A DNA stretch of 64,000 nucleotides, from NCBI GenBank assembly GCA_030248295.1, contig JASANH010001333.1:434001-498000 (forward strand). The letters are read 5' to 3'. The translations under genes and the position numbers were made by a program. The notes under the pieces are model-generated. The model saw only the letters and a program-made list of their open reading frames with translations. It ran no database searches and was not told the origin of the DNA. Position 1 is the stretch's first letter; every line of letters begins with the position of its first letter. Source of the stretch: Mesodorylaimus sp. YZB2_4. Lineage: Eukaryota; Nematoda; Enoplea; Dorylaimida; Dorylaimidae. Shown one piece after another: positions 1-64,000 of the stretch.

Positions 1-739
1 CGCCGCGACAGATATTTGTCGCCGTCGTTACCGCGAGACTATGTCTGCTCCCAACTGTCCCCTTTCGATCGACATCCCAGTTGCCCTGATGGGCCAGAAA
101 TCCATTCTCGAGAATCAACGATGGAAGGAAAGAGAAGACAAAAAAGTCTGAACGCATGAACGCGCTACAGACGTGCTGCTGGCTGCTGGTGGCCTGCTGG
201 CTGCTGCTTGCTGCTGCTATCGCGAATTCTCTGGAGGAAGTGCTCCTTTCGGACAAAAGCGTCACCTCTCCATGCAGATATCTTTCATCTTCGGCTCAAC
301 AGGTGCCAGGAAAACCTCCAAGTCTCCTTCAAGTGCAAATCAGGGAGGTAGATTTATCTCTACAAGGACTTGACTTGACCCAATTTTTAATAACTCCCAC
401 GAATTCTGAGTTCTCTCTTTTTTCACATTATATTTAATTTCCTCTCATCAGTTCGACCGCAAGCACAAGCCGATCGAAAGCACAAGCAGAAACATGCACC
501 CTGCGGAGTGTAAAAATAGGGGCATGAAGACAGAATAGAATCATTCGTGACAGTACATTTCTATGTACGCATGGTCACTAGCCAAATCCTGCTGTGATCT
601 CGCATCATCTGTACAATGATCTAGACCCAATTAGCAGAAACTCGTGGGCGGTTTTCTGATTAATATCCTGCCCAACACTATTTAAGCCAAGCTTGGTCAG
701 AGTTACAACAGAATTTACGGATATAACTTCATCAGAACC
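1..739. other. non-coding 5' flank of the first receptor copy
   Basis: I see no convincing gene here. A short open frame from 156 is driven by CTGCTGG-type repeats at 173-220 that give a Leu/Ala/Cys-rich translation, and I do not accept it as coding. The stretch about 210-380 resembles 9,010-9,195, upstream of another receptor copy, so the flank was duplicated together with the receptor. A TATTTAAG box-like string lies near 679-686, about 55 bases before the receptor ATG. Confidence 0.5.
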
Positions 740-1740
740 ATGAATTCGAGCGCTCCGAACATCACCAGCAGTACGCCACAAGCGATTGGACTAACTGCTG
801 CGGAACTGTGGTTCCAACTTGTCTTTGTTTTTCTGATTTTGTCTGTCATTTCGATTTGCGCTCATGCTTTCATAATTATCGCCATTACGAGAACGAAAGA
901 ACTGCGCTCACGATTCTTTGTATTCGTCTGTTTATTGCTCATTGCTCGATCACTTCAATGCGGCCAGTTGCTCTTTGCCGGCACTTACAGAATTCTGCGA
1001 ACGCTCAAGCTTGCCCAAGTAGATATCCCACGCATTATCTGTCACTCGCTTCACATAGCTTTGTACTTTGCTCCTTTTTTGGAAGTGATCTCGCGGCTAA
1101 TTCTCGTTATTGACAGAATCGTGGCCATTTCAGCTTTCAGTTATTATCGTAACCTGACAGTTCGCCACGCCCTACAAACTTCTATCGCTGCTTTCATTAC
1201 AGCGTTGATAGTAAAGCTATTTCCGTCGTATCTGGGTCTCAAAACCATTCGAGTTGGCCAGTTGTCTCAACTATATCAGTCCCACCCACCCACTCTTCAA
1301 CTCACTTTCCCAGGATCTCGATCTGGCGTTGACGATATTGATTTTGGTTCTGTATCTCGGGCTGATCGGATATTTGCGCCTGATCGTAGTCCCTAGATTG
1401 AAAAAGGCCAATCAAGACAACGCCAGTCAGGCTACTGCCATCGCTATCAGACGACAAATGAAACTTTTGCCTCTTTTGCGCCAACGTCCTCATTCACTGC
1501 GGCTTGACCTTGACGGCGAAATTGTTGATGTCCCTCTCGACCGTTAAACCACCAGAAATTGGTTTAAGATGCACAGCTTATGGAGGCATTGTAGTCTCTA
1601 TCGATATGGTAGCAAACATAATAGCTCTGCTAGCAAATAACAAAAACTTGAGGCGAGCTGTTGCACAGATGGTCTGTAATAAGCCAGCACAGGTCGTTTC
1701 TATTTCGCAGACTGCATCGACTACAAAGCGATCAAAGTGA
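740..1740 (+). pseudogene. 7TM chemoreceptor pseudogene, Srsx/rhodopsin-like (copy 1)
   Basis: This encodes a 7TM receptor of a nematode chemoreceptor family, most like Srsx, broken by two frameshifts. The first frame (740 to about 1250) gives an N-glycosylation-rich start, TM1, a TRTKELRSRF intracellular loop and a DRIVAI motif after TM3, equivalent to DRY. Alignment to the paralogue at 9,637 shows one extra base near 1245-1250, which throws TM5 into the +1 frame (SCLNYISPTHPLF, VPRLKKAN). A 2-base loss near 1486 then shifts TM6-TM7 into the third frame, ending at 1740 with a TM7-like LLANNKNLRRAV segment. The three pieces together cover a complete receptor of about 330 residues without introns. 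The family name is inferred from the loop and TM3 motifs. The breaks could be assembly errors, but the paralogues are broken at other places, so decay is more likely. Confidence 0.7.
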
Positions 1741-2165
1741 TATTAAGACTACAGATTATAACATAGTCTCATTCTCGCGAGGAGCGATGAGGTTGCAAAA
1801 TGTTTGTGTTTGTAAGTATAGACACAATTTGGCAGTCATCATTTTGACAGTTCGATGTCTAAGTTAATTTGAGGTATTTTGATTAATTTAGAAACATCTC
1901 CACCCCCTTTTCGCTTTTTAGTTTCAAATCGCATTTTGAACTTTTTTGTTTGATTATCGTGATTATAATTAGCGGTTTCAGCACGTGAGTTGTCATTAGA
2001 ATTGGAGACGTAAAAAATGTTTGCATGAGACACGAAGAGAAGTGACTTTTTGGTTACTGGGTAACGTATTGGGTGCAGTGGGTGCACGTATTCAGTGCAT
2101 GATGGGCACGTATTCAGTGCATGTTGGCTAAAATACTCGCTTTATTTATTTTATTCGCAGCTATA
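1741..2165. other. intergenic stretch before the LINE
   Basis: No gene is seen. A 15-base string, CGTATTCAGTGCATG, occurs twice in tandem within 2,086-2,123, directly before the LINE endonuclease ORF. It may mark the upstream edge of the LINE copy, but no target duplication could be assigned. Confidence 0.4.
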
Positions 2166-2409
2166 ATGACAACAAAATTAAAATTCGGTTTTTCAAATAT
2201 TAACAGTTTGTTGGGCAAACGAAATGATTTTTCAGCTGAATTGACTGCGGAAGCTTTTGATTTTTTTGGCCTCGCGGAAACCAAAATCGATGGACAGGTA
2301 GATGACCCCGAAATAGCCGTTCCAAATTATTCCATCTATCGCTGCGATCGAAAACGTGGCGGTGGTGGTGTGGCTCTTTACGTTAAAAATTCCTTGCCTT
2401 CAACAAGGC
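2166..2409 (+). pseudogene. LINE endonuclease domain, N-terminal part
   Basis: From ATG 2166 the translation shows EEP-family endonuclease landmarks: an SNINSLLGKRNDF opening, the metal-binding glutamate in LAETKID, and RGGGGVALYVKN. The frame runs into the nested element at 2,414. It resumes at 4,249 in register: LKG before the insertion continues as PSDFGVKDTQLECLAV after it, up to a stop near 4,390. It would nick target DNA to prime reverse transcription. This copy is inactive because it is split. Confidence 0.8.
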
Positions 2410-2413
2410 TTAA

Positions 2414-4244
2414 AGGTATCCGTTCATGTGAAAAGCTAGGATTCAGAATTTGTTTAAATTCAAATCACATTTAGTTAATGGGGTCGGAATACTTACGAAA
2501 AACATAATTTCCAACGTGGTCACTCCAGTCGCTGACCGCTGGTATTTATTTTATTCGGAGAAGTACCCTTCCCCATATCAGTTTGGAATGGATGTAATCG
2601 AAAAGTGTGCGCTCGAGGCGGCCGCCGGGTGGCCCTGCCCCATTGTCAGCACGGCCGTTAGTATAGCCTATGTTTGGGAGCAGCATTGAAACATGAAATG
2701 CTTCTCGAATGTCCAACAATTTGCATCTTGCATTTTGACGAACATCGTGAAATAACCCTTGGATTTTGGCGGAGAGAAGCTGGTGCACCATGCATTGATG
2801 ATCTGTCGGTCGAATAGCTTGGTATTGATTTTGTTTTGCCTCAGATTTATTGAGGATTATTTATTTCGGTACCTGCGACTGTGGTGCGATTCAGAAAACT
2901 CCTTGAGCCCTGGATACACCCGCGTATGTGCTTACATTTATGCTGTTTGCCACATGACTCCTTTGCTCTCGGCTACTGTTTTAGTTTTTGCTTAGATGAT
3001 GTTCTTTACTCCGACAACTGGGTTCTGCAACAGCTCTAAATACCAACTGGTTCTGCTGCTAGGCCAACTTGTGATACACATAAAAGAAGTGTTTTTGATT
3101 CTGTGACTCTTGTATTGTGTGAGACATATACGTACTCGTTTACTCCTGTACGTTGGAAAAGTCTTTAGCAATGTCTTATGCACAATAAAATACCAAACAT
3201 CGCTATCACAATACATCAAAAACCCAAAGACAAATCGTCATCGTCGTTCATAAGAAAAGTCCTACTGTAGCTCGTTTGAAAACGCGTAACAAGTAAACTA
3301 AGTCATAGAAAGCAGTGGCTTCATCTTTCAAAGCGCGTCATGCAATACTCACATTTTAATCCCATGGACAATTTAAGAGCAGGCATTTTTGGGTTATTAG
3401 CTAGTATTCCACATCGAGTCTATCAGTCCGCTGCTCCCCAACGACAAAGCTTCTCAGTAAGTTGTGTTCCATCCGCTACTGCTGTCCAACGTCGACAAGA
3501 AAAGTGCAGATCTCCGTACGATCCAAGGTCGACCATTTTATGACTTGTTGTATCCTGAAACACACACTTCTTGCAGTCGACTTATATTTTCAGAATGAGT
3601 TGACTTTCACTAATCCTTGTCAATGTAGTTTTCTTCTTCAAAAAAGTCCTGATGTTGACCTCATCCCCGTTTTTTTATTTGGAAAATCCTAAATCGTTTA
3701 GTGCTCACTCTACGCGGAGAGATAAAAAGCCCAACACTTCATGTCGCTGCTCTAATTTACCGAATTGTACAACACATATAGGAACATGGCATATTCTTAC
3801 CTGGGCCGGCCTAGCTCCCATCCAACTGTGGAGCTCGCTCTTCGTCCACCAGCATTCGCAGCCACTCAGCATAGCCCAGAGGCAAAAGTAAAAACCTGCT
3901 CTTGTCACATCGCTGTCACTTCCAAATAAATTCATTATTTCAAAATAAGTTCAATATTTTTTCCTTCTTTCCATCAGTCCTCGTACGCGTCAGTTTTACG
4001 TGGACTGAACCATCTGGCAAAAGAGCCACCCGGCGGCCGCCTTGCGCGCACACTTTTCGATTATATCCATTCCAAACTGATAAGGGGGAGGGTACTTCTC
4101 AAAATAAAATAAATACCAGCGGTCAGCGACTGGAGTGACCACGTTAAAAATTATGTTTTTCGGAAGTATTCCGACCCTATTAACTAAATATGATTTGAAT
4201 TTAAACAAATTCTGAATCCTAGCTTTTCACATGAACGGATACCT
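2414..4244. mobile_element. non-autonomous TIR transposon in a TTAA target, nested in the LINE
   Basis: The element is 1,831 bp. Its termini AGGTATCCG and CGGATACCT are exact inverted complements and belong to long inverted repeats of about 220 bp (2,414-2,633 and 4,025-4,244) that differ at only a few sites. It is flanked by TTAA at 2,410-2,413 and 4,245-4,248. Removing the element and one TTAA restores the LINE reading frame exactly. TTAA duplication is the signature of piggyBac-type transposition, but the termini do not begin with the CCC usual for that family. The 1.4 kb interior shows no transposase, so it would need help in trans. Confidence 0.85.
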
Positions 4245-4248
4245 TTAA

Positions 4249-5883
4249 AGGCCCATCTGATTTTGGAGTCAAGGATACACAACTGGAATGCTTGGCAGTT
4301 CGGATAGGGGTTGGCGATGATTCAGTTATTTGTCTACTAATTTACATTCCGCATACCTCCTTGAGAGAAATTAAAAATCTGACCAACTGACCGACTGGCT
4401 GCATTTCGAAATAATTACCATCGGCTAGTATTGATTGGTGATTTTAATGTGAACTATTTGACAGATTCACCTGAGCGACGTCAATTGATTCATCTGATTT
4501 CTGCTATTGGTGGCATTCAAACTGTGGACTCACCTACCTTCAAATCCGGCTCCTTGCTGGATCTCATTATTCTGGGTGATCCTCACAGACATCACCAGAC
4601 CGCGGTCATGCCCAATATTGGCACGTCTGACCATAGCTCTATTCACGCCACCATTTTTGGAATACCCAAAAAGCGATCTCCCAACCTCAGAAACATATGG
4701 CTGCTGAAGCGCGCTGACTGGGATCTGATAAATAATCGATTGTTTGGTCTCAGCTTGTCAGATCTTGTGTTAGCTTCACCTCCCGTCGATCATGCTTGTA
4801 CTTCGCTGATGGAGGCCATCAACGATGTCCTCGTCCAGTATGTCCCACAGAAATCTGTGAGAATGGAAAAGCGGCAACACTGGATGACAAGTGGTCTATT
4901 AGCGATGATCCGTCGTAAATATGAGGCGTATAAAAACTGGAAAGCTTACTCGTTAGACTCAGACAAATTCATTTTCCAGTCGTTGCGGCGCCAGTGCCGC
5001 AAAGCCATCCGCAAAGCTAAGCGAGATCATTTAGTAAGGAATTTCTCAAATATTGACTCTGTTCGCTCCTTCTGGTCTGCTTATTCTCGCCTGGAACCGA
5101 AAAATAATCAAATTCCTGCATTGCTAGACACTTTCGACCAGCCGCTAATTGGTGCTGCTGAAAAAGCAAATGCCTTTAATAATTATTTTGCGGATAACTT
5201 TAATTACAAGGCTGCTCCGGCTTTTTCTCTGCCGCCTGTCGATAGTGATTTCGATGATGTTTTTGATTTTTCAGTCACTCCGGGGTCGATTTTGAAAGAG
5301 ATAAAAAAGTCTAAAGGCGAAGAGTGCTCCTGGATTTGACAGAATTACAGTTCCGATTCTTCGAAAAATCGGCATTAGCATATTGCCCCTGCCTTGGCCT
5401 GCCTGCCTTTTCACTCGCTCGATCCAAGAAGAGGCTTTTCCGACGGTCTGGAAATTAGCCAAAATTTTTCCTATTCCCAAGCAAGGCGATAAGTCGAAAT
5501 TAACAAACTAGCGGCCTATCTCGTTACTGTCAGTTGTCTCGAAGCTACTGGAAAGGATTGTGGACAGGATGTTGCGCCAATTCCTGCTTATTTCTGATCG
5601 GCAGCATGGATTCGTGAAGAGGCGTGGGACCAACAGTGCATTAATAATCTCCAGTCAATTCATTCATAATGCTTTGAATTCAAAAAAGTACGGCTTCGTT
5701 GTTGGTCTATATTTAGACATACGAAAAACATTCGATAGGTCCAACATCCACTACTGCTGCGTGCTCTCCAAAATGACCATCGTGTGCCCTAAAAAATTAT
5801 CCGGCTTATCATCCTTCATACTTGACTGGCCGAGCGCAGCGGGCTGTGATCAACGGATGCCTGTCGAACACAGCGCCAGTCCC
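4249..5883 (+). pseudogene. LINE ORF2: rest of endonuclease and N-terminal half of reverse transcriptase
   Basis: The endonuclease continues to about 4,390. A linker frame from about 4,431 to 5,339 carries GDFNVNYL, a SDHSSIHA motif (the catalytic SDH of EEP endonucleases), and the RT thumb-side approach with basic repeats such as RRQCRKAIRKAKRD. After a frameshift at about 5,330 the RT resumes in another frame with ISLLSVVSKLLERI and a QHGFVKRRGTNSAL segment, then GLYLDIRKTFD (normally DxxKAFD). A further shift puts QRAVINGCLSNTAPV just before the second insertion at 5,884. There are several stops, including a TAG before RPISLL. The domain assignment is firm and the copy is non-functional. 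Confidence 0.8.
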
Positions 5884-6577
5884 CAGTGGTGTACTGTAGG
5901 AAGCTGGCTGTGGCTTCCTCAGAGCTATTGCGCAATACGAAGCAACCCACGCTAGAGAGCAGTCCTTTACTAGCCACCTAGCGGGATCACGCACGAAACA
6001 ACCACACACTAGCACACACACAGCAATAACTGACTGAGTCACTCATGAGACGGCACGACGCCGAGCTGACAGGAAACAGGAAACAGGCTAGACAGGCAGA
6101 CTAGGGTGCGGCCACGGGGCGGCAAGCAAGATACTTGGCCATGTCACTGGCATACATCCAATAAAGATGGGGGGTGTCTTCCTAACATAGAAAAGAGCAC
6201 TCAAAGGCATAAGCTATGGCACTCATTGACATGGAATGATGCATTTCACAACAGTACACCCATCACATAGCTATCTTGCCAACCTCAGTGGACCTTCACT
6301 GTCCACGCGCTCATAAAACATATCCTATCAACCACAACACCGATTAGACTCGATGAGCGGGGCTCAACTCAGTTCAAAACCTTCTACAAAGCTTACACAC
6401 ACTGGCAAGGCTCCAAATCAAAACATTTCACACATCAAAAAATACCACCACAACACACCTCTTATCACCTCCACAATCACGACTTCCAACTCCTCACCAA
6501 TAATCCACTATCCAAAATATCCATATCCAAACATACTATCCAACACAAATACCAACACTAACAGTACACCCACCACA
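5884..6577. mobile_element. second nested DNA element in the LINE RT
   Basis: This is a 694-bp insertion inside the RT PQGSVL block. Its ends are imperfect inverted repeats: GTGGTGTACTGTAG at the left and, on the opposite strand at the right, GTGGTGGGTGTACTGTTAG. GTCCC at 5,879-5,883 and GTACC at 6,578-6,582 may be a diverged 5-bp target duplication. It encodes no protein I recognise. The right 280 bases (about 6,300-6,577) are strikingly poor in G on the plus strand and rich in CA, AC and TATCC. Confidence 0.6.
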
Positions 6578-7507
6578 GTACCGCAGGGAAGTGTGCTCGA
6601 GCCAACGTTGTATATTGTGTTCGTCGACAGCTTATTGCGGCGATTTCGAGCTAGCTTTCCTGATTTCTTGCTTCAGAATTTTGCGGGCGATTCTTCGCTC
6701 TTGGCCCCCGTCAAGCGGCTCGATGACATCGTCCCATTAGTTCAACCTGCAGTAAATTACATAGAAGATTGGATAAGATCAGCAGATCTCGAATTTAATA
6801 TTTCGAAAACGCAGTTTATAATTTATCGATATGATCGACGTAAACTCGCCATTGTTCCAGATCTTAGACTATGTGGTTCAAGCATACCTCTACTGAGCCG
6901 AATCAAGTATCTTGGCATTACTTTCTCCGAGGATCTATCTTTTTCGGATCACATTTCGAATGCGTCAAAAATGGCTACATCTATGATTAGCGCCATTAAT
7001 CAGAAGTTGGGCAAAGGCGTACCCAACTCGTTTTTGGGTTCTCTTTATGATTCGTGCGTTCGTGCCACGTTGGACTATGGATGTGCCACTTGGGACCCAG
7101 TTCATAAAAATGATATTGAAACTCTGGAACGTGCTCACAAATTTGCCCTTCGGTTGTACCTAAGTGATTTCCAAATTTCCTATCGGGATGGCTTGACCAA
7201 AGCCAATTTGACGCCACTACACGATCGACAAAAACGTCTCAAACTCGTCCAATTTTTTAAATTTTACCATGGCAACCATGATTTCGAAAACCGATATTTT
7301 ATTCACAATGACTCTTGTGGAAGGCGCGTTAGCAGTCGATTAACTGCCCCGCATCATCTGGTTTTACCGGTTCATAATCGTGAATCTTTCAAACAAAGTT
7401 TTCTATACTCCGCCATGGTCCTGTGGAACAATTTGGATGCGGACGTAGCTTTTAATTCATCGGTATTTAGATTTCGCAAATTTCTGAGACAGACAATTTT
7501 TGGATAA
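6578..7507 (+). pseudogene. LINE reverse transcriptase, C-terminal half
   Basis: Directly after the nested element the frame picks up at VPQGSVLEPTLY, the conserved PQGSVLGP block of RT. The catalytic FADD box reads FAGDSSLL, so one of the two metal-binding aspartates is lost (Asp to Gly). The rest is well preserved: LEFNISKTQ, IKYLGITFSEDLSFSDH, CATWDPVHKNDIETLERAHK, and a C-terminal tail ending at TAA 7,505-7,507. The segment is an open frame of more than 300 codons even though the active site is broken, which suggests fairly recent inactivation. Confidence 0.85.
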
Positions 7508-7590
7508 TCTTTTTTTTTAACTGTCTTTTTTAACTGGTGTTTCGTAATGCTCTTAGTGCACAATCCTGTGTTTCATTACGAATAAAGCAT

Positions 7591-7609
7591 GAATGAATGA
7601 ATGAATGAA
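7591..7609 (+). repeat. (TGAA)n tail of the LINE
   Basis: Four to five GAAT/TGAA units directly follow the LINE 3' UTR and its AATAAA. Tetranucleotide tails of this kind are the 3' ends of L2/CR1-group elements and mark the 3' boundary of this copy. Confidence 0.8.
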
Positions 7610-7611
7610 AC

Positions 7612-8715
7612 AATTTGAGGGAAAACACATATTTGCAAATAGCAAATCGAAACGAGTTCACAGGAATAAATTTCATGGAATAATGTCAGATGTGCTATGT
7701 ACATTCGTGAAAGTATACCTACTGTAAAAGAAGTGTACAAGTAAAGTGCTGTGTTGCTGTAAAAATGTCTACTGATCTCTATGTTTGTAAACTTATGCAG
7801 ATGCTGGCCAGATGAATCGATAATCGATTTCTGTTAATCAAGTCAGTTATATGTATTTTTTTAGTCGTCGTCAAACAATAATAAGAAGGTGATGCTGCAC
7901 AAAAACTGATTTTGTGAGGCGCATCCCCAATATAAAGCTTGCTTGCGGAAGAACAAAACAGCAGCGCTTTTTGTGGTTCAGCTTGGCAGAGTTAGAGATC
8001 ACCGCGAAGTATATAAAGGCCATGCAAACAGCAGGTGAATGTTACTAAACTAGCTTACCCTAATACTAGACATAAAAACGCACCCAGAGGCGACAAGTGA
8101 AGCCTCAATTCTGTTTATAAAAATGGGAGTGCGGCATCTCAATGAAATCACGAGTATTGCTTGGTCTAAACAAAGTAACCCCAACTGCGTGATAACAAGA
8201 ATGAGCGGTATTACCCAAACTTCGCTACTGCTTATAAACTATGGCGATGATGAATCTCATATCGCGCGAGGTTCAAACGCTATGGAAACTGTTCTCCATA
8301 GAAGCGCTGCCAGATGTTAAAGTCCGCTGACTTTACCAAAACTTTTCCGCGAAGGAAAAAGTAGAAACTCTTCCGACCACAACGCACCAGCAACACTACC
8401 ACAGCAATCTTATACAAGGGGTCTAATGTAGCCAAAAACTCATCTGATATGGGGTCATCGAACATAAATTTAAACCGGTACGCCAAAATCCACCATAAAA
8501 GACGAAATTCGTTGCACATTTTGCTAAAGCATTCAATCTGTCAATTAGCTCGCTGTAGGACAAAAAATCGGCTAGATCCAGCGCAATCAGCTGCATCTGG
8601 CAATACTGCTTCACTTTACGAAGTATAAGTCGTCCACACTGTCAGCGCGCTGCAGCAGACAAAGTGACATATTACAAACTCGCTTGACATCCCCCAGCAG
8701 AGTTGTACATCCCTA
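7612..8715. other. intergenic, no gene seen
   Basis: No open frame here has coding character. TATATAAAGG at 8,010-8,019 resembles a TATA box, and the sequence around it (CTTGGCAGAGTTA) is similar to the flank of receptor copy 1, so this is probably the decayed upstream part of receptor copy 2. Confidence 0.4.
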
Positions 8716-8825
8716 GCGATTGGATTAACTGTTGCGTAACTATGGATTCAATTGGTCATTGTTTTCTTTAGTTTTTCTAATTGCTTTATTTGCGCCTATG
8801 TTTCATCATTTGCCGTTACAAAATC
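8716..8825 (+). pseudogene. Srsx-like receptor fragment (copy 2), N-terminus only
   Basis: About 110 bases align with the start of the receptor pseudogenes at 740 and 9,637 (GCGATTGGATTAACT, then an equivalent of the TM1 region). They include a stop in place of the AAEL codons and end before TM2. No further receptor sequence follows. It is a relic of the same tandem family and is clearly not translated. Confidence 0.65.
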
Positions 8826-9636
8826 GATTTATGATTGAACGCGATCAGCGGTCACCAACTTGAAATTCGCTAGAATAAAGTTTTTGCATATTGTGATGTA
8901 TGTCATCGAATCATGGATCGCCTCCGACATTTGCACTTCGTGGCATGCGCTTCGAATTATAAAAGTATAAGAGTTGCCTCGTAAATCGCTTTTAAAAAAA
9001 CCATTTTGGCTAGTTAAGGTGCATTCCTTGCAGGAAATGCTTCTGACTGAGACGGACAAAACTTTCTTTTCTCTGCGGGGCGAACTTGCTCTATGGGGTC
9101 TCCGCTCGACTCGACAGGTGCTGGGTAACAGTTTCCTCAAAGTGCAAATGTGGGAGGCACATTTTGTCTTGACAGACTCGACTTGACCCAACCTTGACAA
9201 TTCTAATTTCCTTCGACCGCTTGGTGTTCTCTATTCCGATATCACATCATATCATCATATCATATCACCTCTTATCCGCTTTGACAAAGGGAAATCACAA
9301 ACAGAAACTTGCACTTTTTGCGTAAAAGTAAAAATAGGTAACTCAGCGAGCATTTTTTTATGATTGTTCATTTCTCTCTGAGAATGGCCAATAGTAAAAT
9401 CCTATTAAGCGTTTTCTCATCATCCCTATAATGATCACTGTTGATTATCAGAGACCTGTGGGCGTCTTTTCGTGATGGGCCGAAAGCCAAATCCTCTTTG
9501 GTGACATCGCAGCGTCTTTGTAATCCATAGCTCATTCCCAGCCACCTGTTGGCATTTTGTGATTGAGTTCCTCTCCAGCGGCATGCAAGGAATGCTTTGT
9601 TAGAATGACGGAAGGGTTTCTGGACGTGGAACAAAG
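8826..9636. other. duplicated receptor upstream flank
   Basis: No gene is seen. About 9,010-9,195 matches about 210-380 upstream of receptor copy 1 (shared strings such as CAAAGTGCAAAT and ACTTGACCCAA), so a unit of promoter-side flank plus receptor was duplicated over about 9 kb. A short CATAT microsatellite lies at 9,240-9,270. Confidence 0.45.
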
Positions 9637-10461
9637 ATGAATTCGAACCTGTCGAACATCACCAGCAGCACACCACAAGCAATTGGACTGACTCCTGCCG
9701 AACTATGGATTCAAACGGCTGTTGTTTTTGTGTTTTTGTCTGTCGTTTTAATTTGCGCACACACTCTCATAATTATGGCCATCACGAGAACGAAGGAGCT
9801 GCGGACACGATTTTTCGCATTCGTCTGCTTATTGGTTTTAAGTCGATCACTCATTTGCGGCCAGCTAATTTTTGTCGGCGCTTACAGAATTTTAAGAACC
9901 CTCAAAGTGGCACAGATGAATATCCCACGCATTGTCTGCCGCTCAGTTCACATAACTCTGTAATTTTCAGCTTTTCTTGAAGTGATCTCGCTGCTTATTC
10001 TCGTCATTGAAAGAATTGTGGCCATTGCTGCGTTCAGTTATTATCGAAACCTGACAGTTCACCATGCCATAAAAAATTCGATCGCTGCGTTGATCACAGC
10101 CATGGCGGTAAGGCTGCTCCCATCATACCTGGCTCTCAAAATATTCGAGGTGGTTAGCTGTCTCAACTATATCAGTCCCACCCACCCACTCTTCAACTCA
10201 CTTTCCCAGGATCTCGATCTTGCGTTGACGATATTGATTTCGGTTCTGTATCTCGGGCTGATCGGATATTTACGCCTGATCGTAGTCCCTAGATTGAAAC
10301 CGGCCAATCAAGACAACGCCAGTCAGGCTCCTGCCATCGCTATCAAACAGCAAATGAAGGTCCTGCCACTCCTTCGCCAACTGGTCCTCATTCACTGTGG
10401 TTTGACCTTGACCGCAAAACTCCTGGTGCCTATCCGTCGTTTGATCCATCACCGAAAGACG
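9637..10461 (+). pseudogene. 7TM chemoreceptor pseudogene, Srsx-like (copy 3)
   Basis: This is the best-preserved copy. ATG 9637 opens a frame closely matching copy 1 (NITSSTPQAIGLT, TRTKELRTRF, RIVAIAAFSYYRNL). TM3 is cut by one nonsense codon at about 9,961, where a Tyr codon TAC in copy 1 is TAA here. The frame resumes immediately and runs through TM4-TM6 to about 10,420. There a small indel replaces the TM7 sequence of copy 1 with an unrelated tail that stops at 10,461-10,463. Everything between is open for more than 150 codons. Recent loss of a functional receptor is the simplest reading. Confidence 0.7.
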
Positions 10462-10463
10462 TG

Positions 10464-10977
10464 AATCGGATCTTGCCTAAAGCAGGAAATATTTCCGGAA
10501 ACTGTCCAGATATGTACGATCTGAGGTAAGCAAATAGTTCCATTGGAACAAAATACTGCACCTAGGTGCACTCACCTTTTTGAAGGTTTGAAAGGCTTTT
10601 ATTAGATTTGTGCCTAATTTAGATTAAAATTAGCTTTACCAGACTGAAGGAGAAGACAACTGGATTTAAAAGCTTCTCTGTGTTTTCAGTTTTACCAAGA
10701 AATTTCACTACAGCTGACAGCTACCTAATTTTACGTGAAAATTCACAGGCAGTCCAAGAAACTGAATTTTTATCAAGCCTGAAAAACTATGCAAAGCTGT
10801 TTTCGATGGCTAGACCTGACACCCATTGAAAATAAAAAAAATACGTCTCATTCGTTTTAACATCAATTCCTGTTTCAGCTGCCTGCTGCGTAATGGATTT
10901 CTTTTCCCCTCATTCCGGAATAAAGGCGCTCCAACAGGCTGGAAGTTGCTGGTACAGCCAGAATATCTTGCGCCAGT
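10464..10977. other. intergenic, AT-rich
   Basis: I see no gene, RNA or structured repeat that I can support in this stretch. Confidence 0.4.
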
Positions 10978-12424
10978 GAAGCCGAGCTTGAATATAAACA
11001 AATAGGAAAAAATAAGGATGGCTATGGATGGCTGGATAGATGGATGGCATTCGCAAGCACACACTTCGCTGGCACACAGTAGTCTATGCAGCTGGGCTGG
11101 CAGGGGACTGGACGAGTAAGATAACTGCGATAGCACGAGACTAACAATCAGCAGGGCCAGTTTCACAGTGCGATTCTAATTTCTGGAGGTACAAATTCAG
11201 GACACTTTTAGGACAGCAACGTGGGACAACGCTGAGACACATGCAGGACGTGTCACAATAGCTGTCCTGGAGGTGCATTATCCGTAGATTTAGGCGCGAC
11301 CTAAGGCAGGTCTCATCTTGTTTCATAATTTAAAAGGATGACTTCAGACATTTTAGCAGACCACAAAATTTAACGCGGGAAATACATACTGTACGTGTAA
11401 GCTGGGCACACATCATTGGTAGAAGTTTGCTGCGCGATTGTATCTGAATATTTTTACTATGTCACGAGGATGCCTTGGCTAAGGCAGGCTGGTCCACATT
11501 ATATAAGCTCGTTAAACGTGCCGAATTGGGTTTATTTTATAAGCTTTAACGTGGCTTTTTTATTTGGGAATCATCGTTTTATACAAAAAACCTGTCATGT
11601 TAGTAGGCGACTATGTGAACCACATCCTTTGGTTTTTCCAAGTCATAATTTTGAGTCGACAGACAGAGTTTTGTGTTTTCTACGACTGTTTTACGGGATT
11701 CCGTACCATGGGATCATGCTTGGTACTAACTTTATCATGCGTATGAGTTTTAATTAATACTGTGTGTCTCCCTCCTGTCAAGTTCATGTATTTGCTTGTG
11801 GAAGAAGCAAAATGATGATAATGGGATTCTGTCGTCCCTTTTTTGCCTCAATGGTTAAAAAGGGACGACAGAATTTCAGTTCAGCTGAAAAAGACCCATT
11901 TTTACGTCTCGAGAGAGCTAACGCAAAATGCCACAATCTCAAGACGCCCAAAAAGTTGCTCTAGAAAGATCAGCTCAAAATCGCCTGGATCAAGGGAAAT
12001 TGCCCTGCGCCTCGCAGCGCTGCTGGAAAATAAAGACACCAGGGAGTGTCTTAAACTTACTGCATGACTGCCTGGTGTCCTTGGCTAAGATACCAAGCTG
12101 ATTGTGAAATGACTTGGGACTGTCCCAGAATTTAGGACATTCCTCGGGATTTTGAACTGTGACGCTGCCTCCAGATCCTACACAGGAAGGCGAGAGCTTG
12201 AAAAATTTCTCGTACATTTCACTGAATTTATTTTCCTCTGCTGTCAGAATACTCTGACCTGGTGCAAGAAATTGAGACCCCTCAAAAAATTTTCTGACCT
12301 GACCCTGACCTTGACCAGACCCCAAAAAATTTTCTGGCCTTGACCCTGACTTTGACTAAGGGTCGGTCAATTTAGAGGTTTGACAGAATTCTGACCTTGA
12401 CCTTGAGGTCATTTCTAACACTAC
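10978..12424 (+). repeat. dispersed repeat R1, copy 1
   Basis: This is a 1.45-kb repeat whose reverse complement reappears at 43,455-44,636 with alignable sequence along nearly its whole length, apart from an extra block of about 190 bp at 11,190-11,410 here. Shared landmarks are ATAAACAAAT near the left end, CTAAGGCAGGCTGGTCCACA in the middle, GTCGTCCC/GGGACGAC pairs near 11,840-11,870, and a right end of GGTCA-type repeats (12,270-12,400). No transposase or RT frame is visible and no clear terminal inverted repeats were found, so the transposon class is unknown. Confidence 0.75.
12270..12410 (-). repeat. AGGTCA-rich minisatellite end of R1, copy 1
   Basis: On the minus strand this reads as tandem copies of a unit like GGTCAAGGTCAGGGTCAGGTC followed by AGAAAATTTTTTGG. 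The same unit array occurs at 43,485-43,580 and 52,058-52,165. It contains many direct AGGTCA half-sites of the kind bound by nuclear hormone receptors. Confidence 0.7.
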
Positions 12425-12553
12425 CTCATACTGTGACACTTACAGACAGCGGCCTATAATTTTACATAGACATTTTTTCTCAAGCAGCGCGTCCATCAGT
12501 GACGAACAACGACGGTCACATTGTTCGAATCACGTATTTTGTACATTATGCAG

Positions 12554-13655
12554 ATATCGATGATTGCACGTACTTTTTACTATACCCATATTTTACTCAT
12601 TGAATTTTCTACGCGACAAGTTACACCTGCTCCTACTGTTGATGAAAACGTCGGCGATTAAACTAAACGCACGTCTGTTACCCACCAGCACTGACATGAG
12701 GTCCGGATTCAACACCACTCTAGAGAGCACCGTTGCACAGGCAAGATTAGTAGAACATCACAGCACCACTAAACTCAAAACGATTCGTTCCATAGGCGTT
12801 ACAGCTCACCTGCAAGAGATTGCGCCTCCATGATATTTGCACTTTAGTGGTGCTGTGATGTTCTACTAATCTTGCCTGTGCAACGGTGCTCTCTAGAGTA
12901 GTGTTGAATCCAGACCTCATGTCAGTGCTGGTGGGTATCAGACGTGCGTTTAGTTAAATCGCCGACGTTTTCATCAACAGCAGGAGCAGGTGTAACTTGT
13001 CGCGTAGAAAATTCAATGAGTAAAATATGGGTATATTAAAAAGTACGTGCAATCATCGATCCGCGCGAAAAAAGCTGCAACCACGACAGTGAAGCCCAGC
13101 TCCGACCACGACGCAGATAATGAATGCGGTCAGGAAGAGCCAGACGCCGAGCCACAACCAGAACTTGGATTTGGTCCCCTTAGGGGCGCAGTGCTGATAC
13201 CAAAAGCTTTTCCAGGGGATTTGGTCATCGACGTGAACGCGCTGGTTGCATTGCCCTGTCCATCTGACGTCCCATTTCCCTTCACTTGGCTTCACCTGAC
13301 TGTGGAATTTACGTCGCCTTCTGGTGAGCTGGGCTTTACTGTCGTGGTTGCAGCTTTTTCCGCGCGGATCAATGATTGCACGTACTTTTTACTATACCCA
13401 TATTTTACTCATTGAATTTTCTACGCGACAAGTTACACCTGCTCCTACTGTTGATAAAAACGTCGGCGATTAAAATAAACGCACGTCTGATACCCACCAG
13501 CACTGACATGAGGTCCGGATTCAACACCACTCTAGAGAGCACCGATGCACAGGCAAGATTAGTAGAACATCACAGCACCACTAAACTACAAATATCATGG
13601 AGGCGCAATATCTTGCAGGTGAGCTGGAACGCCTATTGAACGAATCGTTTCGACT
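12554..13655. repeat. inverted triplication around a lectin-gene fragment
   Basis: Segment A (12,554-12,780, forward) is followed by its inverted copy plus about 60 bp more (12,780-13,060), and then by a third, forward copy (13,366-13,655). The copies are nearly identical, for example CTACGCGACAAGTTACACCT in the forward copies and its complement in the inverted one. The third copy runs straight into the 3' end of the lectin-like gene, so the unit is that gene's 3' flank. Between the inverted pair sits a piece of the same gene (13,062-13,362). The forward-inverted-forward order suggests template-switching replication rather than simple transposition. Confidence 0.8.
13062..13362 (-). pseudogene. 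partial duplicate of the lectin-like gene with a snap-back end
   Basis: Positions 13,105-13,362 repeat about 13,875-14,145 of the neighbouring gene in the same orientation, covering the juxtamembrane and transmembrane coding part with a small deletion. The left 42 bases (13,062-13,103) are the reverse complement of the right 42 bases, so this fragment is itself bounded by short inverted repeats (CCGCGCG... and ...CGCGCGG). It lacks a start and a CTLD and cannot encode the receptor. Confidence 0.75.
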
Positions 13656-14637
13656 TCTTGACTGAGGGATTTAATTTCAATTTCGAATTTGACTTGGACT
13701 GTAGTAAGCTTTCATGTTTGACACTGCTTTCGGACAAGGAGCCCATTCCGAGCGGGGTGACGACTTCGTAACGGTGGGAATCGTCGGTAGCTGCGCTACG
13801 AGTGGACTGCCACTGGTGCAGCGTCCTGGTCGCGAGAGTGTTCCCAACCCGACGACGACGATAAATAAAGATCACGACGCCGACCACGACGCAGATGATG
13901 AATGCGGTCAGGAAGAGCCCGACGCCGAGCCACAACCAGAACTTGGATTTGGTCCCCTCGGAGGGCGCAGTGCTGATACCAAAAGCTTTTCCAGGGGATT
14001 TGGTCATCGACGTGAACGCGCTGGTTGCATCGCCCAGTGCATCTGACGTCCGATTTCCGTTCACTTGGCTCCACCTGACTGTGGAATTTACGTCGCCTTC
14101 TGGTGAGCTGGGCTTCACTGTCGTGGTTGCAGCTTTTTCCGCGCGGCAGACAACGACGCTAGTGTTGGCCTCGCACGATGTCGCCTCCCATTTCAGTGAA
14201 CTTGTCTTTGCTACTGCGCAGATTTTATTGAGATTCATATTCACCGAGAGGTCCCACGGTGGCTTTCCTTTAAACGATGCCAGGGTCGAACTGTCCGACC
14301 TCCATTTCCATTTTTCTTTGTCGTACCAATTGCTCGTGTCGATGGCCTGGTCGCGTTCAAGGTCGATGTAAAATGCATGTCGTCCAAAATCGGTGACCCT
14401 GCTGATCTCTTTCATCAACTCGATGGATTGAAAGGCGACCAACTTCCCGCCATCACCTTCGCACAGTTTCCTCGCTGTGCTCACGCCCTCAACGTGTCGG
14501 TCTTGTGAAAACCTAATCCAGGTTCTGTCCGCCAACTGATGGTTTTTCCAAATCTGCGATGAAGCGCCCCTCGACACCAACAGGATCAGCACGGCAAGAA
14601 TCCAAGAGTGACGCACCGACGCAACCATCTTCGTCAT
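13633..14637 (-). CDS. single-pass membrane protein with a C-type-lectin-like domain
   Basis: An uninterrupted 334-residue frame from ATG 14637 (a second ATG at 14,628 sits better before the signal peptide). In order it has a signal peptide (hydrophobic WILAVLILLV, cut after GASS) and a CTLD of about 130 residues with the landmark pattern ARKLCEGDGGKLVAF, FYIDLERDQ, WKWRSD and a closing C...W...C...VVC set. A Ser/Thr-rich stalk with N-glycosylation sites follows, then a TM helix (FWLWLGVGLFLTAF onwards), a RRRR stop-transfer and a tail of about 75 residues rich in Ser and Lys. A carbohydrate-binding EPN or QPD motif is not evident, so glycan binding is doubtful and protein binding or a recognition role is possible. 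No intron is needed, which is unusual beside multi-exon neighbours. Both ends lie in fresh inverted duplications. Confidence 0.8.
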   Translation of the reverse strand: MTKMVASVRHSWILAVLILLVSRGASSQIWKNHQLADRTWIRFSQDRHVEGVSTARKLCEGDGGKLVAFQSIELMKEISRVTDFGRHAFYIDLERDQAIDTSNWYDKEKWKWRSDSSTLASFKGKPPWDLSVNMNLNKICAVAKTSSLKWEATSCEANTSVVVCRAEKAATTTVKPSSPEGDVNSTVRWSQVNGNRTSDALGDATSAFTSMTKSPGKAFGISTAPSEGTKSKFWLWLGVGLFLTAFIICVVVGVVIFIYRRRRVGNTLATRTLHQWQSTRSAATDDSHRYEVVTPLGMGSLSESSVKHESLLQSKSNSKLKLNPSVKKSKRFVQ

Positions 14638-14855
14638 AAGTCCACACAAAAATGGTCTGGTTTATCGTGTCCTGCGCCGTTTGGCAGTGTGAAGTTATTT
14701 GGTGCTGTGGTTCTGAGCCATGTGATGACTTTACACTGTCGCATTGCACATAACACGACTAATTGTAAGAAAACTAACCATTTCTGTGTGGACTTAAGAC
14801 GAAGATGGTTGCGTCGGTGCGTCACTCTTGGATTCTTGCCTCGCTGATCCTGTCT
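14580..14855. repeat. inverted duplication of the lectin-gene 5' end
   Basis: The arms at about 14,580-14,655 and 14,777-14,855 are reverse complements. The first holds the real start codon and signal-peptide codons on the minus strand. The second carries the same ATG and signal-peptide codons facing the plus strand and runs into a stop after about 17 codons. The 120-bp loop contains the likely promoter region, which could therefore fire in both directions. Confidence 0.75.
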
Positions 14856-14932
14856 GCCATGTGACAGAGTGAAGCTGTTTGGTGCCGTGGTTTCGTGCCA
14901 TGCAATAACTTTACTCTGTCGCATGGCACAGA
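14688..14932. repeat. two small foldback units, about 65-75 bp
   Basis: The units at 14,688-14,752 and 14,857-14,932 are direct repeats of each other (shared GTGGTT...GCCATG...ACTTTAC). The second has clear terminal inverted repeats, TGCCATGTGACAGAGTGAAG against its complement at the right end with a few mismatches. They look like very short MITE-like palindromes, one on each side of the inverted signal-peptide copy. Confidence 0.6.
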
Positions 14933-15187
14933 TATGATCTTATGAGCACTAAAAGACAGCAAATTTTGATAATTGAAGCTGAAGTGGTTGTATGCGGCTA
15001 GAGGATGGAATCGAAATCGAATATCGTTCTAACATTTTTTGAGCATTATTCTAATGACAGCTGCTCAAAAGTTGGCCTCTTCGAGTTGTTGGTACTTCCT
15101 CAACTTCGACAACTTATTTATCGAATAAATCAAAATGGCTAAAAGTGACTGATTTTCTGTTTCAATGAGTATCTACGACATTTTTAA

Positions 15188-15354
15188 GCTGTTCGCAGTT
15201 AATTTTTGGGCGCTTTTGCAGTTTGTCCCCAAATCTCTGAAATCCAGTCCATCCTAGCCTAAGCCTAAGGCTAAGACTAAGCCTATATCCAGCCTATCCC
15301 TGAGCCTATCTGGGGGACAAAGTGCAAAAGTGCTAATTTTTGCGACTGATTAGC
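15188..15354. repeat. foldback element with telomere-like loop
   Basis: Imperfect inverted arms, TTTTGCAGTTTGTCCCC at 15,213 and GGGGGACAAAGTGCAAAA at 15,312, extend outward through AATTTTTG/CTAATTTTTG. The loop at 15,250-15,305 consists of GCCTAA-type hexamers (AGCCTAAGCCTAAGGCTAAG and degenerate copies). These are complements of TTAGGC, the nematode telomere unit. Confidence 0.6.
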
Positions 15355-15439
15355 TCCATGGACCTAGAAATCGATCATGATCGATTTTATTGATTTCAAG
15401 CGATCTGTGTTGTCCGTATGATTTTTACCTGTGTGTTTT

Positions 15440-16425
15440 CTATTACAGGCGTTAGGAAACGTCAAAACATATCGGAATTACGCAGTTGCTGGAAAGATTA
15501 TTCAGCTGCAAAAAAAGCGGATACAAATTGTCCAAGACTTGGAAAAAAAACTAAATCAAATGGCGATTTTATACCGTCCGATCGAGCTATTCGGAAATTT
15601 TTGGCTGTACTGTACATGAGCAAACTGGATCCGTCAAACGATTATCTGGCCAAGGACGACCTCGAAAAACCACTGATCGCGACGATCGTCAGCCAACAAG
15701 GATTGCGAAGACCAAACGGAAAAGTTCGCACGGATCGATCGTGAAAGATGTCAGCGATTTATCTGGAACTTCGATCGGTAGGGACACTGTGCGTCGCCGA
15801 CTGAAGGAAATTGAATACCAGGTGTATCGATACGCCAAGAAACCACCACACGCCAAAGAATCGGCAAAATCGATTGAATTGGTGTAGGGGAAATATTGAT
15901 CGTCAAATGGACTACTGGAACCGTGTTTGGTGGTCCGATGAATCTCGTTCTGAACTTGCATCTGATCGGCCAGAAAATTGTATCAGAAGGCCTGGAGAAC
16001 GGTTTCGACCGACCTGTCTCCAAACCGCGGTCAAGCATGGCAGTGGTGGTCTGATGGTTTGGGGATCTTTTTGTGCGGCTGGTGTCGGTCCATCGCATTG
16101 AGTTGACAAAAATGTGCTAGCGGTCGATTACATCGATATTTTGGAGAAAAATTTGGTTCCGACGTTAAACAGTCATCCTGGTGGCATTTTCCAGCAAGAT
16201 AATGCGTCATGCCACACAGCAAAGTCGGTCAAGAAGTGGCTCGCGGATCGTGATATCGATTGGATCGATAATTACCCCCTCAATCTCCCGATATTAACCC
16301 GATCGAGAATTCATGGGATTATGTCGATCGAAAATGATGTAAAAATACTTGGAGGAATGCCGATGAGCTTTGGAATGCGATTAGAAGTATTTGGGAATGA
16401 ATTCCAGTCGAAATTCAATCGATAG
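15440..16425 (+). pseudogene. Tc1/mariner-superfamily transposase pseudogene
   Basis: This is a cut-and-paste transposase scattered over all three frames. The N-terminal DNA-binding part keeps the GRPRKTT motif (about 15,650), followed by TVRRRLKE (about 15,795). The catalytic part has WWSDES (first Asp, about 15,935), RRPGERFRP, VKHGSGGLMVWGSF, and FQQDNASCHTAKS (second Asp codon at 16,198). After a frameshift near 16,290 comes LPDINPIENSW (Glu codon at 16,305), giving DD34E-like spacing. There are stops at about 15,885 and 16,100. Terminal inverted repeats were not found, so the copy may have lost its ends. Confidence 0.85.
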
Positions 16426-16478
16426 TGTTCCACGGCGTTTCAGATAAGTCAAGGACAATTAAGGAGGGCCGGTCTCTC

Positions 16479-16653
16479 CGGCCTCGTGGCCTGGTGGGTT
16501 AGGCGTCTGCCTCTCACGCCAGGTGCGCAGTTACGGGCGAGTGTTCGACTCGCGGGCCGGTAAATCATTTCGTGTAAAATGTGTCCCTTCACCCTCGACT
16601 GCGCATAAGCGTTTGGTGATGTGGTAAAACATGAACATGAACATGAACATGAC
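16479..16653 (+). mobile_element. tRNA-derived SINE, copy 1 (reference copy)
   Basis: The element is about 175 bp. The head has RNA polymerase III promoter boxes: TGGCCTGGTGGG matches box A and GTGTTCGACTCG matches box B about 50 bases downstream. The spacing leaves room for a long variable arm, as in Ser/Leu tRNAs. A unique body follows (GTAAATCATTTCGTG, CATAAGCGTTTGGTGATGTG), and the 3' tail is repeated ATGAAC units ending at 16,653. It has no coding capacity and would depend on a partner LINE. Full copies are also at 23,133 (plus), 42,546 (minus) and 48,006 (plus). Confidence 0.85.
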
Positions 16654-17710
16654 AAAATATTGATTGATATTACGAAGTCTTTTTTGTCACTTCTGATAAT
16701 TTTTTTTGTTTGGTATTAAATTTTCTTTTTACTGATGTAAGTTTCATGTTAGTGTAGCCATTTTGTGAAGTGATGCAGGCACAAGAAGTTGAATACATCA
16801 GGATGCGCACGGGGTGGAACTTGATTTTGCGCACTAGAGGATATAATAGCACGATCCTGATTTTGTGTGAGGTACTGCGCGTCTCTGTCCATCTTGCTCT
16901 CCTATGCGAGGGTGCAACATCTGATGTTGTATTACGTTATGGTTTGGTTTGTTATTGACATACTGTATGATATATATTTAGGTTTATTTCACAGAAAATG
17001 TAAGTCGCATTTCTAGTTTCTATGTGAAAAAGAAACAAAATCGCGAGAAAAGATTTTTCAACGTCGGGCTCTCACAGAAATCACATTGAAATTTTCAAAT
17101 TTCCCGCAAATATGGTATCAACTTTTACGTTACACTTTTGAAAAGAACCAAGATGGCGGAACGTTGAATGCGTTTAGTGCTTTTCATGCGTATTTTTCGC
17201 GGTCTCCAGAAAGTATTGCTTAAAAATACACAGCGCAGTGGGGAAGACCAATCTTTGCATAACCTGTCCAGGACGTATTGACTTTGTGACACAAAGCAAA
17301 CACAGCTTATCTCCTTGCCATACGAACTGACACTGACCTGCAATAAAGGAGAGTGGGTGTTCGTCAGGCAAGATCGAGCGAGTAGACTGAAGAAAGGTGA
17401 ATGCCGTTCTCTAATAGGAAACTAGACCTTAATACGAGACTGCGAGCATCGATTCAGGAGTCTTTTGTCGGCAGCTGACTCACGCACAACATCCTCGACT
17501 GTCGCTGAGTCACGTGTCCCATTCGATGCCCCGTTTTTCCAGCATTTTATCTTGCTCTTTTCTGGCCAACGGTTGCTTCTAGTTCTGACATTTATGGAAC
17601 CTGTTTAAAAAATACGCACTTCTGGAGGCTCTAAGACACCAGGTAAACTGCAGCCATGTGGTTTTTTGCGGGGGTTTCACAGGATTGAAGTGTCCTTTTT
17701 TTAATTTAGG
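16654..17710. other. intergenic upstream of the OATP gene
   Basis: I see no gene. The last bases, a T-run followed by AATTTAG directly before the OATP ATG, look like a splice or trans-splice acceptor. Confidence 0.4.
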
Positions 17711-20700
17711 ATGACGAGCAAAATAACAAAACGAGACGAGGAATGTGGGGCTTGTTGGCTTCGACCAACTTGCCTAAGGCGATTGGCGAATATTCGTATT
17801 TTTGTGGGTCTGATGTGTGCTGTTATCGCTGTGCAGGGCGCCTATCTAGGCTATATCGTGGGTGTATTGACCAACATTGAAAAGCGGTTCGAACTGTCCA
17901 GCTCCCGCAGTGGTCTCATGTTGTCCATGTACGACATTGGCCACACAGCAACTGTCATTTTCGTTGGTCATTTCCTCGCTCATAGACACAAGCCCAGATG
18001 GACAGGCGCTGGGGTTGTGCTCAGCGCGTTGGCTATGTTCGCCTTGACCTTGCCAAATTGGATATTCGGTGCCCCGAATGGCGATGAAACTGGAGACGAT
18101 TTCAGACTGCATCACGCATTGGACTGTAACCCACGGCGGAAACATATTCTCGATTGGAAATGGAAGAATGCATCGAGTTATTTGGCCCAGCAGTCGTGCA
18201 CTACGAACAGTGCTCACGAGGGCGCCTACGCCATTTTATGCCTTGCTCAGCTGCTAGCTGGCGTAGCTGCGGCGCCGTTCAATACAGTCGCTTATATTTA
18301 TATCGATGACAATGTCAGTCCACGACAATCGCCATTTTACTTGGGTGAGTCATGAAAAGCTTGAGCTTAGTCACCTGATTGGATGGAGGAGAGGATTTGA
18401 CCAGGTATAAACAGGTGATTCAAGGGTTGGTGGCATCGAGGAACGCACTTGAAGAGGTTTCATGGGTATTGCCAGCAGGTGATGCTTTAGCCGCACTAGA
18501 TCTAGTCTTGCTTGGCTGGCCTGGAAAATGAGTGATAACGGCTCATAGCATGAGACGAAACAAGGGTGCAGTTGTGCGCGAAGTAGACACAAAAAGGACG
18601 GAGAAGCTGGAGTTTTATATCGCCAGAAATAAAATTTCCGACCGACGCATCAATCTAATACGACTGGGTCCGCATAAAAGGGCGGCGTGACTAGTGGACC
18701 TATTGCACCATGCTAAAAACGAGGGCATCCAACCAAGTCTTCTGACCTAGTCCATGGCTGAAGCGTACTGGCTGACCCATTGCGGACCTCCAGGTGGAGC
18801 CCACTTGAAATCCTATTGTAATCCACCAGGTATAGTATTATTCTATTGTACTTCGGTAAACCCGCGTAGATTCCAAGGCGACCCCCCCCCCCCCCAGTTT
18901 AAGCTGCTGGAATCCAACCAAAGCAACATATATCCGCTTTATAACTGGATTAAAGTGGATTTCTGGTGGATTTTTCACATCCAGCTGGTTCCATCTGGAC
19001 TGTGGTGGATCGAGGAATCTGGGTTGCCAGTTGAGCTTCTACAATGGGAGACCATTGGCGGAGGGGGCTTATTTGCCACCTGGAGCCACTGACAAAATCA
19101 TCCGAAATGTGTGTCTGACTTCAAGGCAAGTGCTAAATTCAGGAGGTCATAGCCGCGATTTAGAATAGGACTTAAGATTTGTGGCAAATTTTTACCTGAA
19201 AGTTGTCTCTGGCCAAAGGTGCAACGAGCCAGAGAGGGTCGTCCCAGATGCCAGATAGAGGGATCGTGGCACGCAGATTCATGAGGTAGCAGGCGATGGC
19301 CGCACGCTGTAAGCCAGAGCCTCGTAGACCCAGGCTCGACGCGCTTGCAAGTGAAGACTCACGAGACTTTCACCATGGATTATCTCAGCCAAAGACGTCA
19401 GTACTGCAGCCAGGGCTCCTCAAACTGTCAGGGATAACCCATACAGAGTGTGGATACAGAGGGTGGACCCATACAGAGGGTGGATATCACAGGTCACAAA
19501 TGAGTTGACGGACTGGGTTTTGTTGACTGTGCAAAATGCTTCTGTCACCCTCTCCAGCAATTTGAGCCCGTGCGCACCTGAGACAGGCGAGAGAATAATC
19601 GAACTAGGAAAGGTCAACCCGTCAGGTTGATGTTTCAGCAGGTACTTGTCGCGACCTGCCTTGCTCCAGCCGGAGTTTTCGTCTTGGACTGGTCGACTAC
19701 AGTCTCTATAACACATGCATTCGATACCCGCATGAGCACGATGTGAGAATTTATGAAAAATTAGCATAATTTGATTTTAGGCCTACTGACAAGTATGTAC
19801 GCTTTTGGACCAGCCTTTGGTTTTGGCTTGAGTTCATGGTGCAACTCCATGTTTGTCAGCTTAAAACGTGAGCACCTCTCTGCCTCACTTCTGCCAAGTC
19901 TTTGTGCACTTTCCTGACCGTTGCAGGTCCCTTGGGAATAGACCCCACCAGCCCCAACTGGATTGGCGCATGGTGGCTCGGATTCGCTGCCTGTGGATTC
20001 GCCTATCTCCTTCTGGCCTTGCCACTCTTCTTCTTTCCATTTCGCATGCCTAAGTCACCCCGTCATCACGAACGCGACCCAGTGGAGATGGCCGCTATGA
20101 TGCACAATGAGGATCACAGAGAACCAGGCCAGGCTGAGCACCCCAATGGCGACGTGTCAAGTCAAGGTGGGCTGGTGAACAAGGCAGCTTGTCGCAGTAT
20201 TTTAGACACAGCTAAAGGTAGGTGGTGGTCAGTGACAGCCAACATCTGCGCGGTTTTGGCCCGCCCCAGGGCAAACTAGGGGTGGCCAGAAGATGGCTCA
20301 TGTCACACAAACGAGCCCACGCAGTTCACGACACGACACCTCGTGCTGAGTTTATTGCCATCGCACCACAAGAGTTGTATAGCCTCACGTGGGAGCCGTC
20401 AAATGGGCTCTGACGGACCTGAGCCAAGAGCTCACAGAGCAATTCAGGGCACTCAAGATCAGTCCCCACAAGACACTCGGTTTCCTGCGCCCTGACCTTG
20501 GGGTGACTGAGCCTGAACCAGTCCACTGATAGGTGTGGAGAGGCTGGTCCACGCTTGGGTACATGTACTATGATGCACAATGAGGATCATACAGAATAGG
20601 GGTAGCCTGCGCACCCCAACATCGAGGTGTCGAGTCAAGCACTTGTACGACTAGGTGCATTACAAGGGTAATAGATCAAGAACAGGCTGTGCCCTTGCAG

Positions 20701-22210
20701 AGATTCCATATGCCACTTGGCAGCTGATCAAGAATCCAGTCTATTCTTCGATGGTGGTGGCGTGGATATTTGGATCGTATTTGGTCGGAGGTTACGCCAC
20801 GTATCTGCCAAAGTATATCGAAACTCAGTACTATCAAGCAGCCTGGAAAGCTGACCTGTATGCTGGTACGGGACACAACAGGCTCGGAATGCACAAAGAG
20901 ACTCAAGGGTCTTTTCTCAGGACTTATCTCGATTGGTTCAGTGGCAGTGAGTACAGCCTGCGGTGGGTATATCCTAACCAGATTCAACATCAGTCCGCGA
21001 CGATCACTGATTTACTTGATGATCACCTGGTCCGTGATTGTGGTCACTTACTTATTAGGTATGATCTCCGGTTGCGTGCAGCCGACCCTGCAAGGCCAAC
21101 TAGTCGATAATGGCAGGTGAGTCTGATTCCATGTCAGCTGAGCCGTCTTCAAAATGATGAATTCAGGTGGAATTTCACGAATCAATGCAATGTGCAATGT
21201 CACTGCGACAAAATAATGCATTTCGACCCTGTCTGCGATGGAAACATGACTTATTTCTCTCCATGCCATGCTGGTTGCATTTACAACGATATCACCAAAC
21301 TGGTGAGTTCTCATGCGACTACTTCGTGTCTGCCTCGAATGACAAGAATGTAGCGTAGGTTTACAAAGAAGCCATGACGTACATTCCAAATCAGGAGGGA
21401 ATCTAGGTGGCGCAAAACTGTGACCCCGAGGACGAACACGCGCCTGGACTGCAGATGACAGCGTATGTAGCCAAGCTTGGCAGGCGCAGGAGAGTGTCGA
21501 ACCTGCGGCTGAAACATCAATCCAGGATTGACGTTTTCCAGCCAGGGCAGCACTCTCTCCCACTCGCCATGGCCTACCAGGCGCCGTGGTTACACGCATC
21601 GGGTCCGCATTAGCACACCGAAGCACACTCCACCTTCTACAGTCTTTCTTGCAGTGGGAGCACTGTCGCTGCGCGAATCCTGTCCCCTACGTGACCCGGG
21701 GCTACTGCAACAGTGGGTGCAACAAACTGCCAATCTACCTGAGCATCATGTTCGTCGGATTCTTTGTCGGCAACTTGTTTTTCATGACCACCATGATGAT
21801 CGTTCTCAGGTAAGGTGGACAACATCCTAGCAGAAAACCCTACGATTACCTTTTCCAGATGCGTGCAAGATGAGGAGCGTTCATTGGCGCTCAGTTTAGC
21901 TTCATTTTTCACCAATTTGGCTGGTTTTATTCCGAGTCCCATCATCTTTGGTTACATTATCGACACGACTTGCATAGCCTGGCATTCAGTCTGCCCAGAT
22001 TCAGGCAATTGTATATTGTACAATAACAAATCATTCCGGTTCAAATATCACAGCAGCAATGCTGGCTTTCAACTGGCTGCTATTCTGGCCACCTTAGCTA
22101 CCTGGCTTTTTTCGAGACGATTCAGATTTCCTGAAGAAATTGGTCAGAGTGAAGAGAATACACAAGATGGGATTGAGGAGGGACAAGAGGAGATTGGTGG
22201 AAGTTTTTAA
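17711..22210 (+). CDS. SLCO/OATP-family organic anion transporter, eight exons
   Basis: A twelve-TM plasma-membrane transporter for amphipathic organic anions. Exons: 17,711-18,344; 19,781-19,867; 19,927-20,217; 20,701-20,865; 20,921-21,116; 21,167-21,302; 21,655-21,809; 21,859-22,210. All junctions are GT-AG and phases join to exactly 672 codons (671 residues plus TAA). TM1-TM4 are in exon 1, which ends DDNVSPRQSPFYLG. The OATP signature WIGAWWLGF lies near residue 250 in exon 3. The large extracellular Kazal-like cysteine domain is in exons 6-7 (CNVQCHC, YFSPCHAGC, HCRCANP, GYCNSGC). TM11-TM12 and an acidic tail (EENTQDGIEEGQEE) are in exon 8. Four introns are 49-59 bp; introns 1, 3 and 6 are 352-1,436 bp and hold repeats. 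The substrate cannot be predicted. The gene appears intact. Confidence 0.93.
20568..20645 (+). repeat. duplicated exon-3 relic inside OATP intron 3
   Basis: ATGATGCACAATGAGGATCA and the following 55 bases resemble exon 3 at 20,098-20,170 (including CACCCCAA...GAGGTGTC against CACCCCAATGGCGACGTGTC). The copy sits in intron 3, lacks splice sites in register and has indels, so it is a decayed tandem duplication of part of the exon that codes the cytoplasmic loop. Confidence 0.6.
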
Positions 22211-23132
22211 GTATTGTGCATGTGATGTTTTCTTTAGCATTTTTCAAATTTGTAAGTTGTGATAAGTTTTAAAAGTCAAGACAGTTTTTGATAGACCCAG
22301 TACAGAGGTGGCCCTTGAAAAATGACTTTGCAAGTTGACCATATGGGTTAGAACCTACACGGGTATTGGCGCGCCTGGCCGACACCCATCAGCCTTGGTA
22401 GCACCCTGACAACATCTCCGATTCTGAGGCAACGCTGATCGTGAGCGATGCGCTGTGGCAACACCAGGACAGGGAGGTAAGGTACATGAAGGAAGAAAGG
22501 GGAGAAATTTTTCTAGAAATGCACGCACCAAGAAACATCAACCCGAGGGGCTGATGTTCCAGCCGTTATTAGTATATTCGCTTGCTTCAGCCAGAGTTTT
22601 TGTCCCGTCGACAACCTCCCTCATTGGTTACAACCTGATCGCAGCTGCTTTGGTAGTACCTCATTTACACGCTTGGTAACAGCACTGTTTCTGACCCTGA
22701 TTCAAGAAAATCCATTGCCCATTGTTTTTATGACACCTGCTCAGTCGCCCTGCTGTTACCACAGCGCATCGCTCCTCGTCAGTGTTGTCCCAGAATGGGA
22801 TGTCGCCACACGCATTCTGGATGCTGCGTAGGCCAAGTGGTGTCGCCATAACGCACTACCCCGGATGGACATTATCATGATGTTTTTACGCCGCGAAAAG
22901 GCGAAGGGCGCGAATCCATGCGCTCAGTGGCATGAGATGTACGGCGAGAATGCCCGCGTTGACTTTCAGGACAAAACCTCCAGTCTTTTCCAGTCAATGT
23001 TTCAAACTGTAAAGCGTAGAGTACAAGCCATGGAAGATGCAGTATTTGAAAAGGTCCATCGATCATTCTGCACGCACATTTTTGGCTGTCTGACCATATG
23101 GAACCAACAGGGCGTCTGCCTAACCCACCAGG
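22211..23132. other. intergenic, short repeats only
   Basis: No gene is seen. At 22,535-22,565 there is a palindromic string around ATCAACCC/GGGCTGAT that also occurs near 19,609, 21,508 and 28,330. Confidence 0.4.
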
Positions 23133-23297
23133 CCAGCCTGGTGGGTTAGGCGTCTGCCTCTCACGCCAGGTGCGCAGTTACGGGCGAGTGTTCGACTCGC
23201 GGGCCGGTAAATCATTTCGTGTAAAATGTGTCCCCTCACCCTCGAGTGCGCATAAGCGTTTGGTGATGTGGTAAAACATGAACATAAGCATGAAGGG
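23133..23297 (+). mobile_element. tRNA-derived SINE, copy 2
   Basis: Nearly identical to the 16,479 copy from the box A region (GCCTGGTGGGTTAGGCGTC) to the ATGAAC-type tail, which has only one and a half units here. The first about 8 bases of the head are missing. The bases just before it (23,112-23,134) are an inverted copy of the head, so the SINE begins with a head-to-head snap-back. Confidence 0.85.
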
Positions 23298-24335
23298 GTC
23301 AGGAATTGCCAACATGATACCCGCATTTTCTACACTTTGCTTTTGCTATTGCTGCATCAACTAGGCGCAAAGTGTCATTACACACATCACACTTCTCTGA
23401 ATACTCAGCCTATGGATGCGTTCTCAAGACACCATCTTTGTGCCAAGTCGATCAAATCTCATCACGAGATGAAATTGCTCACGGTGACGAGAGGAGGGGG
23501 ATATAAGCAATCATGTAATAGGGTAGTTGGAATACGAAAATGTACGCTCCAAGGGACTGATAGCATGCTCACAATTATGATCCTTGATCTCGGGAGGTCT
23601 CATAGGCATGTCTGCTTCAATTTTCTTGCAGGCGGAAATCAAGAGTCTTCCTCAAGGATTTCCTTCGATGGGTGCAATCACATGGACCGAACCTGGCATC
23701 CTAACAAAGTGACAGTACAGTTGGCTGGTTTCTGATACCCCGCCAACACATGCCATAAAATTTCTTGCTTAACGAGCCTTAGAAATTGGAAAACGCACTT
23801 GGAGGTCATCAAAGCCTATGCTGTGGCGTATGAATACTAAAGAATCTTATTAGAATTCCGACATACAAAGGGCACCGACGGATGCTGGCCTATCGATCTT
23901 GGAACAGCCTTTTGTTTTTTTTTTTTAACCAGGAGTTTTGTCAAAGGACTGCAAAGTAAACATATTCTTTCGTCCCCACTTTCAACAAAGCCAGTCGCAG
24001 AAACATTGAAGTGAGTTCTGTAGTTAGCAAAATTCAGCCATGTTGCTGGCCAGCGTGGTTGATCTTCGAGGATTAGCCGCCCAATCTTCTCCCAAACCTC
24101 TTCACGCCTACAAGGAACGATAAGATAAGGTGTAAACTTGGCGAGCAATATCAAGCTAAGTGGGAGGGAGAGGAGTATTTTGGTCGTGTGTTTTTTTCAG
24201 TATTAAGTAAGGACAGACCTGAAACTAATTCTGTTGCAAATTTTTTTATTAGAAAGACGTGATTTTTCAAATGATTTCCATTCATTCGAAAAAATTATGC
24301 TGACAGCAGTGGATTGATTTTGTGAAGGTAATCTG
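23298..24335. other. intergenic upstream of the first Srx-like receptor
   Basis: I see no gene or structured element that I can support. There is a T-run at 23,914-23,928. Confidence 0.4.
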
Positions 24336-26411
24336 ATGAATAACTCCACTGTGGAAATGGAACTGGTCCAAGAAGTGGCCATTGGTCTTTTATACGCACT
24401 TGTTTCGATCATCGCGCTATTCCTGCATATTCTCGCCCTCCTAGCAGTTTTTCGGACACAAGGCGCCAGTAAATTATCCTTTAACATAATTCTGGTCAAC
24501 ATGTCTTTGGCCGAAGGCACTTTATTTTTACTCTACCTCTTTTATGCAGCACCTAGCGCTTTCTATGGACGATCTCTTATCGGTCCTTACATGGACGATA
24601 TGGCTGGACATTTGCAAGAATGGGCATATTTTCCGACAACTTACACCACCTTGATTATTGCCTTAAATAGAGCCATCTGCATCGGAGAAATTAGGATACC
24701 AGTTAGAGATGATCTAAAATTCAGGTGGTTGTATTTTATACTCGCTTGTACCTGGATCATTTCCATAACAGCCACCACGGCCAACATGTATTTGAACATG
24801 TGCTGGACTAGATTTGATCCTAAAAGCTATATTTTCCACCACATGTGCATCGATTCAACTCGAGCACCCATGTCCCCAACAATCATAGTTGACTTTGTCA
24901 TCATATATGGCGTGGCCCTGATATATTTGTATTGCATTTGGAAGATTTGGCGGAGAGGAAAACTGGTGCAAACAGTGCATCTTCACAACAGTATCATCAG
25001 CAATCAACGAAGACTTTTGTATATTGCATTGTGTATTTGGATACCGACTGCCTTGAATGCCATAGGTATGTTGATTATAGTATATCCGCCACCCTGAGGG
25101 TATAGACAGGGGGCAGATACTTTCACAGTCAGAGATAGTGATCCGACGCTTTCTGTACAGTACATAGGTGCATGCACAAATGAAAGCGAAGCAAGTAGGC
25201 ATGTTCAATCAATTGCTCCGCTAACTCATATACAGCGCACGATATTAAATCCCCGACAATTTCGGTCAAACATTTTAGTGCAATCGGATACGAAGGTTTG
25301 GTGTATCCATGGATGGTCATAGCGTAAAAACGGATCGATCGATCGATCAAACTGGAGATAGGCATGAAATAACTTTTAAATGCGGACAATTTGAACTGTC
25401 ATCACGTTTGGGCAAAAACATCATTTTTTAATTTGCCGCCAATAAGGTTCCCATCATTCCGTCTGCTAGAATGCGGCTAGCTGACTACGTAGCGCACCTG
25501 TGTATAGTTGGCCTTCGAGCCCTGGCGGCAAATTCAAAATCATGATGTTTTCACCTAAACGTGAAGACGGTTCAAATTGTCCACATTTGACTGATTTAAT
25601 GCCTCTTGGCATTGTCCATGTCTTATCATTCCTTTCTGGGCTTTCATGGAGAATGCCAGCCGGCCACGGTGACTGATTCATACCGTTAGGGAGCGCCAGC
25701 GTCGGTGCGAGCCAGTAGTAATTTATCACATATAGTATAGCCATGGTCGGTGCGGTGCGCACACTGCGATTATGCGCTCTATATCATTATGAAGTAAGAG
25801 ACCTGACCGAAATTGGCGGGAATTTAAAATGTCAAAAGAGAGTCGTCAATTTGGAGGACAGCTACAACTTGGCGCTTAATATTTCGAGATACCGTATTTC
25901 CTCGAAATCCCCCTCTGGTTATTCTCCCCCCATCTAGACCCTGATCGAACTTTATTCTCCACCCCCTGGAAATCCTCCCCCGGGGACAAATTTGAATTGC
26001 CGCACAGCATCATCAGCTGCGCCGCCTAGGAGCTGGCGGAGCGATGTATTTATTGCTCGTAGGTGCAGTCCTACATTGAAGCCAGATGCATTTGTAGAGG
26101 TTATGACGTGGGGTGCTCAGGTGCTTGTACTATAGAATCCGTGCTTACTTTCAGCATTCGAGGTCATACCGATCTTCCTATCCGGCTACGTAGCAGCCTT
26201 TCTGACAGCGATAATGGTATTAATCAGATTTATGATCACGCCAATAACTCTTCTCATATTCTCGAATGAAACGCGACAAAATGCGTGGGTATTGCTCGGA
26301 CGTCGCAAAGATCATGTACAAGGTATGGGGGCCCACTTCCCTGCAAATGGTCGAATTAGAGGCAATCCTAATAAAACCACTGATCAAAATGAACGGCAGT
26401 GTGCAGTGTAA
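24336..26411 (+). CDS. 7TM chemoreceptor, Srx-like, two exons
   Basis: Exon 1 24,336-25,065 (ATG 24336), intron 25,066-26,154, exon 2 26,155-26,411 (TAA). The junction is phase 1 and gives about 328 residues. Exon 1 covers an N-glycosylated start (MNNST), TM1-TM5 with SFNIILVNMSLAEG in TM2, ALNRAICI after TM3 in place of DRY, and a disulfide-capable Cys in ECL2. Exon 2 holds TM6 (FEVIPIFLSGYVAAF) and a TM7 with PITLLIFSNETRQN. The paralogue at 47,659-49,996 has the same intron at the same place and phase, which supports the model. An earlier end by splicing at GTATGG (about 26,324) is possible. Probably a sensory-neuron receptor; the ligand is unknown. Confidence 0.8.
25381..25586. repeat. 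foldback element in the Srx-like receptor intron
   Basis: Arms of about 60 bp (25,381-25,440 and 25,523-25,586) are reverse complements with scattered mismatches; both contain ACAATTTGAAC/GTTCAAATTGT and GGCGGCAAATT. The loop is about 80 bp. It resembles the small hairpin MITEs common in nematode introns. Confidence 0.65.
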
Positions 26412-26567
26412 AGAGTGCTGCATTGGATATAAATTGTGATGTTTCATGTTTGCCGCCGCAGTTTTGGTCATGGTGTGAAAACCGAGCGATAAATCAAACT
26501 AGAGATAGCGGGGGCTTTTTGAACAGGAATAGAAAAGCTTCCCCACTGCCTCCAATCTGATCGATCG

Positions 26568-27959
26568 GCACTTTTACGATGTGTACAGGGGTACGGATCC
26601 ACGCGACTAGACGTCCACCTGCGACTTCTTGCGACCGCAACGAAATCAAGGTGCGTGGTCGCTCGCTGCCGGGCAGCGCTCGTGCCTGGCGCTCTTTTAC
26701 GATGTAAATTATGCAATGTAGATGACTGTTTGGAAAGCAGCTTGAAATCTCGAACTTATGCGATTTGTTATCGGAGAAGCTTCCGAAGTCATTTAAAAAG
26801 GCTGGCAGTTACCATTTTACTCGCTCTTGCAAAGAATTTCTTCAAACCGGTCATGAGGTTTGGGTCGTTCTCGAATTCACCCACTTTCGACGCAAGATCG
26901 AGGAACTTTTCTCGAATTATATTTCGCGGAATCACATTATTGGTCTAAATATTTCACATTCAGCAATACAGCAAAGTACATAAAAGGGGCCTTTTACTGC
27001 ACCCATGACCACTTTAGGACCAGCCCCAGACCCACCTGCAACATGACGTACTCCCTAGCATTGTTCCCAGCACCTAGCAAAACCAGAATTTGAGGAGGTT
27101 TTGATGAGCATGAGGAGGCAGTTTGGAAAGTTTTGAGGAGGTTTTTTCGCTAACAAATGACTTCGCTATGCTTCACAAACTGACACACAGTATTTTCTAA
27201 CTGATAACCATACCCTCATCCCCACCCATCTCATCGTTATGCTCTAGAAAACAAACGTGAGCACCTGAACGCATCAAACTCACGATCAGCAGGGATGGGT
27301 CGATATCACTTTTTTTAAAATCAGGATTTTTTGCATTTTTCTGTGTTTTGCCTATGAGCCTATATTCCTCACTAGGCACACTTTTTAGTCATCCAGGTTT
27401 CTTGGCTTTTTCTGATATACGAATCCGTTTGCGTAGTTTTCTTTGAAGCGATTTTCACCTTGCAAATAATGGACGCCTTGAAACCATGGGCTAAGCAATG
27501 AACGTGTTTGTTTTTTATGTGACGAGGATCAGTTAGCCGACAGACATAATCTTTTCAAAAACGGTGACGTTCCACACTAGGGTACGTGCTCCTGCAAATC
27601 CAACTCGTCAACGACGATTCCGAAAATTCCATGACCCATCGCTAAAAGTCTTCTTCATTCTCGCAACTACAACGAATAACGGCACTAAATCCTTCTTCAT
27701 CCACAGCCAAAAATTCGTGAATTTTGTTTTTTAAATGACTTCGGAAGCTTCTCTAATAACAAATCGCATAAGTTCGAGATTTCAAGCTGCTTTCCAAACA
27801 GTCATCTACATTGCATAATTAACATCGTAAAAGAGCGCCAGGCAGGAGCGCTGCCCGGCAGCGAGCGACCACGCACCTTAATTTCGTTGCGGTCGCAAGA
27901 AGTCGCAGGTGGACGTCTAGTCGCGCGGATCCGTACCCCTGTACACATCGTAAAAGTGC
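26568..27959. mobile_element. long-TIR DNA element with a 9-bp target duplication (MULE-like)
   Basis: This 1,392-bp element has terminal inverted repeats of about 230 bp (26,568-26,797 and 27,732-27,959). Both termini read GCACTTTTACGATGTG inwards. GATCGATCG flanks it directly on each side (26,559-26,567 and 27,960-27,968). Long TIRs with a 9-bp duplication fit Mutator-like elements, though the duplicated word is of low complexity. The 930-bp interior has no full transposase, only short open frames. The flanking repeat at 27,969-28,070 (GGTGCGGTGCGCACACTGCG) also occurs at 25,748, so the element jumped into an older repeat. Confidence 0.75.
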
Positions 27960-28070
27960 GATCGATCGGTCGGTGCGGTGCGCACACTGCGACAAGCCGC
28001 CGTATATATCGTTGTGAAGTGCGAAATTCGGCCAAAATAAGCGGGAATTCAAAAATTTTTGTGAACAGAG

Positions 28071-28346
28071 AAATTGCTATATTTGACGGCACACTTGGCA
28101 GGTTTTTTTCATATGCTATTGTGTGGACTTTGATAACTGCACTTAGGCTATGATACATGGGTTTTTTGTGTAATTGTTCGCACTTGTAACTCTGAACTTC
28201 TTGTGACCTCTCCGTACTCATTGTGAAGACAGTAAACGGACGAGGTCGCTACCTCTTTTGTCGATGGGAGGAATGAACTCTCGCGCCTGGTGGGTTAAGT
28301 CGAGAGACGTCATCTGGCTAGGAGACGGCAACCCCTCCGGTTGATA
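28071..28346. other. intergenic, remainder of an older repeat
   Basis: No gene is seen. Contains a GCCTGGTGGGTTAAG string at 28,286 reminiscent of the SINE head, too short to call. Confidence 0.35.
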
Positions 28347-28770
28347 TTTCAAACAAATCCGGTTTAAACAAATCGCATTTGAAGAGTTAGAATACGCGAG
28401 CGAATGGGCCAATGAGGGAATCAGAGCAAATACGAGTATCGCGGATTTAGTTCTCAACTTAACAGTCCCAATTTATGTGACTTCCAGTGGTCTCTGGGTG
28501 GCCTTCCCTTTCTTGAAAGTCCAAAAAATGAAGACATATAAATTCACTTTTTCTAACACTGTTCACTCTCTAAATAAGTCAATCCAATTCGGTGGTCACC
28601 CTGATAATAGGATTTGGTTTTATCCCGATATTAGTGTCCTATATTCCACTGAATTGGATGCATTCGCGGCATCATCCATTTACGAAGTGGCAATACCAAC
28701 AGCTAGGGCTGGTCGTTATATTTCGGTCAGATATGGTGTGCAAATGAGAGCGCACGAAACTCGGGCATGA
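28347..28770 (+). CDS. unidentified open frame, possibly an exon
   Basis: A frame of about 140 codons open from about 28,347 to a stop at 28,768-28,770, without a convincing ATG at its start. The translation has ordinary globular composition (YASEWANEGIRANTSIADLV, then VYVTSSGLW-like strands and a SVRYGVQMRAHET end), with no low-complexity bias. I do not recognise it. It may be an internal exon, or a relic of a mobile element's structural protein. No partner exons could be placed with confidence. Confidence 0.3.
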
Positions 28771-28820
28771 AAAATGGCGACTTAACAAAATGAAACTAGT
28801 TTAGCCGTCTGTGTGACCAA

Positions 28821-29060
28821 ATGCATGAAAGAAAAAATTATTCAATTTTTTGGTTGCGTTCCATTAATCAAATCAAATGTCAGCAAACAACAATTCAGGC
28901 ATCCAAAAGACGAGACACGATAGAAGAGGAGGAGAGAAAATTGATCGAGATAATCGATGACGTTGTACGAAAGCATTGCGAACAATTGAATGCAGAAGTG
29001 GGTATGTTGAGAGAACAGTACAGGGAGCACTTTTACAACCGATCGCTTCTTATCGATCGC
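28821..29060 (+). CDS. unidentified helical open frame
   Basis: An 80-codon frame from ATG 28824 whose middle is a predicted coiled or amphipathic helix (IEEEERKLIEIIDDVVRKHC). It lies 50 bases after the previous open frame and could belong to the same lost gene. No homologue is recognised, and it merges into the GATC-rich tract. A chance ORF is quite possible. Confidence 0.2.
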
Positions 29061-29370
29061 TAAGATCGGTAAGAGAATCAATGCGAGAATGATATGATAT
29101 AATATGGCCGAGATGAAATGATCCGGCCAATAGAAATAATTATCGAGGTCATTGATTGATCGAGGGATGGTCGACCAAGAGAGGGATAATGAGCTAGCCG
29201 ATTTGCTGCTCGATATGGTCGGATGATCTAACGAAATGATCGTCCTATTCATCAGTTGATCGATCGCCCAGTCGCATTAATAGGTCCACCAGTCAACTGA
29301 TTGACTGATCGATCAGTCGATCGGGTGATCAATCGACTAATCAAAGTGATCTGGTCGATCAACCTTCTCC
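29044..29370. repeat. GATC/CGAT-dense tract
   Basis: More than ten GATC words in about 330 bases, many as overlapping GATCGATCG palindromes (for example TGATCGATCAGTCGATCGGG near 29,308). It is not a regular tandem array. The function is unknown. Confidence 0.55.
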
Positions 29371-30508
29371 GCATATCCACATTCTTGTGCGCAGCTCCTA
29401 CATGAGGCATTCTTACTTTATCACGTTCAGCAGTGCCATGTTTCGTCGGGTGGACCTCCAAGCAATGCTTGGCTCGTCGTCAGTAAAGTTGAGTCTGGAG
29501 TTCTTTTCTGCGGCCCATATGTGACATCCCGTTTGCGGGCATGTTCTATCAGCTGCGTCTTTTAGTCCTGATGGCTGACATTTTGTCGTTGACATGCCGA
29601 CGCCGAGTCAGTTTGGGATTGATTACAGTGCTCTTTTCTGTGCCCGTCAAACTCAAGAATCAGCTCGCGTGTACCAGCTTAATTATTGAGGAGAGAACGG
29701 ACTCATGCAGTTTTGTCTCGAAGTAGACTCGATCAATGAAACGAGCTACGTAATTGTAGATAGTCTGGTGGTTCTTGTCTCAGCTGCTGCCGCTACGTGC
29801 AGCAAATGCTAGCTATTTCAAGTGCTGCCACCATCTTTGAGTTTTGATAGAACGAAAAAGAAATGTTTCAGCTTTGGAACAATAGTACTTATGACATGAA
29901 AATACAATCCGATATCTAATTACAGGATTCTATTTTGAGCAGGGAATTTTTCTTCACCCGCGTGTTGTCTTTATATTTTCAATTCATTCAGGTGAAACTA
30001 GGATTGCTGTCAGTGTGGATGGAGGTCATGCACTTAATCCACTTGTCATTCATTTTTTCGCTGACCTTTTTGTCTTGAGAAGCCCTGCCCCCAACATCTC
30101 ACAATGCAATTATGTCAGAACATGGAATCAATAAGTTCATTGCTCAAGAACCCTTGTTTGAAAAACTGGCGAACTATCGGGGGTAATGCTGATGGGGTAG
30201 AAAATTCTTTTCTCTGAGAGATAGACCCGAAGTATTCTCATTGCGCATTAGGTATCTTAGCGACAGCCTCTTCTCTACCTAGCCACTTCGAGTGGGCAAA
30301 TTACGACTCCATTCTGTCATTTCTTTTTGTCTCTTTTCCTGCGTCACATCAAACCCCCAAGCCTTTCAAGCGACGGCCAGAAGGTACCGTAGGTGTGCAG
30401 TTTTCTGAATATTCGCACACGAAGAACGTGAAATTGCGTTTTTAGAATAATTAAAAGAAGGACTTTGGTGGATCGAAGGCCGTGCACTCGAGCGGCAGGC
30501 TGGTCAAC
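29371..30508. other. intergenic, no gene seen
   Basis: I find no supported coding or structural feature between the GATC-dense tract and the redox gene. The last few hundred bases presumably hold the redox-gene promoter. Confidence 0.35.
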
Positions 30509-32816
30509 ATGGAGGACGATGCAAGACAATCCTCGAACGAACAGAAAGCGGAACCAAACATCGAACCAAGTCCTGAGGATAAAATTCAGGAAATCGAGAT
30601 AAAACCTATTCAAGACGAAGAAATGAAGGAAAATGTCAACGTGTCGTCGACTAGTATCGAAATGAATGCTCAAGAGAACGAATCGTTGAAAGAGATCAAT
30701 GAAGAAATTGAGATCATCAAAGCTCCGATTGAAAAGGTGGATCCGAGCAAGGTGACAACGAGCATGATAATGCAGTCGGTCAGAAATTTAATCAATGTCA
30801 TCGACGAAAGACGTGCGTTTGCCGAAAATGGGCTCAACAAATCGACAGTTAGCGGATCTGGTCTTCGAAATGCATTAATCAATCATTTTCGGGGCCAGAA
30901 TATCTTGGCCAAAAATATCGATCCTTACGTGACATGTTTTCTCTCGCTCGGAGTTAATAACAGAGATTCGTTGGACAAGTTGATGGATAAGCATTGGCAG
31001 AATAATGGTAGGCAATTTCATATAATTCTAGATTTGTGCCGCCCTATTTCTAAAAGATGACCTCCTGTTCATCCAGAAATTCAAGAGCTAAAAGATCAAT
31101 TACGTTCAGCCGAAAACGAATGGGACAGTTTGCTGAAAAAGATTGACGCCACGATTCGAACGCAGGATGAAAATCCTCCAGAAAAGACGCACGACGATCG
31201 ACGTAAGCATTGTGTGGTTCCGTGCTCGATAACTGCTTTTTAGGGATTAGGTTGCCAAAAAAATTTCATTTGAGTGCCTTTTCGGTGCAAGACAAGACTT
31301 CATCGCAACGTCATTGACCCATCAGCCTTTATCAAAGATTCACAAACATTGGCAAATGTTTCACAAGTCGAGATGACTTTTTCTGTTTCTCAATAGAAAA
31401 ACCTCCTCATCTCAGGTTTTCTTTCCATGAAACGAACCTAATAGATCATTTCGTCAAACTCGAAGAACAGAAAATTTGAATTTCCCGCTTCAGGCCGCTT
31501 TTGCAATTTCTCATAGATGAGAAGTTCCTTTTCAAGGGCTGTTCGCGTCCTGCTGAAAGCTTTTTTAAACAGAATAACAACAACTACTGGCCACGAGAAT
31601 ACCGATATCAGGAAAACTGCCAAACAACTAGCGGACATGCTTTTAAGTGGTAGACTGTAAAGTTGTCATAAGCGGCTAAAAGCGGGAAATTTAGATTTTC
31701 CAATGTACTATTACTGTGAAGGTCAATATAAAATCTAAAGTGTAATTTGTCGTTTTTTATCTTTCGCTCCTTTTCTGCAAGGCTTCTTATCCTTGCGCCG
31801 CACATTTCTTATCTACGTCAGAGGAGTAGGTGCTCAGTTTTCTTCGACCCAACCACGTCCTGCTTCTTTCTTATCGCAGAAATCTTTAGAGCTCGCTCTG
31901 TGCGCTCTGAAAGGATTTGCAGGAGACAGATGACCCGGCATCTTCTCGAAGCCTTTTTCTGTCCGCTGTTATCGATGTGCTGCTGATTTCGGTCTTTGAA
32001 CCTTGTTTGTCTGGCAATAATTTTCTGAGACAAGGTTAGCGCTCGGCGTTTGGCTATGACCAGGTCACATTTTAAATATTAACTTATATGGGCGTATTAA
32101 GTAGTTTCTAGCAGGTGCTTGCTTCTCAAAGATTTCATTTTCAGCTAACAAGTTTATTTGTAAGCTCTCCAGGATGACAAACTTTTTTTGCAGGGAAAAT
32201 TCGTTTAGTCGACTGCGACAGTGGGAAAAACGTGACTGTCGGTTCGTTATTGAATCAGCGATGCGGCAAATACACTTTGTTTGTCGTGGCCCGTTTTTAT
32301 GGATGATACACCAGCGAACGCTATGTGAAAACTTTAGAAGAGCACTCGGAAGATTTTCAACGTAAATTATGTAATGTAGTTATTGTTTGTAAAGGCACGA
32401 AGGAAGGAGGACGCAAATGGCGCCAGGTGATCGGAGTCCACTTGCCCGTACTAGCTGACGAAATGGGCGAGTTCCTCAGCTCGTTCAATTTCCCAATCTC
32501 GGTTTGGAACATGAGTCGAACATCGGAACGATGTCTTTTGGCAGCCGCCAGTATCGCCAGAACGTTGCATTTGATCGAGGATAAAGAGAAGGACTTGTAT
32601 CAACTGGGTGGTGAGGTGTTGTTGTGCAATCGAGGTAGGCAATTTTTTGTACACAAATGTCAAACGACGGAGGATAGACCACCGTGGAACGAACTATTAG
32701 AAATGATCGATGATGGAAAGTGCAAGGAACCGCGGCCACAATCCAGAAGTGTTACTTGGGAAAAGGGAAGGCTGGCGGGTGAATCAAAAAAGTCAAAGTT
32801 TTGTGTTATTCTGTAG
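30509..32816 (+). CDS. PRXL2C/AAED1 (SelU-family) redox protein with in-frame TGA: candidate selenoprotein
   Basis: Exons 30,509-31,007, 31,077-31,202 and 32,194-32,816 join in phase to 416 codons with one internal TGA at 32,304-32,306 (about residue 246). Residues 1-208 are an acidic start, a helical block (VTTSMIMQSVRNLINVIDER) and a short coiled coil; I do not recognise them. From about 209 a thioredoxin-fold, AhpC/TSA-like domain follows: RKIRLVDCDSGKNVTVGSLL, TLFVVARFYG, then TGA, then YTSERYVKTLEEHS, LCNVVIVCKGT and LGGEVLLCNRGRQFFVH. In PRXL2C/AAED1 proteins this place reads FxCYxCxxYV, so TGA replaces the first, catalytic Cys and Ser the second. The frame stays open for 170 codons beyond it and matches the family. 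A SECIS-like hairpin lies about 40 bases past the TAG. Selenocysteine insertion is the best reading; a nonsense mutation is the alternative. Confidence 0.85.
31438..31638 (-). CDS. small single-TM open frame inside an intron of the redox gene
   Basis: 66 codons from ATG 31638, antisense to intron 2. A strong TM segment (LAVFLISVFSWPVVVVILF) is followed by a basic helix (KKAFSRTRTALEKELL) and a tail ending GNSNFLFFEF. A diverged, stop-containing relative exists on the minus strand at about 52,235-52,440 with the same order of motifs down to AGNSN. Either a micro-exon family or a repeat that happens to be open. I do not recognise it. Confidence 0.3.
   Translation of the reverse strand: MSASCLAVFLISVFSWPVVVVILFKKAFSRTRTALEKELLIYEKLQKRPEAGNSNFLFFEFDEMIY
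32304..32306 (+). other. candidate selenocysteine codon (UGA)
   Basis: This in-frame TGA is the only internal stop of the 416-codon frame. It falls at the position of the first cysteine of the family's CYxC motif, flanked by conserved sequence on both sides (FVVARFYG before, YTSERYV after). Together with the downstream SECIS candidate this supports recoding as Sec. Confidence 0.78.
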
Positions 32817-32855
32817 ACTGCCTGCACTTATTTCGTCGGAATACATATTTTGAGA

Positions 32856-32938
32856 CATGCCTTTTCCTGTGACGACATCGCCACAAACCCTCGAGACCCG
32901 AGCTGGACGGCGAAGTTTGATGTAAAGTGCAATGTCGA
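32856..32938 (+). promoter_or_regulatory. candidate type II SECIS element in the 3' UTR
   Basis: Lower helix: GACAT (32,856-32,860) with ATGTC (32,934-32,938), and TTT with AAA further in. An asymmetric internal loop follows, then the non-Watson-Crick core GTGA (32,871-32,874) opposite TGAT (32,920-32,923). Helix II includes CGCC (32,881-32,884) paired with GGCG (32,911-32,914). The apical bulge carries AAA at 32,887-32,889, 12 bases after GTGA, the spacing expected of SECIS. An extra mini-stem CTCG/CGAG (32,892-32,904) makes it form II. It would recruit SBP2 to recode UGA. The fold was done by eye. Confidence 0.75.
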
Positions 32939-32939
32939 A

Positions 32940-32945
32940 TAAACG
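32940..32945 (+). terminator. polyadenylation signal of the redox gene
   Basis: AATAAA directly after the SECIS hairpin, about 125 bases after the TAG. This places the whole hairpin inside the mature 3' UTR, as recoding requires. Confidence 0.7.
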
Positions 32946-34432
32946 TGAAATGATTTTCGCATGGCTGAACAGCTTTGTCTCATCGAGGTGTTTTAATCAA
33001 AGTTTCCTTCTGATATACCTGCTCTTATTAATGAGAAACGGATAGAGACAAGGCGTCGCCTGATAATGAGTCAGAAGGCGACCGTATGGTGCACTCACGT
33101 GTATTTCACTGACCGGCATCGATTTGTCTTTAGCGACTCGCACAGGCTGCTGATAATGGTCAGTTTTGGGCAGCTACGTTCTCGGAAAAGTTCCATTCAT
33201 TCTTGCCTTATTCCCCGGACACATTACGATGTCGAAATGTGTCCGGGGTTATCGTAATGTGTCCGACCAAAATAGACATTGTTTCTCCTCCATGACAACA
33301 CGACTTACCTTTTCCAAGCATTTTATTAAGTATGTCTATCTAGTTATGCCACTACACTGTAGTTACTGTAGCTTGTCTCGGGTTTCCAAATTCATCCCTG
33401 TGTGTGATAAAGATCACACATATGAGCAATAATCAGCAATCAGGTCAGAACTAATTGATATACGAGTATATGCTTCTGAATAACTCATTAGTATCAGTAC
33501 TAGTTCACACTATGCTGTAGCATATACTGCGCTCTACCAGACTGTACAAAAAAGAAAACACTTTTTCCAGCGTTCTGGTGTTACAGCATTCTTGTTTTTG
33601 AAATGTCTAAAAAGCCTTTTGAATGAGGTACTCGTCAAACGGGGCGATGTATCACAACTTGTCAGTACAGATATTCCATTTTTAAATAAAGTCATTAATA
33701 AGTACTCATTCCAGAGTCAGTGCGATTTGGCTGTGCCTTTGCTCTTCTATAATTCGACCTTTTCTGTGAGGCTTTTGGCGTGTCCTTCGTTTGATTTCCC
33801 TAGTTTAGCAAGCGGACACATTTCGATGACCCCGGACACTTTTTGACGCGACACCGGCAGCTGGGAGCGTCATCCATCAGTGTGCGTTTCAGCCATGTCT
33901 AGGTCGCACACAGGATTCACGATGGCATTATGAGATTTGAGAACATGGAGAAATACAGAAGTGTGCATTCAAAACATCATGGAACACCAAAAAAGCGATA
34001 TTAAAAAAATGTGAAATTCGTCTGTCTGATATATCGAAGAATTCAAAACTACAGTACACCCCAGGTCCGACAATGGGTTCACAGTTCGACCCAAACCCGA
34101 CCCATAAATTTCAAAAACGAACCCAACCGAAAACCCAACCAAACCCATTTTTCAAAAGTCAAACCCAACCCAATCGCTAGTGAACCCATAAAAACCCATA
34201 TTTTCTAAAAAATTGACTGAAACCAAAGAAACACTTTTGTTCACTGAAGTACTGTATATTATCAGTATGACGCACATTTTTGTTAATTTCATCATTTTTT
34301 TGCTGAACGATCACAGGAAAAGCGATCTGCATTAGCATACTGACTTTACTCCAAAGTCTCCTCTGAGAGAGAGTTTGGGAGGTTTAGTGGAAAACTCTCC
34401 CCTGGCCTCACCAGGGCACATTTCGACAATGC
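32946..34432. other. intergenic with short palindromes and an AACCC tract
   Basis: No gene is seen. 33,216-33,268 holds overlapping inverted copies of CGGACACATT/AATGTGTCCG, and 33,808-33,840 has a single related copy. 34,075-34,200 is a degenerate AACCCA/AACCCG tract, strongly C-over-G skewed. It ends about 230 bp before the retrotransposon. Confidence 0.5.
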
Positions 34433-34436
34433 ACTG

Positions 34437-34598
34437 TGTAGTGATAACGTGATGTTTACTTATAACTGGTCCTAATCATGCCCTTCAACCTTTTGTGTCT
34501 GGTCTCATCGTGTGTGCCGATGTGGACTAACTGAGTAGTCTTGTCCCGGGTCGCCGTCTAGTAAAGTCGCTTGGCGCGTGGCGGGTGAACATACTACA
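34437..34598 (+). repeat. left LTR
   Basis: 162 bp, starting TGTAGTGATAACG and ending CATACTACA (TG...CA ends). One mismatch to the right LTR. It is unusually short for a Gypsy LTR, so promoter and poly(A) signals must be compact. Confidence 0.95.
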
Positions 34599-34599
34599 C

Positions 34600-34616
34600 T
34601 GGTGCGTCGGCCCACG
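34600..34616 (+). other. primer-binding site
   Basis: TGGTGCGTCGGCCCACG begins two bases after the left LTR. It starts with TGG, the complement of a tRNA 3' CCA. The matching tRNA would end in the complement of this string; I cannot assign the isoacceptor from memory. Confidence 0.8.
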
Positions 34617-34770
34617 TTTTGCTGCCTTTTTTTCTTTTCTTTTGAGGTGAAACCATCCGACGGCCGGGGGCCGATCAATTGATCGAACGAGCAGATTGAG
34701 CAGATTGGACGTTCGCACGGCCAAGTCACCAACCTCAATCGTTCTATATCGGGACAGTGTCTGACGCCTT

Positions 34771-34780
34771 CCAGGTAACA
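34771..34780 (+). promoter_or_regulatory. possible splice donor in the retrotransposon leader
   Basis: CCAG|GTAACA between the PBS and gag. It could join to the acceptor-like TTTTGTTTTAG at 41,158-41,168, which lies two bases before the ATG of the third ORF, giving a subgenomic mRNA as retroviruses use for env. Inference from splice consensus only. Confidence 0.35.
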
Positions 34781-34947
34781 CAAGTTTTCTTACTTGAGTG
34801 TAGGCCAGCGATTGAGGCGTAGCGTTTTGGGGAGCGCCACCTTAGCACGGGCACAGGCGGGACTTGGCACGGGAGTATGCTCTTCGGGATCTGAGTGACC
34901 TGCCTTTGCGGTACCTGGTGAATTTCTGTCTGCATAAAGACATTTCG

Positions 34948-37900
34948 ATGGACAATCTGTTGGATCAGTCACGCGTGGGACGCGATGAGCTTATCTGTCG
35001 TATTCGCGCGTATTTTCGCATTCAGTTGAAGCAGCTCAACCCAAACTCTCCCGTCGACGATGCATTTTTGGACGGGTGTAGATTTCCTATTCTGTATACG
35101 GATCCCCCCTCGCAGGCTACATCTCCCGCGGGTGTAGGCGTCCCTACTTCGCAGCAGTCAGCGCGCGACTTGAACGGTGGCCGTAGTACACAACCTAATC
35201 GCGGTGATCGAGGGTCCGCTCAGTTCGATTTGTCTACTCTGGAAGGTGATCCTGTGCCAGATGCGCGGTTTCATATTCCTCAGAATCGTAATCCGTTGCG
35301 TGATACACCGCCGATCACTCGTCGTGACGCAGAGCAGCTTCGTCCCTCAATCGAAGAAAACATTCGTCATCTGAATGAGTTGCATCTCGCTCACTGCAGG
35401 CAGCAGGAACTGGAAGGAAAGATTCGGGAGTTGGAGGCTCGCTTAGCACAACGGCAGGATGCTGATTCGTGCAGTAGTCGTTTGTCGAATAACAGGGAAC
35501 ACGCCCATCCAATTCCATTCCCAGACAGTCGTCCCGCTCTCCAGCCTGAAGTAGTGCATTCACGCCCGGAGGGCGCGGCATTATCATCTCGGTCCGTCGC
35601 AGCACCTGTGGCGCCAAGACCGTTTCGTCCAATCAAGCCAGAGGTCCCTCCATTCGAGAATTTACCGACACAGGACTTCCGCGCGTGGTTGGTGGCCTAT
35701 GAGAATGGCGCGATCATGATGGATTGGTCCGACGACGATCGTGTCCGCGGTTTGTATCTGTACTTGCGGGGTCAACCATTGATCGATTTCTCGGAGTGGC
35801 CACATAGTGAGCGGTCAACTTGGCACGTGGTTCGCACTCGCTTGCGTCGGTTGTATATTCGGGAAGACACAGAGCAGACACGGGTGGACGCTTTTCGTAA
35901 TAGGAAGCAAGGTGTAACAGAATCGGTTCAGGAATTCGCGTCCCAGCTTCAAACACTCGCGTCAAAGGCGTACCCTGATGTTCCATCCCCTGCACGGGAT
36001 AAGATGATTCGTGATACGATGCGCGTGAACCTACGAGCGGAGATAGCAGATAAGGTAGCTCAGGATCGAATGGGCGATAATTATACGTTGGACGAATTGA
36101 TCAAGTCTGCTCGAAATTGGGAATCATATTTGAAGAACGCTCCCTCTGCATCGAAGCCGATCTGGCCACCTTCATATAATCCACCCGCTCAAGTTGGGGC
36201 ATTTGTAGGTAAAGGGCATTCTTCTCAGTCACCTCGACACACTGACATGGTCAAACGCTGCTTTATCTGCAATGGCGATCATTTGCAGCGGGATTGTCCG
36301 CGTCGAGTCGCTCTAGCTGGGGGATGCAAGTATTGCAAGCAGCCTAATCACACGATTGATCAATGTCCATCTCGACAACCTTGCCCAGTCTGCAATGTGT
36401 TTGGCCATGGCAGGAAGACATGTCCTCGCGCGTCAGGCAATCGTCAGAACACAGGAAATCTACAGCAGTCATCGTATGGTGCTTCATCACACCAGCCTAC
36501 CCATCCGCAGCAGCCATCCTATCATCCGCAATATCCACAGCCGATGTATCAGCAACCGCCGTATGCCCACCCTACCGCGCCGCCCATGCCAGGTCAAAGT
36601 GGTCATCAGCAACCGTCCTCGTGTGCGATAGGGCCTAACGCTGGGTCAGCGATGCCTTCGCACTTGAGCATGTGCTCAGGGGTGTTGACTCCTCCGCATA
36701 CTTCACGAGTCTCACCTTCGTTGGTTCAGACAGTCATATCGCTCACCTACAATGTAACATACGCGGAGTCACCAGGATCATTGGCTCGTTTGGTTTCTGG
36801 TCCAGAATTGTCGATCTTAGTGAATGGCGTTGAGGTTGTAGCCTTGGTTGATTCTGGAGCTGAGATATCTTTGATCCATATTGATTCATTGCGCCAGGGA
36901 AACACACCGATCACATTGTACAAGGGTATTTGGAGTTGTAAGGCAGCTAGTGGAGACGACGTGCCTTTGTTGGGAATCGCCTTGGTCGGAGTCACAGTGA
37001 GAGGCATCACAGTGGAATGGCCCATGCATGTTATGTGTGGCACGTATCGGGGTTGCATTCTTGGATCAGATTTTCTTCACGTGTTTGGAGCCGATATATC
37101 GTATTACGCCAAGTCGATTCGTCTGATGCGTGATCCGTTTTGCGGTACTATGGTTTCGTTTTTTCAACGAGAGCTTTGTCGGGCTACGGCCAATGTTCGT
37201 CTGATCCGTGGTCCATCTGAGTCCTTGGTCGTTCCACCCCGAAGTCAGAAATTGTTCTGGGCACAGGCGGAGAGTCCGAATAAGGATTTGATGGTTTTCA
37301 TACCCTCATCCGATTTTCAAAAGCAGTTTCATGTAGCTGCCCCCGCGAGTTTGGTCAAATTGAATGAGGCTCAGCGTTTTCCAGTGTGCTTGGTCAATTT
37401 TGGAGAGAATGAGTTAGCACTCTCCGATCACATACCGTGTGGCACGCTTGAACAGTTTCAGTATATCGAAGGAGAACCCTCGGTGAGGGATGAGGGCGTT
37501 AGTTTGGCGCCGAAGTCATTGGCTGCCCATATTCGGTCACGTTTGGGGCATGAGGCTCAGTGTGCAGTGGCTGGGTCGCAGTTGAGCGTAGGTCTGACTG
37601 GAATCGACTCGTTACAAATCAGCGACTCGATCGACGACACCACTGCGCGTCACTACAAGGAGCTCTTGGATCGCTATAAGGAACCACTGAAATCTATTCC
37701 TCCGCCAGCTAAGCAAGATCCGGCGCGCGTGGAGAGATTGCGTTCAAAGTTTAACATTTCTACAGCGTGTCTAACACAAGAAGAACAAGCAGCCTTCGTG
37801 GACTTGATGTGTCAAAACGCAGACATCTTTGCTGAGTCGGATAAGGATTTGGGGTGTATGCCAGGCGTCCATCATTACATTGACACAGGAGATGCTGCAC

Positions 37901-40900
37901 CAGTCAAACGACAGCCATACCGGGTTCCGCAGGCCAAACAAGAGGAACTACGTCGTCAAGTTGAAGAAGGCCTCAAGAATGGTGTCTTGACTCACTCTTG
38001 CAGTCCGTGGGCGTCCCCGACTCTTCTAGTCAAGAAAGCTGATGGCTCCTGGCGTTTCTGCGTGGATTATCGCTGGTTGAACGCCGTCACCAAGAAGGAC
38101 GTTTTCCCGCTACCTCACATTGAGACTCTTTTGAACAAGTTGCAAGGCAGCGTCATTTTCAGTGTTTGTGACATGCAGTCAGGTTATTGGCAGATACCAT
38201 TGGATCCAAAGTCACGCGAGAAGACCGCGTTCATCTGCGAAGATGGCTTGTACGAGTGGACACGAATGCCATTTGGCTTATCTAATGCACCAGCAACATT
38301 TGCCCGGGCTGTTGACTTTCTCTTGGCGGGGTTGAGTTGGCGTCAAATATTGGCTTATTTGGACGACCTCATCATATTCTCTCAGTCGGTAGCACAACAT
38401 TTTGAAGATCTGCAAGTAGTCTTTAACCGTCTTCGTGGTGCCAACCTGAAACTCAAACCAAGCAAGTGCAGTTTTGCGCAGGCTGAAGTACCATTTTTGG
38501 GTCACATCGTTTCAAAGCTTGGGATTCGCCCTGACCCAGAGACCACGGCACCATTGCGTGATATGGCAGTACCGAAGTCACCTGGCGACGTTTCGTCTTT
38601 CTTGGGTTTAGTCAATCATTATCGTCGGTTTATCAAAGGGTTTTCTGTGGTCGCCGCTCCGCTGTATCAACTGACCAAGAAGGGTGTGCCTTTCGTGTGG
38701 ACTGAGGACTGTGCCTCGGCATTTGTGGCCTTGCGTGATATTCTACTTTCTGAGCCAATCCTTCGCTTTCCGAATTTCGAGCTTCCATTTGCATTGAGCA
38801 CTGATGCGTCCGGAGCTGGGTTAGGTGCCATTTTAGAACAGTACCAACCTGGAGAACCAAACACCCGGTGGGTGATCGCGTACGCCTCACGAACATTGAC
38901 TCCGGCGGAGAGGAACTACAGCACTACCGACAGAGAAGCATTGGCTGTGTTCTTTGGTATCAAGAAATTTCGAACTTATCTGTATGGGCGCCCTTTCTTG
39001 GTTTTCACTGATCATCGAGCATTGACGGCGTGGCATACGACCAAGGAGATTGAGGATAGCCCTCGCTGGGGCAGATTTATTGAGCAGTTGCAAGGCTATG
39101 ATTTCCAAGTCCTTTATCGTCCTGGTACAGCTCAGGGTCACGCGGACGCATTGTCTCGCCTTCCTACTGTGGAGCCTTCTTCGAGCATGGTTCGCATGAT
39201 CTCGGGTACCACCCACGCAACGCTGGCACCTATAGATTCGGGTATATCTGTCGGAGAGGACGGGGAAGAGTGCGTGGCGGAGGACGAATTGGCATTCTTG
39301 GATGATACAGTGCTGCGAAGAGAGCAAGAAGAAGATCCATTTTTGAAGCGTATTATCGATTTTGTGGAGGCTGGTACCTGCGTTGAGGGGGAGAGAGAGG
39401 AACTGGCGAAGTTGGCAGAGTCATACTTTCTGCAGGGAGATAAGGGCTCAGTTCTTCGGTTTTGCTTTCCGCGCCGTCGCAAATCTCGTGGTATCACAAG
39501 CTCAGTTCTTGCCTTACCGTCCAGTCTGAAGCAGGAAGTCTTGGCAGCATTTCACAACGATCCTCTGGCGGGTCACATGGGAGAAGAACGCACCTTGACT
39601 CGTCTTATGGACCGTGTCTATTGGCCATCGATGCGTAAGGATGTGCACAACTACTGCCGTACTTGTTTGATTTGTGCTCGTCGTAAGTCACCGCATAAGT
39701 GGGGGAAAGCACCTTTGGTTTCGATCCCAGTGGGCAATCCATTCGAACGTATCAGTTTGGATATCGTTGGACCAATGACAACTACACGCGCTGGCAATCA
39801 GTACATCTTAGTGCTTATCGATGCATTCACAAAGTGGCCGGAAGCAGTCGCAATGCCTGATTGCAGGACTGAAACCATCGCACAGATTTTCGTGGAGCAT
39901 ATTATTTGTCGCTTTGGATGCCCGCGTACAGTATTGTCTGATTTGGGGTCTCAATTCACATCCGATCTGTTTCGTGGTATTTGTCGCTTTCTGGACATCC
40001 GCAAGTTATCCACTACAGCATATCACCCACAGTGCGATGGACAAGTCGAACGGTATAACAAGGTTTTGATCGACAGCATTGCAGTCTACGCAAGTGCTCA
40101 TCAGGAAGACTGGGACTTATTCATTCCGTTTGCCTTATTTGCCTTTCGCTCGAGTGTGCACTCATCCACGGGTTACTCACCAGCCTCACTGGTCTATGGC
40201 CGAGAGTTGCCGTTTCCATTCGATCGCGCCTTTGGTTCAGATGACTCGCAGCAATATTTAGCCCACGACTATGTAGTGCAGTTGAAAAAACGTTTAGCCG
40301 ATGCTTACACCGAAGTACGCAAATCGATTTCCGCAGCTCAGGAACAGCAGGCTAAGCAGTATAACAGGGCAGCCCATGAAATTCCTTTTAAAGTCGGCTC
40401 ATTAGTCATGATTAGGAGGAATGCAGCACCACGACGTTTGTCTGCCAAACTATGTGATCGTTTTTCGGGTCCATATCGTATTGTCGCAATGCCATCGCAA
40501 GTGACCGCATGCATTCGTCCGTTGCTTTGGGCTGGCGCTGACAAGCTCATTCACGTGAATCACTTGCAACTATATCGGGGGTCAGTGTCAGGACGTCCGG
40601 AGGACGATCCAGAATCTGAGAACGATCAGTGGGTGGACATCGAGGAATCGAAGAGTCACGACCCGAATATCACGCCCGGTGGGCAGACTTCGCAATTAGT
40701 ACCTGGCTCTTTGGTGTGGGCTAAACTCAAATATATTCCTTGGTGGCCTGCTCGTGTACTGCCAGAGTCGGAAGCCAAAGGTCCAAAACCGCGTACAAAG
40801 GGTCCTTGGATATTAGTTTATTTTTTCAATGATCGTGATCGCCAGGCTTTTGTGCACCTGAAAGACATCGAGCCATATTTCGAGACAAAGGCGATGCATG

Positions 40901-40995
40901 CTTCTCAGAAAAAGGCGATTCGCACAGCCATGGCTCAGTTGGAGGAGTTCGCCGCAGCGCAAGCACGTCGAGCGGACATTGATGCAAGCGACTGA
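34948..40995 (+). CDS. Gag-Pol polyprotein of the Gypsy element, with C-terminal PWWP domain
   Basis: One 2,015-residue frame from the first in-frame ATG; it is open upstream to 34,846, so a non-ATG or spliced start is possible. Gag has a coiled coil (about 160-190), a Retrotrans_gag core and three CCHC zinc knuckles from residue 438 (CFICNGDHLQRDC, CKYCKQPNHTIDQC, CPVCNVFGHGRKTC). There is no frameshift between gag and pol. The protease has VDSGAE (Asp 635). The RT has RFCVDYRWLN and YLDD (1137-1140). The RNase H has STDASGAGLG (Asp 1286). The integrase has an HHCC finger, then Asp 1605, Asp 1665 and Glu 1701 (D59D35E), then a GPY/F-like module (RFSGPYRI). After it comes PGSLVWAKLKYIPWWPARVL (PWWP at 1931-1934) and about 70 more residues. 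All catalytic residues seen are intact. Confidence 0.95.
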   Translation: MDNLLDQSRVGRDELICRIRAYFRIQLKQLNPNSPVDDAFLDGCRFPILYTDPPSQATSPAGVGVPTSQQSARDLNGGRSTQPNRGDRGSAQFDLSTLEGDPVPDARFHIPQNRNPLRDTPPITRRDAEQLRPSIEENIRHLNELHLAHCRQQELEGKIRELEARLAQRQDADSCSSRLSNNREHAHPIPFPDSRPALQPEVVHSRPEGAALSSRSVAAPVAPRPFRPIKPEVPPFENLPTQDFRAWLVAYENGAIMMDWSDDDRVRGLYLYLRGQPLIDFSEWPHSERSTWHVVRTRLRRLYIREDTEQTRVDAFRNRKQGVTESVQEFASQLQTLASKAYPDVPSPARDKMIRDTMRVNLRAEIADKVAQDRMGDNYTLDELIKSARNWESYLKNAPSASKPIWPPSYNPPAQVGAFVGKGHSSQSPRHTDMVKRCFICNGDHLQRDCPRRVALAGGCKYCKQPNHTIDQCPSRQPCPVCNVFGHGRKTCPRASGNRQNTGNLQQSSYGASSHQPTHPQQPSYHPQYPQPMYQQPPYAHPTAPPMPGQSGHQQPSSCAIGPNAGSAMPSHLSMCSGVLTPPHTSRVSPSLVQTVISLTYNVTYAESPGSLARLVSGPELSILVNGVEVVALVDSGAEISLIHIDSLRQGNTPITLYKGIWSCKAASGDDVPLLGIALVGVTVRGITVEWPMHVMCGTYRGCILGSDFLHVFGADISYYAKSIRLMRDPFCGTMVSFFQRELCRATANVRLIRGPSESLVVPPRSQKLFWAQAESPNKDLMVFIPSSDFQKQFHVAAPASLVKLNEAQRFPVCLVNFGENELALSDHIPCGTLEQFQYIEGEPSVRDEGVSLAPKSLAAHIRSRLGHEAQCAVAGSQLSVGLTGIDSLQISDSIDDTTARHYKELLDRYKEPLKSIPPPAKQDPARVERLRSKFNISTACLTQEEQAAFVDLMCQNADIFAESDKDLGCMPGVHHYIDTGDAAPVKRQPYRVPQAKQEELRRQVEEGLKNGVLTHSCSPWASPTLLVKKADGSWRFCVDYRWLNAVTKKDVFPLPHIETLLNKLQGSVIFSVCDMQSGYWQIPLDPKSREKTAFICEDGLYEWTRMPFGLSNAPATFARAVDFLLAGLSWRQILAYLDDLIIFSQSVAQHFEDLQVVFNRLRGANLKLKPSKCSFAQAEVPFLGHIVSKLGIRPDPETTAPLRDMAVPKSPGDVSSFLGLVNHYRRFIKGFSVVAAPLYQLTKKGVPFVWTEDCASAFVALRDILLSEPILRFPNFELPFALSTDASGAGLGAILEQYQPGEPNTRWVIAYASRTLTPAERNYSTTDREALAVFFGIKKFRTYLYGRPFLVFTDHRALTAWHTTKEIEDSPRWGRFIEQLQGYDFQVLYRPGTAQGHADALSRLPTVEPSSSMVRMISGTTHATLAPIDSGISVGEDGEECVAEDELAFLDDTVLRREQEEDPFLKRIIDFVEAGTCVEGEREELAKLAESYFLQGDKGSVLRFCFPRRRKSRGITSSVLALPSSLKQEVLAAFHNDPLAGHMGEERTLTRLMDRVYWPSMRKDVHNYCRTCLICARRKSPHKWGKAPLVSIPVGNPFERISLDIVGPMTTTRAGNQYILVLIDAFTKWPEAVAMPDCRTETIAQIFVEHIICRFGCPRTVLSDLGSQFTSDLFRGICRFLDIRKLSTTAYHPQCDGQVERYNKVLIDSIAVYASAHQEDWDLFIPFALFAFRSSVHSSTGYSPASLVYGRELPFPFDRAFGSDDSQQYLAHDYVVQLKKRLADAYTEVRKSISAAQEQQAKQYNRAAHEIPFKVGSLVMIRRNAAPRRLSAKLCDRFSGPYRIVAMPSQVTACIRPLLWAGADKLIHVNHLQLYRGSVSGRPEDDPESENDQWVDIEESKSHDPNITPGGQTSQLVPGSLVWAKLKYIPWWPARVLPESEAKGPKPRTKGPWILVYFFNDRDRQAFVHLKDIEPYFETKAMHASQKKAIRTAMAQLEEFAAAQARRADIDASD
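40699..40950 (+). other. PWWP domain fused to the integrase C-terminus
   Basis: The segment begins PGSLVWAKLKYIPWWPARVL, with the invariant GxLVWAK...PWWPA core. It continues with WILVYFFNDRDRQAFVHLKDIEPY, the beta-strand and aromatic pattern (F-F/G-D.....W/F....L.P) of PWWP domains, followed by a helical end (QKKAIRTAMAQLEEF). PWWP domains are Royal-superfamily readers, often of H3K36 methylation plus DNA. In chromoviruses a chromodomain occupies this same position; a PWWP here would be an analogous targeting module. Confidence 0.88.
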
Positions 40996-41170
40996 ACCAG
41001 TGGCATGGTCTTGCGTTCTGTTTTGTGTCTATTTGTTTTGCACCGGGTTTCTGTCTGTCCACTGCTAACGTTTTTTTCTTTCTAGTCTGAATTACGATGT
41101 TTGGTTGTGAGGGCCCTGTTTCCACCCTAATTGTTCAACGAACTCCTCGTTTTTGCGTTTTGTTTTAGTG

Positions 41171-42160
41171 ATGAGTTTTCGGTGGCGGTGTCAGGAACGG
41201 TGGCATCGATTCGGGTCTCATGGACGACGCCTGGGAGGCGAATCGAGTTTTGGTTCGGATCGTCTGGGCCGAGCTTTGTTAGTCAACTGTACTCATCACA
41301 GGGAGCCGTCGGGGGTGCCAGTGAAGGCGCCTCAGTTAGCTCATTCTATGCCGCCCTTGGTGGGCCCAGCCGAGAGTGATTTGGACCCGAGGTTTCCAGA
41401 ATTTTGGGAACTGCCTTTGGAGGGTGATAGGCTTTCTCAGCGGGAAAAGGCTTTATTGCGGGAGTCTCATCAGTTCTATAGGTCCCCTGCCATACGTACT
41501 CTGCGGGATTTTGATAACTCGAGGCTCTCCCTGGGACAACTCCGAGCCTTCGAGCACTCTTATTACGTGTGGGCAGCTTGTCGATTTTGGGAGGCGAATT
41601 TGTCTGTTTCTCGATTTAATATGCTGTGTCAACGATTCTTGGCATTCCAGGGCATGGTCCGACGTGAAGCCATTCCACGCCTAGTCCGAAGTCGGGTGCG
41701 GAAGCGTGAATATCAATCCCTGTCGGATCAGGTGCGTGATCATTCTCAGGCGGATGGATCACTACAGTTGCTCGAGGATGTCGAAGTCTGTTCAGATTGC
41801 TCGTCGTTGGGTACAGTGGATGTCGTCCTCGATGACACGCCCGACGGGCGAGCGACGTCTCCTGCCGTGACTACGCCTGGTAGGCGACGGGAAGGGTCAG
41901 TCTTCCTTCGATTGGGTCCTCCTGTCAGAGATACCGCACAGCCAGATCTTAGCGCACAGCTACGTGCCTCGCCCCGAACGCGATCACGATCACGGTCCCG
42001 ATCCAGACCTCGAGCCCTCCGCCAGTCCACACCCACGCCCAGCCCTCCACCACGTTACGATCGTTTCCGCTCATCAAGACCACGTTCGCCCTATTCGACT
42101 CAGACACTTCCTCGTGCCCAACATGATCGACGTCATCGGTCCAAGCGTGACTTATGGTGA
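41171..42160 (+). CDS. third ORF of the Gypsy element, RS-rich, not Env-like
   Basis: 329 codons from ATG 41171 to TGA 42158-42160, 175 bases after gag-pol and before the polypurine stretch. The position is that of env. The product has no signal peptide, TM segment or fusion peptide, so it is not an envelope protein. The middle (about residues 70-190) is a compact, probably helical domain (PLEGDRLSQREKALLRESHQ, LGQLRAFEHSYYVWAACRFW), then an acidic linker (VEVCSDCSSLGTVDVVLDD). The C-terminal third is Arg/Ser/Pro-rich with RTRSRSRSRSRPR, like an RS domain. An RNA-binding, splicing-related or nuclear-transport role for the element is plausible but unproven. An acceptor-like TTTTGTTTTAG ends two bases before the ATG. 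Confidence 0.75.
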   Translation: MSFRWRCQERWHRFGSHGRRLGGESSFGSDRLGRALLVNCTHHREPSGVPVKAPQLAHSMPPLVGPAESDLDPRFPEFWELPLEGDRLSQREKALLRESHQFYRSPAIRTLRDFDNSRLSLGQLRAFEHSYYVWAACRFWEANLSVSRFNMLCQRFLAFQGMVRREAIPRLVRSRVRKREYQSLSDQVRDHSQADGSLQLLEDVEVCSDCSSLGTVDVVLDDTPDGRATSPAVTTPGRRREGSVFLRLGPPVRDTAQPDLSAQLRASPRTRSRSRSRSRPRALRQSTPTPSPPPRYDRFRSSRPRSPYSTQTLPRAQHDRRHRSKRDLW

Positions 42161-42221
42161 TTTGTTTGTTTTTTTTCCTTTCTCGTTTGTTTTTTTTTGC
42201 GTCACACGGGGACGTGTGAGA

Positions 42222-42238
42222 ATTTGGTGAGGGTGTGA
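42222..42238 (+). other. polypurine tract of the retrotransposon
   Basis: TTTGGTGAGGGTGTGA abuts the right LTR. It is purine-rich but not uninterrupted. It is the expected primer for plus-strand synthesis. Confidence 0.6.
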
Positions 42239-42400
42239 TGTAGTGATAACGTGATGTTTACTTATAACTGGTCCTAATCATGCCCTTCAACCTTTTGTGT
42301 CTGGTCTCATCGTGTGTGCCGATGTGGACTAACTAAGTAGTCTTGTCCCGGGTCGCCGTCTAGTAAAGTCGCTTGGCGCGTGGCGGGTGAACATACTACA
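42239..42400 (+). repeat. right LTR
   Basis: 162 bp, TGTAGTGATAACG to CATACTACA, one mismatch to the left LTR, followed by the ACTG target duplication. Confidence 0.95.
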
Positions 42401-42545
42401 ACTGTACTGGAGGAAGTGACCAGTGGAGTTTATGCACCTCGCCTACAACCCATGGCAGCCTAGCAAGTCATCTGACCTAGTACAGTACCTGGCTGAAACG
42501 TCACCCTGATGGGTGACGCTCCCAGCTGCCGGCTCCGTGCAGAGT

Positions 42546-42722
42546 ATGTTCATGTTCATGTTCATGTTTTACCACATCACCAAGCAGTTAACAGCGCACT
42601 CGAGGGTGAAGGGACACATTTTTACACGAAATGATTTACCGGCCCGCGAGTCGAACACTCGCCCGTAACTGCGTACCTGGCGCGAGAGGCAGACGCCTAA
42701 CCCACCAGGCCACGAGGCCGGG
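42546..42722 (-). mobile_element. tRNA-derived SINE, copy 3
   Basis: Full-length copy on the minus strand: the tail of three GTTCAT units at 42,546-42,567, then body, box B (CGAGTGTTCGACTCGC on the minus strand) and the head GGCCTCGTGGCCTGG ending at about 42,722. Very close to the 16,479 copy, differing by a few bases such as CGCGAGAGG in the anticodon-arm region. Confidence 0.85.
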
Positions 42723-43454
42723 TATTGATTGCCACTCGAGCCTCTTCAATCGAAACTGGTCTTCAACGGCGATTTGGTAGTCCGTTGCTGGCCTTGCACA
42801 CCTCACTGTTCGCGACTCATCCGGTACCATCAAGTGGTGGACGCCGAACGAGTATAGATGGGAACACTGTTCGGGATGGTTCCTCCCTTCTCGCACAGTA
42901 TCATCCTGGTACGCTGGTGCTGGCGCAGGATGCCCCCGCGTGGAGGTGCTTCTATCGGAGACGCACAGAGGGGAGCTGCCGTGGTCACCTCACGGGCTCG
43001 CTTATCATTCATGACTGCTGGCCAGCTAGAGGCAAAACAGGTTGGAAGTGGAGCGGCACAGGGCCAACTCACAAAATCTTTTAAAAATGAGAAAAGGCCA
43101 TAGCTGCTTGTGGACCTGTAACTTTGTGAGACCTGACCCTGATGTAATACGTAGCTATTCCAAGCTTATTAGTATTCATTCAGAATGTTTTCTGAAGTCA
43201 TACGCTGGGGACATCACAAGGACATACATATTCACGGAACACATTCGAAGACTGCGTTTCAAAAGAGATGCACTGTTTTCTAGAGCATCCTAGTGGCTGC
43301 GATCGACGAGAGATCAGGTCAGAGATCGATATCATCAATGACAGATGATTTCTCACCCGTCACAGTCAGACTGGCATGTCGAATCAGACTAATTGGGGCA
43401 CGTCATTTAAAAGGCCAGGGTTTTCGACCACGGTAATGATCTCATGCACATGTC
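42723..43454. other. intergenic, no gene seen
   Basis: Several frames are open for 80-120 codons in the GC-richer part (42,720-43,080), but none shows recognisable motifs and they overlap each other on both strands. I call none. Confidence 0.35.
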
Positions 43455-44636
43455 CACTAGTGTTAGGTCATGTCAGAATTCTGTCAAAACATCGATTGAC
43501 CGACCCTTGGTCAAAGTCAGGGTCAAGGTCAGAAAATTTTTTGGGGTCTGGTCAAGGTCAGGGTCAGGTCAGAATTTCTTGCACCCGGTCAGAGTATTCT
43601 GACAGCGAAAGAATGTAAATTTGGGGAAATGGTGGTAAAAACATTTCAAGCTCCTGCCTGCTGAGTAGGGATCTGGGGGGGGCAGTTTTACAGTTCTAAA
43701 TCCCGAGGCATGTCCTTAATTCTGGGACAGTCCTAAGCCATTTCACAATCAGCTTGGTATCCCAGCAAAGGACACCAGGCAGTCATACAGTAAGTTTAAG
43801 ACACTCCCTGGTGTCTTTATTTTCCAGCAGCGCTGCGAGGCACAGGGCAATTTCCCTCGATCTATGGCAACTTTGAGCTGATCTTTCCAGAGCAACTTTT
43901 TTGGCGTCTTGAGATTGTGGCATTTTGCGTTAGCTCTCTCTAGCCGTAAAAATGGTTCTTTTTCAGCTGAACTAAAATTCTGTCGTCCCGAAAATAGACG
44001 ACAGAATGCCATCATCATCATTTTACTCCTTACACAAGCAAATACCTGCGTTTGACAGGAGGGAGACACGCAAAATTAATTAAAACTTATACGCGTGGTA
44101 AAGTTAGTAGCAAGCATAGTCCTATAGGAAAGAATCCGTAAAACAGTCGCAGCAAACACAAAACTCTGTGGACTCAAAATTATGACTTGGAAAAAACATA
44201 TAATGTGGTTCACGCAGTCTGCTGACATGACGGTCAGATTTTGTGCATAGAACAAGGATTCCCAAATCGTTAAACCCATGGTAAACCTTGTAAAATAAAC
44301 CCAATTTGGCACGTTTACAGAGATCATATAATGTGGACCAGCCTGCCTTAGCCGAGGCGTCCTCGTGACAGAGTAAAATTGTTCAGATACAATCGCTGTT
44401 TGCTGTCTAATAGTGCCCTGAATTCGAACTGTAAAAAATTTGAATCGCACTGTGAAACTGGCCCCTGCTGATCGTGAGTCCCGTGCTATTGCAGTTATTT
44501 CACTCGTCCAGTCCCCTACCAGCCCAGCTGCATGGACTACTGCGTGCCAGCATAGTGTGTGCTTGCGAATGCCATCCATCCGTGGCCTAGCCATCCCTAT
44601 CCATTCCAATTTGTTTATATCCAAATTTGGCGTCGT
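43455..44636 (-). repeat. dispersed repeat R1, copy 2 (inverted relative to copy 1)
   Basis: The reverse complement aligns with 10,978-12,424 along its length (for example GCAAATACCTGCG, CAGCGCTGCGAGGC, GAGGCGTCCTCGTGACA). It lacks about 190 bp present in copy 1. Its AGGTCA-rich end is at 43,485-43,580. The two copies are 31 kb apart in opposite orientation, which could promote inversion of the segment between them. Confidence 0.75.
43485..43580 (+). repeat. AGGTCA-rich minisatellite end of R1, copy 2
   Basis: GGTCAAAGTCAGGGTCAAGG, then AGAAAATTTTTTGGGGTC and a second GGTCAAGGTCAGGGTCAGG run. Same unit as at 12,270-12,410 and 52,058-52,165. Confidence 0.75.
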
Positions 44637-45287
44637 TGGAGCGAGGTACGATTAATAATTTTGTTCATTTTCTGATATACTGTTTTCTATAACATCTAAT
44701 ATTGAATATATCTAGACAAAACTAAAGCAATAATTAGCGAGTTAAATATCTACAATACGTGGTGAAGCAATGTGGAACCGACAGAGGTTCTGGTTCTCAA
44801 TCAATCGTTTGGAAAGTAGCCAAGAACTGTGAGCAGGCGATGTTCTAGGTTTGTAGTCGTTTCAGATATGGTTAGCTACTCTTTTTCAGGCGGCCATGTT
44901 TGAAGAATTGCTAAAGTGAGAGGAACAGCTGATAATTCAAGTCATTCATTTTTTGCTCCCACGTAATAAGTTATTTATATATGTGTTTCAAGTCAGCTGG
45001 AAGAAGTCGAAGTACAATCCACCAATTTACTATTGCTTCGATATGATTCGAGTCCCGGGATGGTGTCTATACTAATGCGCGTGAAATGCGGGTTCGTTAC
45101 TTACATACCAATGAACGGTTACGGCGAGGTATGGAGTGCGGGCGCGATCGATCTAGGCCACGTGGCAACATCGTGGCGTTCGTACGTTGCAGACACAGCC
45201 GACGGAGACAAGCAACCACTCACAACGAGAGCCGTCTTCTTCTCTGACACACAAACACACAAAACTCCCAATCGGTGTGACAACTAC
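44637..45287. other. intergenic, no gene seen
   Basis: I see no supported gene. The region 45,120-45,287 is GC-richer and is the target into which the next element inserted. Confidence 0.4.
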
Positions 45288-45295
45288 ACTGCACC

Positions 45296-46338
45296 CATGG
45301 CTATACTTAAGGAATTCTCAGGCTCTCCTAACCACGCTCAAACCCGTTATCTGACACGGAAAGAACCGGCCCATAGGCTCGCGTGCATGGAACGGTAGGG
45401 TTCAAATTTGGAATTCGAATGCTATCGCGGAAATAACAGTTTCATTGAATTCCTCGCATTTTACTAGACCGTCTAACAAACTATTATGTTTTATTTTTTT
45501 CAAATCAAAAAATTTGAATTTGGCGGCACGCAGGTTCTTATCTTGGCGCTTGCTATAAGCTGCTACAAGCGCGAAATTTACTGCAGCATGCGTATCCGGT
45601 TACGTAGTTCCTCCAGTACTCTGTACCCATGTGCACAAAGCAGTACAAAGCTAATTGTGGAAAGTATTACTGTTGATAATTTCCCCGTGCGCGGTTGTTT
45701 ATGTAGTTTCAAATTGTGAGAGTAATGCCTCTAAACTGAAGAAAGCTTCAGAGCGACGTCAGTACAAAACCAATTGCCGCGGCACGCAGCTTTTCTCGCT
45801 TAAAACTTCTGAAGTAAAGCGATCTGCTCTCGTTATCATCTGGCGCGTATGATGCCCGCTAGATGTAAGATGCGCACGCAGGTTCTTTGGCGCTCTGGCA
45901 AACGCTACAGAGAAATATCAGTAATGTTTTTACTGATAAAATAAACACGATAGTCAGTACTGTTTACACAAACAATCTTCTCTTTCTCTAGCCAGCATAT
46001 ACTGGTGTTCTGTTGAGTAGGACATCAGTTATTGATTTGATTCGGTTAAGACTTCCAGTTTGCGCCGATGTAATGGTCTGCTCGCCTGCGCATCAGGGTC
46101 GGAGCGCCAAATTGAAATTTTTTGATTGGAAAAATATAAAACATGATAGTTTGTCAGAAGGTGAAGTCTGATGCGGGGAGTTCAATGGAACTATTATTTC
46201 CGCGATAGCGTTAAAATTCCAAATTTGAACCCTATGTATTGTTCCTTGCATGCTTGCCCATGGGCAAGTTCTTTCCGTGTTAGAGAACCGGTTTAAGCGT
46301 GGTTAGGAGAGCCTGAGAATTCCTTAAGTATAGCCATG
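45296..46338. mobile_element. foldback DNA element with an 8-bp target duplication (hAT-like)
   Basis: A 1,043-bp element with arms of about 165 bp (45,296-45,460 and 46,170-46,338) that are reverse complements. Termini CATGGCTATACTTAAGGAAT and its complement. ACTGCACC flanks both sides (45,288-45,295 and 46,339-46,346). An 8-bp duplication fits hAT-type transposition. The interior has TTTGAATTTGGCGG-type motifs and no transposase. Confidence 0.75.
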
Positions 46339-46346
46339 ACTGCACC

Positions 46347-47658
46347 CACATAACGAGCACACAGCCACGTGTCCCACCTGATGCGCGGCAATTCAAACAC
46401 ATCCTCACTACACACGCTTTGCTCAATCAATCAGTGTGACTGGCACCAGGGATGGGCATCTATAAAAGTGTTCGTAACATGTCGCAGCTCGCGCATCCGC
46501 TGGCGTTGTATAGCTGAACAACGGTTCTTGTCGCTTTGACAGTCACATGTGAGAACAGGCAGGAGGGATCAAGGGGATGGAAAAGCGTCATTAGCGGCCC
46601 GATATTAGTGCAAAATCAGCAATAAATCTAAAATTACTTTGCCACAAGGGATCATCTAGCCATGGGTCACTGAAAAGTAATATCAGATGCAATATGCATA
46701 TAGTCTCGATGAAATTTCCTTAACATTTCTCGGCAAAGGATGCCTTTCCTGCATTATGTTATTCGTTGCCATTGTGCCCGTGAAAAATATAGAAACAGGA
46801 AACTTGTTGTTAGTTATTAGGACAGTGCCCAGTTAATCCAAAAATTAAAAAAAGACTTTTTTTAAGAAAAGCGCCTGTAAATTCTTTTTCTAAAATACTA
46901 ATATTTGAAAAAAAACAAGTTACTAGGTAGCAGAGTGTGCCGCAGTTGGCCCTAACTCTTCGACCTACAGACCGTCGTATCTTATAACAAAGAATCATGG
47001 TTTTATCCGCAGACATTACTATATAAAATTGCTTTGTTGGATCCCAGGCTTACAGGCAGGACATGCTTGAACCAAAAGTTATCAAAATCCCGCGCGGCGT
47101 TCGAATGGCGCCACAAAAACAACAAAAGTGCATAAAACCAAGAATAACTTCAATTGAAACCTGAACCAGAGCAAAAGGAAGAAGTGTCTTCTAGCACAGG
47201 CATCGTACAGTTGCTTGACGCAGCTGCGAATCGCAGACATGACGCTGCAAATCGCATGCTGGACGTCGAGAGTACGGACAGTTTTTCAGAAATTCGGATG
47301 CGCGTGGATGCCCCTGTTCTCATTATTGTCCCATCGCTACCTCTTTACTGCTCGTGAATCCCCTTCATCCTTTGCAGCTCAGCATCTCTTTTCCTCGCGA
47401 ACTATCCTGGTCCAATGTGTTGTGCCAGCCATATACATTATCAGAAACTCAGAAACTCGCTGGGAAATAAATCAGACCTAACATTATCATTATGAATCAG
47501 TCACAATTTGCAAAATTGATGCACTTATTAATGATACAGTGTAAACACCACTCAAATATAAGCATTTTGGAATCTTCGTTAGACTGGCAAAATGGAAAGC
47601 CTCTTCCATATCGTTAAAAAATTTACAGCATATTGACAGGAAACGAGTCAAAGTCATT
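46347..47658. other. intergenic between the foldback element and the second Srx-like gene
   Basis: I see no supported gene. This is the 3' flank of the minus-strand receptor. Confidence 0.4.
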
Positions 47659-49996
47659 TTAACGGCAGCGTATCATTTTCAAAGCATTTCTTCGAGTTTC
47701 CCCCGAAAATACAAGAATTGAGACTGGCGTCACGAAAAATCGTAGAAGTACTGCTAGGCCAGTCATGAGTGCAGCCCAAAATCCATGTAATGCGATTGGG
47801 ATGACAAGAAATGCTGAAAAAGAATTGTACTTGCTGAAGTATGTATATTATCATGTAGATGGCAACCGTCAGTGATTTTAAAACAAAAACTATAGAACGG
47901 GTTTATTTTAAATTTCACGCAATTATGGAATATTTTCATAGCCATAGTCGGCTATTTTTGGTCGTTTTAAAAAAATTTGAGGAATCAAAACAGGAGATAA
48001 CAGGGTTCGTGGCCTGCCCAGCTAGGCGTCTGTCTCTTTTTCCAGATGCGCGGCTACAGGCTAGTGTCCGACTCGTGGTTCTGTGAAATCTTGCGTATAA
48101 TGCCCCTTTACTCTACTCTAGAGCGCGCATAAGTATGGTATCGTGAGTTAGGTGATGTGGTAAAACATGAACATGAAGGCATTTGGTAGTCTATATGCAT
48201 CTCTGCTATATGCATCACTTTACACCAATTCTAAGTCACCAAGTTTATCAGCAGATCGGCTTGTTTGTTTTCAAATTACAAGTCTATTTATAGTGCCCTT
48301 CTTTTAGTTTTTGTAAACTCAAGCCCGTTTTGCGCCACCAGCTTCGGCCCTTAAAAAATGCGTAGTCAGATTCTTGCAGTTGCAAAAAGGAACAAGTAAG
48401 AGGAATATTTTGGATTCACACTGCAGGAGTAGTTTTGCGAGACCGACTACCACCAAAACCTGGTGAGACTTCAATCTTGCAGCTTCAGACAGCTCGAGTT
48501 TCAAGTGAAGTCTCTCCTCTAATTTCTGCAAAAGATTCGCGTAAAAAATCAGCTGGTGTTCTATTGTGGCTGTTAAGGTGGATCTGTGTAGAGGGATATA
48601 GCATTGCACTTGCGGTCAGATTTTTGTCTGATTCGGCCAGGCTAAGATAAAAATAGTGCCCCTTTCATTGAGGGATAAATGCGTGGCATTTCGAAGAGAT
48701 CAACCTGACTGCATGCAAGCAGTGATCCCATCCATTTTGCATGGAGTCGCATCAATTGGGCTAGTTTGGCCCCTTGAATTAGGCAACATCCCTCGAGCGA
48801 CGGACATAAAAGCGCGTGGATAGAAGCTGCTCATCGAAAAATGGGTAAGGGTCCTTCCTTTCCGCTCAACATCCCATAAACAAGCGTCCAACTGTGCGTT
48901 TTGGCGCTTCCTGTCTGGCTAATTGCTCAACCTTTTTTGAAAAGCATAATAAGTATAATGCTCATATACTCGTTGTCACATTGACTTGGGCAGTCCCATA
49001 AACATTTTCCTTTAACGCGTATGTGTGCCTGCACATGTGTGCTCCGCCGCGGGTTGCGGTGATGCGCGGCGCATCATTTTGGGGCGAGGCACACACACAA
49101 TTTCCAATAATTTTGTATAAGAACTTTTATCTCCTTATCATGATTCCCCGTTCATTTCTGCGCATTTTAATTATCCGAGCACAACTGGCGCATACTCCTG
49201 TGCTGAGGTCAGCTGGGGGAGGGGGGGGGAGGTCATCGTAGTGGGTTACACCCTTACCAATAGGATTAGCTGCGGTCGGAATCCAAATGCAAGCAGATTG
49301 ATAGAAAAGCCTTCTCTGATGAGCAATTATTCTGCCTTGCATCTCAGTCGTGGCAACTTGATTCCTCTGCTGCCATATTTTCCCGATGCAATAAGCGTAC
49401 AATATACCAACTCCATAAATTATCGCCTCATCCATTAGAATCGTCGGCGAAACAGGAGCACGTCCTGCAGTTGCACAGACTTGTCGAAAAATACAAGTGC
49501 TCCTATCAAAAGTAGTCCAGCATTCGTACACGTACATATTTAAAGTGGTCACAGTGATTGAGAGAATCCAAGTAGCCGCCAGAATTAGACGAAGGTAGAC
49601 CATTTTTCTTTTATTTTTTACAGGCACCTTGATATTTGCCAATGCTAGAGCACGATCAAACGCGAGTAGCAGTGTAGTGTAGGTCGTAGGGAAGTAAGCC
49701 CATTCTTGAATATGGCCAATTATGTCATTCATATGTTGTCCAAAAATGGGTAGCTTCGTGCTCACAAATGCGCATGGACTGGCAAAAAATAAGTATAATG
49801 CGAATAAAGTGCATTCAGCGACGGCCATATTTGCAATCAGAATATGAAATGTTGACTTTTTGGCGCCTTCGCATCGAAAAGCGGCAATTAAAGCGAATAT
49901 ATGCAAACATATTGCAATAAAGGAGGCGACTGAGAAAAATGTCCCGATCGTAATCCTTTCTTCAAATGAGAAAATGGAGGTGGTTTCATTCAACAT
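47659..49996 (-). CDS. 7TM chemoreceptor, Srx-like, two exons (paralogue of 24,336)
   Basis: Exon 1 49,996-49,258, intron 49,257-47,814 (GTAAGG...TTTTTCAG), exon 2 47,813-47,659 ending TAA. Phase 1 junction; 297 residues. Exon 1: glycosylated start (MLNETTS), TM1-TM5 with STFHILIANMAVAECTLF, the shared block HIQEWAYFPTTYTTLLLAFD and a DRALAL motif. Exon 2: FLVIPIALHGFWAALM (TM6) and FFVTPVSILVFSGETRRNA (TM7). Similar in every segment to the gene at 24,336-26,411, with the intron in the same codon context (IG|A). The intron (1.44 kb) contains SINE copy 4. A sensory receptor role is inferred from the family. Confidence 0.82.
48006..48177 (+). mobile_element. tRNA-derived SINE, copy 4 (old copy)
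   Basis: Diverged version of the SINE inside the intron of the minus-strand receptor, in antisense orientation. It has head GTGGCCTGCCCAGCTAGGCG, box B GTGTCCGACTCGTGG, body, and a tail of two ATGAAC-like units. Many substitutions against the 16,479 copy indicate an older insertion. Confidence 0.8.
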
Positions 49997-51439
49997 TTTC
50001 TTGGCAGGGAAAAAGTTGTGTCAAGATAGAGATTTCATGAGTCTTAGCTACAATGCACGAGTACCCTTTCGAAGTATAAATAATCTGAGATGTGGGAGGT
50101 TAGGCATATCTGCAACGCCTAATAATTCCGCGGCACTGGTTCCTTCTTGAAGGTTAATAAAACCCGTAGCGATTTGGCTACCTCAGTCTGCCACATGAGG
50201 CGAAAAATTGAGCAGGCTTTGAGCAATTTCTTTTGAGAAACAATCAACAAGGAGAATCAGCTGTCGGTAATCTCCTGGCGCGTCTATGAATGACACTGCT
50301 AGCAGGTGGAATGACACCTTTCCAACGCAGGCCAGGCTAACGTATAGCTGAATTTGCCCATTCGGCTCTTATTTTTCGTAAAAATACAAGTAGTTCGACT
50401 TGAAAAACCTAATTAGGCTGACAGATATCACATCTAATTAGCTATGAGACAAATAATGTGATTAGCCGGAGATATCATCGTCAGCTTGCTTGTTTACTTG
50501 AAATAGAGTCGTTATTCCAAGGATCGATTAGCAGTCTATTCGTAATCGAGCCTGATGAATTCTGCGTGGGCTGACAAAAGAAAAAAGAGAAGAAGAAGAG
50601 GAGCGAGCTCAATTAACTGGCCCACGACTACAGTGGACCAGTACACATGGAACCCGAGGATGCTCATCGAATCACTTATTATATCCAACGAGCTTAAAAT
50701 CTCGCAGTATATCGCCTAGTCAACCTCAAGTTTCCCCAAGAAGGCGATATCGTAACTACACAGGAAGAATTTTGCTCACCGCTGGCAGTCCAATCACGAA
50801 TTGCTAAAGCAGGTGAAAATGACAGGCATATCGGCTATCTCGGAGGATTAGAACTTTGATCTTCTGATCTGAGTGCAAATTTTTTGATCTTATTTCTGAT
50901 CACTTAAATGATTTGGTGACGTTATTTATCTTACATCATTCGGATCTCAATATTTTGCCCACGAAAAAATTCATCAGTTGGTACCCTAGGTTTACTAAAA
51001 CAAGACTGTTTTGGTAGGACATTTTAGGCACATGATTTTGTGTCGACAGAATGCGCAGGACATTTTTTTGAGGGTATTTTATCATAGGTACTGTTGCAAC
51101 ATATGGTGCGAAGCCAAAATTTTGCCAACATCATGTGTTTTTAAAATACCGTCAAAGTCAATGCCCGTGTCAAAAATCTTGCGTGAGGTACGAAAATTTT
51201 GACATTTTGTACTGTCCAAATCCGCGAGTCCCAAACCAACACTTAAGTTAGAAAAACAGGTCATTTAAGGAGCCAGACATAACAAGAAGTCATTGTTCAG
51301 CCGAACTCAAACTTTTCGAACCTTTCATACATAGAGACAATTTGCAAGGATGGAAAATCAAACAACCATTGCTGGTTGTGGTCTTCCTCGCTAGTCAGGA
51401 TATCCATCAAGCTTACCAGGTTACGATGTGGTTTTAGCC
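49997..51439. other. intergenic 5' flank of the minus-strand receptor
   Basis: No gene is seen. The promoter of the receptor at 49,996 should lie in the first few hundred bases, but no specific site is recognisable. Confidence 0.4.
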
Positions 51440-51645
51440 TCGAGTGGATCTCTTCGTCGTTGAATTTGCTGTCTGCGAGATGGAACTGATTTGTGTGGGT
51501 TTTTGCAGCATATCTGCGCGACTGCACGTCTAAAATCTTTGTTATTTGCTAGCAGAGCTATCACATTCGCTCAAATATCGATGTGAACCACGATGCCTCC
51601 ATAATCTGTGCACCGTAAAGCGGTTTCTGGTGGCACAACGGTTGA
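51440..51645 (-). pseudogene. Srsx-like receptor C-terminal fragment (copy 4)
   Basis: The minus strand from about 51,645 matches the TM6/TM7 end of receptor copy 1: MSLSTV...PPE, YGGIVV, then a stop, then VIALLANNKDFRRAVAQICC and a tail rich in Arg. No TM1-TM5 precede it. It is a detached relic of the family found at 0.7-10 kb, now 41 kb away and in the opposite orientation. Confidence 0.65.
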
Positions 51646-52057
51646 GAGAGACATCTGTACAATATATATTCAGGAGCTTCGTCTTCAAGACCTGAAGAAT
51701 CCATCTTTTTTCCCAGCGTACAATCACAGCTTTTCACTCGTTCGGAACTTCGTCCCTTCGTCTCGCAAGGCGCGCCTCTGTGCGCACACTACAGCAGGAA
51801 TTCGGGGTGCTTTTGCGCTAAACAAACTGAACCTGCTTTTGCACTTTGTTTTTTGCGGTAATCGGGATTTGAAATTGTTGGACGACTTTTTTCGCGAATG
51901 GCTGGTCCAAAACATCTGAATTTTGTTTTATTTTCCCGTCTCGATAAGTACTTTTCACAGTATTGCTCCCTCAGAGCGTGTCTGTGGCCCTTTAAGCAAA
52001 ATTTTCTGTTCGATCAATGTCAAAGTAAGAGCCAGAAAATTTACAGTTCCTCGCAGG
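51646..52057. other. intergenic, no gene seen
   Basis: I see no supported coding sequence between the receptor relic and the AGGTCA array. Confidence 0.35.
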
Positions 52058-52165
52058 TTAACGTTCAGGTCAGAAAGTTTTTTTGGTTCAGTCAAGGTCA
52101 GGGTCAGGTCAGAAAATTTTTTTGGTTCAGTCAAGGTCAGGTCAGGTCAGACAGTGGAAAACCCA
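52058..52165 (+). repeat. AGGTCA-rich minisatellite, third site
   Basis: Two and a half units of AGAAAATTTTTTTGGTTCAG plus TCAAGGTCAGGGTCAGGTC. Here it stands without the rest of R1, so the array can move or survive by itself. Confidence 0.7.
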
Positions 52166-52583
52166 GTTTATTGGAACACTAATTAAGGTCAGGCGAGCCT
52201 GACAATAGACCTTTTCACAAATATCGTACAACGCAGAATTTGAATTTCCCGCTGCAAACCGCGAATGAGAATTTTAGATGCGCAGATCAAAAGCTCCTCG
52301 TTTCAAAGACTGTGCGAGCCACGCTCTTGAAAGTTTTTTATGAGAATAGCAAAAAATTATGGCCACTTTTCTAAAGAAAGCCAATTTTCAGAGACAAAAA
52401 TCAGTAACAACTGTCGAAAGAAAATTTCTGTCAATACAGCTAATGGAGAGACTTCAGATCAATGTGAAATTATCATAAGCTGCTCATCCATTTACTTGAT
52501 AATCACGGATCACAATAGCATATGTAACTAACATAAATATTTACTTGATTAAAAAAGACTAAATTTTTTAATATCTGGACAAT
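52166..52583. other. intergenic; relic of a small-TM frame
   Basis: About 52,235-52,440 (minus) is a stop-containing relative of the small open frame at 31,438-31,638, including the GAATTTGAATTTCCCGCT motif at its end. Nothing else is supported. Confidence 0.4.
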
Positions 52584-54285
52584 TTACGTGTATTTGAATA
52601 TCTCCAAACATTTGCGCACACAAAATATGAATAAAACGATGACAATCTGGATCAAAGTCATTAATGTAGCCCCCATAAAAAGTCCCAATGTGCCACCAAT
52701 ATTATTCACCAAAGTTATGAAAGTATAAGTTGTGACCTCCTCATAGGTCAATAGTCCACCCTCCTCCAATGCTCCATGCACAACACTCAAAGAAATTAGT
52801 GACAGGTTTTGTGATCGTGTAAGTCCTGCTATATTCTCGTAGTCAACAGTCTCAATATTCATTTCCGATTGCAGAGTCACATGGCTAACTGTCCTTTCAC
52901 ACTTATGCGCACACTTACTCGAACAAAGCGATGAAGTGTTTTTAAAATATTCTTCTGCTTCTTTCGAGTCTAGAAATTCATCAAAAGTGCATGTCACGTT
53001 GAGATAATCAAGGTAATTACAAAATCTGCTAGGATCATTGGATGGCGTTAACCAAAAACTGCAATTGAACAGTTCATTGTGAAGCTGGTTCTCGCATTCA
53101 ATCAAACAGTCGACAATTGGGTCATCCGGGCCTGTTTGACTATTATCTATACAATTAGACCCAGGCTTGGGAATGGTCCTAAACTTTGTTGTTGTTACTT
53201 TTAATGCATAGAAGTGATATTGTTTTAAAAAGAGGACGATAGACATACTTGCTTCGAATGGATGAGTTTGAGGAAATGCTACCCACCAAGTATCAAATGT
53301 TGTGGGATATAATTCGGGTGACTTGGATTTAGTTTTTACAAAAATCCTGACGTGTCGCTTCCCCAGTCCGCCAGTTAAACTAGGCAGTGCAACATTGTAA
53401 CATACAGCCTCTGACAAAAATTTCTTTTCAATGCTTTTGAGGGCGGGTCTAGACAAAAAGGCGGGATCCTGAACCTCAACAAATTCTCGCACACTGCTAG
53501 TTTCCAATAAATCAATTGCATTGTGCTCATAATATTCGCTCAATGAAGTATAATTTTGTGCACGATAGAAAGTTTTAAATTCGAGGCGCGCATAAGTTAA
53601 ACTTTTTACTTGAATACCATTAAAATTATCAAAATATCCGAGTGAATATTTTGCAGCGTCCATGCTGAGATTCATGTGGCGTAATTTATCCACATCCATC
53701 CAAACATAGGGGCAGATAAGCATTGGCGGGAAAGCGTAGGTGTTATTTGTTTCGAGTTTTACCTGAAAAAAAAGAGTTGACAAAAAGCGAGAGTTTTCAC
53801 ACCCTGCATACACGTTTGTGGCAGTCGGTTCTGAAAGGTACTCCGCTCCAGTTTTGTAAATGTAAAATCCAGTCGCACCGATGGCCAAAAGAAGGAGAAA
53901 TGTCCAGCAAAATTGCAACGGCTTTGGTTTTGTTGTCAGCGCTTCCTTTAAACCAACTATGGCCGTCACATTTTTTGCCAAAACATCGCAAAATTCTGCC
54001 GCTATTAGAAAGAAAACGGTGAAAATGTGTTAAAAACCGAATGAAAACCACACCTCTAGATTGTGTATCTGTATCGCTATTGAGTTGATGGTTTGGAGAT
54101 CCGAGCCAATCGCCTTCTGTCTTTTCTGTCGCACGAGATTGACAGCCCGATGTTGCTTCCAAAACTGCAACTTTCGATGACAATGTATTCAAGATGGCGA
54201 TAATAACGTCATTCCCAGTTTCAGTTTTGCCTCTTTTGGTACGAATAAAAGATCCTCTCGACCTTTTTCGAGGAAACGATCTCAT
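52584..54285 (-). CDS. DEG/ENaC-family cation channel subunit, three exons
   Basis: Exons 54,285-54,054, 54,001-53,814 and 53,762-52,584 join in phase to 533 codons (532 residues). The N-terminal tail is basic; EFCDVLAKNVTAIVGLKEAL corresponds to the cytosolic gating region, but its usual His-Gly pair reads Val-Gly. TM1 is FCWTFLLLLAIGATGFYIY. A post-TM1 segment with FPPMLICP, a Cys-rich extracellular domain (CLIECE...C, CSSKCAHKCERTVSHVTL) with N-glycosylation sites, and TM2 NNIGGTLGLFMGATLMTLIQ follow. The GxS selectivity filter reads Gly-Ala-Thr and the following Glu is Gln. Intron 2 (51 nt, 53,813-53,763) is itself in frame and stop-free, so retention would add 17 residues. Likely a neuronal or epithelial channel gated by peptide, proton or touch; ion preference may be altered. 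Confidence 0.9.
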
Positions 54286-56042
54286 TTCGGATTACTGGCG
54301 ATTTCTTTCCTGTAAAAGTAATGCACCAAAGCACGATAGGGAATTTAATTTTCAAGTAACTCCTATTTTCTGTCTTCCATCATTTTTGGATTTGCAGCTA
54401 GTGCTTTTGATAATCCTAAATTATAATTTATTCGGACGAGCCAGACGCGTGGTTTCAAATCTCAATGTAAATTTCATCAAAATAATGTATTCGATTTGCC
54501 AATAGTTTGGTTGAGTGAAACCTTGCTGGGGACTGGCGCGCACGAACAGGCGAGTTTTGAACCTCGTTGATGTTGGACAGCCACTCGCTACTGAGCAATA
54601 CGGAGAGACACGAATGCCGAACACACTTCTACGGCAGTTATACATAGGCGTTGTATATTTTTGACTAGATCGGTTCAGCTTCTTGGCTAGTTCCAGCTGA
54701 AAAATGGCCCATTTTTTCAGTGATCACACGATACAATATTTGAATTTCCCGCTATCATCTATGAGTATCTATCTCTCTGACTGTGACAGCTTACGGCTTC
54801 GCGCTTATGTATCATAATATGAACCTACTCAGCTCCCCTCCGTCGCTCTCAGCTCCCGTCGTCTCTTACCCAGTAACACGATAGGTCGTTTTATTGCTGG
54901 TCTACTCGTAAATGGTATGGTTCTTCAGCAAATTCCAAACCTCAGTGGGAGTAGCACCGAAAACACGCTTGGGAAGAGCCGCACACTACGTACTCTAGAT
55001 TCACAGAAAACGACAGTCCACAGTGTAATCTCCAGAATCTTCTATCACCCTCTTTACACTCGTTTTGCACCACTATCCTGTCCAGCTTATCATGTCTCGG
55101 CTGGCAGGCGCGGCTCTAGGTTCTCAGTTTGCAATTGGGACGCTCTGTAAGCACAGGCCACATTTTCAATACCAGGTGATAAGCCAGGAGAATTCAGCGA
55201 AAACGATGACCCCTGACCACAATGACCTTCCGATACTCCTGATACCTAGGAGGGCAAGAACAACACGAGCAGACTTTAGCTCTAGTAAACCTACTGAATG
55301 TCCTGTACTTGTTCCTGTTTTACCACAACAAGCGCTCAATGTCATATATTTTATCAAAGTTACCATAAACTAGAGGGATAACTATTTGAGGGGTTCAGTC
55401 GGAGGAGTGAAAACTGAGCTGAGTCAGTGGCCCTATAGACTTTCTAGATGTCTATGTTTCATAGATACTTTAGCAAAGTGCCATAGGCCCGCCATCGTCC
55501 AAGGAGCCAGTGTCTAGTCCAGGATGCCCTGTAGCGTTCGTTCGCGATCCCGGTCCGGATCGCCCAGCCCGATCCAGATAGAAAATGGTCAGGATTGAAT
55601 GTTGTGGAGATGTGTGAAGAATGGGAGATGAAGAAACTGGGAAGGAGGTGTTCCAGAATGGTACGCTGGAGAAACTTTAACGGATGACTGATCTGGCAAA
55701 GAGGAAGGAATTGATTTGTTTGTTAATTGGTGAGTAATTCTATTCTCTCTATATTTGCTGGCTACTTAGGGGGGGAGGTTACCTACAGCGAATAAAAAGT
55801 GAAAAACACCGGAAATCCTCATCCTAGCCAGAATTGAACAAGTTTCGATCCCAAAAAAGTGATCCCGAACGAGCGTTACCCAGCTGAGAGCTCGGCTATG
55901 CAACTTCTTGCAGACTTAAATCACAGTACGAGGTAAAAATGCATACGCTGTTGCAGGAATCCCATTTAGATACAAAAATGAGACAAGTAAAAATGATAAT
56001 CTTGTTTTTTACAACCGTAAAACTCTGGACTCCTCTATACAA
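54286..56042. other. intergenic between DEG/ENaC and Ashwin-like genes
   Basis: I see no supported gene. A TTTGAATTTCCCGCT motif at 54,738 is shared with 31,476 and 52,237. Confidence 0.4.
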
Positions 56043-56944
56043 TTACGGAAATGTTATCGGGCGATGTTTCGACCGTTTTTTCTCCGGTTCTTCTTGCCCC
56101 TTATCAAGCGAGCTATGATGCCGTTTCTCAGGCTTGGACGAATCGAGACCATTCGTCGATTGGGTCGTTGCTTGGTTGCCCCTAGCGACGTCCGAGTGCG
56201 ACACTCGGTTGCTGGGTTTCTTCAGTTGGATTTTCTTCGTTTGAATAAACCCACTGATGTCATTACTTTGACAAGGTGCTAGTTTTATTCTGAAAATATG
56301 GCAGTAATATTACACTGAAAGAACGAAATCCGCAAGTTCCCGAGAAAAGAGCCTTGAAATTTACTTTTCTCATGGACGCAGTTGTATCAGGCTCTACTAA
56401 TGCAAACAAATTCATGCCGAAAATTAACACAGCTTACGATTAGTCAGTGCTTGAAAAATGAAGCAAAAAATGGTGAAACCCCTCATGGAAACAAACTTTC
56501 CCCAGCTTCGCATGTTGCAAGATAAGCGCGCTAGTTCGCAACGAAAAAGTCAAAAAATCTCCAAACAAATGCTTGATTTACCTTTGGCTGTCGTTCGCTA
56601 ACATTCTAGTAGAATCTGGCTGAGCATTCGAGCTCTCCCCATGTTTTTGTCGCCTACGCTCATCTTCTTCGCACTGCGCCCTCATCACGGTCCCTCTTCG
56701 GTTGTCTCTCGGAGTCCGCTGTGGCTTCGGGAAACAGGAAAGCCTGTGTGCTAACCCGATCAAATCACTGCGATCTAATTCGCTCATATTCAATGTATGA
56801 TTCGGCATTTTCTGAAAAAAAAAGATGGGAATTGTGAAACGGATTGGATATCATCTCAGCGCTTACTTCTTGCAATAAATGCAAAAGCTGCGATGTTGAA
56901 AGAATTTCGGGCATAAGACCGATTGAAAAAAACGATGCTTCCAT
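56043..56944 (-). CDS. Ashwin-like protein (tRNA-splicing ligase complex subunit)
   Basis: Exons 56,944-56,867, 56,811-56,582 and 56,289-56,043 join in phase to 185 codons (184 residues); introns 55 and 292 bp with TTTTCAG acceptors. The start MPEILSTSQLLHLLQEKMP followed by LDRSDLIGLAHRLSCFPKPQR matches the Ashwin (C2orf49) layout: a PELLS-type helix, then SLTDLY...PLPQR. The middle is charged and disordered, and the last residues KRSKHRPITFP match the Ashwin C-terminus (KRKI.HVTWP). Ashwin is a subunit of the metazoan RTCB-DDX1-FAM98B tRNA ligase complex that joins tRNA and XBP1 exons. The assignment is by pattern memory; short proteins of this kind diverge quickly. The exon model is strong because three independent exons keep phase. 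Confidence 0.7.
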
Positions 56945-59479
56945 TGATTTCAGGTGGATTGGATAGACAACGACTCTTCCATGTCAAAACGCAGCTGGCA
57001 GTAGAGCTGCACTGAAATCGTAACTGACAGCAGACATTTTAGGTGCCTACACTCATTTGGCGGCAATTCAAAAATGATTGCAAAGGAATTGCATTGTTTT
57101 TTGGTAGGATGACTGATTGAAATTGACTTTATGCGTTTTGAATTGTATAAAAACCATTCGAATGGCATGCCATGATGATTATTGAGAGGCCTGGCTTTTT
57201 TTCATCCCAGGTGATAATAACCTACTTTTTAACTGAAAACTTCGTAACCTGAACAATCGACAGAAAAGGTGTGATTCTGTGTGAGCCACCACAGTTGTGG
57301 AACGTATACTTGAAGTCTAACAAAAGCAAATTCCTGTTCTGTCCGATCAATAATCAAGACTTCGTAGTGTCATCAACTAGTCATTGCGATCGGGGGCTTG
57401 TATGCGACGAGGCCGTAACAGACCTGTTTTTCTGCACATTCTATTCAGTGGGGTAGCAAGGCTAGTTTGGCTCTTATTGTTAGTCAAATGAAACGTGTTT
57501 AAATTATTCAGTTTATCGAAATAGTGATGAAGAGGTACAACGTATATTTCGTGGAAAATATTGAGGTCTGTTTCGTGTTGAATCGAAAATATATAAGAAT
57601 ACATTTGACGGGCAAATTTCTGGTTTCTGGAAATTTGAATGTTTTAAGTACTTTTAAAGCAAACCGCCACTTTCATCTGATCACCGGTTGGATGTTGAGA
57701 TATGTGCAGAAATGTTGATTAAGATTGTAAAAAGCCGTTTATTAGAAGACAAAGCCATAATGACGGACGAGTATTGAGAACATGTTTGAAAAATCGCAGA
57801 TCTAGTTTGAATGCACTCTCCCAGCTAAGCAGGGTTTGATATCAGGGTGGTACAGGAAGCTCACAATTAGAGCGCGCATTCTGAATCTTTGAACATGCTA
57901 CTGAAATACCAGATTTGGAGCAGTGCTGTAGCTCTGGCTCAACGAACGCTTGCGGGTCACTTCTGCTGGTACCCGCACGCAGCAGACAGCTTGCACCTGA
58001 AAATCCATGTATTGCGAACGAGATTTTGTCGCTCAATGCAGGCCAGGGTGTGATAAGAAATAAATTAAAAAGTGCCTGATTTGATTTGCGAACAAGAATC
58101 TGCGGCGTCTTTTTATACTTCCCAGCATAGAGCAATAAAATTTGGTGTCAAATACAGTAATGCTGACTGCTTCGATCAATTGTCCGCGCGCGATCCAAAA
58201 ACGATGAATGATTTTGATGATATTGGCATCCTGAATGTCGAAGAACTGTACTTTGAGGTGTTTCATTCATGCAACCTACCGTGATATGCCTGTCTATTAT
58301 TTCGTCACCATCTGATTGTGAGAGCAGCGTGTTTTGGATGAGCCCATTCTTTCCAATCTTCTGGTTCAACTGTTTCCTTGCGCCTACAGCCCAGCTCTGT
58401 CGGGAAGAGTGCCCATTTCCGATGTTATGTGGAGCGCAGTCAATGTCTGGCGCAACAGCTCGATCTTTCAGTTTTACTTGGCACCAGCAGAAAAGGTTCA
58501 AACAGATGTGTGGTAGTGGGGGAAGGGGTGAGTCAGAGGTACAGTAGATGGAAAGGTTACAATACTTGCGAGACGCAACATCGAATTGTCAGAACTAAAC
58601 CAGGACTGAACCGAACCAGGCAAACCAGCTTTTTGAAGCCAAACCAGGAGAACCAGGAGCACCTTGCATGCCTAGATCACCCTGCCTTTTTATCGTTTCA
58701 CACAGACTGACAGTGAAAAATTAAAAACCCGTTTGGTAAAATAGCTTCTGGTGGAGGGACTTTCATAAAACAAGAATTATTGTGGCTGTGTCTTGATCTT
58801 CTCTGCAGTCGAGCAAGCTGTTGAGCTTCGCTACAACTTGTCGTGTAGCCTGGCTAGGAGTAAGAAAAATGGGCTTCTTTCGATCTGGTTAAGTAAAAAA
58901 GCCACCTGGACTGGTTTGGGTCCTGACTTGGTTACAATAGTCGGTTCGTTCGAACCTGGCCTATTCAACAGAAAGCCAAACCAACAAGACCTCACGAATT
59001 ATCGAAAAATAGTTTACAGCCTAATTTTTAAAAATTCCAAGAAGTATCCAAAAAGCGGAAATGTATGTGATGCTCGAAATACCCTGATCTAGGTGGGCGC
59101 AAAAGACCAGACTGTTTGTTTTAGAGCTAAAATCGTCAAAGTTTTGTGGAAAACTGTATTGGTTATACTTTTCAAAGGGTGACGAAGCTTCCATGGTAAA
59201 AGAGCCAAGTGCAGAGGGCATGTTCAATTCGCTGATTCGAGGAAGCACCGAGGATCCGAGTGCCTCAGATATTTGTGAAGCGCCGCACGATATGGCAGTT
59301 CCTAGTCCCTTGTTGCGCAGTCTCCATTCTGGTATCTTCCTTGTTATTACCCTGTATAGCACCTTTTTTGATCTGGAGCTGTTACCTGTTCCTGGTTTAC
59401 CACAACATTAAAACCTCCCCACAACCACCACCGCTACCCTACTTTAGTAGGTTCGCCCAAAATTCAAAACGTTGAAGTG
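56945..59479. other. long intergenic stretch with unassigned open frames
   Basis: Open frames at 57,271-57,456, 58,072-58,284 and 58,334-58,516 have near-normal composition (for example NDFDDIGILNVEELYFEVF at about 58,205-58,260), but I could not link them by splice sites or recognise them. They may be remnants of one decayed gene. 58,590-58,660 is rich in AACCAG/AACCGA words. A 72-codon frame at 59,193 overlaps a longer antisense frame and is not called. Confidence 0.3.
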
Positions 59480-59517
59480 GGTGAAGGGTGAAGGGACACA
59501 TTACACACGAAATGATT
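59480..59517 (-). mobile_element. SINE fragment, copy 5
   Basis: GGTGAAGGGACACATTACAC and the following CGAAATGATTA match the reverse complement of the SINE body (the CATTTCGTG to CCTTCACC part). Head and tail are missing. Confidence 0.65.
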
Positions 59518-60654
59518 ATAGCTGACTGATGATTTGATGTTTGAACAATCGTGACAATTGATGGCTTGGCTAAACTTGCGCAAAACAAGAAAATCGATCA
59601 GCCGTCTCATCATATAAAAATTCCTTCCATCAGAAAGTAATGGACCCTATAAACTATTATTAATTTTTGTTATTTTTATCTGTCCATATTCCATACACAA
59701 GGCGGTCGATCGCGGCATTTGCATTCTTGTGACATTCATCGTAACTGAACAAACTCTGGCTATGACTGCGTGGACTTATTGATGAAGGTCATAAGGACCT
59801 GGACACGCTTAGCCCAGCAACACTCGTAAGAAGGATGCAGCGCATGGACAACGGTTAGGTTGAACGAGCTGCGAGGCCTTATCGTTAGTGGGGCTCAGCA
59901 TGATGTAAGCCTGTTTTCTTGTATATTACCTAAATCGTAGCAATGTGTTGGATAGGGAACGAATGGCCACCGTGGACCCTGGCCGTATGACATCTATATA
60001 GGGCAGGCACAACACGAGCGGCAAGTAACTCGAACGATTTCGATTTTCCTTATTTTCTCCTCGTGCTTACGTCGGGCCACTTGCACTTATCAGAATATAA
60101 CTAGGTACGCTTCAACGACTCCATGGCGGCAGCTGGCTTTACTCACGAGCGCCTTGTAGAATAATTCTTCCACTTCAAAAGAAGAACTTCATGTCGGAGG
60201 CGCCCTCGATGCGTTTTCCTCATCAAATACGAAATGTGCTAGGGCCTCTTCGCGAACGGATGGCTCGTAATTGACACAACCATATTAGACGACAGACGAG
60301 TGCTGATTGAGCGTGTTGCCCACGCGTTCGAGCCACCCCCTCCGGAGTCACTACTTGAACACGGCCTGGGCGGGACTCGTCAACCGTTCCGTTTATGGGC
60401 TCGGCCGCTTTGCGAGTTCTCCATAGGCGAGCTCCATAAATGAAGTGATAATTTCTTCTGTGAGAACGGCCAGCCAATTTTTTCAATGTGACATTTTTCA
60501 GCTCGTATGCTCAATTTTTTCGTCTTGTTATGGTACGCTTATCCAATTTGGGGCAGATAGTGAGAACGAGTCGGAGCAAACGGTTGATTTCAGAGAGTTG
60601 CTTCTGACAGAATTAGTGTTGTTCATTTTTCGGGCAACTTTGGATAACTTCAAA
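59518..60654. other. intergenic, possible old retroelement debris
   Basis: 59,790-59,850 (plus) can be read as KDLDTLSPATLVRRMQR, loosely like the C-terminal integrase end of BEL/Pao elements. 60,223-60,486 (minus) is an 87-codon basic open frame without recognised motifs. The evidence is too thin to define an element. Confidence 0.25.
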
Positions 60655-61781
60655 ATGAGTTACGGAATTTGGTATTTCTGCCTTTTTGTCTGTGGTAAGT
60701 CGTCATTCAAAACTTATCCTGGATTTGGGTCATGATAAGGAGCAAACCGATTTTGGAGATCTTTGTCAATTAGAGTTAAAATATGTCGGATAATATCTAA
60801 GTGTTTATCTAGAAATCAGATTTTGTAATCCCTCATTGAGGAATCAACCCTCCTTCTTCAACAGTTTCTAATTGACTACGGGTCCGGGGGCTATTATCCC
60901 TGATTTCCTACTCAGTAACTTTTTCAAGCATCAGCAAGCGGGACTCTGCTTTTCAAAGAAACAATGCAATTGCTTTTCGTTATGTGGGTTTTCAGGTTTT
61001 TCGATTTCGATCACGATCTGTCAACAATCTTTGCAATCATGCAGCTCTCATCAAGAAAAAGAGACTGAGCGGTGTCTTTCCCCGATGATCACCTATGCCA
61101 CATCCATGCAATCCGAGACCATACTGCCATTGGAAGGACACAAAACATTCGAGACCATGTGTCGTTTGTACGCTGATTTCCATGGCTGCATTTTTGGATT
61201 GAATTGCCAAAGTCAAAGTATCGAAGCTATCGAAGCATCTTACGGCTACATGTGCGGGGAGGCCTATTCTCAATTTGCTAATTATGTGGAATGCTTCGTG
61301 GAAGTAAGGAGATCATTTTCCAAATGTCCGACCTTTATGCCAAGAGACTTGATCCGCAACCTTTTTCTGATTCTACTCTATGTTTTCCTTTGAATGCAGG
61401 ATCTGGAATGTTTTCAAGTTGGAGAAGTACCAATTTCCATACCTTATTGGCAATGTTTCTTTTTCAGGTCGAAGGGTCTCAGGACTACAAAAAGTGTAAA
61501 TCTCAAGCCACATCAGCGCTAAGCGGTCTGCATTTCGACGCATCGAATACGGGCTCGTATTTTGACCATTTGTGTAAAATTATGGAGCATTATATGTCGT
61601 GCAGCAAAAAATCGATATTTGAATTCTGCGACGTCAATGCCTGGCTTCTGATCGCGAGAGTAAAGAGTTATAAAAAATATTTTAACAAGGACTTGGACTC
61701 AAATTTTTATAGGTGACGAGAGACAGTCTAAAAATCACAATGCCCAAATGCGATTTGGAGAAGATATTGAAGGTCGATTGA
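60655..61781 (+). CDS. secreted DUF19 (T20D4.11-like) cysteine-rich protein
   Basis: Exons 60,655-60,694, 60,996-61,303, 61,468-61,659 and 61,713-61,781 join in phase to 203 codons (202 residues). Exon 1 (MSYGIWYFCLFVC) and the start of exon 2 (GFSISITIC) form the signal peptide. The mature part shows the nematode DUF19 pattern of spaced cysteines: CLSPMITY, FETMCRLYADFHGCIFGLNC, SYGYMCGEAY, YVECFVE, YKKCKSQ, FDHLCKIMEHYMSC, IFEFCDV and a last MPKCDLEKIL. Function of the family is largely unknown; members are extracellular. The domain is largely restricted to nematodes and so helps identify the organism. If the 53-bp intron 3 is retained, translation stops at 61,716 instead. Confidence 0.85.
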
Positions 61782-61959
61782 GTTTCGGCTCTTTGCAATG
61801 TGGGTGTGATTCTGCTCCAGAAAAGGAGATGATTGAATCTGCTGATTTGACCTGCTGGGTGTGCCGTGCTTTGGTGGTGGATTAGTAAAATATAAATTAT
61901 AAGCTGGTATTTGGGGCAGGCTTTAAACTGGAAAGCATAACGCAGACTCTGTTAGCGCA

Positions 61960-62464
61960 CTGTTTCACACCAAGGATACTGTAGCGATCCGAAACGTGGA
62001 CAGTGCTGAAGGCGGACCTCAACAAACTCGAAGCTTTCCAAATGCGATGCCTGCGCCAGATCTTGCGAGTATCACTTCGAGATCGCCTTCGAAATGAGGA
62101 CATCCGGCGCAGATGCCAACAACAACCACCGATCGAGGAACAAATCCAAAGACGACGACTGCGATGGTTTGGCCATGTCTGCAGAATGAATGGGAGCCGA
62201 CTACCACACAAACTCCTCTGGCGTGACCGACCTTCCCAGTGAAGAATCCAACGAACGGCACCAAAGAAAACGTGGCTCAGACAGGTCGAGGAGGACATCA
62301 GAAATCGCAGATTAAATATCGAGGAGGCCAGCACAACCGCCTTGGATCGTCCGGCATGGAAACGCGTCGTGAATGAGATTCGACAACCATTGGCACCCGC
62401 AGCAGCGTACGGGCTTAGGAGTCGATCCAGACCAAGCGCCAGCTAGGGATCAAAGAAGAAGAAG
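61960..62464 (+). mobile_element. 3' end of a second LINE (RTE/Dong-type tail)
   Basis: The translation from about 61,999 gives the C-terminal region typical of LINE endonuclease-RT proteins: LKADLNKLEAFQMRCLRQIL, IEEQIQRRRLRWFGHVCRM, then after a stop TWLRQVEEDI and ALDRPAWKRVV. It ends with a short GAAGAAGAAGA tail at 62,454-62,465. No RT core is present, so this is a 5'-truncated insertion. It is a different family from the 2-7.6 kb LINE (no TGAA tail, different C-terminus). Confidence 0.8.
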
Positions 62465-62717
62465 ACTGTAGCGTTTTGGATACTGTAGTCTTTTTTAATG
62501 CTGTAGCGTTTCAGATACTGTTGCATTTCAGATACTGTAGCGTTTCGGATACGGTAAGGTTTTGAATACTGTAGTGATTCGAATACTGTAGTATTTCTGA
62601 TACTCTAGTGTTTCAGATATTGTAGCTTTTTGGGTACTGCAGCGTTTCAAATACTGTAGTGTTTCGGATACTGCGGTGTTGCAGATACTGCAGTGTTCCG
62701 GAAACTGTAGTTTTTCA
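62465..62717 (+). repeat. 17-bp minisatellite, about 15 units
   Basis: Consensus TTTCAGATACTGTAGCG repeated head to tail with 10-30% divergence per unit. It starts at the LINE tail. The TACTGTAG core is a frequent word in nematode repeats. Confidence 0.9.
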
Positions 62718-63534
62718 AGGGGGGTAAGCGAGGGTGGTTACGAAATTTGAAGTTAACTATCACTATCGATCAGTTAAATTCAGTTTCGGCGAAGAGATTA
62801 GACGCGCAGATCAGTTTCAGTTACAGTCCACTTAACATATATATATACAGGTTCAGTTTCAGTTACCTGTATTGCTAGGACAAAAGTGAGGCACATTTCT
62901 GACTCTTTCACTTGCGTATGGCAGCAGCTACTCATTAAGGGGAAGCGACAACTTTTTGGCGGTTCCCACATCATGCATGGACAAAGCACAATAAAACTGA
63001 CAGTGAGTATATTTCTTCATCAGCAGGCTATATCTGACAGCAGAAAACATTTAGAAAACTGCTGGGACAAGAGTAAGGCACTTTTTTTAAAAGGACTGAA
63101 TAGTCCTACTTTCCACGTCAAAACACGCTTCACTGTCAAGTTTTTGACGCAACATAAAGACTCTAACGTTTCAGTATTTGGTAGCACAACCAAAATCCTC
63201 CTACATCCATTAGATTTATTTCTTTTTTTTGTTATGCAACGATCGTATCGATTTGTGAGTCGTCATCTTCTTGAACAGGAAATTTTCGCTGGTTCAGGCC
63301 AATAAAAGTGCAGGCGCACTTCTGCGTTGCGTGTATGAACTTTGCGGCGCCGAGCGTTGGAGAATGCACCTCGAAAATCATCTCGCTCGCACTACAAAAA
63401 CGTCATGCAAATCTTGTGTGCTGCCCGCAAGGAATCCTGGGCCTGTAAGGCCCGTCTCCGACAAGAAAGCAAATAAATCTCGAGGCGAGAAGTGGGAGAC
63501 ATAGGCAACTGATTGAGACTGGCAATGTGAGTTT
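62718..63534. other. intergenic, no gene seen
   Basis: An open frame at 62,886-63,305 is not convincing: it has no recognisable motif and no splice context. A TA microsatellite lies at 62,838-62,848. Confidence 0.35.
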
Positions 63535-63622
63535 TTACGGGGGCTTTCTCACAACGCAATTGGTGTTTGGTTTGTTCGCATAACAATGTGAACACCAATT
63601 ATGTTGCGAGAAAACACCAAAA
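63535..63622. repeat. short palindromic element
   Basis: TTTCTCACAACGCAATTGGTGTT at 63,544 is inverted at 63,595-63,618 (AACACCAATTATGTTGCGAG). The 28-bp loop contains GTTCGCATAAC. A hairpin of about 85 bp, MITE-like. Confidence 0.65.
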
Positions 63623-64000
63623 ACCTCTCATTCTCGGGTGGAACACGAATCGATGCTTGTGATCAGGCTTGATGCTTGCTCACAGTCTCCAGTAGCCCCA
63701 ACAATTAGGCTCAAGGTAAAACACTATGATTTCATAGCCATGGTGCATGGCGTGCATGCCACACGTTCGAGTAGAAAAGATTCAGTAGAAATCCATTCAC
63801 CGTTTCCACTAGGAGGAAACCCGTCGTGATATGAGTGATTGGCAAAACTCAAAGAGACAAAATCAGCCCACCTGCCGGAATGAGCGCTGTTGCTCAGGGG
63901 TTCAAGACAATGCGCTGAGAACTAACTAGTTCTGGGCTCTACCATCGTCAGACACTATGCTTTTGCGACCCCTTTTGTTTTGTAGCTCTCCTGTAAGTGC
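63623..64000. other. window end, no gene seen
   Basis: Nothing supported in the last 380 bases. Confidence 0.35.

Follow-up and report, generated by a model that had tools for sequence, protein, structure and literature searches.

The window, a stretch of 64,000 nucleotides from Mesodorylaimus sp. YZB2_4, carries on its forward strand a three-exon gene that is followed by a hairpin and a polyadenylation signal; its features are as follows.

30509..31007, forward strand: exon 1, encoding the N-terminal region; start codon at 30509, GT donor, in-frame join.
31077..31202, forward strand: exon 2, encoding the end of the N-terminal helical region; GT-AG introns, frame kept.
32194..32816, forward strand: exon 3, encoding the peroxiredoxin-like domain, the CAAX-type tail and the stop TAG (32814-32816); PF13911, PF00578, predicted Prx fold.
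32304..32306, forward strand: in-frame TGA, putative selenocysteine (Sec), residue 246, motif UYTS; TGA in the same column in 4/4 genome paralogues.
32802..32813, forward strand: C-terminal CAAX-type box CVIL; Cys at -4 in 14/14 aligned homologues.
32860..32929, forward strand: candidate SECIS element, core GTGAC at 32869-32873, apical AAA at 32885-32887, TGAT at 32918-32921; SECIS_1 at 18.5 bits, pattern scan, alignment fold.
32938..32943, forward strand: AATAAA polyadenylation signal, read from the sequence.

The three exons are separated by introns of 69 and 991 bases with GT-AG borders; joined, they stay in frame and give 415 residues, with the TGA at 32304-32306 as the sole internal stop. 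The preliminary description had reported a three-exon frame with exactly one internal stop, a TGA, open for 170 codons beyond it; the frame from 32196, which is interrupted by a single TGA and closed by the TAG at 32814, and the exons upstream of it bear this out, except that the codons after the TGA number 169. The exon join is supported by the homologue P0009, in which a stretch similar to the product of exons 1 and 2 stands in front of the same domain; a related N-terminal region is also present in the paralogue L005, and the exon 2 motif ENEWDSLLKKI has counterparts in L003, L005, P0009 and P0010. No Pfam family matched the N-terminal exon over its cut-off, and a hit to TRM5-TYW2 (E 0.32) was rejected as a chance match; a model of P0009 shows helices in the N-terminal region, with a mean pLDDT of 68.2 (modest confidence). 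Exon 3 encodes the domain (PF13911, 6.4e-7; PF00578, 3e-6), and the model of the window gene has a predicted Prx fold with the putative Sec between a strand (26-32) and a helix (38-49). Searches of the PDB by sequence with the window protein alone gave no match at E ≤ 10, and those with the family profile gave weak ResA matches (E 0.33 and worse).

A protein query of the genome (145 Mb, 1067 contigs) recovered the window gene and three paralogues, on contigs C36, C135 and C82 (identity 61, 47 and 40%, respectively), and a search by DNA found the window locus itself once, with no second copy. All four copies have TGA at the same codon, which reads FYG-U-YTSERYV in the window gene, FFG-U-RISERYV in L003, FFE-U-SSUEDFV in L004 and FYG-U-GAUEKFV in L005. 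The codon three positions further on is AGC in the window gene, AGT in L003 and TGA in both L004 and L005, so that the motifs are UYTS, URIS, USSU and UGAU, and UxxU occurs in L004 and L005 only. Between paralogue pairs, silent changes approach saturation (pS 0.69-0.94) and pN is 0.28-0.49, alike on both sides of the TGA; since pN is below pS after the TGA as before it, coding constraint appears to persist past this codon, and a plain stop would not be expected to be kept at one codon in four old copies with constraint behind it. L004 itself ends in CSIL-TGA, and this stop TGA lies 23 bases before the SECIS core. A UGA that close to a SECIS is not known to be recoded, and the nearness of the L004 stop would thus explain both meanings of UGA in one mRNA.

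Protein searches added 11 homologues (P0001-P0011), of which P0001-P0008 come from archive or metagenome contigs. All eight of these are truncated open reading frames whose start lies 7-25 columns past the UGA site, that of P0001 at the very column of the window gene's first start-like codon after the TGA, which suggests that their starts are those that a gene caller would give with a stop at the UGA site. P0001 groups with the window gene (85%), and by eye in the alignment P0002 lies nearer L003, P0003 and P0004 nearer L005, and P0005-P0007 nearer L004; from this distribution over separate paralogues, the four copies would seem to predate those species. P0009 has Cys at both sites (CPVC) and is therefore of the CxxC form. 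The protein P0010 of Plectus sambesii (P0011, of 117 residues, being left aside) is without exactly the stretch around the UGA site, a gap that we infer to be a predicted intron placed over the UGA. All 14 rows of the family alignment (A2, which P0011 stands outside) end in C-x-(I/L/V)-(L/M/V), with Cys at -4, an aliphatic residue at -2 and a mixed residue after the Cys (V, A, S, T, N or C); the window protein is probably prenylated at its CVIL tail and would then be attached to a membrane. Together with the extra N-terminal helical region, such a CAAX-type C-terminus appears to be an unusual feature of the family. Among 597 pattern stretches in genome_contigs and 113 in viral_contigs, no relatives were confirmed.

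By profile match the family is a member of the PRXL2/SelU/SelL group: the four genes score 30.2, 44.1, 29.4 and 36.7 bits against PF13911 (AhpC-TSA_2), all over its cut-off of 27 bits. The preliminary description called the gene PRXL2C/SelU-like, of SelU3 type, and the motif at the TGA site is one that we take to be like that of PRXL2C/AAED1; the PRXL2C label is possible for the four genes. The family differs from the known SelU/PRXL2 proteins (PRXL2A; PRXL2B, which is PGFS; PRXL2C, which is AAED1) in showing just 16% identity to PGFS, and the profile made from A2 reaches PRXL2B and part of PGFS only distantly (18.2 and 10.4 bits). Apart from the family, a PRXL2B gene of Cys type (140.6 bits to human PGFS) is present in the genome. 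The third protein search returned six proteins, none named SelL or PRXL2C. SelU numbering varies by author, and C9orf21-like proteins are named SelU2 in Jiang 2012 (PMC3473315).

That the four genes are instead a nematode SelL, not PRXL2C/SelU, derived from a UxxU ancestor whose second Sec became Ser in two copies, we rate a little short of even odds; it would be about as likely as PRXL2C, and a separate nematode branch is possible too. UxxU is absent from the window gene (UYTS) and L003 (URIS) and present in L004 and L005, each of which has a SECIS_1 match behind its stop, and SelL, known from animals and marine bacteria, shares the thioredoxin- or peroxiredoxin-like domain and is described as having two Sec two residues apart served by one SECIS (PMC3316567). 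The NF040769 ('SelL-related') model aligns with all four genes over nearly its full length, but at 66.7, 71.4, 60.3 and 88.4 bits, all under the cut-off of 120 bits, and the genome's Cys-type PRXL2B gene, taken as a control, scores 91.8 bits; we dropped the model as a discriminator of SelL because this control scores above all four genes. With P0009 of the CxxC form, the ancestor may have been other than UxxU. The window gene differs from SelL in its UxxS motif, and an added helical N-terminus and the CAAX-type tail are further features noted for the present family. SelL has also been described as confined to aquatic organisms (PMC2397514). Assignment to SelL would be compatible with the explanation that we prefer, namely decoding of the UGA at 32304-32306 as Sec, and it is to the evidence for this decoding that we now turn.

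A hairpin with GTGA and TGAT opposite each other, an apical AAA and a following AATAAA, some 55 bases past the stop, had been described before and is present, with its core beginning 53 bases after the stop, GTGA at 32869-32872 (not 32871) and AATAAA at 32938. The G before the quartet is unusual, but several selenoprotein genes of nematodes and zebrafish are reported to have it (PMC2375036). Rfam SECIS_1 aligns with the hairpin over the full length of the model (1-64, on 32860-32929), but its 18.5 bits (E 0.5) fall under the gathering score of 35. This was the sole match at E ≤ 10 among 4227 families in a 321-base stretch around the hairpin; the hairpin was absent from three further cmscan runs covering it (one at the gathering score, two with longer input) and from the five places listed in a genome-wide SECIS_1 search. 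Behind the stop codons of the paralogues, SECIS_1 scored 39.1 bits in L005, over the gathering score and 8 bases past the stop, and 27.6 bits in L004; L003 had no SECIS_1 match in the cmscan runs and has a SECIS-like element with 8/9 helix pairs that begins 313 bases past the stop.

In 188,000 bases (both strands of 94 kb), a scan for the core, the apical AA and the helix reached at least 7/9 pairs at four places, and each of the four family stops has one of them behind it; the pattern was set post hoc, after the known elements had been seen, and tuned on them. In 20 Mb of first-order Markov sequence the same pattern occurred 39 times at 7 pairs, 4 times at 8 and never at 9. On a cruder SECIS score, compared with 212 background windows, the window gene, L004 and L005 reached 23.0-25.0, over the 99th percentile (22) and under the top background window (26); the window element itself had 25.0, exceeded by 1/212, and L003 had 19.0, between the 95th and 99th percentiles.

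The genome also encodes what appears to be a machinery for Sec insertion; a search for several of its parts had been proposed with the preliminary description. A tRNA-Sec with the anticodon arm GCTTCAAACC scored 76.4 bits and an eEFSec domain 111.3 bits, both over their cut-offs, as were the seven exon matches on one contig that represent SepSecS. A gene that we take to be SBP2-like has an L7Ae domain spread over two exons, which score 26.5 and 22.3 bits. Selenophosphate synthetase (SPS) was matched in four exons of a single contig, none of which reaches the cut-off of TIGR00476 (125 bits; best exon 58), as is expected of pieces; an upstream frame, LSDLRG-U-GCKVP, has a UGA of its own, the SECIS behind the gene scores 36.8 bits, over the gathering score, and the name SPS2 rests on the motif. 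Of 14 control genomes, all had matches to tRNA-Sec and to TIGR00476, with scores over the cut-off in 5 and 2 of them, respectively; eEFSec matched in 1 and SECIS_1 in 4, none of these over the cut-off, and the matches to SepSecS (3 genomes), L7Ae (7) and Rdx (2) were all over the cut-off.

Further in-frame UGA codons were found in two thioredoxin reductase (TrxR) genes, identified by eye, which end in ...NC-U-S and ...KC-U-S (SECIS_1 29.8 and 27.4 bits), and in three SelW-like genes (Rdx, PF10262, over the cut-off), whose SECIS-like elements have 8, 9 and 9 of 9 pairs in a looser scan and no SECIS_1 match. With the four family members and SPS2 this makes ten candidate selenoprotein genes; L050 and L051 resemble each other, and alleles of one gene may be among the ten. 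The count covers the PRXL2/SelU/SelL-type family, TrxR, SPS2 and SelW-like genes, so the genome may hold more. The gene in the window had been proposed as the second selenoprotein of this nematode; a UGA-decoded selenoprotein with a SECIS is what we too would read there, and the number was understated. In a consensus fold of seven elements (four family members, two TrxR and SPS2; the MAFFT alignment, on our reading, misplaces a TrxR base), 9/11 pairs show, in one sequence or more, a double change that keeps them paired, and as many as 3/7 sequences have a break or gap at a given pair.

The marks by which a eukaryotic selenoprotein is recognized appear together here, namely a UGA aligned with the Cys or Sec of homologues, a candidate SECIS in the predicted 3' UTR and Sec machinery in the genome, and we consider it highly probable (about 0.94) that the window gene is a nematode selenoprotein gene whose UGA at 32304-32306 is decoded as Sec. 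Decoding would proceed by tRNA-Sec and eEFSec, recruited by the SBP2-like protein on the 3' UTR SECIS; the genes are found, and their action is what we would expect of them. The product, one of a four-gene family with two UxxU members, would be a peroxiredoxin-like oxidoreductase of the thioredoxin fold in which Sec is the attacking residue and Ser takes the usual resolving site (UxxS), its domain preceded by the helical N-terminal region and its CVIL tail probably prenylated. Its motif and fold would fit a membrane-attached one-selenol peroxidase or reductase that needs an outside thiol.

Three other accounts of the TGA fare far worse. Selenium-free readthrough, in which some other amino acid is inserted at the UGA, has a precedent in the SPS1 of selenoproteinless Hymenoptera, which retains a UGA that is read through (PMC4561486), but SECIS elements and Sec machinery are present here and the UGA falls at the column where P0009 has Cys, and we regard this account as very improbable. 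Slightly less probable still is a decaying pseudogene or a sequencing error, in which the TGA would be a nonsense change of TGC or TGT: the single copy of the locus by DNA and a SECIS_1 score that is the lowest of the three family members having one would suit such an account, but 4/4 paralogues keep the TGA although their silent sites are nearly saturated, constraint continues beyond it, SECIS-like elements lie behind all four stops, two copies have a UGA at the second site as well, and 8/8 truncated homologues start past the UGA site. An altered code with UGA as a sense codon throughout the genome is extremely improbable: in-frame TGA does occur in ten genes, but within these only at Sec-like sites with SECIS-like elements behind them, and L004 stops at UGA directly after its CAAX-type box.

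The nematode origin of these genes is consistent with 133 matches to the cuticle-collagen N-domain in the genome, against 0/14 control genomes, and with two Srx chemoreceptors encoded in the window over the Pfam cut-off. Contamination is made less likely by collagen matches on the contigs of two of the paralogues (C82, C135), tRNA-Sec (C75), the SBP2-like gene (C8), eEFSec (C3), TrxR (C1) and one of the SelW-like genes (C44); no such match was listed on C50 (the contig of the window), C36, C283, C64, C7 or C65. No exact copy of the canonical SL1 and its donor was found in the genome, a result by which the clade is neither named nor excluded. With the PRXL2-group domain, the UGA and the SECIS, the collagen matches agree with the earlier proposal of a nematode selenoprotein whose Sec takes the place of the catalytic Cys, here the active-site position of a thioredoxin fold.

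In the literature, nematodes serve as an example of massive loss of selenoproteins (PMC3473315, PMC2375036). One selenoprotein each is credited to C. elegans and C. briggsae (PMC2375036), and in C. elegans the entire Sec pathway is described as serving that one protein (PMC6155587, PMC2375036, PMC4561486). Jiang 2012 credits marine invertebrates with Sec-containing SelU and SelL and describes the loss in insects and nematodes as massive (PMC3473315), and among the literature matches listed, a coverage outside which most subscription papers lie, none gave a Sec-containing SelU or SelL of nematodes. Mesodorylaimus sp. YZB2_4 shares with C. elegans (TRXR-1 only) the tRNA-Sec, eEFSec, SepSecS, an SBP2-like protein and a Sec TrxR, but has ten UGA genes and TrxR tails that read CUS, not GCUG. 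Among animals, SPS-Cys is attributed by Mariotti 2015 to nematodes only (PMC4561486), whereas the SPS2 found here bears UGA. Selenium use in this species seems far wider than in C. elegans.

MIEN1 (Rdx12) differs from the present family in belonging to the Rdx/SelW family and in having Cys instead of Sec. It is similar in combining a thioredoxin-like fold with prenylation (PMC3527542, PMC6738349).

On balance, and with some reserve, we favour the broader reading that this lineage keeps a rich selenoproteome (ten candidates, with Sec in SPS2) and a four-gene family of membrane-anchored, CAAX-tailed peroxiredoxin-like enzymes that is split into diselenide (UxxU) and single-selenol (UxxS) forms, L004 using UGA twice for Sec and once as stop. 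If this is true, the ten candidates, the Sec-bearing SPS2 and the expanded UxxU family would mean that much of the selenoprotein loss took place inside the phylum, and this would be a worm in which to study diselenide enzymes. The L004 transcript would be a natural test of the distance between UGA and SECIS that recoding needs. Gene catalogues may overlook such genes, as P0010 of Plectus sambesii, which skips exactly the UGA site, illustrates.

The paralogue L004, on the minus strand, is predicted from its sequence to yield a single mRNA with two in-frame UGA codons and a UGA stop, the latter at 2122-2124 of the reverse complement, and a SECIS core lies 23 bases further on. In the Plectus sambesii homologue (A0A914UUM0), YTLFVLLR is joined directly to GGTKWRQL and the expected UGA site is left out; this entry is probably a misannotated selenoprotein.

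The SPS2 of this nematode (L018, 2089-2154; L020, near 1318) carries a UGA at its catalytic site and has a SECIS that scores 36.8 bits, above the Rfam gathering score, whereas the reported nematode SPS is the Cys form. Two thioredoxin reductase-like genes (L009 and L010, near 1430-1566) end in Cys-UGA-Ser-stop rather than GCUG, each with a SECIS directly 3' of the tail. Three SelW-like (Rdx) genes (L048, L049 and L050) share an S-x-G-U-GY motif, with Sec and, at the usual Cys position, Ser, and have SECIS-like elements downstream; L051 looks like an additional, partial copy.

Other genes and open frames in the window
13636, minus strand: C-type lectin gene
17705: OATP gene
24318-25094, plus strand: Srx-type chemoreceptor gene, above the Pfam cut-off
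34846-40992, plus strand: open frame of 2049 codons, perhaps a retrotransposon
49130-50020, minus strand: Srx-type chemoreceptor gene, above the Pfam cut-off
52587, minus strand: ASC channel gene
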